Part shown: positions 1 to 64,000 of the stretch, piece by piece
Position numbering within the stretch: the stretch's first letter is position 1
How the letters are laid out: the number at the start of each line of letters is the position of its first letter
Assembly: GCF_000355905.1 (NCBI RefSeq)
Contig: NZ_APLF01000004.1
Span: 1 to 64,000 of the forward strand
Source of the DNA: Psychroflexus gondwanensis ACAM 44
Lineage (GTDB): Bacteria; Bacteroidota; Bacteroidia; Flavobacteriales; Flavobacteriaceae
Length of the DNA stretch: 64,000 nt
Direction: 5' to 3'
The notes under the pieces: generated by a model
Seen by the model: only the letters and a program-made list of their open reading frames with translations
What the model was told of the DNA's origin: nothing
Databases searched by the model: none
Position numbers and translations under genes: made by a program

Positions 1-114
1 ACAGTGGCGTTTTGTTATTCCAACGCTAAGAGAAATTCCTTTGTCACTGTTTGTGATGGTAAGTCTTTTAAGGTTTAGACCAATGATTTGTTTATAATCT
101 AAATCTGTCGTCAT
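1..114 (-). CDS. 5' end of an unrecognised protein, running off the window
   Basis: An open frame of 38 codons begins with ATG at 114 on the minus strand and continues without a stop to the window edge. The peptide begins MTTDLDYKQIIGLNLKRLTI. I do not recognise a family. The IGLNLKRL stretch recalls the first helix of XRE-type regulators, but what follows does not match that fold. The DNA before the ATG is AT-rich, as is usual for starts in this phylum. Without the rest of the gene the call is weak. Confidence 0.35.
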   Translation of the reverse strand, partial: MTTDLDYKQIIGLNLKRLTITNSDKGISLSVGITKRHC

Positions 115-423
115 CTTAAATTTTTAAAATAAATAACATCAAATTCAATTTATAATATCGTCGAAATAAATTGAATTATACTACGACTTAGCTCAGCACA
201 GGTTTTTTGATGGATTGAACTTAAAAATAATTAGCATAGCCTTCATCCATCTAGCTGTATCATTTAACGCCTACTTCAGTCTGCTGAAAAGCTTTGGGCC
301 ACTCGATAAAAATAAGATGACCTTCCCCACCAGATCCCAAGTGAAGGTGAACTCATGGGTCCTCTGCTTAATTTCTAAAAGCTAAACTACCTTCTAAAAG
401 CAAAATCCGAAGACACCCTACTT
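115..423. other. Intergenic stretch with a GC-richer relic
   Basis: No intact gene is visible. Bases 241-360 are about 45 percent G+C by hand count, clearly above the other intergenic DNA here. On the minus strand one frame reads GSGGEGHLIFIEWPKAFQQT (about 330-271) and is bounded by TGA codons on both sides. The arms ACCTTC and GAAGGT around 320-348 could pair. It looks like a relic of a repeat or of a lost gene rather than a working gene. Confidence 0.4.
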
Positions 424-1440
424 CTATTCTACTCTAACCTTGGCCACACGAATGGAGGTTGCCAAGAAATAAGCGTCTGCTGCTCTGTACACAAAAGCAA
501 TGCTGATGTCTTCACCCGCATACCCCTCCAATCCTAAGGCTCCCGTATTTTCTATATTGTCGAAACCTGGGTCGTTTGCTGTCATGGCCTCTAGGGCAGG
601 CTGAAAGACTTCCCAGTTGGCAGTTTCAAAATTGGTACCATCATAATCGGTTGAAATTTGCACTCCATAGGCCAACGTATTATCATCGATAGGTGCGTCG
701 AAACGCCTGTCGAAGTCGAAGTTGAGACTTGGTGCTTCTGCTCCTCCTAGACTAATGGGAGGTGAAATTAACCAAGCTTCTGAATAATCGTCCCCTGAGG
801 TTGCATCGCCATCTGGGGTAAATGGATTGGTACCTACACCCACAGCGCCTTGCCCTGTGTAGCAAAAGAAGCCGCCAGTACCAAAGGAGTTCTGTACCAC
901 ATCTATCACTTCCCAGCCTTCTGGAGGAAGCTGAAAGCTACCATTAGGCCCGCATACGCCGAAATTCTCTACAAAAGGCAAGTCATCTTCCTGTACACGG
1001 TCGTTGATCAAGTTAAAGTTGAAATACCTCCCTTCAAACTCATTGGTTACCAACCCTGGCCCTACCGCGATGATTTCAAACTCTTGTTGAAAATCCTCGA
1101 AGCCAATACCCTCTTCTAGTAGAATCAGCTGGAAATTGGCGGTAGTTGCTCCAGCGCTCACGGGGACAATAATTTCGCCACCAGCCAATTGGGGTTCTGT
1201 CGTAAACAAGCTACCGTAGGCATTTCGTGGAGCGATAATGGTAATACTGGAAGCCTGTGGAGACGCTGGGGATACCTCCAAGGTAATGTTGGTGGGACTA
1301 AGGGTATCTGTCACCACTTCTAGATCTGGAGAAGAAAATCTCACTGCAGAAAACGAGTCGTCATCACTGCAGGAAAAGAGTAAAAAAAATCCTAGCGGTA
1401 CGAGCCAAAATTTAAAGGTTAGGTTAAGTAGTTGCTTCAT
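424..1440 (-). CDS. Surface lipoprotein with C-terminal choice-of-anchor-like domain (SusE/F position)
   Basis: This 338-residue protein has a lipoprotein signal ending LLFSC with Cys24, followed by SDDD, which resembles the acidic export signal of surface lipoproteins in Bacteroidota. The middle looks like an immunoglobulin-like domain. From about residue 150 the pattern (ENFGVCG, PPEGWEV, EAWLISPPISL, LNFDFDRRF) fits the jelly-roll domains called choice-of-anchor J or DUF5017. It is the last gene of a SusC-SusD operon, 46 bases after susD, where SusE/SusF-type ligand-binding lipoproteins usually sit. The ligand cannot be told. No glycoside hydrolase or peptidase gene is nearby to hint at a substrate. 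Confidence 0.75.
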   Translation of the reverse strand: MKQLLNLTFKFWLVPLGFFLLFSCSDDDSFSAVRFSSPDLEVVTDTLSPTNITLEVSPASPQASSITIIAPRNAYGSLFTTEPQLAGGEIIVPVSAGATTANFQLILLEEGIGFEDFQQEFEIIAVGPGLVTNEFEGRYFNFNLINDRVQEDDLPFVENFGVCGPNGSFQLPPEGWEVIDVVQNSFGTGGFFCYTGQGAVGVGTNPFTPDGDATSGDDYSEAWLISPPISLGGAEAPSLNFDFDRRFDAPIDDNTLAYGVQISTDYDGTNFETANWEVFQPALEAMTANDPGFDNIENTGALGLEGYAGEDISIAFVYRAADAYFLATSIRVAKVRVE

Positions 1441-1486
1441 GATTTTAATGTTATAATATAAGCTCTCAAGCTTGTTTTGGCTAAAT

Positions 1487-2962
1487 TTAGTCTCGAATAG
1501 ACCACATCACCGCATTGATGTTATCACCCTCTGGAAATTGACGCTGAATGGCAGTTTCCAAATTATCGACATTTTGATTGATTTCTGAAAAGGGATACAT
1601 CCAGCGTTTAGGCACTCCTTCTGTATTAATGATACCACCGCCATCTACATTGAAGACGGGGAAGCCCGTTCGGCGATTATCGTAAAATGGTTCCCAACCT
1701 GAATTTAGAAACATGGCGGTATGCTTTTGAGTAAGAATTTGCTCCAACCCTGAAGCTGCTTGATAACTGATGATGGGTTGCTCCAAATAGTCTTGAGTTA
1801 AAGACTCGTCTATCTTATAATAGGCCATTGAGGCCCTGATGCCTTGCTCATAATAGTCTGCTGCATCTGCAGAAATCCAGCTGCGATGAGCCGCTTCTGC
1901 CAAGATAAAATTCAGCTCTGCAAAACCTAAAGACAAGTTGACTTCAACCTCTGCATCTTCTACATAACGCCTGTTGAGAGGAGAGCCTTCTCCACTGCTG
2001 AGTCTTGCTACATTTTCGTTGAGCGGAGCGCTTCCAAGAAGACCTGTAAAGCTTTCGAAGGTTAAAGGAGAATCGTTAACTGAATTATTATCTGGTGCTG
2101 CCATCTCAAATAAGCGTGGATCGCTAAAATTTTTGAGGCGTTCCACAAAACTTTCTTCCAGAATGTAAGAGGTGGTAACAGAGGCATTACGCCAAAATGG
2201 ATAGACGTTTCCTGTTTCTTCTGAATAGGTATATCTAGAATTGTCTTCTGTAGATTCCATTATGGGATAGATTCCAGGATTGGAAAATATACTGCTAAAC
2301 CGTGTTGGAAGGTTTAGATTGGGGTCGGTTTCCCTCACCGATAAGCTCATAAGCACTCGCAAGTGAAAGCTATTGATGAGCTTTTTCCATTTGAGTAAGT
2401 CTCCATCAAAAACCACATCACCATTAATGGCTGGACCGTTTACATCTATAAGAGCATTAGCACTCTCCAGGAGATCAAATATCGTGAGATACACCTCTTC
2501 TTGGGGATCGTAAGCCGGTTGGAAAACCTCTGCTTCAGCTTGCATAGCTTCAGATTGGGGGATGTCTCCAAACTGTCTGGTGATTTGTTCGTAGATAAAG
2601 GCTTCAAAAAATTGAGCAATAGCTGTAAAATTTTGATTGTTGAAATTTTCTGCTTCTTCCTCCATTTTCTTGACTTGTCGAAGGGTGTTGTAAAATCCGA
2701 AGCTTGCGCGATCCCATCCATAGTATTGGGCATCCTCTACCAAATTTACATTAACCAAATGTCTTGAAGCCAAAGACGCATTGAGGTCTATAGAATTGAA
2801 CGTGCTTACTTCTATATTGGTGAGAAGCAAGCCTGGATTGGCTTGGATAGTGCTATTGGGATCGTTTTGAAATTCATCATAGTCTTGACAACTTACTTGA
2901 AACAGCAACACAAGCCCTAGAATCATCGTAAATTTATCAAACTGCATATAGTGTGTTTTCAT
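1487..2962 (-). CDS. SusD/RagB-family outer-membrane lipoprotein (SusD_2 type)
   Basis: This 491-residue SusD-like lipoprotein forms the lid of a SusC transporter and binds the incoming nutrient on the cell surface. The signal peptide ends FQVSC (Cys25). The N-terminal part (FQNDPNSTIQANPGLLLTN, then the Q-Y-W-rich segment AQYYGWDRASFGFYN) and the TPR-like helices around 100-180 are typical of the SusD_2 branch. The C-terminal WEPFYDNRRTGFPVF and the ending around VPKRWMYPFSEINQN are also family hallmarks. The start is 2 bases after the susC stop, so the two are surely co-translated. A start at Met6 is possible. The substrate is unknown; peptides or oligosaccharides are both plausible for this branch. 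Confidence 0.93.
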   Translation of the reverse strand: MKTHYMQFDKFTMILGLVLLFQVSCQDYDEFQNDPNSTIQANPGLLLTNIEVSTFNSIDLNASLASRHLVNVNLVEDAQYYGWDRASFGFYNTLRQVKKMEEEAENFNNQNFTAIAQFFEAFIYEQITRQFGDIPQSEAMQAEAEVFQPAYDPQEEVYLTIFDLLESANALIDVNGPAINGDVVFDGDLLKWKKLINSFHLRVLMSLSVRETDPNLNLPTRFSSIFSNPGIYPIMESTEDNSRYTYSEETGNVYPFWRNASVTTSYILEESFVERLKNFSDPRLFEMAAPDNNSVNDSPLTFESFTGLLGSAPLNENVARLSSGEGSPLNRRYVEDAEVEVNLSLGFAELNFILAEAAHRSWISADAADYYEQGIRASMAYYKIDESLTQDYLEQPIISYQAASGLEQILTQKHTAMFLNSGWEPFYDNRRTGFPVFNVDGGGIINTEGVPKRWMYPFSEINQNVDNLETAIQRQFPEGDNINAVMWSIRD

Positions 2963-2964
2963 AA

Positions 2965-5900
2965 TTAAAATTTAGCATTGAAATGAACTCCGAAATTTCT
3001 CATAGACGGGGTTTGTAAGTTTTGATCGATACCAGAGTCTGGATCTATATAGTCGATTTTTGACCATAAGGCCAAGTTTCTACCTATGAGTGAAATAGTG
3101 GCTGACTCCAACACCGAGTTTTCCAAAAGCTTAGTAGGAAAATTATAACTTAAACTTACTTCCCTCAATTTTAAGAAAGTCTGGTCATAAAAGTGATTCC
3201 CATAAGATCTAGAATGGTAGGTGGTCATGTAATTTTCGTAGTTCACCACTTGTTCGTTAGGTGCATACTGTCGAGTATCGTTTGTGATGTTGCCCTCGGT
3301 ATCGTATTGAACATCTCCACCAACAACGACTACACCCTCTGCAATATAATTGCTAACCCCACTGGCTGAAGCGGCTCGGAATTGATTGATAGAACCTGGA
3401 TGAACTCCAGACCACCACATGTTTCTTAAGGTTCTACTTTCTGCAAGGCCTCCTATCCTTCCATCTATTCCTACAAAAAGGTTGAAGTTTTTATACCTGA
3501 AGTTATTTAAAAATCCGTAAACCCAATCTGGATCTCTGAATCCAATATGCCTGCTGAAGGGATCTCTGATGTTGATGCCATTATTACCTATAATAGGTTG
3601 GCCATCTGGTGTTTCTTGCCAAACGGTTGTAAATAGTTTATCGACTCTATCGCCTTCTCTCAACTGGTTAAGGTTTTCTCCGTCATCGATCTGGCTGATG
3701 TAAGTGCGGTACTGACTTAAATTTAAAGTAATATCCCAGCCGAAAGTTTTGTTTTTAATTGGACTCGCTCTAGAGACCAGTTCAAATCCTTTTTTCTCAA
3801 ATTCGTTGGCATTGATCAAGCGTGATGAAAATCCCGAAGCCACTGAAATGGGAACATTGGTTAAGTTATTGAAATTTCTACTATAAATTAAATTCGCATC
3901 GAAAGTTAAACGGTTATTCAAAAAGCCAACCACCAACCCACCTTCAAAAGCTGAAGAGGTTTGCGGATTTAAGTCAGGACTTATCAGATTTCTGGGAAAT
4001 ACCAAAGAAGCGTTATTTTGCCAGTTGATACCACTGTTATAAGAAGCAATGTGAGAATAAGTTCCACCAAAATCTCCATTAGAGACTTCTGCCCAACTCC
4101 CCCGTATTCTTAAATTCGAAATAATTTCTGGTAGATCGAACATTTTACTAGCCACATAACTCAAGGATATGGAGGGATAAAAGAACGAATTGTTTTGCTT
4201 TGGAAGGGTAGTCACCCAATCGTTTCGGCCAGTAAATCCGAGGTAAATTGAATTTAAAAAGCTAAGGTCTAGGGTAGCGTATGCTGAACTTATCCTAGAT
4301 TCTGATGAAAAATTACTGCCCTGGACTGCATTTCTAGAATTGGAAATATTGTAGAAGTTGGGAACATTCAACCCATTTGTGCTTACACTAGAAGCTGAAT
4401 TGCTCCTATACAAATTGGACACCCCAACTGTAGATTGTATAGTGAAGTCTTCATTTATTACTTTACTGTAATTAATGAATATATCGGTATTAAAATCAAA
4501 GCTAGAATTATAAGACTGTGAGAAATTACCATCGGTAACATTGAAATCTCTCACAAAACTGATGGGCTGCTTGGTGGTACGATCCAAAGAAAAATAATTG
4601 AATCCATTTCTCATATTCACAGTTAAGTCATTGGCTAAGTCATAGCTAAGAAATAATTGACCATAGGTGACATCTCTATTATATCCCCTATTAAATTCGT
4701 TGGCTACAAAATGAGGATTGTTATAAAAACTGGTGCTATAATGTCTTTGCTGAAAGCCTACCTCACCAGGAACCCAGTAATCTCTGAGGTCGTTCACATC
4801 TACATTCGCCCCCATCCAAAGGGCAAGGTTATAAATAAAACTCTGTGAGCTAAAAGCCACTTCTGGAATATTATCAGTTTGCTGTTTATTGTAGTTTAAA
4901 GAGGCATCAACAGTTAACTTTTTATGTTTGAATCGTCCTGTAACGCTAAAGTTGGAGTTATTGAGCTCAGTATTGGGAACAATCCCGCGTTGGTATCGAT
5001 TACCCACCGAAACTCTAATGTTCCGTTCTGTGTTACCAGCGGTTATGGCAACAGATGTATTATTGATCACTCCTGTTCTAAAAAAATTATCTAAGTTATC
5101 TTCTCCTCTAGAAATCCAAGGTAAGGGTACTCTTTCTCCCGTTACAGGATCTGTAGGGCTATTGTATTGAACAAGCTCCACAAAACCACTTGGTGTGGAA
5201 GGATCCGGCCTGTTGAGTCTTGGTCCCCAGGAAAACCCACCTCCTTCCTGTCCGGAACCCGTTCCATCGGTATAGCTGTAAATCCCATTTCGCCCAGAGC
5301 CGTAGACACTCTGAGTCTCTGGAATTCTTAAGAAATCGGTTTGAAACATCGTATTGGAGGATATTTCCACTTGAAGTCCACCATCTGTTGCCCCTCGTTT
5401 TGTGGTAATCATGATGGCACCGTTTCTTCCAATCGATCCATAAAGTGCAGAAGCGGGTGCCCCTTTAAGCACATCTATAGATTCGATATCGTTACCGTTG
5501 AGCTCCCAGAGATTGGTTGAAGTATTGGGAACCCCGTCGATCACAATCAAAGGTCTTTCTCCTCTTAAGGTGAAAAATTCATTGGCAAAAAAATCGGTAG
5601 AATTAAATACCGTTAAGCCTGCTACTTTACCCGTTAAGTTAGCAACAATATTAGCTTCTTGAGTTTTTACCAAATCTTCTCCATCTACTTTTTGGACAGC
5701 ATAACCAAGGCGTTCTTCCGACTTTTTAATGGCAAGAGCTGTGACCACCACCGCATCTAACGCATTGATATCGCTGGTTAATTCAACCTCCAGAAAATCG
5801 TCGTTTATAATTTTGACTTCTTTTGTTTTAAAGCCCATATAAATAAACTGAAGACCTGGAGTAGGCTCTTCTAAATAGATTTCAAACTCTCCATCATAGT

Positions 5901-6141
5901 TGGTAGTAGCCCCTTTTGTTGTTCCTATGCTTATAATGGAAACTCCAAGGAGAGGTTCTCCAGAAAGTTTGTTGGTGACTTTTCCCTGAATAGTAAGAGG
6001 GAAAGAGGCTACAGAATCTTGACTAACAGTGGGATTGTTAAGGGTTTGGGACTGTAAATTATGAGTGGATAGAAAAAGGCTTAAAAATAGGAAGTAGAGA
6101 CTTAAAATGGATTTAAGTGTGATCTGTTTTTTGATTGCCAT
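2965..6141 (-). CDS. SusC/RagA-family TonB-dependent outer-membrane transporter
   Basis: A 1058-residue TonB-dependent receptor that imports large nutrients through the outer membrane using energy from TonB. The order is signal peptide (ending about NLQSQ), a carboxypeptidase-regulatory-like domain (QGKVTNKLSGEPLLGVSI), a plug domain (GKVAGLTVFN, RPLIVIDGVPN, IESIDVLKGAPASALYG) and a 22-strand-type barrel ending in Phe (GVHFNAKF), as usual for barrel insertion. The frame stays open upstream to 6243, but I choose ATG 6141 because MAIKKQITLKSILSLYFLFL is a clear signal peptide and the upstream residues are not family-like. It leads an operon with susD and the 424-1440 lipoprotein. Confidence 0.95.
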   Translation of the reverse strand: MAIKKQITLKSILSLYFLFLSLFLSTHNLQSQTLNNPTVSQDSVASFPLTIQGKVTNKLSGEPLLGVSIISIGTTKGATTNYDGEFEIYLEEPTPGLQFIYMGFKTKEVKIINDDFLEVELTSDINALDAVVVTALAIKKSEERLGYAVQKVDGEDLVKTQEANIVANLTGKVAGLTVFNSTDFFANEFFTLRGERPLIVIDGVPNTSTNLWELNGNDIESIDVLKGAPASALYGSIGRNGAIMITTKRGATDGGLQVEISSNTMFQTDFLRIPETQSVYGSGRNGIYSYTDGTGSGQEGGGFSWGPRLNRPDPSTPSGFVELVQYNSPTDPVTGERVPLPWISRGEDNLDNFFRTGVINNTSVAITAGNTERNIRVSVGNRYQRGIVPNTELNNSNFSVTGRFKHKKLTVDASLNYNKQQTDNIPEVAFSSQSFIYNLALWMGANVDVNDLRDYWVPGEVGFQQRHYSTSFYNNPHFVANEFNRGYNRDVTYGQLFLSYDLANDLTVNMRNGFNYFSLDRTTKQPISFVRDFNVTDGNFSQSYNSSFDFNTDIFINYSKVINEDFTIQSTVGVSNLYRSNSASSVSTNGLNVPNFYNISNSRNAVQGSNFSSESRISSAYATLDLSFLNSIYLGFTGRNDWVTTLPKQNNSFFYPSISLSYVASKMFDLPEIISNLRIRGSWAEVSNGDFGGTYSHIASYNSGINWQNNASLVFPRNLISPDLNPQTSSAFEGGLVVGFLNNRLTFDANLIYSRNFNNLTNVPISVASGFSSRLINANEFEKKGFELVSRASPIKNKTFGWDITLNLSQYRTYISQIDDGENLNQLREGDRVDKLFTTVWQETPDGQPIIGNNGINIRDPFSRHIGFRDPDWVYGFLNNFRYKNFNLFVGIDGRIGGLAESRTLRNMWWSGVHPGSINQFRAASASGVSNYIAEGVVVVGGDVQYDTEGNITNDTRQYAPNEQVVNYENYMTTYHSRSYGNHFYDQTFLKLREVSLSYNFPTKLLENSVLESATISLIGRNLALWSKIDYIDPDSGIDQNLQTPSMRNFGVHFNAKF

Positions 6142-6441
6142 TGACCGAATTTTGAGTTGTTGACTTCTAATGTTCTTTAGGTGAATCCTAACTTCAACTT
6201 CTCCATAACGTTTGAACTTAGCTTCTTTTTGAAACCAACACAAAACAAGAAGATGAAATAGAAGTACACGATGAATTTTGATAGACTAAATTAGAACATT
6301 ATAATTTAATTAACATCTATAGCGAAAAGTTTTTTAAACTAAACAAACTATAAATTAAGCCTACTACGCTAAATATCAGATCAATTAGTCTCGACCATGT
6401 AACAATCTTTGACCTTTCACGTCTTACCAAAAACTATCCAA

Positions 6442-7920
6442 ATGAAACTCATTTTAAATTCTGCCCTACTCCTACTGATTTTTAATGTTCAACTTTCGGC
6501 ACAAAGTCTTCGAGGTCGTGTTATTGAGGCTAATACTCAAAATGGAATTCCCTACGTTAATGTACAATTGGGCAATCGCTATGGAGTCATTTCCAATGAG
6601 GAGGGTTATTTTGTTCTGCAACGTAAATCTGTAGATGATAACACAGCCATTTTGTTTTCATCAATGGGTTTTGAAACTCTTGAAATTCCATTAAGCGATT
6701 TTGAAAACGACCAAGTCATTCCTTTGAAGCCAGCTACTTATGTGCTGGATGAAGTTTTTCTATCTGATAAACAACTAACTGCTGAAGAAATCCTAGAAAA
6801 GTTTAAAGCTGGAATTAAAGAAAATCATGTTCTCAATGCTGCTCAGGTTCAAGTCTTCACCCGTCTTAATGATGATTATAAAGCTGAAACTTTTGGAATA
6901 GATGTAAAAAAGGCTTCCTTTATGAGCAAAGCTGAACGAAGGGAGATGAATGAAAATATGAAAAATCTTGGAAAAAAGATTACAGAAAACTCCTCTATAT
7001 TTTATCAGGAAAGGCTTTCGGATGTCTTCATATTTGAGGACACCCTCATGACTAAACATCAAAAAGCGCTGAAACTGATCAATAGAGATAAAACCTTTAA
7101 TACGGATGATATCCAAGACCAGGTCTTTTTCGAATTGCTAAAAACTTTAAAATCGCCTCACTCTTTCAAAGTTAGAACTGGTATCATCCCTATCGATAAA
7201 GACGTTTCGTTGAATGAGATGATAGAAGATTTAGAAAAGAGTCAAGAGAAAGTCCCAGATACCTTGTACAACAAATCCAATTGGCAAGGTAAAAGTTATA
7301 AAAAATTCGCCACTAAATTTACCAACGATTTTTTTACTAGCCCTAAATATTACACCTATGAGCTTAAAGGAGTTACTACTGTCTATGGTGAACCTTGTTA
7401 TCATATTCAATTTACTCCAGATCGAAGAAAAGGAAAATATGTGGGAGACCTTTACATACATACCCGTGATTTTGGGATGGTGAGTTATAAATACGATCTA
7501 GAAAAAGGCAGAAAAGCTATGAACGTCAATTTAAAATTTGTCTTAGGCATCAAGGTCAACACCTATATTGATAGTGGATTTTACGTATTTTCTAAAACCA
7601 ATGAAGACAGTTACTACCCTAAATACATCAAACAAGTTGATGGCAATTACGCCTACATCAACCGAAGCCTAGCTTTTAAAGAAAACAACCCTAAAAGAAG
7701 TGAACGCAAGAAGCTGAATATTGAATTTGAGTTAGAATATAACACGATAGAAACCATCGAATACGTCGGAGTTCAATATCAAAGCATTTCTCCCGAATTA
7801 GCCTCCACACTCAAATTTGAGGATTATATCCTCATCGATGAAATAGACCAATACGATCTCAATTATTGGAAAGATTATAATATTATAGAAGCTACAGAGG
7901 CCATTAAAACTTACGACTAG
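6442..7920 (+). CDS. Secreted carboxypeptidase-regulatory-like domain protein
   Basis: A 492-residue exported protein. After a signal peptide ending VQLSAQ comes one carboxypeptidase-regulatory-like domain (LRGRVIEANTQNGIPYVNVQ, NEEGYFVLQ, ILFSSMGFETLEIP), the Ig-like module also found at the N-terminus of SusC proteins. The remaining 390 residues are rich in charged and aromatic residues with many predicted beta strands (YTYELKGVTTVYGEPCYHIQF, GKYVGDLYIHTRDFGMVSYKYD) and resemble the DUF5686-like or related outer-envelope proteins of flavobacteria, without a motif that decides. ATG 6442 is chosen over an ATG at 6409 because the signal peptide begins there. It is transcribed away from the SusC operon across a 300-base gap. 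Function unknown. Confidence 0.8.
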   Translation: MKLILNSALLLLIFNVQLSAQSLRGRVIEANTQNGIPYVNVQLGNRYGVISNEEGYFVLQRKSVDDNTAILFSSMGFETLEIPLSDFENDQVIPLKPATYVLDEVFLSDKQLTAEEILEKFKAGIKENHVLNAAQVQVFTRLNDDYKAETFGIDVKKASFMSKAERREMNENMKNLGKKITENSSIFYQERLSDVFIFEDTLMTKHQKALKLINRDKTFNTDDIQDQVFFELLKTLKSPHSFKVRTGIIPIDKDVSLNEMIEDLEKSQEKVPDTLYNKSNWQGKSYKKFATKFTNDFFTSPKYYTYELKGVTTVYGEPCYHIQFTPDRRKGKYVGDLYIHTRDFGMVSYKYDLEKGRKAMNVNLKFVLGIKVNTYIDSGFYVFSKTNEDSYYPKYIKQVDGNYAYINRSLAFKENNPKRSERKKLNIEFELEYNTIETIEYVGVQYQSISPELASTLKFEDYILIDEIDQYDLNYWKDYNIIEATEAIKTYD

Positions 7921-7995
7921 GTTTCATTTTGATGCTTAAATTGAGGCCCATAGAGTTAGCGGAAAAATATAAAGTACACGACTTAAAAAAGACAG

Positions 7996-8008
7996 GCGTT
8001 TAAAACGC
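7996..8008. promoter_or_regulatory. Short perfect palindrome upstream of the SnoaL-like gene
   Basis: GCGTTT-A-AAACGC is a 13-base symmetric site 27 bases before the ATG at 8035. A near-consensus promoter element TACCTTTA lies directly after it at 8010-8017. The placement would suit an operator, but a 6-base half-site can arise by chance and no second copy was seen. Confidence 0.25.
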
Positions 8009-8034
8009 TTACCTTTAATTATTAAAACAATACG

Positions 8035-8430
8035 ATGAAGTCCATTATAATAAGCTTAGGCATATTGATTAGTTTTCAATGTTTTTCACAAACTCCTCGA
8101 GAAGTTGTGCAACACCAGTTAGACGCCTATAACAAAGGAGATATTGAAGCTTTTTTAGAAGTGTTTGCAGAAGACGCTGAAGCCTACAATTATGGTGATG
8201 CTGAGCCTTTTATTAAGGGGAAAGCCAATTTCAAAATGACTTACGGAAAATTATTTCAATCCTCTCCAAATCTTCATAGCCTTGTAACGTCTCGACAAGT
8301 CCTAGGGCAAACCGTAATCGATTACGAATATATCACTGGGCGATCCAACAGTGAACAGCCCGTTTTAATAATAGCTATTTATAAAATAGAGAATCACAAA
8401 ATTGTAAGATGTGATTTTATAAGAGAGTAA
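8035..8430 (+). CDS. Secreted NTF2/SnoaL-like protein
   Basis: A 131-residue protein with a signal peptide (ISFQCFSQ) and a single NTF2-like fold. The features are VVQHQLDAYNKGDIEAFLEVFAEDAEAY, the hallmark helix and turn of SnoaL-like proteins, then the beta sheet ending IVRCDFIRE. The fold makes a small pocket used for enzymes or binding proteins; no catalytic signature picks out a reaction. A cysteine (QCFSQ) lies in the signal region, so a lipoprotein cannot be excluded. It stands alone on its strand with about 115 bases of upstream DNA. Confidence 0.8.
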   Translation: MKSIIISLGILISFQCFSQTPREVVQHQLDAYNKGDIEAFLEVFAEDAEAYNYGDAEPFIKGKANFKMTYGKLFQSSPNLHSLVTSRQVLGQTVIDYEYITGRSNSEQPVLIIAIYKIENHKIVRCDFIRE

Positions 8431-8617
8431 CTAGTTGTTTTTTGTTTCAAAACTTCCACATCTTGTTGAAGATTAAAGCACATTTAATTAATCTACACTT
8501 CATAAGTAAGAGGCTTTTAGCTATCCAATATAGCCTGGCATTAACGTATTACTAACAAAAGTGAAGCATTCCTCTTAAATTTCACGTAAAGATAGGAGGA
8601 ACAAATAGGAATGGAAT

Positions 8618-8625
8618 TAATTTTG
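8618..8625 (+). promoter_or_regulatory. Candidate -7 promoter element (TAATTTTG)
   Basis: TAATTTTG matches the Bacteroidota -7 consensus TAnnTTTG and lies 23 bases before the ATG at 8649. No TTG box is visible at the expected distance upstream, so confidence is limited. Confidence 0.4.
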
Positions 8626-8648
8626 CTATTGTAATCTAAAATACGAAC

Positions 8649-8957
8649 ATGGAAGAGAGTATCGAAATAATTTATGAATCAGCAAATTTCACTAGCGCAG
8701 GCACATCTCAATTGTCTGTGAAGACATCTTCTGGAATAGAACAAGCTTCGGTAGAAAATTTATCAGAACTAGACTCTGATTATGACCACACGGATCTTGG
8801 TCGACTTTTTAAAGAAAGCCCTGAAAATTTCGCGAAGATTCAAAAAGTAATATTTCGCGATCAATTCTTTTTTAGTTGTTGTTTCAGCTCTGGAGATGTC
8901 ATGATTACTCTAAAATTTGATGCTAAAGGAACTTTAATGGATAACAGAGACTTCTAG
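8649..8957 (+). CDS. Small hypothetical protein
   Basis: A 102-residue protein without signal peptide or membrane segment. I do not recognise a family. It is acidic, with a QFFFSCCFSSGDVMITLKFD segment that reads like two beta strands containing a Cys-Cys pair. A candidate promoter element precedes the start. Codon use looks like the neighbours, which supports a real gene. Confidence 0.55.
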   Translation: MEESIEIIYESANFTSAGTSQLSVKTSSGIEQASVENLSELDSDYDHTDLGRLFKESPENFAKIQKVIFRDQFFFSCCFSSGDVMITLKFDAKGTLMDNRDF

Positions 8958-9026
8958 ACCTAGGAGTTAAATATATTTTTAGTATAAATTTCATCATTTA
9001 ATTCAACCCACTTAAAATCAATTACC

Positions 9027-9635
9027 ATGAACAAATTAAAGCAAGTTACAGCTTTAGCTGTAATAGGATTACTCACGCTAACAACTCAGGCACAAGACAA
9101 CACTTTCGGAGTAAAAGGAGGTGTCAATTTTTCTAACTTTTACACTGAAAATGTAGATGATGAGAATGTAAAAACGGGTCTCAATTTTGGAGTCTATTCC
9201 AGAAGTGCGCTTATCCCCGAATTACTTTATTTACAAGCAGAATTGGGCTACTCCGGCAAAGGTGCTAAAATAGAAGGCAGTCTTGGAGAAGCAGAGTTGG
9301 GATTAGCCTATCTAGAATTACCAGTGATGGCTTCTATCGGTTTAGCTGACTTCATTTACCTAGAAGGTGGTGCTTATGCTTCTTACCTTCTAGATGCGAA
9401 CGTTTCTGGAGAAACCTCAGGAGGTAATTCCTTTTCGGATGATATAAGTACGGATAACTTTAAGGACTTTGATTATGGTTTAGCCGTTGGTGCCAGTACG
9501 CATTTGGCTCCACTTGTAATTGGTGTAAGATATTACTACGGTTTACAAAATATAGTAGATAACGATTTTGCAGATTTCACTGGTATTGAAGCTAGAAATT
9601 CCAATTTCCAAGTTTACGTAGCTTTTGAATTTTAA
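9027..9635 (+). CDS. Outer-membrane beta-barrel protein (PorT-like / OMP_b-brl_2)
   Basis: A 202-residue outer-membrane protein. A signal peptide ending TLTTQAQ is followed by alternating strands with the family opening FGVKGGVNFSNFYTEN, then ELLYLQAELGYSGKGAK, LAYLELPVMASIG, LEGGAYASYLLDA and the final strand NFQVYVAFEF, which ends in Phe. This is the 8-stranded barrel family often annotated porin family protein or PorT-like in flavobacteria. Its role is usually structural or unknown. It has its own terminator at 9663-9690. Confidence 0.85.
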   Translation: MNKLKQVTALAVIGLLTLTTQAQDNTFGVKGGVNFSNFYTENVDDENVKTGLNFGVYSRSALIPELLYLQAELGYSGKGAKIEGSLGEAELGLAYLELPVMASIGLADFIYLEGGAYASYLLDANVSGETSGGNSFSDDISTDNFKDFDYGLAVGASTHLAPLVIGVRYYYGLQNIVDNDFADFTGIEARNSNFQVYVAFEF

Positions 9636-9662
9636 ATAGCCAACCTAATCAATTGCTACGTT

Positions 9663-9690
9663 AAGCGCATCTTTAAGGATGCGCTTTTTA
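9663..9690 (+). terminator. Intrinsic terminator after the beta-barrel gene
   Basis: AAGCGCATC pairs with GATGCGCTT across a 6-base loop and is followed by a T run, 28 bases after the stop of the 9027-9635 gene. Confidence 0.85.
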
Positions 9691-9852
9691 TACCTTAGCT
9701 TTAGATACTTAAATCAAATATTTCGCTTTTCAAGGAAAGAGATATAAAAAAAATAATTAGATAATTAAAAATTGGCTAAACGCTAGCTTAACACTTGTAT
9801 ACGCTGTGTGTTTTAAGTCTAATTTTATACTCCATCAATTTAAATAAAAGTT

Positions 9853-10347
9853 ATGAAAAAAATACTTATTACATTATGCTTGATAGTGAGCCTTAGTTTT
9901 CAATCTGAAGCACAATCCATTTCTGAACATGCCTTAGGCTTAAGGTTTGGCGGCAACAACGGCTATGGTGCTGAAATTTCTTACCAACACGCGTTGGGAG
10001 ACAATAATCGTTTTGAAGTAGATTTAGGCTGGCGAAATGACAATAATTTTAATGCCTTTAAACTTACTGGGCTTTATCAATGGGTCTGGAATATAGAGGG
10101 AGGATTCAATTGGTTTGCTGGAGTTGGCGGCGGACTGGGAAGCGTAAGCTACGACGACCGTGATCGCCATAATGACTTTGATGACGATAATGAAATCTTT
10201 CTTTTTGGCGCTGGTAATATTGGTATTGAGTACAATTTTGACATCCCTTTACTCATTGCTTTAGATTTTCGCCCAGAAATAGGGTCAGGTAATTACAATA
10301 ATGATTTAGATTTTGATATTGCTCTAGCATTACGATATCAGTTTTAA
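9853..10347 (+). CDS. Small outer-membrane beta-barrel protein
   Basis: A 164-residue exported protein with a signal peptide ending FQSEAQ. The mature part alternates hydrophobic and polar residues (ALGLRFGGNNGYGAEISYQHAL, GLYQWVWNIEGGFNWFAGVGGGLG, NIGIEYNFDIPLLIALDFRPEIG) and ends ALRYQF with a terminal Phe, which fits an 8-stranded outer-membrane barrel. An acidic loop DDRDRHNDFDDDNE lies in the middle and might bind a cation. I recognise the architecture but not a specific function. A terminator follows at 10365. Confidence 0.75.
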   Translation: MKKILITLCLIVSLSFQSEAQSISEHALGLRFGGNNGYGAEISYQHALGDNNRFEVDLGWRNDNNFNAFKLTGLYQWVWNIEGGFNWFAGVGGGLGSVSYDDRDRHNDFDDDNEIFLFGAGNIGIEYNFDIPLLIALDFRPEIGSGNYNNDLDFDIALALRYQF

Positions 10348-10364
10348 GGATACTCTATTTTTCT

Positions 10365-10400
10365 AAAAAGCACATTACCTCCAAGGGTACTGTGCTTTTT
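10365..10400 (+). terminator. Intrinsic terminator
   Basis: AAAAAGCACA pairs with TGTGCTTTTT, extended by TACC/GGTA inside, and the descending arm carries the T run. It lies 18 bases after the stop of the preceding gene. Confidence 0.85.
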
Positions 10401-10573
10401 ACATTTTATTCTCTTTGCATAAAAGTGTTGAGCTTATAGCGAATTCTGCATCAGTTTATATACACTTCTCAAAGCTGAATACTTTTTCTAGATTATATAT
10501 TGTTCATTTTCAGTTATTTATAAAAAAGGATTCATTTTTGAACTACTTGTACTGAATTTAAAACTCATATATC

Positions 10574-10906
10574 ATGAAAACGTTTGTGTTATCCATCTTA
10601 CTCATAAGTTCAGTTGTTGCATTTAGCCAAAGTAAAGAAGAGTCTGAAAAAGAGGAGTCCTCTAATAGTCTAAGTGTTCAAAATCTCTTGAATCCTGACA
10701 AGGAACACGTAACTGTCATTTCTTATAATGAGCTACCTAGCCCTATAAAAATGACATTAAAAGAGCTAAACATCTTAACTAAAAACATTTAGAATATTCG
10801 AGTTTTAGAACTGAGCGATCGAATTCTATATGCGCTTTCCATTTTGGAAGATGATCAACTGAAGACGTTACGTTTTAAACCGAATGGGCAAATGGAGAAT
10901 TCATAG
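10574..10906 (+). pseudogene. Small secreted protein gene interrupted by an in-frame TAG
   Basis: The frame opens at ATG 10574 with a signal peptide (LISSVVAFSQ), runs 72 codons, meets TAG at 10790-10792, then continues in the same frame for 37 more codons to TAG 10904-10906. The part after the stop (IRVLELSDRILYALSILEDD, then LKTLRFKPNGQMENS) reads as the natural end of a small periplasmic protein, with a strand pattern ending in a K-P-N-G turn. A terminator follows 28 bases later, where the full-length gene would need it. The simplest reading is a recent nonsense mutation. A shortened 72-residue protein may still be made, and a sequencing error is possible. Family not recognised. Confidence 0.7.
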
Positions 10907-10933
10907 AATTGCCTTTAAGTTTAAGTTTGTTGA

Positions 10934-10963
10934 GCCAACTCTATAAAAAGAGTTGGCTTTTTT
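10934..10963 (+). terminator. Intrinsic terminator after the interrupted gene
   Basis: GCCAACTCT pairs with AGAGTTGGC across a 6-base loop, followed by six Ts. It lies 27 bases after the second stop codon. Confidence 0.88.
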
Positions 10964-11133
10964 AATGTTATAAAATTAAATTATGAGTTCTGGCAAAAAG
11001 CATATACAAACTTAAAAACTACTCAAAACACCTCTCCCAAGGTCAACTCATCCCCCCTATTTTACAACTCATCGATTTTTTAGGTTTATTTGTATCTTGA
11101 CCATCTACTTTTGAACTCAGAAAAAGTTCACTT

Positions 11134-12183
11134 ATGCAAACGAAACCTTTACAGCAGTTCTTAAGATTTTTATGGATCTCGGCAGTAATTGCTATTGTCG
11201 TCCAACTCATCAACTATATGGGCGGTGGATATGATTATAATCAGCTTATAGACTACAAGTCTCTTATTGTCAATTTCTCTTACGCCTTTATCATAGGAAC
11301 CTTCAACATTATTTTTTTTACATTAATTGGGCGTAAATTTTCATGGAGCAAACACCCGAAAATACTCACTGCTTTAGGAATTCCAGGTTCGGTTATTGTA
11401 TCGGTCTTAGGATTTTTGACAGCTCGTCTCTTGCACAGCGTTTGGATTTATGGGAATACCTTCGAAGGTTTTTTATCTAATCTAGGTTTTTGGGATTATC
11501 TATTTCCTGTATTTATAGCTCTCATTGTTACTCTTGCTTTTCACGCCTATTACTTTTATAAATTTGGTGTAGAAGCTGAACTGAAAGTCCAACGTGAACT
11601 CATTGAAAACACCAAAGCCCAACACAGAGCCTTGAAAGACCAGCTCGACCCTCACTTTTTATTCAATAGTCTTAATGTACTCTCGGCACTTATTGAAGAA
11701 GATCCCAAAAAAGCTTCAGAATTTACCAACGCCATGTCCAAAGTCTACCGGTATGTTCTAGACCAACGCCAAGAAGATTTGGTTTCTTTAGAGTCTGAAA
11801 TTAGATTTGCAAAAACTTACCTCAACTTATTGATGATGCGGTTTGAAGATAGTCTGCTTTTTAAAATTTCCATTCCAGATCATCCCTATAAAATTATCCC
11901 ACTTTCTCTTCAGCTTTTATTAGAAAATGCCATAAAACATAATAAAGTGACTGAGCACCAACCCTTACAAATACTAATTTATATAGACGATGAATACTTA
12001 GTGGTAGAAAACACATTAAACCTTAAACCCAACACTTCCAATAGGAAGGGCATTGGTCTAGATAATATTACAAAGCGTTTTGCAGTCTTTACCGATAAAG
12101 AAATTTTATTAGAAGAGAATTCGACTCACTTTAAAGTCAAACTTCCTCTAATCCAACCTCAAAACTTACGAACCCCAGCCTAG
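11134..12183 (+). CDS. LytS/YehU-type membrane sensor histidine kinase
   Basis: A 349-residue kinase of the His_kinase family. Four hydrophobic segments (about 11-29, 44-65, 82-102, 120-143) anchor it in the inner membrane. The phosphoacceptor is His174 in LDPHFLFNSLNVLSAL, and the ATP-binding part shows LLLENAIKHNK and the short G box RKGIGLDNITKRF. There is no extracellular sensor domain, so the membrane segments probably sense the signal themselves. The partner response regulator follows 73 bases downstream. This pairing is common in flavobacteria; the signal cannot be told from sequence. Confidence 0.93.
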   Translation: MQTKPLQQFLRFLWISAVIAIVVQLINYMGGGYDYNQLIDYKSLIVNFSYAFIIGTFNIIFFTLIGRKFSWSKHPKILTALGIPGSVIVSVLGFLTARLLHSVWIYGNTFEGFLSNLGFWDYLFPVFIALIVTLAFHAYYFYKFGVEAELKVQRELIENTKAQHRALKDQLDPHFLFNSLNVLSALIEEDPKKASEFTNAMSKVYRYVLDQRQEDLVSLESEIRFAKTYLNLLMMRFEDSLLFKISIPDHPYKIIPLSLQLLLENAIKHNKVTEHQPLQILIYIDDEYLVVENTLNLKPNTSNRKGIGLDNITKRFAVFTDKEILLEENSTHFKVKLPLIQPQNLRTPA

Positions 12184-12256
12184 GAAACAGACAAAAAGTA
12201 AAAGACTACTTTAACTAAAAAATTAAAAACTAATAGTATAACCAAATTTTATTGAG

Positions 12257-13006
12257 ATGAAAACCCTTGTAATCATAGAAGACGAAAAACCAGCCGCTAG
12301 ACGTTTAGAACGCATCATTAATGACTTGGGTTATGAGGTTCAGCAAAAGTTACATTCGGTTGAAGAGTCTATTGAATGGTTTCGACAACAACCTAAAGTG
12401 GATTTGATATTTCTCGATATTCAATTGAGCGATGGATTATCTTTTGAAATTTTTGAAAAGGTAAAAGTCGAAGCAGATATTATTTTCACCACTGCCTACG
12501 ATGAATATGCGCTAAAGGCTTTTAAGTTGAACAGTATAGATTATCTCCTTAAACCCATAGATGTCGAAGAGCTTTCTCGGGCTCTCCAGAAATTCGAAAA
12601 CAGACATACCCCAAGACTTATAGATTCAGAAGCTTTGAAGCATTTGATGCAGGAGCAAACCTCGGCATCTTCTTTCAAAACAAGGTTTTCAGTCAAAGTA
12701 GGAGATCACATCAAAACCTACCCCATAAACGAGATTGCCTGTTTTTATAGCGAATACAAAGCGACTTCACTCGTCACATTTGAGGGTAAGAGTTATGTTA
12801 TCGATGATTCTTTGAACACCTTAGAACAGCAATTACCAACTACCGATTTTTTCAGGATCAATAGAAGCCATTTTATTAATTATAAAGCCATCGAAGATCT
12901 GGTGAGCTACTCTACAAGTCGGATCAAAGTGAATCTTAAGGGAATGAAGGAACCAGCCATAGTGAGTAGGGAGCGTGTGTCTGACTTTAAAAAATGGATT
13001 GGATGA
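12257..13006 (+). CDS. LytR/AlgR-family response regulator (REC + LytTR)
   Basis: A 249-residue DNA-binding response regulator. The receiver domain shows the acidic pair EDE near residue 8, the phosphoacceptor Asp54 in IFLDIQLSDG, the switch Thr in FTTAYDEYALKAF and the Lys in DYLLKPID. A LytTR DNA-binding domain fills about 143-248 (VKVGDHIKTYPINEIACF, FFRINRSHFINYKAI). It is paired with the kinase upstream. Possible targets are the neighbouring envelope genes, but no repeated LytTR operator was identified, so that is only inference. Confidence 0.94.
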   Translation: MKTLVIIEDEKPAARRLERIINDLGYEVQQKLHSVEESIEWFRQQPKVDLIFLDIQLSDGLSFEIFEKVKVEADIIFTTAYDEYALKAFKLNSIDYLLKPIDVEELSRALQKFENRHTPRLIDSEALKHLMQEQTSASSFKTRFSVKVGDHIKTYPINEIACFYSEYKATSLVTFEGKSYVIDDSLNTLEQQLPTTDFFRINRSHFINYKAIEDLVSYSTSRIKVNLKGMKEPAIVSRERVSDFKKWIG

Positions 13007-13162
13007 TATGGAGTAAACATCTTCTAGGTCAATCAAATAGAGATCCTATAAATTTTAAAACAATCTTTAAAATATAGTGATAATTTAGATTTTAGTTAAA
13101 TATATTTTAACGAATCAAGCCAATTAGTAGTTATAGTTTAAATTTATTCTATAATTTAAGAA

Positions 13163-13426
13163 ATGAGACTTATCTATTTTATCTTAGCTTCATCGCTATT
13201 TATATTTCAAGTCGATGATTACACGATCGATTTGACCGAGGTGCAACTTACTATTGAGGTTGAGGAAAGAACGTCGTCGAATGAAGAAAATATCTTATCA
13301 TATTCATTTCTAAACCCTAATTTTAAACTCCTTTTTGAAAAAAATAATAAGTTTAAATTTTGCTTACTTACTTTGGATCAAATCCATTTAGAATTAGAAC
13401 TGATTCCCCCAGACGTATTGAGTTAA
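13163..13426 (+). CDS. Small hypothetical protein with signal-like N-terminus
   Basis: An 87-residue frame with a hydrophobic start (MRLIYFILASSLFIFQ) and an acidic, strand-rich remainder (VQLTIEVEERTSSNEENIL, DQIHLELELIPPDVLS). I know no family for it. It lies between the response regulator and the DUF2490 gene on the same strand, 38 bases before the latter. The gene may be real, but length and composition alone do not prove it. Confidence 0.45.
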   Translation: MRLIYFILASSLFIFQVDDYTIDLTEVQLTIEVEERTSSNEENILSYSFLNPNFKLLFEKNNKFKFCLLTLDQIHLELELIPPDVLS

Positions 13427-13463
13427 CAGAACAGTAGCTTCTTTTTAACTTAAATACGATTCA

Positions 13464-14153
13464 ATGAAAATTTATTTAATTTTAATAGGATTTTTCCTAT
13501 GCTTTAATTCCTCAGCCCAGGTCGAAGAATCTAAACTTGGTGCATGGTACATGTATTTTTACAACGTCAATTTGAACGAAAGTGCTTGGGGCATTCAAGG
13601 TGACTTTCAATACCGTCAATGGAATACTATTGGTGATCTCGAACAATTATTATTGAGATCTGGGGTAACTTATACACCCAAAAACACCTCTGCTGTTTTT
13701 ACAGTAGGTTACGCCAATATTACAACTGGCACACCAGGTGAAAGCAATAACACCTTTGGCGAAAACAGAATTTATCAAGAAGCACTGATACCTCAAAAAA
13801 TCGCCAAACGCTTTTTTTTAACGCATCGCTTTAGGTACGAGCAACGCTGGGTAGAAAACCAAGACTTTAGAACACGTTTGCGTTACAATTTATTCTTGAA
13901 CATTACATTAAATGGTACAGAATTAAAAAAAGGAGTGTTTTACGCCGCATTTTATAACGAACTGTTTATGAATGGTGAGCGCTCAAATGGTGTATCCGAT
14001 CTTGAATTATTTGACCGTAACAGGACCTATTTTGGTTTGGGTTATGCCCTAAGCTCTAGTTCCCGTATTCAAGTAGGTTGGATGCGTCAAGAAACCGAAA
14101 ATTGGACCAAAGGTCAACTCCAATTTAGTTTACATCAAAACTTAAACTTTTAA
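13464..14153 (+). CDS. DUF2490 outer-membrane beta-barrel protein
   Basis: A 229-residue exported protein (signal peptide ending CFNSSAQ) of the DUF2490 family. The marks are LGAWYMYFYNVNL, GIQGDFQYRQWNTIGDLEQLLLRSGVTY, ENRIYQEALI, LTHRFRYEQRWVE, FRTRLRYNLFLNI and the terminal strand LQFSLHQNLNF ending in Phe. Members are outer-membrane barrels of unknown substrate. It stands 11 bases before the next lipoprotein gene, and the two are likely one transcript. The family role is not established. Confidence 0.88.
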   Translation: MKIYLILIGFFLCFNSSAQVEESKLGAWYMYFYNVNLNESAWGIQGDFQYRQWNTIGDLEQLLLRSGVTYTPKNTSAVFTVGYANITTGTPGESNNTFGENRIYQEALIPQKIAKRFFLTHRFRYEQRWVENQDFRTRLRYNLFLNITLNGTELKKGVFYAAFYNELFMNGERSNGVSDLELFDRNRTYFGLGYALSSSSRIQVGWMRQETENWTKGQLQFSLHQNLNF

Positions 14154-14164
14154 AACAACAAATT

Positions 14165-14764
14165 ATGAAACGATTATTTTTTACTATCACAATATTCTCA
14201 GCCATAGGTCTAATGAGTTGTACAAGTACAACAACAATTGCAGAGAAAGGTCAAGAAACCTCAAAAGAACAAAAAGCACTATTATATTCAGACGAATGTA
14301 TTTCTGAATTAGAAGTGGTAAAAGCCCAAAAAGAATGGGGTGATGGCATTGTACGGATTGGTAATGTCTATACTGAAGGTGGCGACTACTCCAATGAAGC
14401 AGCCGAATTTATACAAGATAAGTACGGCTACGATTTAGGGAGTGTATTATTTAAACCAACATTAGCCTCCGAGCGTCAGTTTAGATCAAGTTTTGATGCT
14501 GCGCTCTCCTATTTTGTAGGCGATAACGATGCTTATCCAGAAGATAATGGCTTTGCCATTAAACCCTATAGCAATGTTAAGTTCGAAAATGTTGGTATTA
14601 TCAACAATAATTGTCGAGTGGCAATAGCTATGGGAAACTATTATTTTACAATGGATGATGGTAGCGATGTAAAAGTCGAATATACCTTTGCCTATGTAAA
14701 AGATAAAAATGGGAATCTAAGAATAGCAGCTCACCAATCGTCTTTACCTTATTCTCCGGATTAG
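14165..14764 (+). CDS. NTF2-like (CaMKII-association-type) lipoprotein
   Basis: A 199-residue lipoprotein with lipobox IGLMSC (Cys19). The segment VVKAQKEWGDGIVRIGNVY through FRSSFDAALSYFVG and VGIINNNCRVAIAMGNYYF to LRIAAHQSSLPYSPD matches the NTF2-like proteins related to the calmodulin-kinase association domain. Homologues in databases sometimes carry the label phosphoribosyl-AMP cyclohydrolase, which the sequence here does not support because the histidine-pathway metal motifs are absent. The HQSSLPY ending is a frequent family signature. It shares an operon with the DUF2490 barrel, so the two probably work together in the envelope. Substrate unknown. Confidence 0.75.
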   Translation: MKRLFFTITIFSAIGLMSCTSTTTIAEKGQETSKEQKALLYSDECISELEVVKAQKEWGDGIVRIGNVYTEGGDYSNEAAEFIQDKYGYDLGSVLFKPTLASERQFRSSFDAALSYFVGDNDAYPEDNGFAIKPYSNVKFENVGIINNNCRVAIAMGNYYFTMDDGSDVKVEYTFAYVKDKNGNLRIAAHQSSLPYSPD

Positions 14765-14774
14765 TATCAACAAC

Positions 14775-14825
14775 AGCTTAATGATTAAAAACTATCTAGA
14801 AAGGACCAATTTTAATCATTAAGCT
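14775..14825. repeat. 16-base perfect inverted repeat
   Basis: AGCTTAATGATTAAAA at 14775-14790 is repeated in reverse complement at 14810-14825, with a 19-base loop. There is no T run after it, so it is not a typical terminator. It begins 11 bases after the stop of the NTF2-like lipoprotein gene and may stabilise that mRNA or be a remnant of a mobile element. Confidence 0.7.
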
Positions 14826-14934
14826 TTAAAACCAATAAAGAACTGAGGTAAAAAACAACTCTTTTCTTCATTAATTTGAAACACTACAAGAAAGAACTAC
14901 TAAGTTTGGGCTTTTTTGCTATTTTTATTTCCAA

Positions 14935-14972
14935 AGTGGAATAAAAAGCATTTTTATTCCACTATTTTTTTA
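14935..14972 (+). terminator. Intrinsic terminator (13-base stem)
   Basis: AGTGGAATAAAAA at 14935-14947 pairs perfectly with TTTTTATTCCACT at 14951-14963 and is followed by a T-rich tail. It lies about 170 bases after the last gene on this strand, so it ends either a long 3' untranslated region or a small transcript. Confidence 0.75.
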
Positions 14973-15144
14973 TACATAAACAGTACCCAAAATTAAAAAA
15001 CCATACTTTAGTTAGAGACGATATAACAGAAAATTGGGTAAGTAAAATGATTGAGTACGCTTGACATACTCACTCTTTACTGATGTTTGCATAACACTAG
15101 GGTTTTAGTGTATCGCTATGTTAGGACGTGACATTCCAAAAAAT

Positions 15145-15178
15145 AAAAAAGCTCAAGAAATAAATCTTGAGCTTTTTT
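15145..15178. terminator. Bidirectional terminator downstream of typA
   Basis: AAAAAAGCTCAAGA at 15145-15158 and TCTTGAGCTTTTTT at 15165-15178 form a perfect 14-base stem with a 6-base loop. The A and T runs work in both directions. It lies 20 bases past the typA stop on the minus strand. Confidence 0.92.
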
Positions 15179-15198
15179 ACTATTTATACTTTTGAAAA

Positions 15199-16971
15199 TT
15201 ATCCTTTAAAGACAATTTTACGCATTCTTAAACTTTTTGGAGTTACTTCTAAGTACTCATCAGTCTTAATATATTCCATATTTTCCTCCAAAGAGAAATC
15301 TACTTTCGGTGCAATTTTCATAGCTTCATCTGTACCAGATTTACGCATATTTGTCAATTGCTTCCCTTTAATTAAGTTTACAGCCATTTCATCAGATTTA
15401 CTGTTTTCGCCAATTACTTGACCAATATAAATCTCTTCATTTACATCAATAAAGAAACGACCTCTATCTTGCAAACGGTTTAATGCATACCCTGTTGCTT
15501 TACCAGCTGCAGAAGAGATGATAGCTCCTTTTACTTCCTCAGTAAAATCTCCTTTATAAAGAGCATATTCACTAAATCTGTGGTTAATAATTGCTGAACC
15601 AGCTGTTGCTGTTAAAATTCTATTTCTTAGACCGATCAAACCTCTAGAAGGAATTGAAAATTCTAAGTGTTGTAAATCTCCTTTAGGTTCCATGATTAAC
15701 ATGTCTCCTTTTCTAAGTGATACTAAATTAATAGCTCTAGAAGCCATTTCTTCAGGAAGATCAATAGACAATGTTTCCATTGGCTCGTGTTTCTTACCGT
15801 CAATCATTTTAATAATGACTTGTGGTCTTCCCACTTGTAATTCGTACCCTTCTCTACGCATTGTTTCAATTAAAACAGACAAGTGTAAAACTCCACGTCC
15901 AAAAACGTTAAATTTATCTTCACTATCAGTGGTTTCAACTTTTAATGCTAAGTTTTTTTCTAATTCTTTGAACAGACGATCACGAATGTGACGCGAAGTA
16001 ACAAATTTTCCTTCTTTACCGAAGAAAGGAGAATTGTTAATTGTAAACAACATACTCATTGTTGGTTGGTCTATTTCTGTTCTTGGCAATGCTTCTGGGT
16101 TTTCTAGATCTGCAATGGTATCACCAATTTCAAATCCATCAATACCCGTAATTGCACAAATATCTCCACAGGGTACTTTTTCCACTTGTATTTTACCCAA
16201 ACCTTCGAATACGTGTAATTCTTTAATTCTTACTTTTTTAGTAACACCATCAGCTTTACATAACGTGTAATCTTTACCCGCTTCTAAATCTCCACGAAAT
16301 ACACGTCCAATAGCAATTCTACCTGTAAAAGAAGAAAAATCTAAAGAAGTAATTTGCATTTGTGGTGTTCCTTCGTTGTATTTGGTTGCTGGAATAGATT
16401 CTAAAACGGCATCTAACAAAGGAATGATGTTATCCGTTTCATTTTTCCAATCTGTACTCATCCAATTATTCTTTGCAGAACCGTAAATAGTTGCAAAATC
16501 TAATTGTTCTTCCGTAGCGTCTAATGCAAACATTAAATCAAAAACTTTTTCGTGAACGATGTCAGGAGTACAGTTTTTTTTGTCTACTTTATTGACAACA
16601 ACAATGGGAGTTAAACCTAAGTCTAAGGCTTTACCTAATACAAAACGAGTTTGTGGCATTGGCCCTTCAAATGCATCTACTAATAATAAAACACCATCAG
16701 CCATTTTTAATACACGCTCTACTTCTCCACCGAAATCGGCGTGACCAGGTGTATCAATAACATTGATTTTTGTTCCTTTATACATTACAGAAACGTTCTT
16801 AGAAAGAATTGTTATTCCTCTTTCACGTTCTAAGTCGTTATTATCTAACAATAAATCTTTACGCTCTTTACGATCGTCTAATATTTTTGCTTGATCTATA
16901 ATCTTGTCTACTAAGGTTGTTTTTCCATGATCGACATGGGCTATAATAGCGATATTTCTAATTTGATGCAT
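15199..16971 (-). CDS. typA: Ribosome-associated GTPase TypA/BipA
   Basis: A 590-residue translational GTPase of the elongation-factor family that binds ribosomes and is needed for growth in cold or stress. The G1 motif is HVDHGKTT near residue 11, the G2/G3 part shows RERGITI and [16 protein letters not shown], and G4 is NKVDKKN. Domain II ([19 protein letters not shown]), domain III and the TypA-specific C-terminal domain ([45 protein letters not shown]-like segment) follow in order and the length is normal. It is monocistronic: a promoter sits just upstream and a strong terminator just downstream. Confidence 0.98.
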
Positions 16972-16992
16972 GCGAATTTCTTAAATTTGGTG

Positions 16993-17025
16993 CAAAAATA
17001 GGTATTTCTAAGCAATTTGTACAAA
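16993..17025 (-). promoter_or_regulatory. Promoter of typA
   Basis: Read on the minus strand, TTTG (17025-17022), 21 bases, then TATTTTTG (17000-16993) fits the Bacteroidota promoter pattern TTTG-N(17-23)-TAnnTTTG. The start codon at 16971 lies 21 bases further down. Confidence 0.7.
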
Positions 17026-17167
17026 TTCTAAGTGTTTATTTTTCATCATTTTAGCTTGACATCTTATTATTTCTAGTTTAATTGCTACTAATACACTAAA
17101 ATGTTGTACTATTTTTAAAATCTAATACTATTTAATGCAATCACTCTTTTACAATTTTCGTAAAATG

Positions 17168-18138
17168 CTATTGAAAACAACCTCCTTTTAAATTTACTAG
17201 CGTGGTTGTAAAGTTGTTTTGAATTGGAATATCAATAGCTCGTGCACTGCGAACTCCAGTCTTACAACACACGACTAATACCTTATCGGTATGAATTTCA
17301 CGCACTCTTAAGAGTAACTCTGCAATAGGGATATGTTGTCCTCCAATATTAAATTCATCTCTTTCCCAATCTTCACGGACCTCTAATAAATTATATTTTT
17401 CTTTATGGATTGAAAGTCCTTCAAAAGAAACTTTTGTATGTCCGTTTTTTTTATCCTAATGAAGAAATATTACACTTATTGAGCCCGGATTTTTATTACC
17501 TCAGCCCTAAAGGGTGCAAAAATTCTAACTTAGTTGAAGATTTTAGAATATCGACACCCTTTAGGGTTGGGGAAAAGCGATATTCGGATTCAATATAAAG
17601 TTTAGGTGATATTACGGATATTCATAGAAACTTCCTTTTTTATTGCTACGCCACAGAAAAAATCATAATCCTGCTCTATAACTAGCACATTATTTCTGAA
17701 ATCCTTTTCGAAATTCAACACTATTTGATGCATTGTTAAAGCATTATATATCAGTAATTTATTGGTTAATACGGTTCCTATCCCACAAATTATTTTGATC
17801 GTTTCATTGGCTTGTAAACTCCCTATAATTCTTGGTAAAATGCCTAAAACGCCTATTTGCGAGCAATTGGGCGCGTCTTCTGGCTTTGGAAGCGACGGAT
17901 ACAAGCAACGGTAGGTGGCGCTATTTTGATAATTGAACACACTTACTTGGCCTTCAAATTTAAAAATAGCACCGTATACGAGTGGTTTTTTAGCAAGCAC
18001 AGCGGCATCATTCGTCAAATAACGCGTTGAAAAATTGTCACTTCCATCCACAATAATGTCATAGCATCGAAATAATAAGAGCGCATTTTCTCGTGTTAAC
18101 TTTTCATTGTACACGTTAAATGCAATGAACGGATTTAA
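17168..18138 (-). pseudogene. Decayed MoeB/ThiF-type adenylyltransferase with C-terminal rhodanese domain
   Basis: Two pieces of one gene remain. At 18138-17602 the frame matches the middle and end of the MoeB/ThiF E1-like domain (LNPFIAFNVYNEKL, DIIVDGSDNFSTRYL, GAIFKFEGQVSVFNY, RCLYPSLPKPEDAPNC, GVLGILPRIIGSLQANETIKI). At 17455-17168, in another frame, lies a rhodanese domain (NLLEVREDWERDEFNIGG, VLVVCCKTGVRSARA) with the Cys-x5-Arg loop. About 150 bases with a palindrome separate them. The N-terminal third with the GxGxxG nucleotide site is missing: homology starts at 18138, overlapping the stop codon of the 18135-19541 gene. Family members activate MoaD or ThiS sulfur carriers. This copy is almost surely not functional. 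Confidence 0.85.
17505..17566. repeat. Palindromic element inside the MoeB/ThiF pseudogene
   Basis: CCCTAAAGGGTG at 17505-17516 and CACCCTTTAGGG at 17555-17566 are perfect inverted copies, with a second inner pair ATTCTAA/TTAGAAT. The unit can fold into one long hairpin. It lies exactly between the ThiF and rhodanese pieces, in about 150 bases with no coding similarity. It resembles REP-type or miniature inverted elements; no second copy was seen in this window. Confidence 0.7.
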
Positions 18139-19541
18139 CGATTTAATAAACTCAGGAGATGATTTTCTAACTCAGGATCGTTTAGGTTCAAGGAATTATC
18201 TGTGATTGTAAAAGATTGATCGACAACATATACTTTATTGAGGTAATTTCTAAAGAAAGAATACTTGCTAAAGGGAGCATCAGTAATAATTTGAAACTCG
18301 GTGTTATACTTAAAATCGAATTGTTTTAAAGCATTTTGCCAAAGAGTTCCGTTTTGAAAATCTAGGTTTATGCTTAGAAATTTAACTTTAGGGTATTTAT
18401 CTCTCAGCTCGTCGATTTTTTTCAAATTGTTTTTTTTGGCTTCTAACGATAAGGCGGACCATGTATACAAAACCACGGGTTGTCCTTGAGCAAGAGATTT
18501 GAAGCTTAGAGTGTCCGAACTGGTGGTTTTAAATCTTGCCTCTTTCAAGCTACTCCCTTTCAGATATTGACTCTGAATAGCTGTTAGTTGATGTAATTCT
18601 TTCTCATCCAATGTAGGGCTATCAAATTTCTGAATGATAGATAAGGTTTCTTCTAGCTGAGCTTTAGTTTGAGAAAAAACGATTTCACGCCGAATCAGTC
18701 GATTAAAAAAGTTGGTTTTTAAGTAGTCATTTACAAATAATTCATGAACCAAATTCAATCGTCGCTTCAAGTTTTTATGATCATTCAAATCGAAGCACTC
18801 TCTGTTGGAAGGGTCGCAAACTTCTATTGAATAATTTTTAAGATAGTTATCCAAAAATCGCATATAACTAAAGTTGGAAACTAAATCAGAATCATTAAAA
18901 TTCACATCTTCTCGGTAGCTAAAATAATCTTTTGGAAATTCTTTAAATTTTGCGGGTATGTACTTTCTTATGAGAAATGCGTAGCGTTCTCGCATATCAT
19001 AATGTTCATAATTGATAGTGCTTAAGGCGATGTTCTTAAAATAAGGGCTAAAATTCGATTTACTCTCCAGAGTGTTATATTTTGCAAATCTTAAGGCTCT
19101 CAAAGAGTCTGTTTTGATGGTAAAGGCGTCTGGAGATATTTTGTAATAGGAAAGAATTAGATCGTTATCCTCTTCATTAAGAAGAAACATATTGATCAAA
19201 AAATTATTTTCTTCTGAAGAATCTCCATCAAAAGTTAAGGATTCGTCGAAGGCCATCGTATTCACTCTTAATACCGAGCTATCTCCAGGCTTTAAATACA
19301 TCGACTGGCTTTCTGGATGGTGCTCAAAAGTGTAAACGGATTCTTTATCTAGAGAAAATCTATAGCCGAAGTTATTGTTAGAATCTAAAGCAATAGTATC
19401 TATAATGTCACCATTATGTTTTAAAGTGACATAATTAGTATTTGGGTTAACAATTCTACCACCAAGATAAGTTTCTTTATCCTCAGTGTGATTTGTACAT
19501 GACAAAAAACCAAATATTAATAATAGGTAAGTATATCTCAT
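18135..19541 (-). CDS. Thioredoxin-fold (TlpA-like) lipoprotein lacking the CxxC motif
   Basis: A 468-residue lipoprotein (lipobox FGFLSC, Cys15). The N-terminal 100 residues look like the DUF4369-type strand domain found before TlpA folds (GGRIVNPNTNYVTLKHNGDIIDTI). A helical middle follows, and from about residue 340 a thioredoxin-like domain (DTLSFKSLAQGQPVVLYTW, KVKFLSINLDFQ, VYVVDQSFTI). Where TlpA has WCxxC this protein reads TWSALSLEA, so it cannot be a dithiol oxidoreductase. The stop overlaps the start of the remaining MoeB homology, yet the ending LENHLLSLLNR looks natural. No gene partner is evident. Role unknown, perhaps binding or scaffolding. Confidence 0.78.
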   Translation of the reverse strand: MRYTYLLLIFGFLSCTNHTEDKETYLGGRIVNPNTNYVTLKHNGDIIDTIALDSNNNFGYRFSLDKESVYTFEHHPESQSMYLKPGDSSVLRVNTMAFDESLTFDGDSSEENNFLINMFLLNEEDNDLILSYYKISPDAFTIKTDSLRALRFAKYNTLESKSNFSPYFKNIALSTINYEHYDMRERYAFLIRKYIPAKFKEFPKDYFSYREDVNFNDSDLVSNFSYMRFLDNYLKNYSIEVCDPSNRECFDLNDHKNLKRRLNLVHELFVNDYLKTNFFNRLIRREIVFSQTKAQLEETLSIIQKFDSPTLDEKELHQLTAIQSQYLKGSSLKEARFKTTSSDTLSFKSLAQGQPVVLYTWSALSLEAKKNNLKKIDELRDKYPKVKFLSINLDFQNGTLWQNALKQFDFKYNTEFQIITDAPFSKYSFFRNYLNKVYVVDQSFTITDNSLNLNDPELENHLLSLLNR

Positions 19542-19649
19542 AAATACTAAACAATCCTTACAAATCTAACTTTACCTAATCGTTGAATGTGTTAACCCAC
19601 AGTTAAAAAAGCAGTTTTATTAATCCTTTATGGATTGTGATAAATTGAG

Positions 19650-19657
19650 TACTTTTG
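19650..19657 (+). promoter_or_regulatory. Candidate -7 promoter element of the ABC-F gene
   Basis: TACTTTTG matches TAnnTTTG, 19 bases before ATG 19677. The -33 box is not clear. Its position argues against any start upstream of 19677. Confidence 0.5.
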
Positions 19658-19676
19658 CAAAAAATTTAGCTTTATT

Positions 19677-21308
19677 ATGCTTTCAGTTTCAAATCTTTCT
19701 GTACAATTTGGTAAACGTATTCTTTTTGATGAAGTCAATACGACCTTTACTACTGGGAATTGCTATGGTATTATTGGTGCCAATGGTGCTGGAAAATCAA
19801 CGTTCCTTAATATCATTTCTGGCAAAATGGATCCCACTTCTGGCCGTGTCTCTTTAGAATCTGGCAAGCGGATGTCTGTCTTAGAACAAGATCACTCCAT
19901 GTATGATGATTATAATGTCCTAGAGACCGTCATTACGGGGAATGCGCCACTTTATAAGATCAAAAAGGAAATGGATGAGATCTATGCCAAAGAAGACTTT
20001 AGCGATGCAGATGGTGAACGCGTTGGAGTCCTTCAAGTTGAGTTTGAAGAAATGGACGGTTGGAACGCCGAAAGTAATGCCGCAGCCCTACTTTCTAATT
20101 TAGGTATAGAGTCAGGCTCACACTACACCTTGGTTAAGGATTTAGATGGACAACAAAAAGTAAGAGTCCTTTTAGCTAAAGCTATTTTCGGAAATCCTGA
20201 CGTATTAATCATGGATGAGCCTACCAACGATTTAGATTATGAAACCATCACTTGGTTGGAAAATTTCTTAGCAAACTTTGACAATACGGTAATCGTTGTT
20301 TCTCACGACCGCCACTTCTTAGATGCGGTTTGTACTCATATTTCTGATATAGATTTCGGAAAAATCACTCATTATAGCGGTAACTATACCTTTTGGTATG
20401 AATCGTCTCAACTTGCTGCCAAGCAACGTGCACAGCAAAACAAAAAGTCTGAAGAAAAGAAAAAAGAACTTCAACAATTTATTGAGCGGTTTAGCGCAAA
20501 CGTCGCTAAGTCGAAGCAAGCGACCTCAAGAAAGAAAATGTTGGACAAGTTGGACTTCCAAAATATCAAACCTTCGAATAGAAGATATCCTGCTATCATT
20601 TTTGAAAAAGAAAGAGAAGCTGGAGATCAAATTTTACATGCTGAAAACCTATCGGCTAGCATAGACAATGAAGTCATTTTTAAAAATGTTCACATCAATT
20701 TAAACAAAGGCGATAAGGTGGTCTTTTATTCAAAAGATTCTCGAGCTACTACTGCTTTATATGAAATCATCAATGGTAAAGCAGAACCAGATACAGGCTC
20801 TTACAAATGGGGAATCACAACCAATCAATCCTACTTACCTAACGACAATAGTGAGTATTTCGAAAGTAAACTTTCTCTTGTAGATTGGCTAAGACAATGG
20901 GCCAAAACTGAAGAAGAGCGAGAGGAAGTTCACATCCGTGGGTTTTTAGGCAAAATGCTTTTCAGTGGCGATGAAGCACTTAAAACTTGTGATGTCCTTT
21001 CTGGGGGTGAAAAAGTAAGGTGTATGGTCAGTAGAATGATGATGACTAGAGCGAATGTTTTGATTTTAGATGAACCTACCAATCACTTAGATCTTGAAAC
21101 CATTACTGCTTTCAATAATTCTTTAAAGAATTTCAAAGGAAATATTTTACTTACTACTCATGATCATCAATTTGCACAAACTGTGGGTAATAGAGTGATT
21201 GAATTAACTCCCAATGGTATCATTGACAAATTTTCAACGTTCGATGAATACATGTCGGATCCCAAAATCAAAGAACAACGTGAAAAGATGTATGCTGTAG
21301 AAGCCTAA
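19677..21308 (+). CDS. ABC-F family ATPase (ribosome-associated, EttA/Uup-like)
   Basis: A 543-residue soluble protein with two ABC ATPase domains and no membrane part, as in ABC-F translation factors. Domain 1 has Walker A GANGAGKST near residue 37 and Walker B with MDEPTNDLD. The linker with paired helices (about 240-300, KKSEEKKKELQQFIERF) is present. Domain 2 has LSGGEKVR and LDEPTNHLD. Two degenerate spots are visible: signature 1 reads DLDGQQKV, and the second Walker A region reads YSKDSRATTALY. I recall such forms in flavobacterial homologues, so they do not by themselves mean decay. ABC-F proteins act at the ribosomal E site, and some give antibiotic protection; nothing here indicates resistance. 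Confidence 0.93.
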   Translation: MLSVSNLSVQFGKRILFDEVNTTFTTGNCYGIIGANGAGKSTFLNIISGKMDPTSGRVSLESGKRMSVLEQDHSMYDDYNVLETVITGNAPLYKIKKEMDEIYAKEDFSDADGERVGVLQVEFEEMDGWNAESNAAALLSNLGIESGSHYTLVKDLDGQQKVRVLLAKAIFGNPDVLIMDEPTNDLDYETITWLENFLANFDNTVIVVSHDRHFLDAVCTHISDIDFGKITHYSGNYTFWYESSQLAAKQRAQQNKKSEEKKKELQQFIERFSANVAKSKQATSRKKMLDKLDFQNIKPSNRRYPAIIFEKEREAGDQILHAENLSASIDNEVIFKNVHINLNKGDKVVFYSKDSRATTALYEIINGKAEPDTGSYKWGITTNQSYLPNDNSEYFESKLSLVDWLRQWAKTEEEREEVHIRGFLGKMLFSGDEALKTCDVLSGGEKVRCMVSRMMMTRANVLILDEPTNHLDLETITAFNNSLKNFKGNILLTTHDHQFAQTVGNRVIELTPNGIIDKFSTFDEYMSDPKIKEQREKMYAVEA

Positions 21309-21314
21309 AGGCAA

Positions 21315-21367
21315 TCCACCATCAACTAAAAGACCTCGTAATTCGAGGTCTTTTAGTTGATGGTGGA
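21315..21367. terminator. Very long bidirectional hairpin between ABC-F and mltG
   Basis: TCCACCATCAACTAAAAGACCTCG (split here as TCCACCATCAAC plus TAAAAGACCTCG) at 21315-21338 is matched perfectly by its reverse complement at 21344-21367 around a 5-base loop, giving a 24-base stem. The inner part with A and T runs looks like a normal two-way terminator. The outer 12 base pairs are an unusual extension. Confidence 0.85.
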
Positions 21368-21376
21368 AATTAAATT

Positions 21377-22420
21377 TTATCTATAAATTTTTTGCTCATT
21401 CACCCATTTTTGATACATCCGTGCATTACGATTATGCTGTGCTAAAGTTTTAGCAAATTTATGGTACCCCATATTTTCTGTATCCGCAGCAAAATAAAAG
21501 TAGTCATGAGATTCTGCATTCAGTACAGCGTCTATGGAAGACACATCCGGCATAGCGATAAGCCCTGGAGGCAATCCCTTGTTCTTGTAAGTATTATAAG
21601 GAGAGTCCAATTCTAAATCCTTATACAAAACGCGTTTAATGGGGGTTTCAAAATCTTGATTTTGGTTTTGGATAGCAAAAATGACCGTAGGGTCTGCTTG
21701 TAACTTCATTCCTCTGCGAAGTCTGTTCAAATAAACTCCAGCAACCTTAGGTCGCTCCTCTACTTTAGCGGTTTCTTTCTGAACAATAGCCGCTAGGGAC
21801 ATGACTTCTGTAGGGGTCAAATTAAGAGCATTAGCCTTTTCGGTTCGGCTTGTATTCCAAAATTCAGTATGATAATTGACCATTCTATCGCGAAATTCTT
21901 CTCCAGAGGTATTCCAGTAAAACTCGTAGGTGTTTGGAATATAAAATTTTAGGCTTTCTAGAGCTGTTATTTGTAGAGAATCCAGAAAAGTACTATCTAC
22001 CATAGCAGATAATAGAGATATGCTGTCGGCTTCAATTTGTTCTGCAACTCGTCCAGAAAGTTCTTCTAGCCTATGTTGGTTGTTAAAGCTGACTTGTATA
22101 GGAACATTTCTAGATCGCAAAGTGTTAACAATTTCGTTATTATTCATTCCTTTTTCCAACACGAAATGACCAGCTCTTACAGAATTTTGATAGCCTTTCT
22201 TTTCTGCTACGGTAATAAAATCCTCTGTATGTCTAAGTAAAGGATGAATTTGATCAACAACCTGTTGAAGACTACTCCCCGTTGAGATATAGACCGATTG
22301 CTTTTCAGTTTGGAAAGCCGTATTTGGGGAGAAAATAGTTGTATAAATACTATAACTGATAACACCTAGAATAACTAGACCTATCGCAGAAACTGCGATT
22401 AATATTTTTTTAATGTACAT
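21377..22420 (-). CDS. mltG: Endolytic transglycosylase MltG (YceG-like)
   Basis: A 347-residue membrane-anchored lytic transglycosylase that cuts nascent glycan strands and sets peptidoglycan chain length. One N-terminal membrane helix (residues about 5-27) is followed by a LysM-like region (VYISTGSSLQQVVDQI, AGHFVLEKGMNNNEIVNTLRS) and the YceG catalytic domain with the key Glu in MSLAAIVQKETAKVEERPKV, then GVYLNRLRRGMKLQADPTVIF and SPYNTYKNKGLPPGLIAMP. The length is normal. It overlaps the end of the GNAT gene upstream by 11 bases and is the last gene of dapF-GNAT-mltG. Confidence 0.96.
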   Translation of the reverse strand: MYIKKILIAVSAIGLVILGVISYSIYTTIFSPNTAFQTEKQSVYISTGSSLQQVVDQIHPLLRHTEDFITVAEKKGYQNSVRAGHFVLEKGMNNNEIVNTLRSRNVPIQVSFNNQHRLEELSGRVAEQIEADSISLLSAMVDSTFLDSLQITALESLKFYIPNTYEFYWNTSGEEFRDRMVNYHTEFWNTSRTEKANALNLTPTEVMSLAAIVQKETAKVEERPKVAGVYLNRLRRGMKLQADPTVIFAIQNQNQDFETPIKRVLYKDLELDSPYNTYKNKGLPPGLIAMPDVSSIDAVLNAESHDYFYFAADTENMGYHKFAKTLAQHNRNARMYQKWVNEQKIYR

Positions 22421-22937
22421 GCTTTATTTTTTGAAGTAAATATTCACTCTGAAATTTACCAGCATTAAACCTCCAGTCTTTCTTAAGACCAATTTCTTCA
22501 AATCCAAAGCTTTTGAAAAGCCTTATGCTATTTGAATTATTTTCTATAATTGAAGCAAATATTTGATGTAAATCCAACACATCAAAAGTATAATCTATCA
22601 TCAATTCCAAAGCTTCTGTACCATAGCCTTTCGCTTGGTAATCCTCAAGAATAAGAATACCAAGACCGGCTCGCTTATTCTTAGGATCAAAATCATAAAG
22701 ATCTATAAATCCAATAGGTTGTTTATTGTGCAAAGCGATGACTAGTCGCATTTGCTTAACTTCATAAATATCCCTATGAGCGTTTTGTAAATATTCTTTT
22801 AAGACCGATCTGGAGAAGGGCTGAAGCGTATCACTTAAATACCAAAAGTGCTCATCATTTTCCACCAGCTCAAGAAAATCCAGATCTTCTGGAATCAAGG
22901 CTCTAAGTAAAATATGTGAACTTTTAAGTTTTACCAT
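22410..22937 (-). CDS. GNAT-family N-acetyltransferase (RimJ/RimL-like)
   Basis: A 175-residue acetyltransferase of the RimJ/RimL branch. It shows HILLRALIPEDLDFLELVEND, the acetyl-CoA loop ILEDYQAKGYGTEAL (a Q-x-x-G-x-G/A type motif), and the end pattern NNSNSIRLFKSFGFEEIG. The substrate is unknown; ribosomal proteins, small amines or peptidoglycan precursors are all possible. I choose ATG 22937 rather than 22958 because the family fold begins at VKLKSSHILLRA. The start lies inside the last codons of dapF, so the genes are co-translated. Confidence 0.88.
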   Translation of the reverse strand: MVKLKSSHILLRALIPEDLDFLELVENDEHFWYLSDTLQPFSRSVLKEYLQNAHRDIYEVKQMRLVIALHNKQPIGFIDLYDFDPKNKRAGLGILILEDYQAKGYGTEALELMIDYTFDVLDLHQIFASIIENNSNSIRLFKSFGFEEIGLKKDWRFNAGKFQSEYLLQKIKHVH

Positions 22938-23715
22938 TATAATCTCCTTCAAATACAAATGTAGCAGGGCCTTTTAACCAAATATTTTTAGCTGCATTTA
23001 AACCCTCAATTTCAAAATCAACTTCCAAAGGTCCGCCTTTAGTGATAACCTTCACCGGCAAATCTTCAACTTTATTGGCCATTTTTGCTGTTATAGCTGC
23101 AGCAGTAACTCCAGTGCCACAAGAATAGGTTTCATCTTCCACTCCCCTTTCGTAGGTTCTTACATGGACATCTCCGTCAATAACTTGAATAAAGTTCACA
23201 TTGGTTCCGCCTATAGCCTCATAGTTGGGAAGGTTTCTTATTCTGCGACCCTGTGTAAAAACATCAAAATCTTTTACATCATCCACAAAAGCGACGTGGT
23301 GTGGAGAACCTGTATCCATAAAAGAAGCTTCTCTACTTAAATTTACAGTAGGAACGTCTATCATTTTTAGACTGACTGTTTCTCCTTTAATTATGGCAGA
23401 ATGTAAGCCATCTACGGCTTCAAAAGTCGTTTCAGAATCGATAATACCAAGTTGTTTTGCAAAAGCGACTATACATCTCCCGCCATTACCGCACATGCTG
23501 CTTTCTTTACCATCGGCATTAAAGTAAATCATTTTGAAATCTGAAATAGCATCAGTTGAATTTTCTAGTAAAATAAGACCATCCGCTCCTACCCCAAATC
23601 GTCTATCACATAAGCCTTGTATGATTTTGGCATCGTTTTTGAAAGTTGTGGTTCTGTTATCAATAAGTACAAAATCGTTTCCCGTTCCCTGATATTTAAA
23701 GAAATGTAATTCCAT
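22924..23715 (-). CDS. dapF: Diaminopimelate epimerase
   Basis: A 263-residue enzyme that converts LL- to meso-diaminopimelate for lysine and peptidoglycan synthesis. It has the two catalytic cysteines in MCGNGGRC and YSCGTGV, the opening HFFKYQGTGNDFVLID and the loop SPHHVAFVDD. The length is typical. A -7 element lies just upstream, and mltG follows in the same operon, so precursor supply and glycan processing are co-transcribed. Confidence 0.98.
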   Translation of the reverse strand: MELHFFKYQGTGNDFVLIDNRTTTFKNDAKIIQGLCDRRFGVGADGLILLENSTDAISDFKMIYFNADGKESSMCGNGGRCIVAFAKQLGIIDSETTFEAVDGLHSAIIKGETVSLKMIDVPTVNLSREASFMDTGSPHHVAFVDDVKDFDVFTQGRRIRNLPNYEAIGGTNVNFIQVIDGDVHVRTYERGVEDETYSCGTGVTAAAITAKMANKVEDLPVKVITKGGPLEVDFEIEGLNAAKNIWLKGPATFVFEGDYNGKT

Positions 23716-23734
23716 TAATAGTAATTGTGACTTG

Positions 23735-23742
23735 CAAATATA
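23735..23742 (-). promoter_or_regulatory. Candidate -7 promoter element of dapF
   Basis: On the minus strand TATATTTG (23742-23735) matches TAnnTTTG, 19 bases before the dapF ATG. The -33 box is not evident. Confidence 0.5.
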
Positions 23743-23841
23743 GGATAATAATAAGGGAAACGCTTGGGTTAAAAATGGGTTAAATACATTCTTAATCTGA
23801 AGACATAAACTAATTTTAAATTCAATTAAATAATACTAGTT

Positions 23842-25248
23842 ATGAAAAAAAACACTAAATTTTTAGTGCTGGCTCTATTGGTCAGCTTTATGAGCGTTGG
23901 TGTATATAAGATCTTTTTTGAGGCACCTCCCTTAGTTTCCGAATCTTACCAAATACCTTCGCAACAAGACAGTATGAATCCAACAACGCAACTTACTTCA
24001 GCTCTGAAAGAAAAGTCTGAGTTAAATTTCACTGAAGCTGCAGAAAGAACTGTAAACGCCGTTGTTCACGTAAAAAACGTAGCCACTACAAGGCAACCTA
24101 GAAGTTTATTTGACTACTACTACGGAAGCGGAGAAACTCAAAAAGCAATAAGAGGTGCCGGATCTGGAGTGATCTTGAGTCCCGATGGTTTAATAGTCAC
24201 CAATAATCATGTGATTAAAGGAGCCTCTGAACTCCAAGTCACCTTAAATAATAACAAAACCTATGTGGCAGAAGTCATCGGTTCTTCGTCTCAAAACGAC
24301 ATTGCTTTATTAAAAATAGACGCTACAGAATTGGATTATCTCCCTTTTGGAGATTCCGATCAAATTAGCGTTGGCGAGTGGGTCCTAGCCGTTGGTAATC
24401 CATTTAATCTCACTTCTACTGTGACTGCAGGTATTGTAAGTGCTAAAGCTAGAGATTTGAGTGGAAGTGACAATCAATTTCAGTCTTTCATACAAACGGA
24501 CGCTGCCGTAAATCCTGGGAATAGCGGTGGTGCTTTAGTGAACACACGAGGAGAACTCATTGGTATCAACACCGCTATCACTTCTCAAACCGGTTCCTTT
24601 GTGGGCTATTCTTTTGCTATTCCAAGTAACAATGCCAAAAAGATAGTTGAGGATTTAATTGAATTTGGTAATGTAAGAAAAGCCGTACTCGGTGTAAGAG
24701 GGACCGACTTAAATAGCGAAACAGCAAAACAACTGGAAATCGAAATATCTCAAGGTTTTTATATCAACGGCGTAGACCCTAAAAGTGGCGCCTATAAAGC
24801 AGGTCTTAAAAAAGGTGATATTATTAAATCTATCGATAATATTAGGATTAGAAAATTTGCGGATATGACGGGCTATTTAAGCTCAAAAAATCCAGGAGAA
24901 ACTGTGACTATTACTTACTTGAGAAATAATAACGAACGTGAGTCTAAAGTCACCTTGGATATCTTTAAAGTTTACCAGATTGAAGATATCGGTTTAGAGG
25001 TGTCCGAGATTTCAAAAGATCAACTTCAAAAATATGGTGCGTCTTCGGGCGTTGTAATTAGAAAAGTTTTACCAAATAGTTTTACTAAAAACGATATCAC
25101 GGGAGTATTGATTACTAAAATTAATGACAAAGAAGTTTACACAATCGAAGACGTAAAGACTATCATAAAAAATAAAAATTCTGAAGAACCTATGCTAGTG
25201 ACCTTTCTAACTCCAAAAGGACAAGAAAAAACTTATGTTTTTAGGTAA
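23842..25248 (+). CDS. htrA: HtrA/DegP-family periplasmic serine protease
   Basis: A 468-residue Do-like protease and chaperone of the periplasm. An N-terminal hydrophobic segment (about 7-23) exports or anchors it. The trypsin-like domain shows the triad His in VTNNHVIKGA, Asp in QNDIALLKID and Ser in NPGNSGGALVN. Two PDZ domains follow (about 285-370, RGTDLNSETAKQLEIEISQG and KSGAYKAGLKKGDIIKSID; then about 385-468, GVLITKINDKEVYTIEDVK). It degrades or holds misfolded envelope proteins. It has its own terminator at 25278 and reads away from dapF. Confidence 0.96.
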   Translation: MKKNTKFLVLALLVSFMSVGVYKIFFEAPPLVSESYQIPSQQDSMNPTTQLTSALKEKSELNFTEAAERTVNAVVHVKNVATTRQPRSLFDYYYGSGETQKAIRGAGSGVILSPDGLIVTNNHVIKGASELQVTLNNNKTYVAEVIGSSSQNDIALLKIDATELDYLPFGDSDQISVGEWVLAVGNPFNLTSTVTAGIVSAKARDLSGSDNQFQSFIQTDAAVNPGNSGGALVNTRGELIGINTAITSQTGSFVGYSFAIPSNNAKKIVEDLIEFGNVRKAVLGVRGTDLNSETAKQLEIEISQGFYINGVDPKSGAYKAGLKKGDIIKSIDNIRIRKFADMTGYLSSKNPGETVTITYLRNNNERESKVTLDIFKVYQIEDIGLEVSEISKDQLQKYGASSGVVIRKVLPNSFTKNDITGVLITKINDKEVYTIEDVKTIIKNKNSEEPMLVTFLTPKGQEKTYVFR

Positions 25249-25277
25249 ACAAAATTAGTTTCTTCGTTTCAGAATAG

Positions 25278-25308
25278 AACTCTCAATCTCATAGATTGGG
25301 AGTTTTTT
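25278..25308 (+). terminator. Intrinsic terminator after htrA
   Basis: AACTCTCAATCT pairs with AGATTGGGAGTT (one G-T pair) across a 3-base loop and is followed by Ts to 25308. Confidence 0.85.
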
Positions 25309-25360
25309 GATTTTACTTTCCTATTCACTGAGTTGTACCCGTTAATAGGTTATGAATTCC

Positions 25361-25368
25361 TATATTTG
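25361..25368 (+). promoter_or_regulatory. -7 promoter element of hpt
   Basis: TATATTTG matches TAnnTTTG, with a TTG at 25333-25335 at a rather long 25-base spacing. It lies downstream of an in-frame ATG at 25352, so the gene must start at ATG 25391, 22 bases after the element. Confidence 0.65.
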
Positions 25369-25390
25369 CACTTTTATTAAATTCAACAAG

Positions 25391-25930
25391 ATGATTAAAC
25401 TTCACGATTTAGAATTCGAACCCTATCTAGGTCCTGAAAAGATACAAGATGCTGTAAGGCAAGTCGCTAAAGAACTTTATAAAGATTACTCTTCAAAAAC
25501 TCCTATTTTTCTCGGAATTTTAAATGGTGCCTTTATGTTTTTATCTGATTTGTTGAAATATTACAAAGGAGATTGCGAAGTCAGTTTTACCAAACTAGCC
25601 TCTTACGAAGGAACTTCTTCTTCAGGTGAAGTGAGCACGCTACTTGGGGCAGGGAACTTAAAAGACAGAGACGTTATTGTAATTGAAGATATTGTAGATA
25701 CAGGACTTACGTTAGAACATATTGTTAGTCAATTAAAAAAAGAAGGGGTCGCTTCCTTCAAGATAGCAAGCCTATTTTTTAAGCCAGAAGCTTATAAAAA
25801 ATCTCTTCCCATAGATTATGTTGGATTGGAAATCCCAAATAAGTTTATCGTAGGTTACGGATTGGATTATAATGGATTAGGAAGAAATTTACCAGAAATA
25901 TATCAACTTAAATCAAGTATAGATGATTAA
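25391..25930 (+). CDS. hpt: Hypoxanthine phosphoribosyltransferase
   Basis: A 179-residue purine-salvage enzyme that joins hypoxanthine or guanine to PRPP. The PRPP loop is VIVIEDIVDTGLTLEHIV, with FLGILNGAFMFLSDLLKY before it and FIVGYGLDYNGLGRNLP, which holds the base-binding and C-terminal signature. ATG 25391 is used because the promoter lies after the earlier in-frame ATG. Its last 8 bases overlap adk, so purine salvage and nucleotide phosphorylation are coupled. Confidence 0.95.
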   Translation: MIKLHDLEFEPYLGPEKIQDAVRQVAKELYKDYSSKTPIFLGILNGAFMFLSDLLKYYKGDCEVSFTKLASYEGTSSSGEVSTLLGAGNLKDRDVIVIEDIVDTGLTLEHIVSQLKKEGVASFKIASLFFKPEAYKKSLPIDYVGLEIPNKFIVGYGLDYNGLGRNLPEIYQLKSSIDD

Positions 25931-26495
25931 TATCGTGTTATTTGGCCCTCCAGGCGCAGGAAAAGGAACACAAGCAGAACACCTTAAGGAGAAATATGAA
26001 CTTGTGCATATTTCAACAGGAGATTTGTTTAGGTACAATATCAAAAATGAAACTGAACTTGGAAAACTAGCTAAATCTTATATGGATAAAGGTGCTTTAG
26101 TTCCCGATGAAGTCACTATTAAAATGCTCAATGACAAAGTTGAAGACCATCTCGATAGCAAAGGTTTTATCTTTGATGGATTTCCAAGAACGCAAGCACA
26201 AGCTGAGTCTTTAAACGAATTGATGACTTCAAAAGACTCTCAAATTGACGCAATGGTCGCTCTAGAAGTTGCAGATCAGGTTCTTGTTGAACGATTATTG
26301 GAACGAGGCAAAACCTCAGGGCGTAAAGACGATGCCAGCGAAGAAGTAATTCGCAATAGAATAAGAGTATATTATAACGAAACCGAAATTCTTAAGGAAT
26401 TTTACAAAAAAGAAGATAAATACTATGGTGTGGATGGTGTAGGCTCAATTTCTGAGATTACTCAACGCATCAGTAAAGTCATTGACTCTTTATAA
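25923..26495 (+). CDS. adk: Adenylate kinase
   Basis: A 190-residue AMP kinase that equilibrates AMP, ADP and ATP. The P-loop is GPPGAGKGTQ near residue 7, AMP-binding ISTGDLFR and FDGFPRTQAQAE are present, and the LID is the short form (RGKTSGRKDDASEEVIRNRI), without zinc-binding cysteines. It overlaps hpt by 8 bases and precedes obg by 24 bases, one likely transcript. Confidence 0.97.
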   Translation: MINIVLFGPPGAGKGTQAEHLKEKYELVHISTGDLFRYNIKNETELGKLAKSYMDKGALVPDEVTIKMLNDKVEDHLDSKGFIFDGFPRTQAQAESLNELMTSKDSQIDAMVALEVADQVLVERLLERGKTSGRKDDASEEVIRNRIRVYYNETEILKEFYKKEDKYYGVDGVGSISEITQRISKVIDSL

Positions 26496-26519
26496 AAATC
26501 AAGCATTTAGCTTACTATT

Positions 26520-27539
26520 ATGACAGAAGGTAACTTTGTAGACTATATCAAAATACACTTAAAATCTGGAAACGGAGGAAAAGGTTCCGCCCATCTAAGA
26601 CGGGAAAAATATATCCCGAAAGGTGGTCCAGACGGAGGTGACGGTGGTCGTGGAGGTCATATCATTTTTAAAGCTAACAAAGACCTCTGGACCTTATTCC
26701 ATCTTAAGTTCAAAAGACACCTTAGGGCTACTCATGGTGAACACGGTGGCAAGCAAACCAGTACTGGTGCAGACGGGGAGGATCAATATGTAGAAGTTCC
26801 CCTAGGAACTGTTATTCGTAATACTGAAACCAATGAGGTAATTAAAGAAATAACAGAGCACGAAGAGGAATATATCGTTGTAGAAGGCGGTATGGGAGGA
26901 AAAGGTAATTCTCATTTTAAAAGTTCTACCAACCAAACTCCGCGCTATGCTCAACCCGGGATTCTTGGTCAAGAACTCGATATAACTTTGGAGCTAAAAC
27001 TTCTTGCAGATGTTGGTTTGGTTGGATTTCCAAATGCAGGTAAATCCACTTTACTTTCAGTGATAACAGCCGCAAAACCAAAAATTGCAAATTACGAATT
27101 TACCACACTAAAGCCCAATTTAGGCATTGTAGAATATAGAGACTACAAAACTTTTGTAGTCGCAGATATTCCTGGAATAATCGAAGGCGCTGCAGAAGGA
27201 AAAGGACTAGGATATAGGTTTTTAAGACATATTGAAAGAAACTCAACTCTATTATTTCTTATTCCTGCGGATGCTGGAAGCGTTAAAGAACAATATGAAA
27301 TCTTATTAGATGAACTTAGGCGTTATAATCCTGAACTCTTGGACAAATCTAGAGTTATTGCGATTACCAAGTCAGATCTTTTGGATGATGAACTAAAAAC
27401 TGAATTGGCTGAAGAAATTGAACATGCGTTTGATCATATTCCACACGTCTTTATCTCATCTATTGCACAACAAGGATTACAACCTCTGAAAGACTTGTTA
27501 TGGAAAACATTGAACGAAGATAAAATTCCTAAAGCTTAG
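26520..27539 (+). CDS. obg: GTPase Obg/CgtA
   Basis: A 339-residue ribosome-assembly and stress GTPase. The glycine-rich Obg fold opens with [18 protein letters not shown] and [12 protein letters not shown], followed by the G domain with GFPNAGKST near residue 167, the switch [27 protein letters not shown] and the guanine motif TKSDL. It has no C-terminal extension beyond the G domain, as is common in this phylum. It is the last gene of hpt-adk-obg. Its end overlaps the 3' end of the opposite-strand kinase by 11 bases. Confidence 0.97.
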
Positions 27540-28677
27540 GTAGTCTTATTTCAAAGGTAGTCCCCTTCTCTGCAGAACTGGTTAACACCCGTATTTTACC
27601 ATGGTGATAATCTTCTATAATCCGTTTAGAAAGTGAGAGTCCAAGCCCCCAACCTCTTTTTTTTGTGGAATAGCCTGGCTGAAAAATAGTTTTAAATTTT
27701 GAGGCTGGAATTCCCTTTCCAGTATCCTTGATATGGATTTTAAATCCATTCTTATCTTCAAATAACAAAAGACTTAGTTCTCCTCTACCTTTCATAGCAT
27801 CGATAGCATTTTTGGTGAGATTTTCTATCGTCCAACTTAAAAGTACTGGATTCAATTTACAAGTTAGTTCCTTATCTGGTAGCTCAACAGAAAACTCAAT
27901 CAATTTAGAACTCCTATCTCTTAGGTAGTTAAAAGAATGCTCCACTACTGAATTCAGACTGGAAGATTCTAAAGTGAGCTTTGAGCCTACTTTAGAAAAA
28001 CGTTCTGTAATTGTTCTTAAGCGATCTATATCTTTTTCAATTTCCTTGATGTAGTCTGGATTGACATTTTCTGATCTTAAAATTTCCATCCAACCCACAA
28101 GTGAAGATAGTGGTGTGCCTATTTGATGTGCAGTTTCTTTGGCCATCCCTGCCCAAAGTTTATTCTTCTCACTATTTTTGGCAGTGATATAATACAGGTA
28201 AATTAGGCCTAGCAAAAGGAAAATAATAAGCAAAAGGATGAAGGGATAATACTTGATTTTAGTAAGCACAGTAGAATCACTATAATATAAATATTGCTTA
28301 CCCACTTTGTCTAAATCAATAACAATAGGTTGATTTTGATTTTTAACGGATTCAAAATAGCGTCTTAGTTTGATAGAGTCGTTTGAGATATTTTCTGGAA
28401 TATTATTAACTTCCTTAAATTGATTAGACTCATCAACAATAAACATAGGAATGTCGTTATTGGCATTCAATATCTCAAGTTCAAGATTCAAATCTTGCTC
28501 TTCTCCTGCTTTATTAATCGATTCTTGAGCAGAAGACCATATCCTCATTTTTTCACGCTCTTCTTGTTTCACGCCTTCATAAAACACAGAAATATTCCAG
28601 ACTACAATCCCAATGACAACAAAAGAAGTAATTAGAATAAAAAGCCTAGCATAGACGGTATTTTCAAAAAATTTCAT
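27529..28677 (-). CDS. Orphan sensor histidine kinase
   Basis: A 382-residue membrane kinase. Two membrane helices (about 10-32 and 145-168 from the chosen start) flank a periplasmic loop of about 110 residues. The phosphoacceptor His lies in [19 protein letters not shown], and the ATP-binding domain has [20 protein letters not shown] and the G box [14 protein letters not shown]. No response regulator gene is adjacent, so the partner is elsewhere. ATG 28677 is preferred over an in-frame ATG at 28803 because the added residues overlap the purK promoter and are not kinase-like. The kinase and purK diverge. Confidence 0.9.
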
Positions 28678-28782
28678 GGATTGATTATTTACACAATAAT
28701 AACGAAAAGCAATATGATGTAGTATACTTCTTTTAAAAATGAAATTTTCAAGAAAAGTACTCACCACAGTAAGTAATTCTCT

Positions 28783-28790
28783 TATTTTTG
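28783..28790 (+). promoter_or_regulatory. -7 promoter element abutting the purK start
   Basis: TATTTTTG matches TAnnTTTG and ends only 4 bases before the purK ATG at 28795. A transcript from it would start at or next to the ATG, which suggests a leaderless mRNA. No clear -33 box. Confidence 0.55.
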
Positions 28791-28794
28791 TGTC

Positions 28795-29955
28795 ATGACA
28801 CATTACTTCTCATCCGACTTTAAACTTGGTATTTTAGGTGGAGGACAGTTAGGCAAAATGATGCTGTACGACACCAGAAAATTTGATATCCAAACCTATG
28901 TTATGGATCCTAACCCAGAGGCGCCTTCAAAAATTGCTTGTAACCATTTTGAGACAGGTGATCTTATGGATTACGATCGCGTCATGGAATTCGGAAAACA
29001 AGTTGATGTATTGACTTTTGAAATTGAATCTGTAAATGTCAAAGCCTTAGAAGACCTTGAGGCTTCTGGACTAAAAGTCTACCCTTCTGCTGCTACTTTA
29101 AAAAAAATTCAAAACAAATCGGTACAAAAGGAATTTTATAAAGCCAACCAAATACCTACAGCAGATTTTATGACTTATCCATCTCTAGACGCTTTGAAGA
29201 AAGATGTTTCTGAAGGGAAAGTCAACTTCCCCTTTGTTTGGAAAAGTAGTACAGGAGGTTATGATGGAAAAGGAGTGAGCGTTATTAAATCTAAAAAAAA
29301 TCTAGAGGCTTTGCCCAATGGCGAATGTCTTGCTGAAGAGTTGGTAGATTTTAAAACTGAAATCGCAGTTATTGTAGCAAGAAATGTGTCGGGAAATATT
29401 AAAACTTATCCTGTGGTAGAGATGGAGTTTCACCCTGAAGCCAACCAAGTAGAATATGTGCTTTGCCCAGCGAGAATAGAGCCTTCTATTGCTGAGAAAG
29501 CAAGAAATTTAGCACAAATGGTATCCAATAGTTTTGAACACGTAGGCTTATTGGCTATAGAAATGTTTCTAACCCAAGATGATGATATCATTGTTAACGA
29601 AGTTGCTCCAAGACCACACAATAGTGGTCATTTTAGCATTGAAGGCAGTTATACGAATCAATTTGAACAACACTTAAGAGCAATTCTCGATTTACCATTA
29701 GGAGAGACCTCGAGCAAAACCAACTCGGTTATGGTCAATTTAGTTGGTGATGAAAATCACACTGGAGATGTGGTTTACCAGGGCATCCAAACCATTATGG
29801 ATATGCCAGGGGTAACTCCTCATATATATGGAAAAAAACAGACACGGCCTTTTCGAAAAATGGGACATGTCAACATTATCCATACTGATATTAAAGAAGC
29901 TCGAAAAATTGCCGAACACGTAAAATCTACAATCAAAGTTATTTCTAAACACTAA
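28795..29955 (+). CDS. purK: 5-(carboxyamino)imidazole ribonucleotide synthase
   Basis: A 386-residue ATP-grasp enzyme of purine synthesis that makes N5-CAIR from AIR, bicarbonate and ATP. It opens with [20 protein letters not shown], has the ATP-grasp segments [15 protein letters not shown] and [15 protein letters not shown], and the metal site [20 protein letters not shown]. The length is usual. It sits 4 bases before purE, the next step of the pathway. The start is fixed by homology, since the next Met is inside the dinucleotide fold. Confidence 0.97.
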
Positions 29956-29959
29956 AGCT

Positions 29960-30439
29960 ATGGGTAAAGTTGCTATTATCATGGGAAGTAAAAGTGATCT
30001 TCCTGTTATGCAGGAGGCTATTGATATTTTAAAAGACTTTAAGATTGAAGTAGAAGTCGATATCATATCCGCTCACCGGACACCAGAACTTATGATGGAA
30101 TTTGGAAAACAGGCTCACCATAAAGGAATAGATGTTATTATCGCCGGCGCCGGCGGAGCTGCTCATTTACCAGGTATGGTTGCTTCTCTAACGCCGCTTC
30201 CCGTAATAGGTGTGCCTGTAAAATCCAGCAACTCCATAGATGGTTGGGACTCTATCCTTTCCATTTTACAAATGCCTGGGGGAGTTCCTGTGGCTACAGT
30301 CGCACTGAACGGTGCAAAAAATGCTGGTATTTTAGCCGCTCAAATCCTAGGAGTGAAGGATCAAAGTATCCAAGAAAAAATCTTAAATTACATGAATGAG
30401 CTCACTGTAAAGGTTCAAAAAATGCGAGAGGATCTTTAA
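29960..30439 (+). CDS. purE: N5-carboxyaminoimidazole ribonucleotide mutase
   Basis: A 159-residue class I PurE that isomerises N5-CAIR to CAIR. It shows the family hallmarks [41 protein letters not shown] and [20 protein letters not shown]. It pairs with purK upstream, which supplies its substrate. Confidence 0.98.
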
Positions 30440-30491
30440 TATGTTGCCAAAAAAAATTGGGTTAACAAAAAACTTTTAAATATTTAAAAAC

Positions 30492-31010
30492 ATGAAAGCC
30501 AGCTTCAGCCTATTATTAATTATACTTTTAGTGATTTCGTGTAACACACCAAAGGTATTTACCGACTATGCCGCGGAAACTAATTTTGAAGAATATAAAA
30601 GTTTCAATTTTTATGCTATAGAAAATTCCGGTCTATCACCTTTAGATGGAGACCGGGTTTACGTCACTCTTGTAGATAGTCTAGTCGCTAGAGGTTTTGA
30701 GGAAAAGCTCATACCAGACTTCAAAATTAACTTCTACGCTGAAGTGTTTGACCAAACTTCAAATAGCAATTTTGGAATAGGCATTGGAGGTTATGCTGGT
30801 GGAATAGGAACTATGGTTTCTCCGCAAAGCTCTAAACGAACCATTGCTCTTACTGTAGAATTTGCAGATGGATTAACCAATAATTTGTTTTGGCAAGGCG
30901 TTGTAGAAGCACGCTTTAAGGAAAACTTGAAAGGTAAAGCTAGAGAGGAATTTATTCAAAGCCTTGTTGGCGAAATACTTCAAAAGTATCCTCCAGAACC
31001 AAAAAAATAA
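30492..31010 (+). CDS. DUF4136 lipoprotein
   Basis: A 172-residue lipoprotein with lipobox LVISC (Cys17). The pattern VFTDYAAETNFEEYKSFNFY, a region with SLVARGFEE and DFKINFYAEV, and a glycine-rich loop GIGIGGYAGGIGTMV are characteristic of DUF4136. Members are outer-membrane-associated lipoproteins of unknown function. It follows purE by 52 bases but has no evident link with purine synthesis. Confidence 0.85.
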   Translation: MKASFSLLLIILLVISCNTPKVFTDYAAETNFEEYKSFNFYAIENSGLSPLDGDRVYVTLVDSLVARGFEEKLIPDFKINFYAEVFDQTSNSNFGIGIGGYAGGIGTMVSPQSSKRTIALTVEFADGLTNNLFWQGVVEARFKENLKGKAREEFIQSLVGEILQKYPPEPKK

Positions 31011-31160
31011 TTTATCAACTCATAGGGATTTAAGCTAACTCTCTAATGACACCGATAGTTTTTTGCATTGGACTTATACCAATTTGTACTTCGAATGCTG
31101 TGTTTTATCAGTTGCTTTTTTTCCGAAGCGTCAGAATTTATTTTTCAAATAACAATAGCC

Positions 31161-32054
31161 TTAAGACTTAGAGTTGTTATACAAAGATTTGATAATGCCA
31201 TCAACTAGACCAATTTTAGGCACATGTACAGATTTTGATCTACTCCATTTCATTGCAGATAAATAAATCTTTGCCGCAGGTATAATAACATCTGCTCGAT
31301 CTTCATTTAAGCTCAATTCCGAAATTCGCTCTTCATAGGTTAAAGAGTTTAATAATTGGTAGTAAGAACTTAAGTAGAGATAGGACAAAGGTTTTCCAAG
31401 CTTTTTGTTACTAGACTTAAAGATGTTATTGATGTTTCCGCCAGATCCCACCATTTCAATTCTGGAATACGGACTAGTTATAGACCTTACCCAAGCCTCC
31501 GCTTCCTCCCAAACATCCTTACTTATAGTATTGTTCAAAATACGAACTGTTCCTAGTTTAAATGATCTAGAACCGATAGTTTCCCCGTGAGAAAACAAAG
31601 TAAATTCTGTACTTCCCCCACCCACATCAACATACAGGTAAGTTTTACTGTCATCTACTAAAGTATGCAAGTCTGTGGCCGCAATAATGAAGGCTTCATC
31701 ACTTCCATCAATTATTTCAATATCGATGTTGGCCTCTTTAGAGATTAAGTTTACCATAGCATCACCATTTTTCGCATCTCTCATTGCCGAAGTTGCACAA
31801 GCCCTATAGGCTTCAATTTTATGAGATTTCATCAATAAACCAAAAGCTTTCATGGTATCCACTACCCGTTGACTGTTTTCATCCGAGATGTAGGCTTTTG
31901 TAAACACATCTTGCCCAAGCCTTATAGGCACTCTCACTAAAGATGTTTTTTTGAAAGTTACTGGTTTATTATCTGGTTCGGTAATGGTAGAAATTAAAAG
32001 CCTAACGGCATTAGATCCAATGTCGATGGCTGCAAATTTTTTTATCGAAAGCAT
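31161..32054 (-). CDS. ppx: Ppx/GppA phosphatase family protein (exopolyphosphatase)
   Basis: A 297-residue protein of the sugar-kinase/actin fold. FAAIDIGSNAVRLLIS, the SAMRDAKNG segment, VDVGGGSTEFTLF and VGSGGNINNI are the Ppx/GppA motifs. It is the short form with only the catalytic N-terminal part; the longer E. coli enzyme has extra C-terminal domains. Such proteins hydrolyse polyphosphate or (p)ppGpp pentaphosphate. The gene lies 9 bases after ppk1, so polyphosphate breakdown is the better guess. Confidence 0.92.
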   Translation of the reverse strand: MLSIKKFAAIDIGSNAVRLLISTITEPDNKPVTFKKTSLVRVPIRLGQDVFTKAYISDENSQRVVDTMKAFGLLMKSHKIEAYRACATSAMRDAKNGDAMVNLISKEANIDIEIIDGSDEAFIIAATDLHTLVDDSKTYLYVDVGGGSTEFTLFSHGETIGSRSFKLGTVRILNNTISKDVWEEAEAWVRSITSPYSRIEMVGSGGNINNIFKSSNKKLGKPLSYLYLSSYYQLLNSLTYEERISELSLNEDRADVIIPAAKIYLSAMKWSRSKSVHVPKIGLVDGIIKSLYNNSKS

Positions 32055-32063
32055 AAACGATTG

Positions 32064-34133
32064 CTATTTAGTTTCTGCGTCTTGCAGTTTGTTTTTATAA
32101 TAGGTGTAAGTTTCAAATTGACTTCTAAAACCTGGTCCAGACTTTAGCCTGTACGCGTTCTCTTTATTAGAGGAAAAATCCCTTGCTTTTACATTATCCT
32201 TCCAACAAATATTGAAGGTTTCTATGAGTTCTTGTTTGATGTCATTATCGTAAATAGGGCAAGTCACCTCGACTCTGTGGTCTATGTTTCTAGTCATCCA
32301 GTCTGCAGAAGAAATGAATACCCTTGGGTTAGTATCATTCTCAAAAATATAAAGTCTGGGATGCTCCAAGAATTTATCAACAATACTTATAGATTCAATA
32401 TTATCGCTCATACCCGGCACTTGTGGGATAAGACAATTGATTCCCCTAATAATTAATTTGATTTTGACTCCAGCTCTACTAGCCTCATAAAGTTTATCGA
32501 TCATCCCATAATCCGATAGACTATTCATTTTAATATATATTCCAGATTTTTTTCCTTCTTGTTGATTTAGAATTTCTTGATCAATCAGGTTTGAAAATTC
32601 TATCCTCGTATAGTGAGGCGAAACAATAAGGTACTTGTATTTTTTAATTTTATAATTCACTTCAAAGAAATCAAAAACCTTATTGATATCTTTTAAAATA
32701 CCTTGGTGTGCAGTAAACAAAGTATAATCTGTATAAATCTTTGCTGTTTTCTCATTAAAATTTCCTGTGCTTATAAAACCATAATATTTTATTTTCTGAT
32801 TTTCTAAGCGTTCAATAATACAGGTTTTGCAATGTACCTTAAGACCTGTTACCCCAAAGATGAGCTTTACGCCTTCTCTTTCCATTTTCTCTGCATACTT
32901 GATGTTATTGGCTTCATCGAAACGGGCTTGAAGCTCGATAGAAACGGTAACTCGTTTTCCATTTTTGACGGCATTTATCAAGGAACTCGCTATATGCGAA
33001 ACAGATGCCAATCTATAAATTGTAATCTTTATTGATTTTACTTTAGGATCTATTGCGGCCTCTCTTAAAAATTTAACCGTATAAGAAAAGGTTTGATAGG
33101 GTGTGTATTGCAGAAAATCCTTTTTAGAAATCTTTTCCAATAAACTCCCTTGGATTTCAAGTCCAGGGATTGGAAGAGGTTCTATTTTATCGTACAATAA
33201 ATGCGTAGCACCAAGGTCTGGGAAATTCATGTAATCTCTACGATTATGGTACTTCCCTCCAGGAATGAGACTATCTGTTGTGTCAATTTCCATTTTATTC
33301 AATAAAAAGTCTAAGGTATCTTGTTCAATTTCTTTATCATACACAAATCGAACCGGATCGCCCTCTAGCCTATCCTTTACGCTATCCATCAGCTTTTCTA
33401 TATAGCTTTTACTCAAATCCCCTTCAAGATCTAACTCAGCATCTCTTGTGATTTTTACCATATGTGCAGAGATACTGGTATAATCGAAAATATTGAAAAT
33501 AACATTGAGGTTAAATCGAATTAAATCATCCAAAAGGATAACGTATTTCTTTCCGTCGTCCGAAGGAATTACAACGAAGCGTTCTACACTCGATGGGATT
33601 TCAATCAAAATATACCTGTTGGACAATCGGTCTTTTTCAAACTGAACCATTTTCACAGCTAAATAAGCTTTAGAATCTGTCAAATTTGGAACCTTATCAA
33701 TGTCATTCAACATTATTGTGACTAGGGCCGGACTCACTTTCTGTAAGAAAAATTCTTTTAAAAATTTAGCTTGATCCAGTGTAACTTCAGTCTCATCGAT
33801 GATAAAGATATCATGATCCGTAAGCTGATGCTGTATAGAGGCCAAAATATCTAAGCTTTCTGCTTGATTTTTGATCACAATTTGTGTGATTTCCTTTAGC
33901 AGTCTACCCGCATTAAAGCCGCCCAAAACTTTCTTACCTGATTTACCAGCTAGATCTATTCGCTTTACGGTAGCATAACGTACTTTAAAAAATTCATCTA
34001 GATTATTCGAGAAAATTCCTAGAAACCGGAGGCGCTCAATTAAAGGTACCGAAGGGTCTGCGGCCTCTTGTAAGACTCGCTGATTGAATTTCAACCAGCT
34101 TAATTCTCTATTATCGTATCTATTATGACGCAT
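32064..34133 (-). CDS. ppk1: Polyphosphate kinase 1
   Basis: A 689-residue PPK1 that reversibly makes polyphosphate from ATP via a phosphohistidine on the enzyme. The N-domain is NRELSWLKFNQRVLQEA, and the catalytic core includes GVTGLKVHCKTCIIER with the conserved His and YGFISTGNFNEKTAKIYTD. ATG 34133 is chosen: it overlaps the stop of the upstream phosphatase gene by one base (TAATG), and NRELSWLKF then lies at the usual distance from the N-terminus. The longer frame to 34193 gives residues with no family match. It stands between sixA and ppx in one operon. Confidence 0.97.
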   Translation of the reverse strand: MRHNRYDNRELSWLKFNQRVLQEAADPSVPLIERLRFLGIFSNNLDEFFKVRYATVKRIDLAGKSGKKVLGGFNAGRLLKEITQIVIKNQAESLDILASIQHQLTDHDIFIIDETEVTLDQAKFLKEFFLQKVSPALVTIMLNDIDKVPNLTDSKAYLAVKMVQFEKDRLSNRYILIEIPSSVERFVVIPSDDGKKYVILLDDLIRFNLNVIFNIFDYTSISAHMVKITRDAELDLEGDLSKSYIEKLMDSVKDRLEGDPVRFVYDKEIEQDTLDFLLNKMEIDTTDSLIPGGKYHNRRDYMNFPDLGATHLLYDKIEPLPIPGLEIQGSLLEKISKKDFLQYTPYQTFSYTVKFLREAAIDPKVKSIKITIYRLASVSHIASSLINAVKNGKRVTVSIELQARFDEANNIKYAEKMEREGVKLIFGVTGLKVHCKTCIIERLENQKIKYYGFISTGNFNEKTAKIYTDYTLFTAHQGILKDINKVFDFFEVNYKIKKYKYLIVSPHYTRIEFSNLIDQEILNQQEGKKSGIYIKMNSLSDYGMIDKLYEASRAGVKIKLIIRGINCLIPQVPGMSDNIESISIVDKFLEHPRLYIFENDTNPRVFISSADWMTRNIDHRVEVTCPIYDNDIKQELIETFNICWKDNVKARDFSSNKENAYRLKSGPGFRSQFETYTYYKNKLQDAETK

Positions 34134-34618
34134 TATCTCAAATGTTTTGGGAATAAGTATAAATTGGTTTGTCCTGACTGGACTTGCTTCCACGAGTCGA
34201 TCTCAAAAAGGATACTGACAAGACCCGTTGTAGGCAAGTTTTGTATGGGTATATTCCCTAAAGTATTAACGAGCTCAGTATAAGCTGGATTATGGCCGAA
34301 AAGCATTATAGTTTCAAATTCATCACTTATCTTACTGATAAATTCCAAAACATCATTAGCATTGAAAGTATAAAGCTCGGGTTTGATATGAAAATGATTA
34401 TCTGTTATATTTAACTCTTTTTTGAAGAGTTCGGCAGTTGTTAATGCTCTTTTAGCATCACTCGTAAAGACCTCAACAGGAAAATCTTTGTGACTTTTAA
34501 AAGCAGAAATAACGTGTTCTGCATCTTTATATCCACGACTCGATAATGGCCTTTGCCTATCTTCTACTGGAGAATCCCAGGAAGACTTTCCGTGCCTTAC
34601 AAAAATTATTCGTTTCAT
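34133..34618 (-). CDS. sixA: Histidine phosphatase family protein (SixA-like)
   Basis: A 161-residue member of the histidine phosphatase superfamily. The RHG motif is FVRHGKSSWD at the start, and the second His is in LFGHNPAYTEL, as in SixA phosphohistidine phosphatases. The stop codon and the ppk1 start overlap as TAATG, so the two are translationally coupled. Since PPK1 works through a phosphohistidine, a functional link is attractive but unproved. The name is by similarity only. Confidence 0.88.
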   Translation of the reverse strand: MKRIIFVRHGKSSWDSPVEDRQRPLSSRGYKDAEHVISAFKSHKDFPVEVFTSDAKRALTTAELFKKELNITDNHFHIKPELYTFNANDVLEFISKISDEFETIMLFGHNPAYTELVNTLGNIPIQNLPTTGLVSILFEIDSWKQVQSGQTNLYLFPKHLR

Positions 34619-34619
34619 A

Positions 34620-35267
34620 TTATGGAGCTAAACGTTCGATCTTCCAATCTAAATCATCAATAAGAGTAAATCTGAATCTGTCGTGAAGTCGATTTGGTCG
34701 ACCTTGCCAAAACTCCATACTCAGGGGTCTCACTAAAAAGCCGCCCCAGTTTTTTGGTCTTGGGACTTCTTTATTTTGGTACTGGTCTTCAAGAGACTTT
34801 AGTTCCTTTTCTAAAACTTCCCTATTTTCAATTACCTTACTTTGATTGGAGACCAAAGCACCAAGTTGACTCCCTTTGGGTCTTGATGCAAAATAATTGT
34901 CTGAAACATGGTCAGGGAGCTTTTCTGCCAAACCTTTTATAATAACTTGTCGTTCGGTATTGGGCCAAAAAAAAGATAAGGAAGTTTTAGGATTCCTAAG
35001 CAAGGCTCTGCCCTTCTCACTTTCGTAATTGGTATAGAATACGAAACCATTTTCATCGTAATACTTTAAAAGTACAATTCGATTTTTCGGAAAATCATCT
35101 GCTCCAATTGTAGAAATAGTCATAGCATTTGCCTCATCTAAACCGCCTGATTTTTCAACATCATGAAACCATGATCTAAACTGTTGTAGTGGATTTTGAT
35201 TTAAATTCTCTTTATCCAAACTCGATTTTTCGTAAGATTTTCTGTAATCGTGTAGATTGTTGTCCAT
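34620..35267 (-). CDS. pdxH: Pyridoxamine 5'-phosphate oxidase
   Basis: A 215-residue FMN enzyme that makes pyridoxal phosphate. Features are ANAMTISTIGADDFPKNRIVLLKYYDENGF (nucleotide and substrate region), FVFYTNYESEKG, KTSLSFFWPNTERQV, SRPKGSQLGALVSNQS and the C-terminal WGGFLVRPLSMEFWQGRPNRLHDR. The ending ERLAP is typical. It lies 1 base before the sixA start. Confidence 0.97.
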   Translation of the reverse strand: MDNNLHDYRKSYEKSSLDKENLNQNPLQQFRSWFHDVEKSGGLDEANAMTISTIGADDFPKNRIVLLKYYDENGFVFYTNYESEKGRALLRNPKTSLSFFWPNTERQVIIKGLAEKLPDHVSDNYFASRPKGSQLGALVSNQSKVIENREVLEKELKSLEDQYQNKEVPRPKNWGGFLVRPLSMEFWQGRPNRLHDRFRFTLIDDLDWKIERLAP

Positions 35268-35324
35268 GGTAGCAAATTAAAAAATTAATGGATGAGAAAC
35301 AATGTAATTCATAAAAGATTCCTG

Positions 35325-36236
35325 CTAATCGTACCTGAATATTTTTCCGGTTTCTGCATTTTCAGCATGATCAAAAACCACTTTAGCCTCTTTTTCAAAG
35401 AGAGACAAATCTTTATAACGTGCCGAAAAATGACCCAAAATTAATTTGTGAACTTGTGCTTTTTGAGCAATGATCCCCGCCTGTTTTGCAGTGGAGTGTT
35501 TGGTCTTGTTGCACAAGTGTTCCTGCTCCTCAAGAAAAGTAGATTCATGATATAGCAAACTCACCCCCGTAATTTGAGGAACTATAGTTGGCTTAAAAGC
35601 CGTATCGCTACAAAATGCATAGCTAGGCGCAGGTTTGGGGTCTTCAGTTATGTCTTTATTATTTATCAACTCTCCATCTTTGGTTTCGACATCTTTCCCC
35701 TTAACGATACTTTTATAATAAGCCTTATCGATATTTAGATCGAGAACTTTGTCAATAAGAAGTTTACGGTCACCAGCTTTAGCCTTAAATAAAAATCCAT
35801 TGGTATAAATTCTATGGTCTAATGGAATGGTTTCTACCGTTAATTTCTCATTATCCAAAATCATTTCAGGTTTTGAAGACGCTAGAGTATGGAAAATTAG
35901 GGGATAAGACGTATAAGCATGACTAGCTTTTAACTGTAGCTTAATAATCTCCTCCAAACCTTTGGGAGCGTGAATATGGAGTTCTGCAGTTCTACTTAAT
36001 AAACTGAAGGTGGAAAGCAGGCCGATAAGACCAAAATAATGATCCCCATGTAAATGGGAGATAAAGATATGGCTTAGGCGCGAAAATTTCACTTTTTGCT
36101 TACGGAGTTGAACTTGAGTCCCTTCCCCACAATCAATGAGCATAAGTTCGCCATTTATATCAAGAATTTGAGCTGTAGGATGAGCATTTGCTCTAGGCGT
36201 AGCAGAATGGCAACCTAAAATAGTGAGTTGCATCAT
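35325..36236 (-). CDS. rnz: Ribonuclease Z (tRNA 3' processing endonuclease)
   Basis: A 303-residue metallo-beta-lactamase-fold nuclease that cuts tRNA precursors 3' of the discriminator base. The zinc motif is SHLHGDHYFGL, with CSDTAFKP and the later HSTAKQAG and LILGHFSARY. The N-terminus (TILGCHSATPRANAHPTAQ) matches the family. The exosite arm region (about 155-175) is short. It follows the STAS-like gene by 1 base. Confidence 0.96.
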   Translation of the reverse strand: MMQLTILGCHSATPRANAHPTAQILDINGELMLIDCGEGTQVQLRKQKVKFSRLSHIFISHLHGDHYFGLIGLLSTFSLLSRTAELHIHAPKGLEEIIKLQLKASHAYTSYPLIFHTLASSKPEMILDNEKLTVETIPLDHRIYTNGFLFKAKAGDRKLLIDKVLDLNIDKAYYKSIVKGKDVETKDGELINNKDITEDPKPAPSYAFCSDTAFKPTIVPQITGVSLLYHESTFLEEQEHLCNKTKHSTAKQAGIIAQKAQVHKLILGHFSARYKDLSLFEKEAKVVFDHAENAETGKIFRYD

Positions 36237-36237
36237 A

Positions 36238-36570
36238 TTAAAAGCCTAAATCTCTTTCGATCTCCTCTAAACTAATAATGTCTTCGGCTTCTTGTAGAGT
36301 CGGGACAACATGAATCTCTTCTGGAACAGAATCTATGTTGATAGTATCATTAACAATCACTAAAGATTTTTTTTCTTTTCGATGAGCAATCGATAATTTT
36401 AAAAACCTTAGAAGTTCTTCTAAAGTGAGCTCCCCGTACTTAGTGATGTCGATAACGATATTTTTATCTTTGAACCGACCTTGTATCCGAGTTAAGAATT
36501 CTGCAAACTCGTTGACATCTTCTTTTTCATCTCTAATTATGATATAATTATCTTTCTGTTCAGTTTTCAT
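36238..36570 (-). CDS. STAS-like small protein in the pyrB-rnz operon
   Basis: A 110-residue soluble protein. The alternation of strands and helices (NYIIIRDEKEDVNEFAEFL, KNIVIDITKYGELTLEELL, KKSLVIVNDTINIDSVPEE) resembles a STAS/anti-sigma-antagonist fold, but the phosphorylated Ser is not clear. Database homologues are sometimes mislabelled ribonuclease Z because of their position. It overlaps pyrB by 11 bases and precedes rnz by 1 base, so it is co-translated with both. Function unknown. Confidence 0.75.
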   Translation of the reverse strand: MKTEQKDNYIIIRDEKEDVNEFAEFLTRIQGRFKDKNIVIDITKYGELTLEELLRFLKLSIAHRKEKKSLVIVNDTINIDSVPEEIHVVPTLQEAEDIISLEEIERDLGF

Positions 36571-37498
36571 ACTGCTTAATTTTTGAAGCTAATAGATACA
36601 TGACTGCCATCCGAATGGCAACCCCATTTTCTACTTGGTTAAGGATTATAGAATGTTCGGAGTCAGCTACATCACTAGTAATCTCGACGCCTCTATTAAT
36701 AGGGCCAGGATGCATAATCGTGATGGGGTTGCTAAGGGTGTCGAGAAGTGCTTTATTGACTCCATATTGCTGAACATACTCTCTGGTACTAGGAAAATAA
36801 GAATGTTCCATTCGTTCGTGCTGTACTCTCAACATATTAGCGATTTCGCACCATTCCAAAGCCGCTTTGAGATTGTGTTCAATCTCCACTCCTAGGCTTT
36901 CAACATGTTTTGGAATAAGTGAATTAGGACCACAAACTTTTACTTTTGCTCCCAATTTTTTCAAAGCAAATATATTGCTCAAGGCGACTCGAGAATGCAT
37001 GATATCTCCAACAATCACAATTTTTTTTCCGTTTACATCACCGTATTTTTCTCGGATTGAATAGACATCCAAAAGAGCTTGTGTAGGATGCTCGTGAGCT
37101 CCATCACCTGCATTAATAATACTAGCACCAATATGTTTGGAAAGGAAAACTCCAGCTCCAGGATTAGGATGTCGCATTACGACCATATCTACCTTCATAG
37201 CCAAAATATTATTGACTGTATCGACCAAGGTTTCCCCTTTGGTCACAGAGGAAGAAGACGCAGAAAAGTTGATAACGTCTGCACTTAATCGCTTTTCGGC
37301 CAATTCGAATGACAAGCGAGTACGAGTACTGTTCTCAAAAAATAGATTTGCAATTGTGATATCTCTCAAACTCGGAACTTTCTTAATCGGTCTATTGATG
37401 ACTTCTTTAAACTGATCTGCCGTTTCAAAAATAAGGTGAAGATCTTCGGTAGTAAGATATTTTATTCCTAGTAAGTTTGAAACGCTAAGTTCTTTCAT
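36560..37498 (-). CDS. pyrB: Aspartate carbamoyltransferase catalytic chain
   Basis: A 312-residue enzyme for the second step of pyrimidine synthesis, condensing carbamoyl phosphate with aspartate. Motifs are FFENSTRTRLSFE, KGETLVDTVNNI, VMRHPNPGAG, INAGDGAHEHPTQALLDV and MHPGPINRGVEI. No regulatory chain (pyrI) gene is next to it. It follows pyrR by 8 bases, which suits control by PyrR or by uracil nucleotides. Confidence 0.98.
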   Translation of the reverse strand: MKELSVSNLLGIKYLTTEDLHLIFETADQFKEVINRPIKKVPSLRDITIANLFFENSTRTRLSFELAEKRLSADVINFSASSSSVTKGETLVDTVNNILAMKVDMVVMRHPNPGAGVFLSKHIGASIINAGDGAHEHPTQALLDVYSIREKYGDVNGKKIVIVGDIMHSRVALSNIFALKKLGAKVKVCGPNSLIPKHVESLGVEIEHNLKAALEWCEIANMLRVQHERMEHSYFPSTREYVQQYGVNKALLDTLSNPITIMHPGPINRGVEITSDVADSEHSIILNQVENGVAIRMAVMYLLASKIKQYEN

Positions 37499-37506
37499 AA
37501 TTGGCT

Positions 37507-38046
37507 TTAGTTATTCATAAGATAAATGGCATCTTCTCCGTCATTTTCTTTCCAACACACTTTAACGTGTTCATCATTGATCGCGTCTACCTTTCTGCCA
37601 TTATAATCTGGCTGTATAGGAAGATGACGACTAAATCGTCTATCGATAAGAGTAAGTAATTCAATTTTTGAAGGCCTACCAAAAGATTGTAGTGCGGTTA
37701 AAGCTGAGCGAATACTTCGTCCTGTAAAAAGAACGTCATCTATCAAGACGACATTTTTATTTTCTACGATAAAATCGATTTCCGTTTCATTAGCTTTCAG
37801 CATCTTATCGCCTCTTCTAAAATCGTCTCTATAAAAGGTGATGTCTAGCTTGCCAACTTTTAAGGCATTCAATCCATAATCTTTTTCTAGGATATGATAT
37901 AATCGCTGTGCTAAGAAACTTCCCCTAGGCTGAATGCCTATAAGGGCAGAATTTTTAAAATCTTTGTGGTTTTCGACCAACTGACAAGCTAAGCGTTGAA
38001 GAATAATGTTGATTTCTTTGGCGCTAAGAAGCAATTTTTGGCTCAT
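37507..38046 (-). CDS. pyrR: PyrR bifunctional regulator / uracil phosphoribosyltransferase
   Basis: A 179-residue phosphoribosyltransferase-fold protein. The PRPP loop is VVLIDDVLFTGRSIRSAL, and ALIGIQPRGSFLAQRL precedes it, as in PyrR. In other bacteria PyrR binds a pyr-mRNA leader to control attenuation and also makes UMP from uracil. I see no obvious leader hairpin set between 38047 and the dnaK terminator, so regulation here is unclear. ATG 38046 is chosen because MSQKLLLSAKEINIIL fits the family, while the upstream extension is hydrophobic and lies over the promoter. Confidence 0.94.
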   Translation of the reverse strand: MSQKLLLSAKEINIILQRLACQLVENHKDFKNSALIGIQPRGSFLAQRLYHILEKDYGLNALKVGKLDITFYRDDFRRGDKMLKANETEIDFIVENKNVVLIDDVLFTGRSIRSALTALQSFGRPSKIELLTLIDRRFSRHLPIQPDYNGRKVDAINDEHVKVCWKENDGEDAIYLMNN

Positions 38047-38066
38047 TCTTGTGTCGTTTAGTACCA

Positions 38067-38074
38067 CAAAAGTA
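38067..38074 (-). promoter_or_regulatory. Candidate -7 promoter element of pyrR
   Basis: On the minus strand TACTTTTG (38074-38067) matches TAnnTTTG, 20 bases before the pyrR ATG. The -33 box is unclear. Confidence 0.5.
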
Positions 38075-38181
38075 ATTAAAAAAAACAGCAATTCTTATGT
38101 CATCTTTTCTTTTTGATTTCCAAAAAAATAAAACTAAGAAATAGCTATCACAAAAGCGTTTTATAAAATCTGTAAACAAAA

Positions 38182-38207
38182 AAAACCGCTCAAAATTGAG
38201 CGGTTTT
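38182..38207 (-). terminator. Intrinsic terminator of dnaK
   Basis: AAAACCGCTCA and TGAGCGGTTTT form an 11-base stem with a 4-base loop; on the minus strand a T run follows (38185-38178). It lies 24 bases past the dnaK stop. Confidence 0.9.
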
Positions 38208-38230
38208 AATACTATTGATGTGAATCTATT

Positions 38231-40141
38231 TTATTTCACTTCTTCGAAATCTACATCTTCAACATCGCTGTCGTCGTTTCCTTTTTCCTCACCAGCTTCT
38301 TGATCTGGTTGTTGAGCTCCTCCATCTTTTTGAGAATCAGCTTGTGCTTTATACATTTCTTCGGAAGCTGTTTTCCATGCTTCGTTCAATTTATCTAAAG
38401 CTGGAGTAATTTTCTCTAGTTCTTTAGTTTCGTATGCAGCTTTAAGCTCTTCTAAAGCATCTTCGACAGGCTTTTTCTTGTCGTCTGAAATTTTATCTCC
38501 AAATTCTTTCATTTGGCTTTCAGTTTGGAAAATCATAGCATCAGCTTCATTAAGCTTATCTACTTTTTCTTTAGTCTTCTTATCTGCTTCAGCATTAGCT
38601 TCTGCTTCTTGCTTCATTTTTTTAATTTCTTCCTCAGTCAATCCTGAAGACGCTTCAATTCTGATGTCTTGAGTCTTACCAGTTGCTTTATCCGTAGCAC
38701 TTACTTTGATTATACCATTGGCATCAATATCAAAAGTAACTTCAATTTGAGGAGTTCCTCGTTTTGATGGTGGTATACCGTCTAAGTGAAATCTACCAAT
38801 AGTCTTGTTATCTTGTGCCATTGGACGCTCACCTTGTAAGACGTGTATTTCTACACTGGGTTGATTGTCTTGAGCAGTAGAAAAGACTTGAGATTTTTTA
38901 GAAGGAATCGTTGTATTAGATTCTATTAATGTAGTCATTACACCACCCATAGTTTCAATCCCTAAACATAATGGAGTTACATCCAATAACAATACATCTT
39001 TCACATCTCCTGTTAACACTCCACCTTGGATTCCTGCACCAATAGCAACAACCTCATCTGGATTTACACCTTTACTTGGTTTCTTACCAAAAAAGTCTTC
39101 AACAGCTTTTTGAACCGCAGGAATACGAGTAGAACCACCAACTAAGATGATTTCGTCGATATCACTTTTCTTTAGACCCGCTGCTTTAAGCGCTTTTTCA
39201 CATGGAGTAATAGTTCTTTTTACCAAATCTGAAGTTAATTGCTCAAATTTTGATCTAGAAAAAGTTCTTACCAAGTGTTTTGGTCCGCTTTGAGTAGCCG
39301 TAACGTAAGGAAGATTAATTTCAGTTGAACTAGAAGAAGACAATTCAATTTTGGCTTTTTCTGCAGCTTCTTTTAATCTCTGTAAAGCCATAGCATCTTT
39401 TCTAAGATCTATGTCTTCATCTTTGATAAATTCTTCAGCTAACCAGTCAATAATAACTTCATCTACATCATCACCACCTAAATGCGTATCACCGTCTGTT
39501 GCTAATACTTCAAATACTCCATCACCTAATTCAAGGATAGAAACATCATGTGTACCTCCACCAAAATCAAATACTGCAATTTTTTGATCTTTATCTTTTT
39601 TATCCAAACCGTAAGCCAAAGCTGCAGCTGTAGGCTCGTTTATAATTCTGCTTACTTTTAATCCAGCAATCTCTCCAGCTTCTTTAGTCGCTTGTCTTTG
39701 AGAATCGTTGAAATATGCAGGAACTGTAATTACAGCTTCGGTAACTTCATGACCTAAATAGTCTTCTGCTGTTTTCTTCATTTTCTGAAGAATCATAGCA
39801 GAAAGCTCTTGAGGCGTATACATTCTACCGTCGATATCTACTCGCGCAGTATCATTTTCACCCTTCACCACTTTATAAGGAACTCTATTGACTTCTTTTT
39901 TAGATTCAGAGAATTTATTTCCCATAAATCTTTTAATAGAAGCTATCGTTTTTTCTGGGTTGGTAACGGCCTGACGTTTTGCAGGATCACCGACTTTAAT
40001 TTCCCCACCTTCTACGAAAGCAATTACAGATGGAGTTGTTCTTTTACCTTCAGCATTAGGAATAACAGTTGGCTCATTACCTTCCATTACGGAAACACAT
40101 GAGTTGGTTGTTCCTAAATCTATTCCTATTATCTTACTCAT
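38231..40141 (-). CDS. dnaK: Molecular chaperone DnaK (Hsp70)
   Basis: A 636-residue Hsp70 that folds and protects proteins with DnaJ and GrpE, which are not in this window. The ATPase domain shows [45 protein letters not shown] and the linker region [19 protein letters not shown]. The substrate domain follows with [18 protein letters not shown]. The C-terminus ends EDVDFEEVK, as usual in bacteria. It stands alone between its terminator and an upstream region with an inverted repeat. Confidence 0.99.
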
Positions 40142-40215
40142 AATTATATATTTTAATATTCTTAAAAAATTGATTTCGGTTACAAAAAGTCAATCATTAT
40201 GCCATCAAAACACCT

Positions 40216-40246
40216 ATGACATACTGTCATATTGAAAGACAGCTTT
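40216..40246. promoter_or_regulatory. Inverted repeats upstream of dnaK, possible operator
   Basis: ATGACA-TAC-TGTCAT at 40216-40230 is a perfect 6-base inverted repeat. It overlaps a second pair CTGTC/GACAG (40224-40242). The site lies 75 bases before the dnaK start and 102 before sdaA. It is not the CIRCE element. Operator function for the heat-shock gene is an inference from position and symmetry. Confidence 0.4.
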
Positions 40247-40331
40247 TCTTTCTGCACATTTTGAAGAATTATGAATTTAATCTCGAAAAAAACTTGAATA
40301 TTTGTAGAACGATAAACAAAGCTTAAAAGAA

Positions 40332-41771
40332 ATGAAGAAAATTGAATGTATTAGCGTTTTTGATATGTTGAAAATTGGCGTTGGCCCCTCAAGTTCTCAT
40401 ACACTTGGACCATGGCGCGCCTCTCAACGATGGGTAGATGAATTGAAAGAGGAAGGGCTTATAGATGAAATTGAAAAGATAGAAATTCACTTATACGGTT
40501 CTCTGTCCTTAACTGGAAAAGGTCATGCTACAGATGTTGCTGCGATACTTGGCCTTTGTGGTCATGATCCTGTGACTATGGACATCACCCAGATAGACGT
40601 AGAAATTGACAGAGTAAAGAAGGATAGAAATTTAAATTTGAACAAGACGCGCTTTATCGATTTCGATTTCGATAACGATATCGTATTCTTAAAATCATTT
40701 AAAGAATTTCATCCTAATGGAATTACATACCTAGGCACTTTAAAGAATGGCAAAACTGTTGAATCCACGTTTTACTCGATTGGTGGTGGATTTGTTGTAA
40801 AGGAAAATAGAGAAAATGCGAAGCAAAAGAACGAAGAACTCAAAAATTTCCCCTTCCAAATTGATTCTGCATTAAAGCTTTTGGAATATTGTAAGGCTGA
40901 GAAAAAAATCATTTCTGAAATTGTTCTAGAAAATGAAAAGTCTTTGAGAAGTGAACTCGAAATAGACTCTGGTCTTCAGAAGATATGGGAAACCATGCTG
41001 GAATCGATGTACATAGGTTGTCATACTGAAGGCACTTTGCCTGGAGGACTAAATGTAAATAGAAGAGCTGCTAAGATGAACAAGAATTTACTAGCAGATA
41101 AGTTTGAAACTTACAGCACACCACAAGAATGGTTAGAGACTATTCGAACTAAAGAAGTCAAATTTAGGCAAATCCTGCAATGGGTAAGTTGCTTCGCCAT
41201 TTCCGTAAACGAAGTCAATGCTTCTTTGGGAAGAGTTGTGACAGCACCAACCAACGGCAGTTCTGGAACAATGCCTGCCGTTATGATGTATTACATGGTT
41301 ATCGAAAACCACGATGCTACTTTTGAAGACCTCAAACGCTTTATGCTTGTTGGAGGCGAAATAGGAAGTTTATTCAAAAAAGGAGCAACTATTTCTGCGG
41401 CTATGGGGGGTTGCCAAGCAGAAATTGGTGTGTCTTCCTCTATGGCAGCTGGAGCCCTTACAGAGTTGATGGGCGGATCTCCAGAACAAGTTCTAATGGC
41501 TGCTGAAATCGCAATGGAACACCACTTGGGTCTTACCTGCGATCCTATTGCTGGACTCGTTCAAATCCCATGTATTGAGCGTAATGCCATGGGAGCTATT
41601 AAAGCGATCAACGCAGCTGAAATCGCCATGGAATCTGATGCGACTAAAGCTAAAGTTCCTATGGACAAAGTCATTGCAACCATGTGGGAGACCGCTCAAG
41701 ATATGACCTCCAAATACAAAGAAACCTCGGAAGGTGGATTGGCTATACAAGTAAATATGAGTGACTGCTAA
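40332..41771 (+). CDS. sdaA: L-serine ammonia-lyase (iron-sulfur type)
   Basis: A 479-residue L-serine dehydratase that turns serine into pyruvate and ammonia using a 4Fe-4S cluster. The beta domain begins ECISVFDMLKIGVGPSSSHTLGP, and the alpha domain shows GCHTEGTLPGGL, APTNGSSGTMPAVMMYY, GCQAEIGVSSSMAAGALTEL and CDPIAGLVQIPCIERNAMGA with the cluster cysteines. Alpha and beta are fused in one chain, as in E. coli SdaA. It has its own terminator. Confidence 0.97.
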   Translation: MKKIECISVFDMLKIGVGPSSSHTLGPWRASQRWVDELKEEGLIDEIEKIEIHLYGSLSLTGKGHATDVAAILGLCGHDPVTMDITQIDVEIDRVKKDRNLNLNKTRFIDFDFDNDIVFLKSFKEFHPNGITYLGTLKNGKTVESTFYSIGGGFVVKENRENAKQKNEELKNFPFQIDSALKLLEYCKAEKKIISEIVLENEKSLRSELEIDSGLQKIWETMLESMYIGCHTEGTLPGGLNVNRRAAKMNKNLLADKFETYSTPQEWLETIRTKEVKFRQILQWVSCFAISVNEVNASLGRVVTAPTNGSSGTMPAVMMYYMVIENHDATFEDLKRFMLVGGEIGSLFKKGATISAAMGGCQAEIGVSSSMAAGALTELMGGSPEQVLMAAEIAMEHHLGLTCDPIAGLVQIPCIERNAMGAIKAINAAEIAMESDATKAKVPMDKVIATMWETAQDMTSKYKETSEGGLAIQVNMSDC

Positions 41772-41773
41772 TA

Positions 41774-41812
41774 AAAAATCCCTTTTGAATTTCAATTACA
41801 AAAGGGATTTTT
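41774..41812. terminator. Bidirectional terminator between sdaA and the PPIase gene
   Basis: AAAAATCCCTTTTG at 41774-41787 pairs perfectly with CAAAAGGGATTTTT at 41799-41812. A and T runs serve both converging genes. Confidence 0.9.
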
Positions 41813-41831
41813 AGTTTATGAGTATTTCTTA

Positions 41832-42767
41832 TTAAGATTTAACCTTCATCAATTCCAAGTCAAAAATCAAGATAGAATTAGCCGGTATGACTCCCCCTAC
41901 TTCCTGGTCACCGTAGGCTAAGTCTGGTGGTATTACAAATTGAGCTTTCGTCCCTTCTTTCAGCAACAATAAACCTTCATCCCATCCTTCAATAACATGC
42001 CCCGCTCCTACTGGAAACTCAATTGGCTCTTTTCTCTTATAAGAAGAATCAAATACATTACCATTGACCAAGCTTCCTTTGTAATGAACACTTATGTTTT
42101 GACCCTTTTTAGGTTGTGGTCCACTTCCTTCATTGATGATTTGGTAACGTAAACCGCTTTTAGTTTTTTGAAATCCTTTTGAAATAGCTTCCAATTGTTC
42201 TTCATGCTCTGCGTTTTGCCTGGCTTCTCTTTCGTCTTTTGAAGCCTTAAAATTTTCAAAACTTTCTACAGCATCAAAAGCTTTGGCTTCATCACCAACG
42301 CGTTCTATCTCTACAGAGTTTAAAGCATCCTTCATCTCTATGCTATCCACGATATCTTGACCCTCTAGCACATAACCAAAAACAGTATGTTTACCATCTA
42401 ACCAACCCGTAGGACCATGAGTAATAAAAAACTGACTCCCATTGGTTCCGGGACCTGCGTTTGCCATAGACAAAACGCCAGCTCGGTCGTGTTTTAATTC
42501 GGGATGAATTTCATCATCAAATTGATAACCTGGACCTCCAGTACCGTTGCCCATAGGATCCCCACCTTGTACCATAAAATTATCTATGACTCTATGAAAC
42601 TTCAAATCGTTGTAATAAGGGGTTCCTAAGTCTTTTGCTGTATTTTTTATCTTTCCTTCTGCTAATCCTATAAAATTCCCGACGGTGCCAGGGGTTTTAT
42701 CAAAGGTGAGCTGAACTATAATTTTACCTTTACTCGTATTAAAATGAGCATATATTCCATTTACCAT
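41832..42767 (-). CDS. Cyclophilin-FKBP fusion peptidyl-prolyl isomerase
   Basis: A 311-residue protein that joins two unrelated prolyl isomerases. Residues 1-160 are a cyclophilin ([43 protein letters not shown]). A charged helix links to an FKBP domain at about 200-311 ([59 protein letters not shown]). No signal peptide is present, so it likely acts in the cytoplasm on folding proteins. The neighbouring dnaK region makes a chaperone role plausible. Such fusions are known in Bacteroidota. Confidence 0.94.
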
Positions 42768-42782
42768 AACTTATTTTTTATG

Positions 42783-42790
42783 CAAATTTA
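42783..42790 (-). promoter_or_regulatory. Candidate -7 element of the PPIase gene
   Basis: On the minus strand TAAATTTG (42790-42783) matches TAnnTTTG, 15 bases before the ATG at 42767. No -33 box at the usual distance. Confidence 0.45.
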
Positions 42791-43071
42791 AGATTAAAAC
42801 TTATTTAGATGTGGCTATTGTCAAATTAAGTAGTAATTCAGTATTAGAAATAAATAGCTTCAGATAAAATATAATTTAGAATACTGATTAAATAAATGTA
42901 GAATTTGGTATCGATTTTATTTTTAAAATGTGAATTTTTATGAGGTATACACAAAATATGTAATAAACATTTCAGATAAAATTTAAATTTTTTTAAAAAA
43001 ATTAATTAAAAGTGAATATTGTTTTAATTTTATATCATATTATAGAATTATTCTTAATGTATTGATTGTGA
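42791..43071. other. Very AT-rich intergenic stretch, no gene seen
   Basis: About 280 bases of extremely AT-rich DNA with runs such as A and T tracts near 42980-43010 and 43080. I see no coding frame, hairpin terminator or clear promoter. It forms the left edge of the AT-rich island that holds the protease pseudogene. Confidence 0.6.
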
Positions 43072-45440
43072 ATAAAATTTATTTTATTTTTATTTTGTAT
43101 AAACATAATTTATGCTCAAGTTGATTATTGTGGTACAGATGATAATTCTGCATTGAACTTAAATGACAATAATAATTCCTGTAGTATTCATAATCTTTCA
43201 AATTATTCTGCTTAAATTGATGAGAATTATTTAAGCACTTTTAGTCAAGTATCACTAGACCTGGTAATTTGGGGATTAAAAAAAACAGACGGAACTCAAT
43301 CAATTAATCAAGAAGATGCTCATAACATGACTGAATTTCTAAACAGTGTTTATGGTGAGTTTAATATTTGTTTTAACTTAATTAAGTTTGACCATATTAT
43401 TTCTGATGAAGGCTATGACGGTGATGATATTACTAATTTATTTAATACTCTGTATGATGGAATTGCCTTACAGATTTTTGTTCCAAACGATTATCAATAC
43501 AGAGGCCAAGCCAGGTTTTATGAATTAAAAAATGTTGTCAGAAAAGATCAAATTGATACTGGTATTCTAAATCATGACGTTGGACATAATTTGGGCTTGA
43601 GACATCCCTTTATATGTGAAAGAGTTACTCGTGATCCTTCTAATCCAAATTATAATGCTGATGTAGCTGGGGATTATGTAATAGATACAAACGCTGCACC
43701 TAATTTCTATCCGATTATGAATTACGTTTCAGAAGATTGTAAAACATATAGCGGTAACCTAACAAATTGTCACGGAGAACAATATACAAACCTAACCGAA
43801 AGTGACCTTAAAAATGTAATGACTTGGACTTTTTGTCCTAGAATTATTTTCACTACTGGCCAGAAAATCACAATACACGAAACATTGCAAAATTGTTCGA
43901 GTAAACTATTCAATAATACAATTAACGAGAATGCTATAGACTTAACTTCTAAGAATTCAGATCTAGATTATAGTATTGAGCCTGACAATCAAACTGGTGT
44001 CATTTGGGAAAGTCCTGATATCTGGGTAAGGAATCAATCTGATGGCTTTATCATACAAGAAGATGAAGTTTTAAAGTTTGTCAGCAATCAAACAGCTGTT
44101 TATGTCTATGTTAAAGTACGCAACATATTTTGCGACGCTTCTTCTGGTGAGGATGAATTGAAATTATACTGGGCTAAGGGTGGTCTTTCACAAGATTGGC
44201 CAACAGTTTGGGAAGGTGCAACTGCAAATGGGCTACAAATCGGTAATAATGTAGGAACTAAAAATATTCCTTCAATTTCTGCTGGAGGGCATACAATTTT
44301 GGAGTTTGAGTGGCAACCTGTTAATCCTGATATTTACGAAGATGCTGGTTTTAAAAAGCCTTGGATGTTTTGTTTTTTGAGTAGAATAGTTTCTCAAGAT
44401 GACCCTATGTCTTATCCTGAAATAGCAAATGTTGCTGAAAATACTAGAAATAACAATATCATCGCCTATAAAAATACAACAGTTGAAAACATTGGTTTGT
44501 CAGGTGAGCTTGGTAGCATCTTTGTTGGTAATTTCAATGAAAATGAAATGAAACGAATCGAAGAGAAATAGGTCGCACATTTGCTGGAAAACAAAAAAAG
44601 AATATTCATAACACTATTAATTTTTTCACTTCCAATAACTCAAAACTATTCAACGATGCAGAGGTCACTATTTATTTAAATGAAGATATTTGGAAATTAT
44701 GGCAATCTTGTGGCGGTCGCTCATCAAATATAAGAATAAAAGACGCAAACACTAGAGAAGTTATTCTAACAAATAATTATGCCACTTTAGAGGGCATTAT
44801 CTTTAAAACTGGAGATTGGGGAATATTAACCCCTAAAGTGAATTTTTTAATTAAAGAATTAGGTAATGAAAGTGATTATAGGCTTTATGTTTCGCAAACT
44901 GAATCTTCTGGACATGAAGTACTTGGCGGATACACCTATAATATAAAAAGAGACAAAAATAGATCACACTTTATAGCTAATGCAGTTTCAAGTAACAATG
45001 GTGCAGAATTAAATGCTCTCGATATTAACGAAGAAGCCATATATAACTGGTATAATGAAAATGATAAACTTATATCCACAGATAAAAAATTGATCTTAAA
45101 TAATTTTGAAAATAAAGAATACAAATTGGAAGTTATAACTAAGTCTGATGGTTATAAAGATTATAAACATATTACTGTTAATAGCCCTTTCAAAATAGTA
45201 ACTATAAGTCCTAATCCCGCGCCTAATTTAATACATGTAAAATATCAGATTCCTAAAAATACAACTAATACTTATTTATCTATTACAAATTATTTAGGTT
45301 TTAACGTCAATACTCATTTATTAACTGAAAATAGCTCTAATATCAAAATTAGCACAAAGGGTATGGTAAATGGAGTTTATATCATATATTTAATACATGG
45401 AGGTAAAGTTATAGATTCTAAACAACTTATTAAAAAATAA
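43072..45440 (+). pseudogene. Decayed metzincin-type metalloprotease with T9SS sorting domain
   Basis: One gene of about 790 codons is spread over three broken pieces. The probable first codon is ATA (43072-43074) instead of ATG, opening a signal peptide KFILFLFCINIIYAQ. An in-frame TAA stands at 43213-43215. The frame then runs to a stop at 44569-44571, and continues one base shifted, without stops, to 45440. The zinc site is HDVGHNLGLRH (43573-43605), the metzincin motif HExxHxxGxxH with Glu changed to Asp. A Met-turn-like PIMNYV follows. The end is a T9SS type A sorting domain (ISPNPAPNLIHVKYQIP to IDSKQLIKK). Four lesions make function very unlikely. Confidence 0.88.
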
Positions 45441-45444
45441 AAAT

Positions 45445-46359
45445 ATGTATTACAGTAAATTAATTATTATGTTCGGAATTATCTTTATTTGTATACATTT
45501 TGGATATTCACAAACAACAAATATTCCTGATGAAAATTTTGAACAAGCACTTATTGATCTTGGTATTGATAGCGACGGCATAGTCAATGGTCAAGTTTTG
45601 ACCGCTGATATTGTGAATGTAACAGAATTAGATCTATCCGTTGATTCATTTAATGAACCTGATTATTCTGATTTAGATATTACTGGAATTTCAGATTTTA
45701 CAGCATTAGAAATTCTAAATTTAGGAGAACAACCAATTAATTGGAATATAGACGATGAAAATATACTAAATTCTAATCTTAACTTGAGGGAAATCTATAT
45801 TAACAAGGAATCTATAGATGTCGGCTGGACTATAGCTATTGAAAGTTTAAATCTGGGTAATCTCCAAGATTTAGAATATGTTGACTTAGGAAATGTTTAT
45901 ATCAATTCCATAATTCTAGATAATCCCAATTTTGATTATGAAAATTTGACATTGAATTTATTTACAGACTATGATTTGACCCATAATTTTTGCATTCAAG
46001 TTAATGATCCAGTTGCAGCAAATAATAATAATCCTCCTTACGATACTTGGACAATAAATTTTAATGATTTCTATACTTCATACAGTTTCACTTCAAATTG
46101 CACGTTAAGTACGGATGATTTTGAGAGCTTCTATTCAATTTCACTGTTTCCAAACCCAGTACAGGAACGTTTGTATTTTGAAAATCCGAAGCAGATTACA
46201 ATAAACGAAGTCGAAATCTTTAATATGGAAGGTAAATTAGTAAAAACATTTTCTGAAATTAAAAATGGAATCAACTTTGTAAACTTAGGTCGAGGTGTTT
46301 ATTTTGTAAAAGTGAAAAATCAAAAAACAACAGAAACGTTTAAAATTTTGAAACAATAA
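45445..46359 (+). CDS. T9SS-sorted protein with leucine-rich-like repeats
   Basis: A 304-residue exported protein. A signal peptide (IFICIHFGYSQ) is followed by the segment IPDENFEQALIDLGID and SDGIVNGQVLTADI, a common N-terminal module in secreted flavobacterial leucine-rich proteins. Repeats with L/I-rich spacing follow (TALEILNLGEQPIN, NLREIYINKESI, DLEYVDLGNVYI). The C-terminal 75 residues are a T9SS type A sorting domain (SLFPNPVQERLYFEN, NMEGKLVKTFSE, GRGVYFVKVKN). It should be secreted and attached to the cell surface. It lies 4 bases after the protease pseudogene, perhaps once co-expressed. Ligand unknown. Confidence 0.85.
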   Translation: MYYSKLIIMFGIIFICIHFGYSQTTNIPDENFEQALIDLGIDSDGIVNGQVLTADIVNVTELDLSVDSFNEPDYSDLDITGISDFTALEILNLGEQPINWNIDDENILNSNLNLREIYINKESIDVGWTIAIESLNLGNLQDLEYVDLGNVYINSIILDNPNFDYENLTLNLFTDYDLTHNFCIQVNDPVAANNNNPPYDTWTINFNDFYTSYSFTSNCTLSTDDFESFYSISLFPNPVQERLYFENPKQITINEVEIFNMEGKLVKTFSEIKNGINFVNLGRGVYFVKVKNQKTTETFKILKQ

Positions 46360-46437
46360 AAATCTTTAATTGAGGTTAAATAGCATGTTTTTATTCAGTA
46401 ATATCCTTTTATTTATTGAATGTGTTTTGAACTCTTC

Positions 46438-46983
46438 TCAATTATCGTAAATATAGATCTCAGTAGCTCCTAAACCGTATTTTTGGTAATCTGCATCGTA
46501 AAATTCAACCTGGTCATACCGTCTAAAAAGAGTGTGTAATTCTGCTTTCAAAACACCTTGCCCAACGCCATGAATAAAAACAATGCGTTTGATTCTCTTT
46601 TCGATAGCAAATTCTATTTTCTTTCGGCTATGTTCCAGTTGAATATTGAGCATTTCAAAATTGGAAAGGTGTCCAGATTTGTCGACCAAGTTATGAATAT
46701 GAAGATCTACTTCCATCGCTGGCTGTTGTCTTTTAGGCTTTTGAGAGGGTTGCTTTGGTTTTCGGTTGAGGTCAGCATTCAGTTTTTGAATTAAACTATC
46801 GTCTCCCATATCAATGTCCAAATCGCCTTCGGTTTTTACCACCAAAGAAAATGGGACTTTCATTTCGAAGCCATCAGAGGTTTCAAAAGTAACTTCATGG
46901 TCATCTACTTTTATCACAATACCAGACACGTTATCGTCCAGAAGTTCTACCTTATCTCCTATCCTAAAATTTCTATTGCTCAT
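46438..46983 (-). CDS. Smr-domain protein (DUF2027-like)
   Basis: A 181-residue protein. The N-terminus is a Tudor/KOW-like strand domain (FRIGDKVELLDDNVSGIVIKV, HEVTFETSDGFEMKVP), then a basic linker with KPKQPSQKPKRQ, and a C-terminal Smr domain (VDLHIHNLVDK, RIKRIVFIHGVGQGVLKAEL, ADYQKYGLGATEIYI). Smr domains bind or nick nucleic acids, as in MutS2. It overlaps the small membrane protein upstream by 11 bases. Confidence 0.88.
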   Translation of the reverse strand: MSNRNFRIGDKVELLDDNVSGIVIKVDDHEVTFETSDGFEMKVPFSLVVKTEGDLDIDMGDDSLIQKLNADLNRKPKQPSQKPKRQQPAMEVDLHIHNLVDKSGHLSNFEMLNIQLEHSRKKIEFAIEKRIKRIVFIHGVGQGVLKAELHTLFRRYDQVEFYDADYQKYGLGATEIYIYDN

Positions 46984-47182
46984 CTTCAGAAGATTCTTCG
47001 TTATCTTTGGGGTTGTCTTTTGCCCACTGCTTGGTCGAATTATACAAACCCACCATGAGAATAACCAAACCTCCTATTTTTATATATACATTGTCATCAA
47101 TATCGATAAGATCGTAAATAAGAAGACCTGCTCCAATAATAATAAAAGCTGTATAAATAGCTTGTTTTTTAGTATTAATCAT
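46973..47182 (-). CDS. Small inner-membrane protein with two helices
   Basis: A 69-residue protein with two hydrophobic helices (about 8-25 and 33-47) and an acidic, charged tail NPKDNEESSEDEQ. I do not recognise a named family, though small two-helix proteins of this type often precede the Smr gene in flavobacteria. Translation is coupled to the Smr gene by an 11-base overlap. Confidence 0.7.
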   Translation of the reverse strand: MINTKKQAIYTAFIIIGAGLLIYDLIDIDDNVYIKIGGLVILMVGLYNSTKQWAKDNPKDNEESSEDEQ

Positions 47183-47214
47183 GTTTAAGGATTTTTAAAA
47201 AATCAAAGATAAGG

Positions 47215-48732
47215 TCAATTTCTGTTTAGAGACAACAATTCTTCTAGGTATTGCCGATCGTTGGATAATCTCGGGATTTTGTGTTGGCCTCCCAATTTAT
47301 TATTTTGCTTTAACCAATGCTGAAATAGCTTAGGTCTAGCTTCATGAAGGGTCAATAAATCTAAAGTCATATTATTAAAGCGCTTAGCTTCATAGTCACT
47401 GTTGATGTCTTGTAGATTTTGATCTAAGCATTTTCTGAAATTGTTTAAGCAGGAAGGAGGTGTCTTAAATTCAATAATCCATTCATGCGCACCTTTATTT
47501 TTACCTTCCATAAATATTGGAGCCGCTGTATATTCCATAACCTCGCAATCAAGTTCGCAAGCGGTTTTCTTTATGGCAGCTTCTGCATTTTCAATAATAA
47601 GCTCTTCACCAAAGACATTAATGTGGTGTTTGGTCCTACCTGTGACTCTTATTCTAAACGGATCCAAAGAAGTAAACCGAATTGTATCTCCAATTTTATA
47701 ACGCCATAAGCCTGCGTTGGTAGTAATCACTAATGCATAATTTTCATTTAGCTCCACCTCACTCAAAGAAATCACTTTTTCATGAGGAGTCCCGTGAGTA
47801 GACATGGGGATGAATTCAAAGAAAATCCCGTAATCCAACATCAAAAGCAAGTCACTAGAATCATTTAGGTCTTGAGCGGCAAAGAAACCTTCTGAAGCAT
47901 TGTAGATTTCATAATACTTCATTTTAGAGCTTTTTATAAGTTTATCGTATTGGTTTCTATACGGTTCAAAACTTACGCCTCCATGAAAATAAACTTCAAG
48001 ATCTGGCCAGACTTCATCAATAGAAGATTTTCCAGTTGTTTTGAGTACATCGTTCATTAGCACCAACATCCAAGAAGGCACCCCAGCAAGACTCGTTACT
48101 CGCTCTTTTATAGTTTCGTCTACAATGGCTTGCATTTTTGTTTCCCAATCGCTCATTAAAGAGACACCACTACCAGGAGTACTACTAAAACTTGCCCAAA
48201 AAGGCATATTATAAATAAGCAAAGCAGAGAGATCTCCATAGGAGGTTCCATTGTTTTGATAAATTTCTTTACTTCCACCAAGTCTTAGGCTTTTACCTGT
48301 AAATAGTTTGGAATCTGGGTTATTATTGAGATACATACAAAGCAAGTCTTTGCTTGCCGCATAATGGCAGTCTTCGAGAGACTCTTGGCTCACGGGTATA
48401 AACTTGCTTTTGGCACTAGTGGTCCCACTAGATTTAGCAAACATTGTAATAGGTGTAGGCCAAATAAGATTACTTTCGCCGCGTCTAGTGCGCTCGAAAG
48501 TAGGTTCTAAGTCTTCATAAACTTGAATAGGAAGCCTCTCTTTAAAAGTATCGTAATTTTTTATATCATGAAACCCATAGTTTTTTCCAAATTCCGTATT
48601 TTGGGCTTTACAAAGCAAATCCAGAAGTAATTCGTTTTGAACTTCATTAGGATGTTTTTTAAACAATTCCATATGATGAATGCGCTTCTTCAAAATCCAA
48701 GAAGCTATAGAATTTACAATCGGTATGGCCAT
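47215..48732 (-). CDS. GH3-family acyl-adenylating protein
   Basis: A 505-residue protein of the GH3 family, named after plant auxin-conjugating enzymes. It shows FAKSSGTTSAKSKFIPVS (the ATP motif), YNASEGFFAAQD, and YKIGDTIRFTSLDPFRIRVTGRTKHHINVFGEELI. The plant enzymes join amino acids to acyl acids; the bacterial substrate is unknown. ATG 48732 is chosen over 48783 since MAIPIVNSIASWILKKR is the usual start. It diverges from the DUF2797 gene across a short gap. No promoter was picked out. Confidence 0.9.
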   Translation of the reverse strand: MAIPIVNSIASWILKKRIHHMELFKKHPNEVQNELLLDLLCKAQNTEFGKNYGFHDIKNYDTFKERLPIQVYEDLEPTFERTRRGESNLIWPTPITMFAKSSGTTSAKSKFIPVSQESLEDCHYAASKDLLCMYLNNNPDSKLFTGKSLRLGGSKEIYQNNGTSYGDLSALLIYNMPFWASFSSTPGSGVSLMSDWETKMQAIVDETIKERVTSLAGVPSWMLVLMNDVLKTTGKSSIDEVWPDLEVYFHGGVSFEPYRNQYDKLIKSSKMKYYEIYNASEGFFAAQDLNDSSDLLLMLDYGIFFEFIPMSTHGTPHEKVISLSEVELNENYALVITTNAGLWRYKIGDTIRFTSLDPFRIRVTGRTKHHINVFGEELIIENAEAAIKKTACELDCEVMEYTAAPIFMEGKNKGAHEWIIEFKTPPSCLNNFRKCLDQNLQDINSDYEAKRFNNMTLDLLTLHEARPKLFQHWLKQNNKLGGQHKIPRLSNDRQYLEELLSLNRN

Positions 48733-48803
48733 ACAATCAATATATTTAAATTCTGAATTCTTAACTGACTTTACCGTTAACAATTCATCAAACTTAATAA
48801 AAA

Positions 48804-49601
48804 ATGCAATATAGAGGAGTCTTAAGAAAAATGAAAACTGAGAATAATGAAGAAGTCGATTATTTTCTAGAATTTGAAAATGATATTGTTCACATCAATC
48901 AATTACTAGATAAGGAAGTAGCGATTTATTTTGTAGAATATCAGTGTTTAAACTGCGGGAAAAATAAAAAAATATTCAGACAAGGTTTTTGTTATGACTG
49001 TTTTCAAGAAATTCCAAGTGCAGGAGATTGGATTATGCACCCAGAATTGAGCAAAGCTCATTTAGATGAAGAAGATAGAGATTTGGACTACGAGAAAAAA
49101 GTACAATTACAACCTCATATTGTTTATCTAGCTAATTCTAGCAATGTAAAGGTAGGAGTAACTCGAAAAAGTCAAATTCCGACGCGTTGGATAGATCAAG
49201 GCGCTCACGAAGCGATTGTTATCCTTGAAACTCCAAATCGATATCTAGCCGGTATAACTGAGGTCGCCCTGAAAAAACATGTCGCCGATAAAACCAATTG
49301 GCGAACCATGCTGAAAAATGAAATCGAGGACAAAAACTTAGCAGAAGAACGCGATAAGCTCAAAGAATTTATACCCGACGAAACCAAAGCGTTTTATCTT
49401 GAAGATAGTCAGGAACTCAACATCAATTTTCCTGTCATAGAGTACCCAAAAAAATTAAAAAGCTTAAACTTAGAAAAGAATAACACCTATAAAGGAAAAC
49501 TAAAAGGGATAAAAGGGCAGTATTTGATTTTTGAAAACGATGTAGTCTTCAATGTTCGCAATAGTGAAGGCTATGTTGTGGATTTTGAAATATTATCCTA
49601 A
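48804..49601 (+). CDS. DUF2797 protein with zinc ribbon
   Basis: A 265-residue soluble protein of DUF2797. It has a CLNCGKNKKIFRQGFCYDC zinc-ribbon-like cluster near residue 50 and the family core HIVYLANSSNVKVGVTRKSQIPTRWIDQGA with EVALKKHVADKTNWRTML. The core resembles GIY-YIG-type folds in spacing (VYLANSSNVKVGVT), but catalytic activity is not shown. No partner gene is evident. It ends in a shared terminator with rpsU. Confidence 0.9.
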   Translation: MQYRGVLRKMKTENNEEVDYFLEFENDIVHINQLLDKEVAIYFVEYQCLNCGKNKKIFRQGFCYDCFQEIPSAGDWIMHPELSKAHLDEEDRDLDYEKKVQLQPHIVYLANSSNVKVGVTRKSQIPTRWIDQGAHEAIVILETPNRYLAGITEVALKKHVADKTNWRTMLKNEIEDKNLAEERDKLKEFIPDETKAFYLEDSQELNINFPVIEYPKKLKSLNLEKNNTYKGKLKGIKGQYLIFENDVVFNVRNSEGYVVDFEILS

Positions 49602-49609
49602 ACAAAAAT

Positions 49610-49634
49610 ACCCTGTGATTAGAAATCACAGGGT
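49610..49634. terminator. Hairpin between the DUF2797 gene and rpsU
   Basis: ACCCTGTGATT at 49610-49620 and AATCACAGGGT at 49624-49634 form a perfect 11-base stem with a 3-base loop between two converging genes. The flanking T and A tracts are short, so it may be weaker than other terminators here. Confidence 0.75.
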
Positions 49635-49656
49635 TTATATATCTATCTAAAAAATA

Positions 49657-49851
49657 CTACATATTATCCTTCTCTCTCAGAGACTGGATATATTGAGCTT
49701 TTTTAAGATTTTGTCTTTTTTCAACAGATTTTTTCGTGAATTGTTTCTTATCACGAAGGGTTTGAAGAACTTTAGTATCTCTAAACTTTCGCTTAAGACG
49801 CTTTAATGCTCTTTCAATTTTCTCACCATCTTTAACTTTAACTACTAACAT
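49657..49851 (-). CDS. rpsU: 30S ribosomal protein S21
   Basis: A 64-residue basic protein: VVKVKDGEKIERALKRLKRK and KVLQTLRDKKQFTKKSVEKR are the S21 signature. It binds near the anti-Shine-Dalgarno end of 16S rRNA. In Bacteroidota S21 helps hide that sequence, which fits the absence of Shine-Dalgarno sites here. Monocistronic. Confidence 0.97.
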   Translation of the reverse strand: MLVVKVKDGEKIERALKRLKRKFRDTKVLQTLRDKKQFTKKSVEKRQNLKKAQYIQSLREKDNM

Positions 49852-49941
49852 ATAATGATTAATTATTTACAGTTGACATAAATTTTCGAATTGCAAATAT
49901 AGATAATTCAAACTTTCCAACCTTATATAAGGTGATAATTT

Positions 49942-50673
49942 TTAATATTTAATTTGAATTTCTTTTATATCAAAAGAATCTATTCTATCCTCCTTAAATT
50001 CAACGATTAACCGACCGTAATTATCGACACCTCTGAGTAATCCTTGCATGAGACTCCCATCCGGGTATTGATACATACCAACTTTATTATATTTAAAAAG
50101 ATGGGAATAATACAACTCCAAAACATCATGATAGCTATAAGTATTAAACTTTAAGGGAATATCTTCAATTTCAATAAGTAAATCCTTCAGGAGAATTTCC
50201 AAATCGAAAGTGCTTCCAGTCATAGATTTCAAAGAAAACGCTTTAGGCAGTCCTGGAAATTCATCTTGATTAACATTGAGACCGATACCAATTACGCTAG
50301 CTCCAGCTCGATTTTGATTGAACATATTTTCTATTAATATTCCTCCTATTTTAAATTGACGTGACAGGATGTCGTTAGGCCATTTTATTGACAACTTAGG
50401 AATGTCATACTTTTCTAAAGCCGCTATAAGCGCCAAAGCAACCAATGCACTAAGCTTAAAAGTTTGTTTATGTATATCATTTAGACCAGGGAGATAGACA
50501 CTGAAAGTTAGATTCTTACCTGCCTGGCTTTGCCAAGTGGTTCCACGTTGTCCGCGACCAGAGATTTGGTTGTCTGACACCAAACAACAAGGTACTTTTA
50601 TAGAATTCAACTTTACATAGTCCTTTAAAGAAGTATTTGTTGAACTTGTGGCATCAACTTTGACAAGTTTCAT
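49942..50673 (-). CDS. birA: Biotin-[acetyl-CoA-carboxylase] ligase
   Basis: A 243-residue biotin protein ligase without the N-terminal DNA-binding domain, so it biotinylates carboxylases but is not a repressor. Motifs are DATSSTNTSLKDYV, SGRGQRGTTWQSQAGKNLTFSV, SIKWPNDILSRQFKIGGIL and GIGLNVNQ. ATG 50673 fits the family; the frame runs up to an ATG at 50715, where it adds 14 unremarkable residues. It diverges from rsfS. Confidence 0.94.
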   Translation of the reverse strand: MKLVKVDATSSTNTSLKDYVKLNSIKVPCCLVSDNQISGRGQRGTTWQSQAGKNLTFSVYLPGLNDIHKQTFKLSALVALALIAALEKYDIPKLSIKWPNDILSRQFKIGGILIENMFNQNRAGASVIGIGLNVNQDEFPGLPKAFSLKSMTGSTFDLEILLKDLLIEIEDIPLKFNTYSYHDVLELYYSHLFKYNKVGMYQYPDGSLMQGLLRGVDNYGRLIVEFKEDRIDSFDIKEIQIKY

Positions 50674-50733
50674 AGAGAGCTTAGATATCGAATAATCTTT
50701 TGTTAACTGTGGCAAAAAAAGGGATTAAAAACC

Positions 50734-50741
50734 TATTTTTG
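50734..50741 (+). promoter_or_regulatory. -7 promoter element of rsfS-ftsH
   Basis: TATTTTTG matches TAnnTTTG, 22 bases before the rsfS ATG at 50764. The -33 box is unclear. Confidence 0.5.
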
Positions 50742-50763
50742 CGTTAAAAATCAAGGAATTTTA

Positions 50764-51135
50764 ATGGGTACGAAAAAAGAAAACTTAGACCAGCTAATTA
50801 CACATATTATACAAGGTATAGAAGAAGTTAAAGGAAATGATATAGAAATTATAGATTTGAGAGAACTTGAAAACACGGTTTGTGATTATTTCATAGTTTG
50901 CTCTGGTAGCTCCAACACACAAGTAGATGCTATTGAGAGTTCTGTAAGAAAAGCAGTAAGCAAAGCATTACACGACAAGCCATGGCACGTTGAAGGACTT
51001 GAAAATTCCCAGTGGGTATTAATGGATTACGTAAATGTCGTTGTTCATATTTTCCAAACACAAGTTAGAGAATATTACGACATAGAAAGCTTATGGGGAG
51101 ATGCGAAAATAACCTCTATCCAATCTAATTACTAA
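50764..51135 (+). CDS. rsfS: Ribosome silencing factor RsfS
   Basis: A 123-residue protein that binds L14 and blocks joining of the ribosomal subunits under starvation. IEIIDLRELENTVCDYFIVCSGSSNTQVDAI, WHVEGLENSQWVLMDYVNVVVHIF and EYYDIESLWGDA are the RsfS signature. It precedes ftsH by 16 bases, a common order in this phylum. Confidence 0.97.
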   Translation: MGTKKENLDQLITHIIQGIEEVKGNDIEIIDLRELENTVCDYFIVCSGSSNTQVDAIESSVRKAVSKALHDKPWHVEGLENSQWVLMDYVNVVVHIFQTQVREYYDIESLWGDAKITSIQSNY

Positions 51136-51151
51136 ATAAGAGAGAGACATA

Positions 51152-53251
51152 ATGGCTAAAAAAGCAACACAAAAGAAAACAACAAATAAAGAACCAAAGA
51201 AACCTAAATTCAACTCATATTGGATATACATCGGCATTATAGTCATTTTCTTGGGAGTTCAATTTTTTGGAGGAAGCGGTTTTAGTGAACCCAATAAAAC
51301 CAGTTTAGCTCAATTCGAAAATTTTCTTATAGACGGGGATGTTGAAAAAGTAAACATTGTCAAAAATTCTAGAATTGCAGAAGTTTTTTTAACGACTGAA
51401 GCAAAAGCTAAACCTAAACACAAAGGGACTGGCGAAGATCCAGTTTTTGCATCTTCTGGCAATCCTGATTATTCTTTTGAATTTGGTGATTTACAAAACT
51501 TTGAAAACACCATTGAAAAAATCAAACAGGAACAGAATATCAACACTAGCGTTTATTATGAAACGCGTTCCAATTATTTCAGTGAAATCCTCATAGGCTT
51601 ACTTCCTATTATTTTAATAGTCGGTATCTGGATCTTTATCATGAAACGCATGAGTAAAGGTGGCGGAGGTGGCCCAGGTGGTCAACTTTTTAATATTGGT
51701 AAATCCAAGGCAAAACTTTTCGATGAAAAGAAAGATATTAAAACATCTTTTAAAGACGTCGCTGGCCTTGAAGGTGCAAAAGATGAAGTGCAAGAAATCG
51801 TAGATTTTCTAAAACACCCTGATAAATACACTAATTTGGGTGGTAAAATACCTAAAGGAGCCTTATTGGTAGGTCCTCCAGGAACTGGTAAAACACTTCT
51901 TGCGAAAGCTGTTGCAGGTGAAGCAGGTGTCCCATTCTTCTCTTTATCTGGGTCTGATTTTGTTGAAATGTTTGTGGGTGTTGGGGCTTCAAGAGTAAGA
52001 GACCTTTTCAAACAAGCTAAAGAAAAATCACCTTCGATTATTTTTATAGATGAGATCGATGCCATTGGCCGCTCTAGAGGTAAAGGAAATATGTCAGGTT
52101 CAAATGATGAGCGTGAAAATACCCTGAATCAACTCTTAACAGAAATGGATGGGTTTGGAACCAATACCAATGTTATTGTCATTGCAGCTACAAACCGTGC
52201 GGATGTTTTAGATAAAGCCCTCATGAGAGCAGGTCGATTTGATAGACAGATTTATGTAGATCTTCCAGACGTTAAGGAAAGAGAAGAGATATTTGAAGTG
52301 CATTTAAAGCCACTCAAAAAAGTAGACAATGAGCTTGACACTGTATTTTTAGCCAAACAAACTCCAGGATTTTCTGGAGCGGATATAGCTAACCTATGTA
52401 ACGAAGCTGCATTAATTGCCGCAAGAAATAACAGCAAAGCTGTTGGTAAACAAGATTTCTTAGATGCTGTAGATAGAATTGTAGGAGGACTAGAGAAGAA
52501 AAACAAAATCATGTCCAAAGATGAAAAGAAAGCTATTGCTTTTCATGAGGCTGGACACGCCACTGTAAGTTGGATGCTGGAATATGCAGCCCCTTTGGTA
52601 AAAGTTACTATTGTACCGCGTGGACGATCTCTAGGAGCAGCTTGGTACCTTCCTGAAGAAAGACATATTGTACGTACGGAGCAACTCTTGGATGAAATGT
52701 GTGCTACAATGGGTGGCCGTGCCGCTGAGAAAGTGATTTTTAATAAAATCTCGACTGGAGCTTTAAGCGATTTAGAAAAAGTAACAAAGCAAGCTAAAGC
52801 AATGGTAACCGTCTATGGTCTGAGTGAAAAAATAGGAAATCTTACCTATTACGATTCCTCAGGTCAATCGGATTATAATTTCACGAAGCCTTACAGTGAT
52901 AAAACTTCAGAATTAATTGATGAAGAAATTTCTAAAATTATTGAAGAGCAATACAAAAGAGCGATTGGTATTTTAGAAAATCATAAAGGTCAATTGAACG
53001 AGCTTGCCGATTTATTATTGGAAAAAGAGGTGATATTTAAAGATGATTTAGTGAAAATCTTTGGAGAAAGACCTTTTATAAAGCCAGAAATGATCGATAA
53101 TACTGAAAGACAGAAAAAGAAATCGGACGAGAGAGAAGCAAACCAAAGAGCTTCAGAAGAAAGAAATAAGCAGCAAAAAGAATCCGAAGACAAAACTGAC
53201 GGAGATAATAATGATGATCCTAAAAAGGATGACAAAGTGGAAAGCAATTAA
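51152..53251 (+). CDS. ftsH: ATP-dependent zinc metalloprotease FtsH
   Basis: A 699-residue membrane protease for membrane-protein quality control. Two membrane helices (about 26-42 and 143-163) flank a periplasmic domain. The AAA domain has [28 protein letters not shown] and RAGRFDRQI, and the peptidase zinc motif is [11 protein letters not shown] charged C-terminal tail (about 650-699, rich in K, E, D) is disordered. It follows rsfS and ends at a terminator that overlaps the promoter of the next gene. Confidence 0.98.
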
Positions 53252-53281
53252 GTAACATTAAAAAACCTTTATAAATTTATT

Positions 53282-53320
53282 AAAAACCTGATTTAGACTT
53301 TGTCAATATCAGGTTTTTTT
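53282..53320 (+). terminator. Terminator of ftsH
   Basis: AAAAACCTGAT at 53282-53292 pairs with ATCAGGTTTTT at 53308-53318, with Ts to 53320. It overlaps the promoter of the next gene. Confidence 0.88.
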
Positions 53321-53328
53321 TATATTTG
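53299..53328 (+). promoter_or_regulatory. Promoter of the LUD-cdsA-psd operon
   Basis: TTTG (53299-53302), 18 bases, then TATATTTG (53321-53328) fits the Bacteroidota consensus well. It lies within and just after the ftsH terminator. A second TATATTTG at 53338-53345 has no good -33 box. Confidence 0.7.
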
Positions 53329-53366
53329 ATTAAAATGTATATTTGAATAAAATTTATGCAATTTTT

Positions 53367-53969
53367 ATGAACTTTATAAAACGCCTTTTAGGCCTCGAGA
53401 CAAAAGAAGATACCGACAAGTATGGTAACGAGATAGGCAAATTCATGCCTCAGCCTGAAATGCCTGTTGATGAAGAGTTCATGATAAATTTCAAAAAAAA
53501 TGGTGGTAAGTTTTTATACTGTGAAAACGAAAATGAATTAAGGCTTAATTTTTTTGAAATCATAAAAGAAAACCACTGGGAAGAATGTGAAGCTTATTGT
53601 AGCAATTTAGAACTTGCAAAAACTTTTGAACACACAAAATTAAAATTCAATAAGAACTTGAGTGCTTGCCTCTTCTTGTCTGACTGTGAATTTTTAATTT
53701 CAAATACAGGAGCAATTCTAGTGAGTTCTTGCCAAATGGGAGATAAAAAATTAGCAGATCTTCCTCTTAATTTCATAATGGTTGCTAAAACTAGTCAGAT
53801 GATTAAAACCATAGGCGAAGGACTGCAAAAAATAAATAAAAAACACGATAGAATACTGCCTACCAACATCACTACTATTAAAACTTTTGAAGAAAAGGAA
53901 GATTCTGATTTTATGAGCTACGGAAGTACTCCAAAAAATTTATATTTGCTTCTTTTAGAAGATCTATAG
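53367..53969 (+). CDS. LUD-domain protein (LutB/LutC-like)
   Basis: A 200-residue protein of the LUD family, related to lactate-utilisation subunits LutB/LutC. The core ACLFLSDCEFLISNTGAILVSSCQ and LPLNFIMVAKTSQMIKTIGEGLQ matches the fold. No lactate genes (lutA, glcF-like) are nearby, so the role is probably different. ATG 53367 is preferred because a promoter element overlaps the upstream in-frame ATG at 53343. cdsA begins 3 bases after its stop. Confidence 0.85.
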   Translation: MNFIKRLLGLETKEDTDKYGNEIGKFMPQPEMPVDEEFMINFKKNGGKFLYCENENELRLNFFEIIKENHWEECEAYCSNLELAKTFEHTKLKFNKNLSACLFLSDCEFLISNTGAILVSSCQMGDKKLADLPLNFIMVAKTSQMIKTIGEGLQKINKKHDRILPTNITTIKTFEEKEDSDFMSYGSTPKNLYLLLLEDL

Positions 53970-53972
53970 CGA

Positions 53973-54773
53973 ATGTCTGAAATTCTCAAGAGAAGCATTA
54001 CTGGTGCTTTGTATATTATTATTATTGTATCTACTGCTTTTTTAAGTCACTATCTACTGCTTGTATTTTTTACAGTAGTGGGTTTTATTTGTTTAAGAGA
54101 ATTTCAAACTCTCTTACACTTTAAAAATGTAATGTCGTACTTCTCTCTGGTAGTCCTTCTGTATTACTTCAATTTTACAGAAATTTACTTACCGGTTCTC
54201 ATTGCTTATTTGGCTATGACCTTGGTCGTCAAACTATTCCTCTTAAAAGATTTATATACCCTAAACGACATTCCCATTTTTGATGGGAGAAAGCATTTGC
54301 TTACTTTATTTTATATCATTCCCTCTATTATTTTTTTAACTATGATTCCTGTTTACAAAGAAAATTACGAATATGTGCTGGTGGGAACTTTTGTGCTCAT
54401 CTGGACGAATGATTCTTTCGCTTATCTTGTGGGTAAAAACTTTGGAAAACATAAGTTATTCGAAAGAATTTCACCTAAGAAAACAATAGAAGGTTTTATT
54501 GGAGGAGCAGTATTTACAGTCGCTATGGGCTACTTAATATTTACCTATATAAATATCTTGCCCTGGTGGGCTTGGATTGTTTTAGCGCTTATTGTAAGTG
54601 TTTTTGGAACACTTGGAGATTTAGTACAATCCAAGTTTAAACGGAAAGCGGATGTAAAAGATAGTGGAAAAATAATGCCGGGTCACGGCGGTATATTCGA
54701 TAGGATGGATAGCATGCTTTTTTCGAGTACTTTTGTTTTTATTTTTATTTTATTAGTTGATTATGTTTCATAA
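53973..54773 (+). CDS. cdsA: Phosphatidate cytidylyltransferase
   Basis: A 266-residue membrane enzyme that makes CDP-diacylglycerol from phosphatidate and CTP. It has about 7-8 hydrophobic segments and the signature DSFAYLVGKNFGKHKLFERISPKKTIEG in part, with SVFGTLGDLVQSKFKRKADVKDSGKIMPGHGGIFDRMDS as the family motif. It overlaps psd by 11 bases, so phospholipid synthesis steps are coupled. Confidence 0.96.
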   Translation: MSEILKRSITGALYIIIIVSTAFLSHYLLLVFFTVVGFICLREFQTLLHFKNVMSYFSLVVLLYYFNFTEIYLPVLIAYLAMTLVVKLFLLKDLYTLNDIPIFDGRKHLLTLFYIIPSIIFLTMIPVYKENYEYVLVGTFVLIWTNDSFAYLVGKNFGKHKLFERISPKKTIEGFIGGAVFTVAMGYLIFTYINILPWWAWIVLALIVSVFGTLGDLVQSKFKRKADVKDSGKIMPGHGGIFDRMDSMLFSSTFVFIFILLVDYVS

Positions 54774-55416
54774 AGAAGGTTATAAAATTTTAGTTTCAAG
54801 TTTGATAGGGTTGATTATCATTAATCTTTTATCCAACTTACTTATTAATAAACAGTGGATTGTGACCACTATTTTCTTGGCCACACTTGTTATGTTCATT
54901 CTTGTTGCACAGTTTTTTAGAAACCCTAAGCGGCATGTTAAAAAGAATGAAAAAAACATCTTATCTCCAGTCGATGGTAAAGTCGTCGCTATAGAAAAAG
55001 TATTTGAACCAGAATTTGTAAACGAAGAGCGCTTGCAAGTCTCTATATTCATGTCTCCTATAAATGTTCACGTCACTAGATATCCCATTGGCGGTAAAAT
55101 ATTATATACCAAATACCACCCTGGTAAATTTCTTGTCGCTTGGCATCCAAAGTCTAGTGAAGAAAACGAGAGAACTACCGTTGTTGTAGAGACACAAAAA
55201 TTTGGAAATATTTTATTTAGACAAATAGCGGGTGCTGTTGCAAGACGAATTGTAAACTATGCAGAGCAGGACCTAATAGCAGTTCAGGGAGAGGACTCTG
55301 GATTTATAAAATTTGGATCGAGAGTTGATTTATTTTTACCTGTGGATTCGGAAGTCTCTGTATCTATCAACGATAAAGTGAAAGGCGGGAAATCTATCAT
55401 TTTAAAAGCCAAGTAA
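54763..55416 (+). CDS. psd: Phosphatidylserine decarboxylase
   Basis: A 217-residue short-form decarboxylase that makes phosphatidylethanolamine. Features are ILSPVDGKVVAIEKV, INVHVTRYPIGGKI, KFLVAWHPKSSEENER and the self-cleavage Gly-Ser in GFIKFGSRVDLFLP, which forms the pyruvoyl cofactor. One N-terminal membrane helix pair anchors it. ATG 54763 is chosen over a TTG 6 bases earlier. The overlap with cdsA shows tight coupling. Confidence 0.97.
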   Translation: MFHKEGYKILVSSLIGLIIINLLSNLLINKQWIVTTIFLATLVMFILVAQFFRNPKRHVKKNEKNILSPVDGKVVAIEKVFEPEFVNEERLQVSIFMSPINVHVTRYPIGGKILYTKYHPGKFLVAWHPKSSEENERTTVVVETQKFGNILFRQIAGAVARRIVNYAEQDLIAVQGEDSGFIKFGSRVDLFLPVDSEVSVSINDKVKGGKSIILKAK

Positions 55417-55417
55417 A

Positions 55418-55735
55418 ATGGATTTAGAAAAGCTTACAGAAAAAGAGGTTGAAAAGCTTTTTGAACATGCTTATCAAAAGGTGAGCGAAACCGATAAAAA
55501 ATTTCCTCAAGATGTTCTTTTATACTTTTATGCCTACTATAAACATGCTAAGAACGAATCTGATTTAAAAGTCACCCAAAACCCCATTAGTGGAGAAGAA
55601 CTCGTCAATGCTTTTAAGGCTAATGCTATGTTTCAAGTAAAGACATTTTCTGTACAAGAATCCAAATTAAAATATATCCGCCTTGCCCAACTTCAGCTCG
55701 GAGACGAATTTGATTCTCAAATAAAAAAGGTCTAA
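55418..55735 (+). CDS. Acyl-CoA-binding protein
   Basis: A 105-residue four-helix protein of the ACBP family. LYFYAYYKHAK (the Y-x-x-Y/K acyl-CoA site), NPISGEELVNAFKANAMFQ and SKLKYIRLAQLQLGDEF match, although some of the usual ACBP residues differ. It starts 1 base after psd, so acyl-CoA transport for lipid synthesis is a sensible role. A terminator overlaps its stop. Confidence 0.85.
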   Translation: MDLEKLTEKEVEKLFEHAYQKVSETDKKFPQDVLLYFYAYYKHAKNESDLKVTQNPISGEELVNAFKANAMFQVKTFSVQESKLKYIRLAQLQLGDEFDSQIKKV

Positions 55736-55760
55736 TTTTTAATTAAAATTGACCTTTTTT
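55723..55760. terminator. Bidirectional terminator overlapping the ACBP stop codon
   Basis: AAAAAAGGTC at 55723-55732 pairs with GACCTTTTTT at 55751-55760; the inner AATTTT/AAAATT extends the stem. It serves both the ACBP gene and valS. Confidence 0.85.
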
Positions 55761-55781
55761 ATTTTATCCTTTTACAAGGAA

Positions 55782-58409
55782 CTATAAGTTCTCCAAACTC
55801 GCTGTGATTGTTTGAATTTGAGCTAAAGCATCAGCTTTCTTTTGCTTCTCAAGATTAACCACTTGTTCTGGAGCATTATTAACAAACCTTTCGTTGGCTA
55901 ACTTTTTATCCACAGATATCAAGAAACCTTCGTAATATTTAAGTTCCTCTTTTAATTTTACCTTTTCTGCCTCTACATCAATAGCCCCTTCCACAGGAAT
56001 AAAGTACTCGTTAGATTTGACTCGAAACGTTAAACTACCTTCAATTGCTGAATCTACATAAGTAAGGTTTTGCAGATTACCCATTTTTTTGATAACAGTA
56101 TCAAAAGCTTTTGATACTGACTCGTTGTTGAGAATCAGAAGGTCAATTTCATTTTTGAAAGCTATATTTTTTTCTTTACGTATGGTTCTTATTCCTGAAA
56201 TGACTTCCGCAGTAAAAGCAAATTCAGGAATAATAGAAGAATCATATTTCTTTTGCTCTGGCCATAAGGATACGGTTAAAGCCTCTGAGGGCTTTCTTTC
56301 AGCAATTTGATGCCATATTTCTTCTGTTACAAATGGCATAAAGGGATGTAATATTTTGAGATTGTCTTCAAATAAGGCAATAGCAGATTCTAGTGTTTTA
56401 GTATCAACAGGCTGTTCGTAACCTGGCTTTATGATTTCTAAAAACCAAGAACAGAAATCGTCCCAAACCAGTTTATAACTTGTCATCAAGGCATCAGAAA
56501 TTCTATATTTTGAATAATGATCTTCTAGCTCTCGTAATTTATCTTGAAAAACAGCTTCATACCATTGTATTGCTGTTTTGGAAGATTCTGGCTGCTCTAT
56601 AGTTTCGCTGACTTCCCAAGAAGTAATCAATTTAAAAGCATTCCAAATTTTATTACTAAAGCCTTTACCCTGTTGGCATAAAGCTTCATCGAATAACAGA
56701 TCATTCCCAGCAGCATTACTCAATAATAAACCTACTCTTACACCATCTGCACTATAATTGTCTATCAATTCTAAAGCATCTGGAGAATTTCCCAAAGATT
56801 TAGACATTTTTTTCCTTTGCTTATCTCGTACTAAGCCTGTGAGGTATACATTTTCAAAGGGCTTCTGACCCGTATATTCATATCCTGCCATAATCATACG
56901 GGCTACCCAGAAAAATAAAATATCTGGACCAGTCACCAAATCGTTGGTAGGATAATAGTATTGGAATTCTTCATTTTCTGGATTTCTTATCCCATCGAAA
57001 ACACTCATAGGCCATAACCAAGAGGAAAACCAGGTATCCAAAACATCACTATCTTGGGTTAAATCTGATAGTGATAATGATTTTCCTGATTTTTCTTTTG
57101 CTAAGTGTAAAGCGTCTTCTTTTGTCTTTGCAACTACATAGTCATTTTCACCATCCCCAAAATAATAAGCTGGAATTTGATGCCCCCACCAAAGCTGTCT
57201 CGATATGTTCCAATCCCGGATATTTTCCATCCAGTGTCGGTAGGTGTTTTCAAACTTCTTGGGGTGAAGGTGAATTTCATCTGATTCCAAGACAGCTGTA
57301 ATCGCAGGTTTTGCTAGATCTTTCATCTTCAAAAACCACTGATCTGACAATCTTGGTTCTATAACGGCCTTCGTCCTTTCCGAGGTACCGACTTTGTTGG
57401 TATAATTTTCAGTTTTAAGCAAGAATCCTTGTTCATCTAATGCTTTAACAAAGTTTGTCCTTGCTACGAAGCGATCTTGACCTTCATAATCTAGTCCAAA
57501 ACTATTTAAGGTGGCATCCTCATTAAAAATATCGTAGACCTCTAAGTTGTGTTTTTCCCCTAATACTTTATCATTTTCATCATGTGCCGGGGTCACTTTA
57601 AGGCAACCCGTTCCAAACTCCATATCCACGTAGTCGTCTTCAATAATTGGGATATGTCTTCCCACGATTGGAACAATAACCTTTTTACCTCTAAGATGAG
57701 AAAATCTAGTATCATTGGGATTAATACAAATAGCAGAATCACCGAAAATAGTCTCTGGCCTTGTGGTTGCTATGGTCAATTTTCCTTCAGAATCTGCTAG
57801 TTGATAAGACACGAAGTAGAGTTTACCTTGTTTTTCTTCATAAATCACTTCTTCATCAGACAAGGTAGTCTTAGCTTCTGGATCCCAATTTACCATGCGA
57901 TAGCCCCGGTAGATCAAGCCTTTATTATGTAAGTCTATAAAGGACTGCACAACCGACTCGTACATATCGTCGTCCAAAGTAAATTTGGTACGCTCCCAAT
58001 CACAAGAAGCTCCTAGCTTTTTTAATTGATTCAAAATTCTACCACCGTAGTCATCGGTCCATTCCCAAGCGTGTTTTAAAAAATCTTCTCGGCTCATGTC
58101 CGCTTTAGAAATTCCATCTGCTTTAAGCTTAGCGACTACTTTAGCTTCCGTAGCAATAGAAGCATGATCTGTTCCGGGTACCCAACAGGCATTTTTACCA
58201 AGTAATCTAGCTCTTCTTACAAGAACATCTTGGATAGTATTATTAAGCATGTGGCCCATGTGTAAAACTCCAGTAACATTTGGCGGAGGAATAACTATGG
58301 AATAAGGTTCTCTTTCATCCACCTCAGAGTGAAAAAAATTATGCTTTTCCCAATAGGAATACCATTTTTGTTCTGCTTCTTTGGAATTATACTTGAGTGT
58401 ACTTGACAT
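55782..58409 (-). CDS. valS: Valyl-tRNA synthetase
   Basis: An 875-residue class I synthetase that charges tRNA-Val. It shows PPPNVTGVLHMGHMLNNT (HIGH), the editing domain with TTRPETIFGDSAICINP, GTDHASIATEAKV, KKMSKSLGNSPD (KMSKS) and a C-terminal coiled coil (about 810-875, EAEKVKLKEELKYYEGF). The length is usual. Confidence 0.98.
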   Translation of the reverse strand: MSSTLKYNSKEAEQKWYSYWEKHNFFHSEVDEREPYSIVIPPPNVTGVLHMGHMLNNTIQDVLVRRARLLGKNACWVPGTDHASIATEAKVVAKLKADGISKADMSREDFLKHAWEWTDDYGGRILNQLKKLGASCDWERTKFTLDDDMYESVVQSFIDLHNKGLIYRGYRMVNWDPEAKTTLSDEEVIYEEKQGKLYFVSYQLADSEGKLTIATTRPETIFGDSAICINPNDTRFSHLRGKKVIVPIVGRHIPIIEDDYVDMEFGTGCLKVTPAHDENDKVLGEKHNLEVYDIFNEDATLNSFGLDYEGQDRFVARTNFVKALDEQGFLLKTENYTNKVGTSERTKAVIEPRLSDQWFLKMKDLAKPAITAVLESDEIHLHPKKFENTYRHWMENIRDWNISRQLWWGHQIPAYYFGDGENDYVVAKTKEDALHLAKEKSGKSLSLSDLTQDSDVLDTWFSSWLWPMSVFDGIRNPENEEFQYYYPTNDLVTGPDILFFWVARMIMAGYEYTGQKPFENVYLTGLVRDKQRKKMSKSLGNSPDALELIDNYSADGVRVGLLLSNAAGNDLLFDEALCQQGKGFSNKIWNAFKLITSWEVSETIEQPESSKTAIQWYEAVFQDKLRELEDHYSKYRISDALMTSYKLVWDDFCSWFLEIIKPGYEQPVDTKTLESAIALFEDNLKILHPFMPFVTEEIWHQIAERKPSEALTVSLWPEQKKYDSSIIPEFAFTAEVISGIRTIRKEKNIAFKNEIDLLILNNESVSKAFDTVIKKMGNLQNLTYVDSAIEGSLTFRVKSNEYFIPVEGAIDVEAEKVKLKEELKYYEGFLISVDKKLANERFVNNAPEQVVNLEKQKKADALAQIQTITASLENL

Positions 58410-58432
58410 GGTTGAGTAAATATTTGAATCCG

Positions 58433-58440
58433 CAAAATTA
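58433..58440 (-). promoter_or_regulatory. Candidate -7 element of valS
   Basis: On the minus strand TAATTTTG (58440-58433) matches TAnnTTTG, 23 bases before the ATG. A TTTG is present, but only 12 bases away. Confidence 0.4.
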
Positions 58441-58524
58441 CTGATAAGTCCACAAACTAAAAAAATTAAGAATTGAATTATCTGAAGAATTTTAAGATTA
58501 GAAATTCTTGACTATATTTACTCT

Positions 58525-58896
58525 ATGAAAAACTTTACATTCCTATGTTTTCTATGGTTTCATTTCATAACGTTTGGGCAAAACCCTGAAGGTTTAAGCT
58601 TCGAAGCTACAACTTATGATTTTGGAACTATAGAGTCAAAAACCAACGCAAAAGCAGTATTTAAGTTCGAGAATATCTCAAATTCTGCTATTGAAATTTT
58701 AAAAATACATGGCCAAGGCCATTGTATAGAAATCGACTCTTCTAGTTTAAGAACTTATGCCCCAAAAGAGAGAGGTGAAATTTTAATTTCTTATAACATT
58801 AGCTGTAAGGGTCCTATCCGAAGAACGGTAAGCGTATTTACATCTCAAAAAGAGAATACCATTACTTTAAAACTTATTGGAAAAGTCTCTGAATAA
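58525..58896 (+). CDS. DUF1573 secreted protein
   Basis: A 123-residue exported protein (signal peptide ending HFITFGQ) with one DUF1573 domain. FEATTYDFGTIESKTNAKAVFKFENISNSAIEIL is the usual Ig-like pattern. Members are periplasmic or surface proteins of unknown role. It converges with the next gene, leaving 7 bases between stops. A near-promoter TATATTTA ends 4 bases before the ATG. Confidence 0.88.
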   Translation: MKNFTFLCFLWFHFITFGQNPEGLSFEATTYDFGTIESKTNAKAVFKFENISNSAIEILKIHGQGHCIEIDSSSLRTYAPKERGEILISYNISCKGPIRRTVSVFTSQKENTITLKLIGKVSE

Positions 58897-58903
58897 AATT
58901 TAT

Positions 58904-60238
58904 TTAATTAAGCTGGGATCTCAAAATGATAGTTCTTTTTAAGGTGACATCTCCCCTTTTCAAGATGATCTTAACGCGTTCTCCCTCATCACCGCTAAGT
59001 AATTGATTAATTTTATCAAGACCTAAAGCAGTGATTGATTTGCCATTCATTTTTAAGATCCTATCCCCTATTTGAATATCAATTTCTGAAGATGGGGAAT
59101 TAGGTCTTATATTAGCTACGTTTAGAATTTTTGAAATTTGCAATCGAATACTAAATTGTTCTGCAGAATTCGTTTTGGCATAACTCGACCTAGCTTGATC
59201 ATTTACTCTAACTCTTAATGGCGTTTTAAAGGTATTAATTTCGTCACCTATATATTGGAGAAATAATCCACTCCTGTCATAATTGAAACTATCGTTAAAA
59301 TCACTATTGGGTTTCAAATAGATATTTTGATTTCTATAATCAAAAAAAGTTACAAATCGTCTTAAAACTTCAGCTCCTAGAATTCCATTTTTATAAAGAT
59401 CGGCTGTAAACAATTGAGCCGATACAGAATCTAAGTATGCAGTTCTCGGTTCAATTAATCTGTAATCTCCCAATTGTACTGACTTAGCTTTAGACCGCAT
59501 GCCTTCAACCACACTTTCTAATCCATAACCTATATAATCAAAAAATGAATCATCAGGAGCAACTACGTCTTTATTTTCAAAAATCCAAAACGCATCACTA
59601 GATCCAGTATCAATTAAGAAAACTAATTCTTTTTCTGTACCATCTTTAAATTCTACCGGGATTTGAATATGAGGCTTTTTTCTTATAAACCGGAAATGAA
59701 TTTTATCAAAAGCATTAAGTTTTCTTTTAAATTTATCGTGTTGATACAGCCGAAGTTCATTTCGATTATAATTTAACCTTAAAATAAAATCTTTTAGAAA
59801 TTCGTAGCCTATGATACCTTGAACGTTAATACCCAGTTTACTAGAAAGATCGAATCTAGGATCAGTAATAAAGTAAACTTCTTGTTTTTCTCCGCGTACG
59901 GATCCAAAATCTATGATATTATTTGTCGTTCTAAACGCTTTTACTGGCTCTGAACTTCCTAAGCTCCTCAACGAAATATATTCCGCCTCTACTAAAGATA
60001 AAGAATCCTTAACTTGGCCAAATACTTTCGTTTTATTAACCCCTGTATCGAGTAAAAAGTTAACTGATTCTCCATTAAGCAAAGCTGATAATATGATAAG
60101 ATTGTTGATTGATCTGAACTTTAAATCCACAGCTCTTTTTCCTTCATCTTTAAATTTGAATTGATTTTGAGTAAAGCAATAGTGATGATAAAATAGACTG
60201 CAGAAAACAACACTCCAAAACCATTTATTTTTCTTCAT
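58904..60238 (-). CDS. Aspartyl protease with PDZ domain
   Basis: A 444-residue exported protein with two retropepsin-like aspartyl protease halves and a C-terminal PDZ domain. The catalytic motifs are FLLDTGVNKTK (about 48) and FLIDTGSSDAFW (about 215), each followed by a GAEVLRRF/GYEFLKDF segment. The PDZ covers about 365-444 (SEIDIQIGDRILKMNGKSI). Such proteins are found throughout Bacteroidota; substrates are unknown. ATG 60238 is chosen for its signal peptide; a longer frame reaches 60358. Confidence 0.9.
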   Translation of the reverse strand: MKKNKWFWSVVFCSLFYHHYCFTQNQFKFKDEGKRAVDLKFRSINNLIILSALLNGESVNFLLDTGVNKTKVFGQVKDSLSLVEAEYISLRSLGSSEPVKAFRTTNNIIDFGSVRGEKQEVYFITDPRFDLSSKLGINVQGIIGYEFLKDFILRLNYNRNELRLYQHDKFKRKLNAFDKIHFRFIRKKPHIQIPVEFKDGTEKELVFLIDTGSSDAFWIFENKDVVAPDDSFFDYIGYGLESVVEGMRSKAKSVQLGDYRLIEPRTAYLDSVSAQLFTADLYKNGILGAEVLRRFVTFFDYRNQNIYLKPNSDFNDSFNYDRSGLFLQYIGDEINTFKTPLRVRVNDQARSSYAKTNSAEQFSIRLQISKILNVANIRPNSPSSEIDIQIGDRILKMNGKSITALGLDKINQLLSGDEGERVKIILKRGDVTLKRTIILRSQLN

Positions 60239-60381
60239 AATTTTAAAATACAAAACATTTAAAATGCAAAATAAAATTAGGTATAATTTTAATAAGCTTT
60301 TAAAGCTTTTCACATGGATTTGAAGATTGTGAATCTTGCAGTTACTAATTAAAATCACGACATTTGCTCAAAAACTACACT

Positions 60382-61575
60382 ATGCCTAAAATATCTTCTA
60401 AGGGGCTTAATATGCCTCAATCTCCAATACGTAAGTTAGCTCCTTTTGCCGATAGAGCAATAGAGGAAGGGAAAAAAATATATTTCCTGAATATTGGTCA
60501 ACCAGACATTTCAACTCCAAAAGTAGCCTTGGATGCTGTCAAGAACAATGACCTTGATATTTTGTCTTACAGTCCCTCATCGGGGTTTGAATCTTACAAG
60601 AAGAAGTTAGCCAAGTATTATGTAGAAAATGGTATTGATATTGAGGCAGATGATCTTATCGTTACTACAGGCGGGTCTGAAGCACTTCTTTTTACTATGG
60701 GAAGCATCACAGACCCAGGAGACGAAGTTATAATCCCTGAGCCTTTTTATGCAAATTATAATGGCTTTGCAGTAGCCTCTGGTGTTATTGTAAAACCAGT
60801 AGAGTCACACTTTGAAGATAATTTTGCCTTACCTCCAATAAGCGAATTTGAAAAACAGATTACAGAAAAAACGAAAGCTATAATTATTTGTAATCCAGGA
60901 AATCCTACAGGCTATTTATATACAAAAGATGAGATTCAAAAACTTGCAGATCTTGCTTTAAAACATGACCTTTTTATCGTAGCCGACGAAGTTTACAGAG
61001 AATTTGTCTACGACGGTGAAGAGCACTATTCTATTATGAGTTTGCCAGAGTTAAAGAATCATGCGATCATGGTAGATTCTGTCTCTAAGCGATATAGTAT
61101 GTGTGGAGCTAGAATAGGATGTATGGTTTCTAAAAATAAAGAGTTAATGGCTACAGCTCTAAAGTTTGCTCAAGCCAGACTAAGTCCACCTACCTTTGCT
61201 CAAATTGCCAGTGAAGCTGCTCTAGAGACTAAGAAAGACTACTTTACAGAAGTAAATGAAGAATATACAAGCAGAAGAGATACCCTTATCGAAGCTCTTG
61301 AAGATATTAAAGGTGTGAAAGTCGCTAAACCCAAAGGTGCTTTTTACTGTGTTGCAGAATTACCCGTAGAAGATACCGAAGATTTTGCTAAGTGGATGCT
61401 GTCTGAGTTCGATGTTAATGGTGAAACCGTTATGGTGGCTCCAGCAGCTGGCTTCTACTCCACTCCCCATACGGGAATGAATCAAATTAGAATTGCTTAT
61501 GTTCTTGAAAAACAAAACTTACTCAAAGCAGTTGCCATTATAAAAATGGCCCTACAAGCTTACGCGAAAAGATAA
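60382..61575 (+). CDS. Pyridoxal-phosphate aminotransferase, class I
   Basis: A 397-residue aminotransferase of the aspartate aminotransferase superfamily. It shows NIGQPDISTPK, TTGGSEALLFTMG, ICNPGNPTGYLYTKDEI, VADEVYREFVYDG and the PLP lysine in SVSKRYSMCGARIGCM. Aspartate is the likely amino donor, but the substrate is not fixed by sequence. ATG 60382 replaces an upstream TTG because it fits the family. murB begins directly after its stop. Confidence 0.93.
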   Translation: MPKISSKGLNMPQSPIRKLAPFADRAIEEGKKIYFLNIGQPDISTPKVALDAVKNNDLDILSYSPSSGFESYKKKLAKYYVENGIDIEADDLIVTTGGSEALLFTMGSITDPGDEVIIPEPFYANYNGFAVASGVIVKPVESHFEDNFALPPISEFEKQITEKTKAIIICNPGNPTGYLYTKDEIQKLADLALKHDLFIVADEVYREFVYDGEEHYSIMSLPELKNHAIMVDSVSKRYSMCGARIGCMVSKNKELMATALKFAQARLSPPTFAQIASEAALETKKDYFTEVNEEYTSRRDTLIEALEDIKGVKVAKPKGAFYCVAELPVEDTEDFAKWMLSEFDVNGETVMVAPAAGFYSTPHTGMNQIRIAYVLEKQNLLKAVAIIKMALQAYAKR

Positions 61576-62592
61576 ATGAAGTTGAAAAAAAATATTTCTT
61601 TAAAACCCTATAATACCTTCGGGGTAGATGTAAAGGCTCATCAATTCATCTCCGTAAAACACGAGGATGAATTGATTGAAATATTGAAACGATTTTATGC
61701 CTCAGAATTGTTTGTCTTGGGCGGTGGAAGTAATATGCTTCTCACTAGGGATATTACGGATACTGTTCTCCATGTTAACTTAAAAGGTATTGAAGTTTTA
61801 GAGGAAACAGACTCTCATGTTTTAGTAAAAGCCGCAGCAGGTGAAGACTGGCATGACTTTGTCATTTATTGTCTTGAAAAAGACTATGGTGGACTTGAAA
61901 ACCTTTCCCTTATCCCTGGAAATGTAGGGACTTCACCTGTTCAAAACATTGGAGCTTACGGAGTCGAACTAAAAGATGTAATGTCTTACTGTGAGACTAT
62001 TAATAGACAGACTTTAGCCAAAAAAAGATTTTACACAGAAGATTGTAAATTTGACTATAGGAATTCCATATTCAAGTCAAAGCTTAAAAATCAATTCATT
62101 ATCACAAGTGTGGTTTTCAAACTGACCAAAAACAACCATCATCTTAAATTAGATTATGGCTCATTAAAAACTGAACTTGAGTCTCAAAATATCACTCAAC
62201 CTACTATAAAAGATGTTTCTAAAGCTGTTGTCTCCATTCGCCAATCGAAATTACCAGACCCCAAAGAAATAGGGAATAGCGGGAGTTTTTTTAAAAATCC
62301 CATTGTGAATGAAGAAACTTTCAATAGAATTCAACATGAATTCCCCAACTTACCTCACTATAAAATAGATGCCAAATCTATCAAAATCCCTGCAGGTTGG
62401 CTTATAGAAAATGCCGGTCTTAAGGGCTATCGGAAAGGAGATGCTGGAGTTCATAAAAAACAAGCCTTGGTATTGGTGAATTACGGGGGTGCAAGTGGAA
62501 AAGATATTCATGCAGTCTCCGAGCTCGTTCAAAAAGAAGTACAAAAGAAATTTAATATCCATCTTGAGAATGAAGTCAATATTTACAAGTAA
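61576..62592 (+). CDS. murB: UDP-N-acetylenolpyruvoylglucosamine reductase
   Basis: A 338-residue FAD enzyme that makes UDP-MurNAc for peptidoglycan. It opens with ISLKPYNTFGVDVKAHQF, and has LGGGSNMLLT, LENLSLIPGNVGTSPVQNIGAYGVELK, CKFDYRNSIFKSK and SGSFFKNPIV. It is type I by the insert. It begins immediately after the aminotransferase stop, so both are one transcript. Confidence 0.98.
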   Translation: MKLKKNISLKPYNTFGVDVKAHQFISVKHEDELIEILKRFYASELFVLGGGSNMLLTRDITDTVLHVNLKGIEVLEETDSHVLVKAAAGEDWHDFVIYCLEKDYGGLENLSLIPGNVGTSPVQNIGAYGVELKDVMSYCETINRQTLAKKRFYTEDCKFDYRNSIFKSKLKNQFIITSVVFKLTKNNHHLKLDYGSLKTELESQNITQPTIKDVSKAVVSIRQSKLPDPKEIGNSGSFFKNPIVNEETFNRIQHEFPNLPHYKIDAKSIKIPAGWLIENAGLKGYRKGDAGVHKKQALVLVNYGGASGKDIHAVSELVQKEVQKKFNIHLENEVNIYK

Positions 62593-62661
62593 GAATAATA
62601 AAGGCTTCGTTAAAAATTTGAGATAAATTCCCATTTCTTTAGAGATGATATCAACTTTTAT

Positions 62662-62669
62662 TAAATTTG
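62662..62669 (+). promoter_or_regulatory. -7 promoter element abutting a start codon
   Basis: TAAATTTG matches TAnnTTTG and ends 4 bases before ATG 62674. As at purK, a leaderless mRNA is suggested. Confidence 0.5.
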
Positions 62670-62673
62670 CATT

Positions 62674-62880
62674 ATGAAACTATTATTGATCACAATTGTA
62701 CTTTTAGGATTAGCAGTTGCAGGAATTGCTATAAAAATTTGGGGAAAGAAAGAAGGTAAATTCGCTGGAACCTGTGCAAGCCAAAGTCCATTTTTAAACA
62801 AAAGTGGTGACGCTTGTAATTTCTGTGGTAAAATGCCAGATGAGCAAACCGATTGTAACGGTTCAGAGAAAACCAAGTAA
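62674..62880 (+). CDS. Small membrane or secreted protein with conserved cysteines
   Basis: A 68-residue protein with one N-terminal hydrophobic segment (LLLITIVLLGLAVAGIAI) and a cysteine-rich tail GTCASQSPFLN and ACNFCGKMPDEQTDC. The four cysteines could bind metal or form disulfides. Homologues in flavobacteria are annotated membrane or secreted protein, without a known role. It precedes the glycosyltransferase gene by 18 bases. Confidence 0.8.
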   Translation: MKLLLITIVLLGLAVAGIAIKIWGKKEGKFAGTCASQSPFLNKSGDACNFCGKMPDEQTDCNGSEKTK

Positions 62881-62898
62881 CCCTATTAATACTTAAGG

Positions 62899-63999
62899 TT
62901 GAAATTTATACTACTCCTATTTATAATTTCAACCCTAATTTCTGTAGTCTCGCAATTCAAATATTTAAAAAGGATTTCGAACTACAAGAAAACTCCCTTT
63001 AAACCTCATCAAGATAAACGTCCAGTTAGCATAATTATTTGTGCTAAAAATGAAGAGGTAAATCTATCTTCTAATTTAGAATTTATCCTGAATCAACACT
63101 ATCCAACCTTTGAAGTTATTGTAGTAAATGATTATTCTACCGATTCGACCTCGGAAGTTATTAAAACATTCCAAAACAACTATCCGAACCTTAGGCTTAT
63201 TCATGCTATAGATGAGAACTCCAAATCTAAACGCAGTGCTTTAAAGCTAGGTATTCTCAAATCTAAATACAATAGAATTTTACTTACAGATGCAGATTGT
63301 AAGCCAACATCTAAATTTTGGATAACAGAAATGAATACGTGCTTAACTAAAAAGTTCAATTGTGTTCTGGGCTATTCGCCTTATGAATACAAGTCCACGT
63401 TTTTGAATAAAATGATTCAATGGGAAACTCTTCAAACTGGAATTCTTTACTCATATCGTGCTATAGAAGGTAAAGCTTATATGTCGGTGGGCAGAAACGT
63501 AATGTATCAGAAATCATTTTTTTTAGAAAGTGAAAATTTTGAAAAGGAAAGAGGCCTTACTTCAGGTGACGATGATTTATTAATTCAGAATATTAAAGAC
63601 AAGTCTAAAATCAGCTTGTGCCTAAATCCAGAGAGCTTTGTTTTAAGCCAACCAAAAACGACCTGGAAATCATGGTGGAAACAAAAGCAAAGACATTATT
63701 CGACCTCTCCATTTTACGATAAATCAAGCCAACTATTTCTTGGAGGTTACCATTTTTCTCAGTTTTTATTTTGGTCAACATTTTTAATACTTTGTTTGAG
63801 CAAAGAGTGGATGCCAGCGCTATTTATATTTGGAATAGCAATTGTTGCCAAATCCTTAATAACAGTTCAATTTGAAAAGGTTTTTAAAGTTCCAAAGTCT
63901 GTTTTATGGATATGGCCTATCTTAGAAGCGAGTTTACTCATTTTACAAATGGGAATAGGAATAAGCGGAATTTTTCAAAAACAGAAATCTTGGCAGTAA
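62899..63999 (+). CDS. Membrane glycosyltransferase family 2
   Basis: A 366-residue membrane protein. An N-terminal helix (about 1-20) leads to a GT2 domain (VSIIICAKNEEVNLSSN, VIVVNDYSTDSTSEVI, LLTDADCKP with the metal-binding D-x-D, SGDDDLLIQN, and WWKQKQRHYSTS, a Q-x-x-R-W-like motif). Two or three C-terminal helices follow. It is of the processive or cellulose-synthase-like type; the sugar donor is unknown. The start is TTG, the only candidate in place. It ends one base before the window edge and is complete. Confidence 0.88.
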   Translation: MKFILLLFIISTLISVVSQFKYLKRISNYKKTPFKPHQDKRPVSIIICAKNEEVNLSSNLEFILNQHYPTFEVIVVNDYSTDSTSEVIKTFQNNYPNLRLIHAIDENSKSKRSALKLGILKSKYNRILLTDADCKPTSKFWITEMNTCLTKKFNCVLGYSPYEYKSTFLNKMIQWETLQTGILYSYRAIEGKAYMSVGRNVMYQKSFFLESENFEKERGLTSGDDDLLIQNIKDKSKISLCLNPESFVLSQPKTTWKSWWKQKQRHYSTSPFYDKSSQLFLGGYHFSQFLFWSTFLILCLSKEWMPALFIFGIAIVAKSLITVQFEKVFKVPKSVLWIWPILEASLLILQMGIGISGIFQKQKSWQ

Positions 64000-64000
64000 A

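Follow-up and report, generated by a model that had tools for sequence, protein, structure and literature searches.

Closest described systems

Xenologous gene displacement is the replacement of a resident gene by a foreign ortholog, and the locus described here follows this pattern, with the foreign gene standing at the resident's own site and part of the donor flank included. Nothing in it is mechanistically new; it differs in being unusually legible, as the swap of a core translation-factor gene between genera can be read from the scar of a donor neighbour, from the pseudogene of a sister genome, and from both junctions, which are visible. It is a good example of gene displacement, ordinary in kind. 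The gene concerned codes for TypA/BipA, a translational GTPase of a family with a role in ribosome assembly at low temperature, and the protein found here is an ordinary full-length member of which only the origin is foreign. Defects at suboptimal temperature are described for an E. coli bipA deletion (PMC8313970). No report of such a typA swap was found in the titles and abstract openings of the papers listed by literature searches, which does not prove that the case is unpublished. The scar derives from a ThiF/MoeB-rhodanese (MoeZ-like) enzyme of a thiamine operon, in which a ThiF domain precedes a rhodanese domain and whose gene in Polaribacter irgensii follows thiH; the fragment differs from this enzyme in that it lacks the N-terminal ATP-binding part, is split by an element, and lies in a genome in which thiC and thiG were not found. 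The splitting element, in turn, resembles the MITEs in its length of 192 bp, its palindromic structure, its two near-identical extra copies, and its 8-bp target duplication.

In the 64,000-nucleotide stretch of Psychroflexus gondwanensis ACAM 44 analysed here (the window), a Polaribacter-type typA has very probably replaced the native typA, and the adjacent thiF-rhodanese fragment is the hitchhiking edge of the replacement. A probability of about 0.92 is assigned to this reading, a figure that excludes the path by which the segment arrived. The piece of Polaribacter type would span about 14834-18137, with typA as its functional cargo, and would have brought the last two-thirds of thiF together with typA, a composition that follows from the position of thiF-rhodanese upstream of typA in the named Polaribacter. 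The main event at the locus is the replacement of typA, and an enzyme that lies truncated next to a housekeeping gene can be the baggage of a donor and not the sign of a lost pathway.

Polaribacter origin of typA

Besides the typA/bipA gene (15199-16971, minus strand, 590 aa), no full typA was found in the genome; the product of this gene matches the TypA model TIGR01394 over the full length (846.1 bits against a cut-off of 757.3). The protein is 94-96% identical to the TypA of P. irgensii, Polaribacter sp. IC066 and IC073, and 64-68% identical to the TypA of 24 other genomes of the genus. Overall, typA was matched in 26 of the 27 genus genomes (the window's own included), with one miss in G017 and a 99% match in G041, a close relative that is probably Psychroflexus torquis, a species for which extensive gene acquisition has been proposed (PMC8389477, citing Feng et al. 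2014). In a protein tree whose 64 rows comprise the window, G041, the 24 genus genomes, nine Polaribacter and the best 29 of 60 other matching genomes of the family, the TypA proteins of the window and of G041 are sisters (support 99) nested in Polaribacter, within sets supported at 98 (five rows) and at 100 (with one further family genome), and the 24 native TypA proteins of the genus form one group (99). A typA DNA tree of 15 rows agrees, placing the genes of the window and G041 with that of P. irgensii (100/98). An intact native typA was not found elsewhere in the window's genome among matches at E <= 1e-100, the only ones listed by the search, so that a decayed remnant would escape notice. 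The intact frame and a dN/dS of 0.07 between the typA genes of the window's genome and G041 suggest, at the level of sequence, that the foreign TypA performs the work of the native protein.

The dS of typA to the nearest Polaribacter is 0.48-0.86, indicating that the exact donor is unsampled, and the nearest Polaribacter differs by gene, being IC073 for the typA DNA (90%) and IC066 for the thiF DNA (82%). A closer donor in the genus of G043 (six genomes) was considered and rejected, the typA DNA being 78-84% identical, no better than that of the named Polaribacter. The comparison with plasmid DNA gave 32 records, and the five of them listed match in the typA part of the query only. The TypA tree also contains two deep groups within the family, one formed by Polaribacter and six other family genomes (79-91% identical to the window TypA) and the second by the rest of the sampled family genomes, 23 in number, together with the 24 of the genus (64-70%); these groups may reflect older replacements.

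Gene order and structure of the ThiF-rhodanese fragment

A contig scan with the fragment confirmed 82 relatives, and the best 80 of the 82 loci were kept, with the records of the window's own genome perhaps excluded. Among these 80 loci, the top two matches are P. irgensii 23-P (77%) and Polaribacter sp. IC066 (76%), and the nine Polaribacter genes found are 66-77% identical to the fragment at the amino acid level. In P. irgensii, the gene is the last of a thiamine operon of the order thiC-thiE-thiD-thiE-thiG-thiH-thiF(rhodanese), with typA next on that strand; thiC and thiH pass curated cut-offs, and the other genes are presumed to be what their position and resemblance indicate. A same-strand typA within 6 kb downstream of thiF is present in 9/9 named Polaribacter versus 0/71 of the other kept loci, for which the flank was covered up to 8 kb and over less than 6 kb downstream in a few short contigs (e.g. 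L096 and L106); the spacing in the named Polaribacter is at most 460 bp from the matched part in eight cases and 1.9 kb in one. The window has the fragment and then typA in the same orientation, as in the named Polaribacter, and the blastn match to P. irgensii and IC066 extends from 18137-18138 across typA as far as 15145, with the insert as its only break. The thiF-typA order is not universal among the neighbours of Polaribacter, since in g18, a genus related to Polaribacter by its TypA, both genes are matched in five of six genomes and lie apart in all five (on different contigs in four, and about 1 Mb from each other in one).

The 3' part of the ThiF domain occupies 17605-18138 on the minus strand, without stops, in a frame that is open from 18171 to 17605 (189 codons). 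It aligns with positions 81-227 of the 238 of the PF00899 profile (E 2.5e-37), which makes the catalytic/substrate half of ThiF the homologous part, and in comparison with P. irgensii it is devoid of about the first 95 of 351 residues, including the nucleotide-binding GxGGLG loop. The rhodanese-like C-terminal part (about 17434-17168, minus strand) lies in a frame other than that of ThiF and ends at the gene's own stop codon; it is intact, with 23.3 bits for PF00581 where the cut-off is 22.2, and keeps the Cys of VVCCKTGVRS, presumably the rhodanese active site. An earlier note on this DNA had described a ThiF-rhodanese gene cut at its 5' end where the lipoprotein gene ends, deprived of its N-terminal part and nucleotide site, and split by a palindromic insert. 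This description is borne out in all its parts, the homology to Polaribacter DNA starting at 18137-18138, with the stop codon of the lipoprotein-like gene (18135-18137) on the junction.

The insert that separates ThiF from rhodanese is a 192-bp palindromic MITE-like element (17434-17625) located in the linker between the two parts. It is short, non-coding, terminally symmetric, and multicopy, has an inverted repeat as its core, and is flanked by an exact 8-bp target-site duplication, AGAAACTT (left copy 17426-17433, right copy 17626-17633). A genome search in which 40 of 46 candidates were scored found full-length copies on contigs C24 (97%) and C3 (94%) and at least three further copies, weaker and partial; around the two full-length copies, a duplication of about 8 bp, with a single mismatch or slightly offset, is seen by eye on the alignment. 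The element landed in the fragment.

The truncated ThiF or the split rhodanese piece might be a working protein with a new role, as both frames are open, the rhodanese Cys is present, and the ThiF part shows dN/dS values of 0.06, 0.07, and 0.17 in comparisons with three Polaribacter, where two intact pairs give 0.07. However, these low values reflect mostly the time before the transfer, the ATP-binding part is missing, an element of mobile type lies between the halves, and ThiC and ThiG are absent. Moreover, the truncated form, whose conservation in relatives the earlier note had named as evidence against a damaged gene, is not conserved in any other of the 27 genus genomes searched: the fragment protein is matched in two of the 26 others, G017 (53%) and G023 (31%), in both cases in longer frames. 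A new role is accordingly hard to credit.

Thiamine genes of the host

ThiC was not found in the window's genome and is present in one of the 27 genus genomes, that of G041, in a Polaribacter-like copy. The sole ThiG-like match (24.7 bits, partial) was rejected as a nitronate monooxygenase. A second moeB/ThiF gene, for which a search had been suggested, was not found either, the profile search of the 3.3-Mb genome giving no PF00899 match at E <= 0.001 besides the fragment. On contig C13, the genome has a TPP riboswitch that scores 59.7 bits (cut-off 54.3) and is followed by an operon (L277 337-4218) of thiE, thiY-like, thiM, tenA, and thiD, that is, of a TMP synthase, an NMT1/ThiY-like protein, a hydroxyethylthiazole kinase, TenA, and an HMP-P kinase, which, judging from the family names, would constitute a thiamine salvage route. 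Since the ATP-binding N-terminus, thiC, and thiG are absent and a salvage operon is present instead, the thiF pieces appear to be a non-functional scar, and a ThiF without its ATP-binding half would serve nothing in this host.

The native site of typA

The lipoprotein-like gene that borders the fragment (18135-19541, minus strand, 468 aa) is intact and 94% identical over its full length to that of G041; the signal sequence of its product was judged by eye, and no Pfam match was found for it. Its presence in 26 of the 27 genus genomes marks it as native. In 8 of the 23 other genus genomes that have both genes, the native typA lies 131-443 bp after the lipoprotein-like gene, and these are eight of the nine nearest genomes when all but G041 are ranked by identity of the lipoprotein-like gene; G021 has a gap of 5.9 kb, and in the remaining 14 the two genes are far apart or on separate contigs. 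A gap of only 131-443 bp leaves no room for thiF between the lipoprotein-like gene and the native typA, and the foreign typA occupies the chromosomal site held by the native typA in the nearest relatives.

On either side, the native locus of G041 runs colinear with the window (91-92.5%), with breaks at window positions 14834 and 18134. Between these breaks, G041 has a carbonic anhydrase gene, which also adjoins typA in G001 and G016, and a native typA pseudogene (L165 7738-9222), which is interrupted by in-frame stops at several points and lacks about 115 internal codons, adjoining the intact lipoprotein-like gene; neither the carbonic anhydrase gene nor the pseudogene is present at the window's locus. 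The features of a displacement are found together: typA falls inside the donor group in the tree, the resident gene is decayed in G041 and absent among the matches at E <= 1e-100 in the window's genome (a single typA), and the chromosomal site is the same. The nesting in the tree, the 64-68% identity to the native proteins, and the adjacency of lipoprotein-like gene and typA in relatives indicate that the native typA was replaced in place, with two-thirds of thiF hitchhiking.

The same data bear on the origin proposed by the earlier note, in which a deletion in place would have cut a MoeB/ThiF gene belonging to a cofactor cluster of the host itself, and which is now very unlikely. In its favour, the truncation of the frame is genuine, thiC and thiG are missing, as is a complete thiF, a deletion can yield a microhomology join like the one observed, and the PF00899 cut-off is passed in 4 of 24 other genus genomes, so that the ThiF family is not wholly absent from the genus. 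However, the fragment protein is matched in only 3 of the 27 genus genomes (the window's included), eight of the nine nearest relatives have the native typA directly past the lipoprotein-like gene, and thiF and typA are arranged as in the named Polaribacter. The claim of a deletion or rearrangement survives insofar as the junction did remove the N-terminus, and fails for damage to a resident gene, as the adjoining typA is foreign too; a deletion may have made the junction, but one that removed the native typA and foreign DNA. Likewise, the supposed loss of upstream cofactor genes agrees with the thiC, thiE, thiD, thiE, thiG, and thiH found upstream in P. irgensii, and a resident cluster is contradicted by the single, Polaribacter-like ThiC of the genus.

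An assembly chimera or a contamination with Polaribacter is the least credible origin of the foreign segment. The genome is in 62 contigs, which would allow for such an error, but the join lies within a 412-kb contig with native genes on either side, the foreign typA is the sole typA at E <= 1e-100, the insert of the fragment belongs to a family present elsewhere in this genome, and G041, a single-contig genome, holds the same foreign typA together with the native pseudogene.

Junctions

The upstream junction (18134-18138) consists of a 5-bp microhomology, TTAAA, between the 3' end of the native lipoprotein-like gene, as represented by G041, and the foreign thiF, as represented by IC066, and sits on the stop codon of the former. 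The sequence is CGTTAAATCCG in the window, CGTTAAAATC at the native locus of G041, ATTAAATCCG in IC066, and CTAAATCCG in P. irgensii, the microhomology holding with IC066. The upstream join would have been made through these 5 bp. The downstream junction (14834-14886) extends from the point where the colinearity with the native locus of G041 stops to the point where similarity to the flank of the foreign typA of G041 begins, and is filled by an intergenic dispersed motif of about 45 bp (14833-14877) that starts with AAAGAACTGAGGTAAAAAACAACTCTTTTC. Three further copies of this motif lie on contig C5 of the window's genome (loci L212 and L217), and two genomes of the genus g18 have it as well. 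By eye, a hairpin-like sequence, mostly with a T-run, follows the five other copies, and one copy stands directly after a tRNA-like 3' end. The motif is not covered by any Rfam match at the five loci or in the window; it is possibly a small RNA or a 3' element.

Path and timing of the transfer

G041 is a single contig of 4,321,832 bp, and its only full typA is of Polaribacter type and lies near 4.26 Mb. This foreign locus includes a thiC and a typA that are 95% and 96% identical to those of P. irgensii at the amino acid level and a thiF tail of 28 residues, with transposase-like genes (named by eye) on both sides and no other thi operon genes within the 19 kb read. The foreign segment common to the window and G041 covers 14886-17282, with an identity of 97.7% in typA, 86% in the 198-bp upstream intergenic region, and 75% in the thiF tail, and of 90% over the first 59 bases of the downstream flank, then 78% with gaps. 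The contrast between typA, at 97.7%, and the foreign flanks, at 75-90%, makes any single path tentative. With 40 of 188 candidates scored, a search of the window's genome for the site homologous to the foreign locus of G041 found only matches shorter than 400 bp outside the typA segment, which are apparently dispersed repeats.

Three paths fit these observations: an ancestral import of thi-typA beside the native typA, followed by one microhomology deletion here and a relocation in G041; an ancestral import elsewhere, followed by a relocation in the window's lineage; and two imports. The most likely path, held at roughly even odds, is an ancestral import in which the common ancestor of the window's species and G041 would have taken in a Polaribacter thi-typA segment. 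In the window's lineage, a microhomology deletion or relocation would then have kept only the end of thiF and typA at the native site, while in the lineage of G041 the native typA would have decayed in place and the foreign copy would now lie elsewhere with thiC. An ancestral import is slightly favoured by the downstream flank that both genomes have in common and by the placement of their typA copies as sisters.

Two independent imports after the split, from related Polaribacter donors into the window's species and G041, each import bringing typA with its own length of upstream thi DNA, with recombination straight into the native typA site here, are possible, if somewhat doubtful. The locations and the thi remnants differ between the two genomes, and the dS of typA between the window and G041 is 0.091, below all 12 surrounding native genes (0.150-0.472, median about 0.30), which suggests a later transfer. 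However, a control with native pairs weakens the deduction of a transfer after the split from the low dS, as typA is slow at synonymous sites: the typA/abcF dS ratio of 0.31, although below 13 of the 14 native pairs, is still within their range of 0.25-0.72 (14 of 21 pairs were finite, and the seven saturated for abcF were dropped). Against two imports also stand the sister relation of the typA copies (support 99) and the flank 14886-15139, which is common to G041 (78%) and was not found in the Polaribacter loci fetched. Lastly, the ThiF frame (178 codons) has no stop, against a neutral expectation of about 4 for 0.15 changes per site and of 1.2 for 0.045, so that the cut in thiF is probably rather recent. 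Neutral evolution since the split should have left about 4 stops, and their absence speaks for two imports, but the open frame also agrees with a late loss of an intact thiF.

As for the reason of the displacement, the foreign TypA might have been kept as better suited to sea-ice temperatures than the native one, with the thiamine genes discarded as baggage and the displacement occurring perhaps twice independently in this Psychroflexus-like pair, an explanation that we consider unlikely. Its two-route version would involve, perhaps, a swap in place here and an import at a second site with pseudogenisation of the native gene in G041.

Further observations concern the foreign locus of G041 itself, where L200 6345-12377 comprises a Polaribacter-like TPP riboswitch, thiC, the thiF tail, and typA, with repeats in place of the remaining thi operon. 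A second family of dispersed repeats, of about 160-230 bp, is represented there (L200 9800-10030 and 18357-18518) and has more than 10 matches in the window's genome; two partial matches lie at window positions 140-243.
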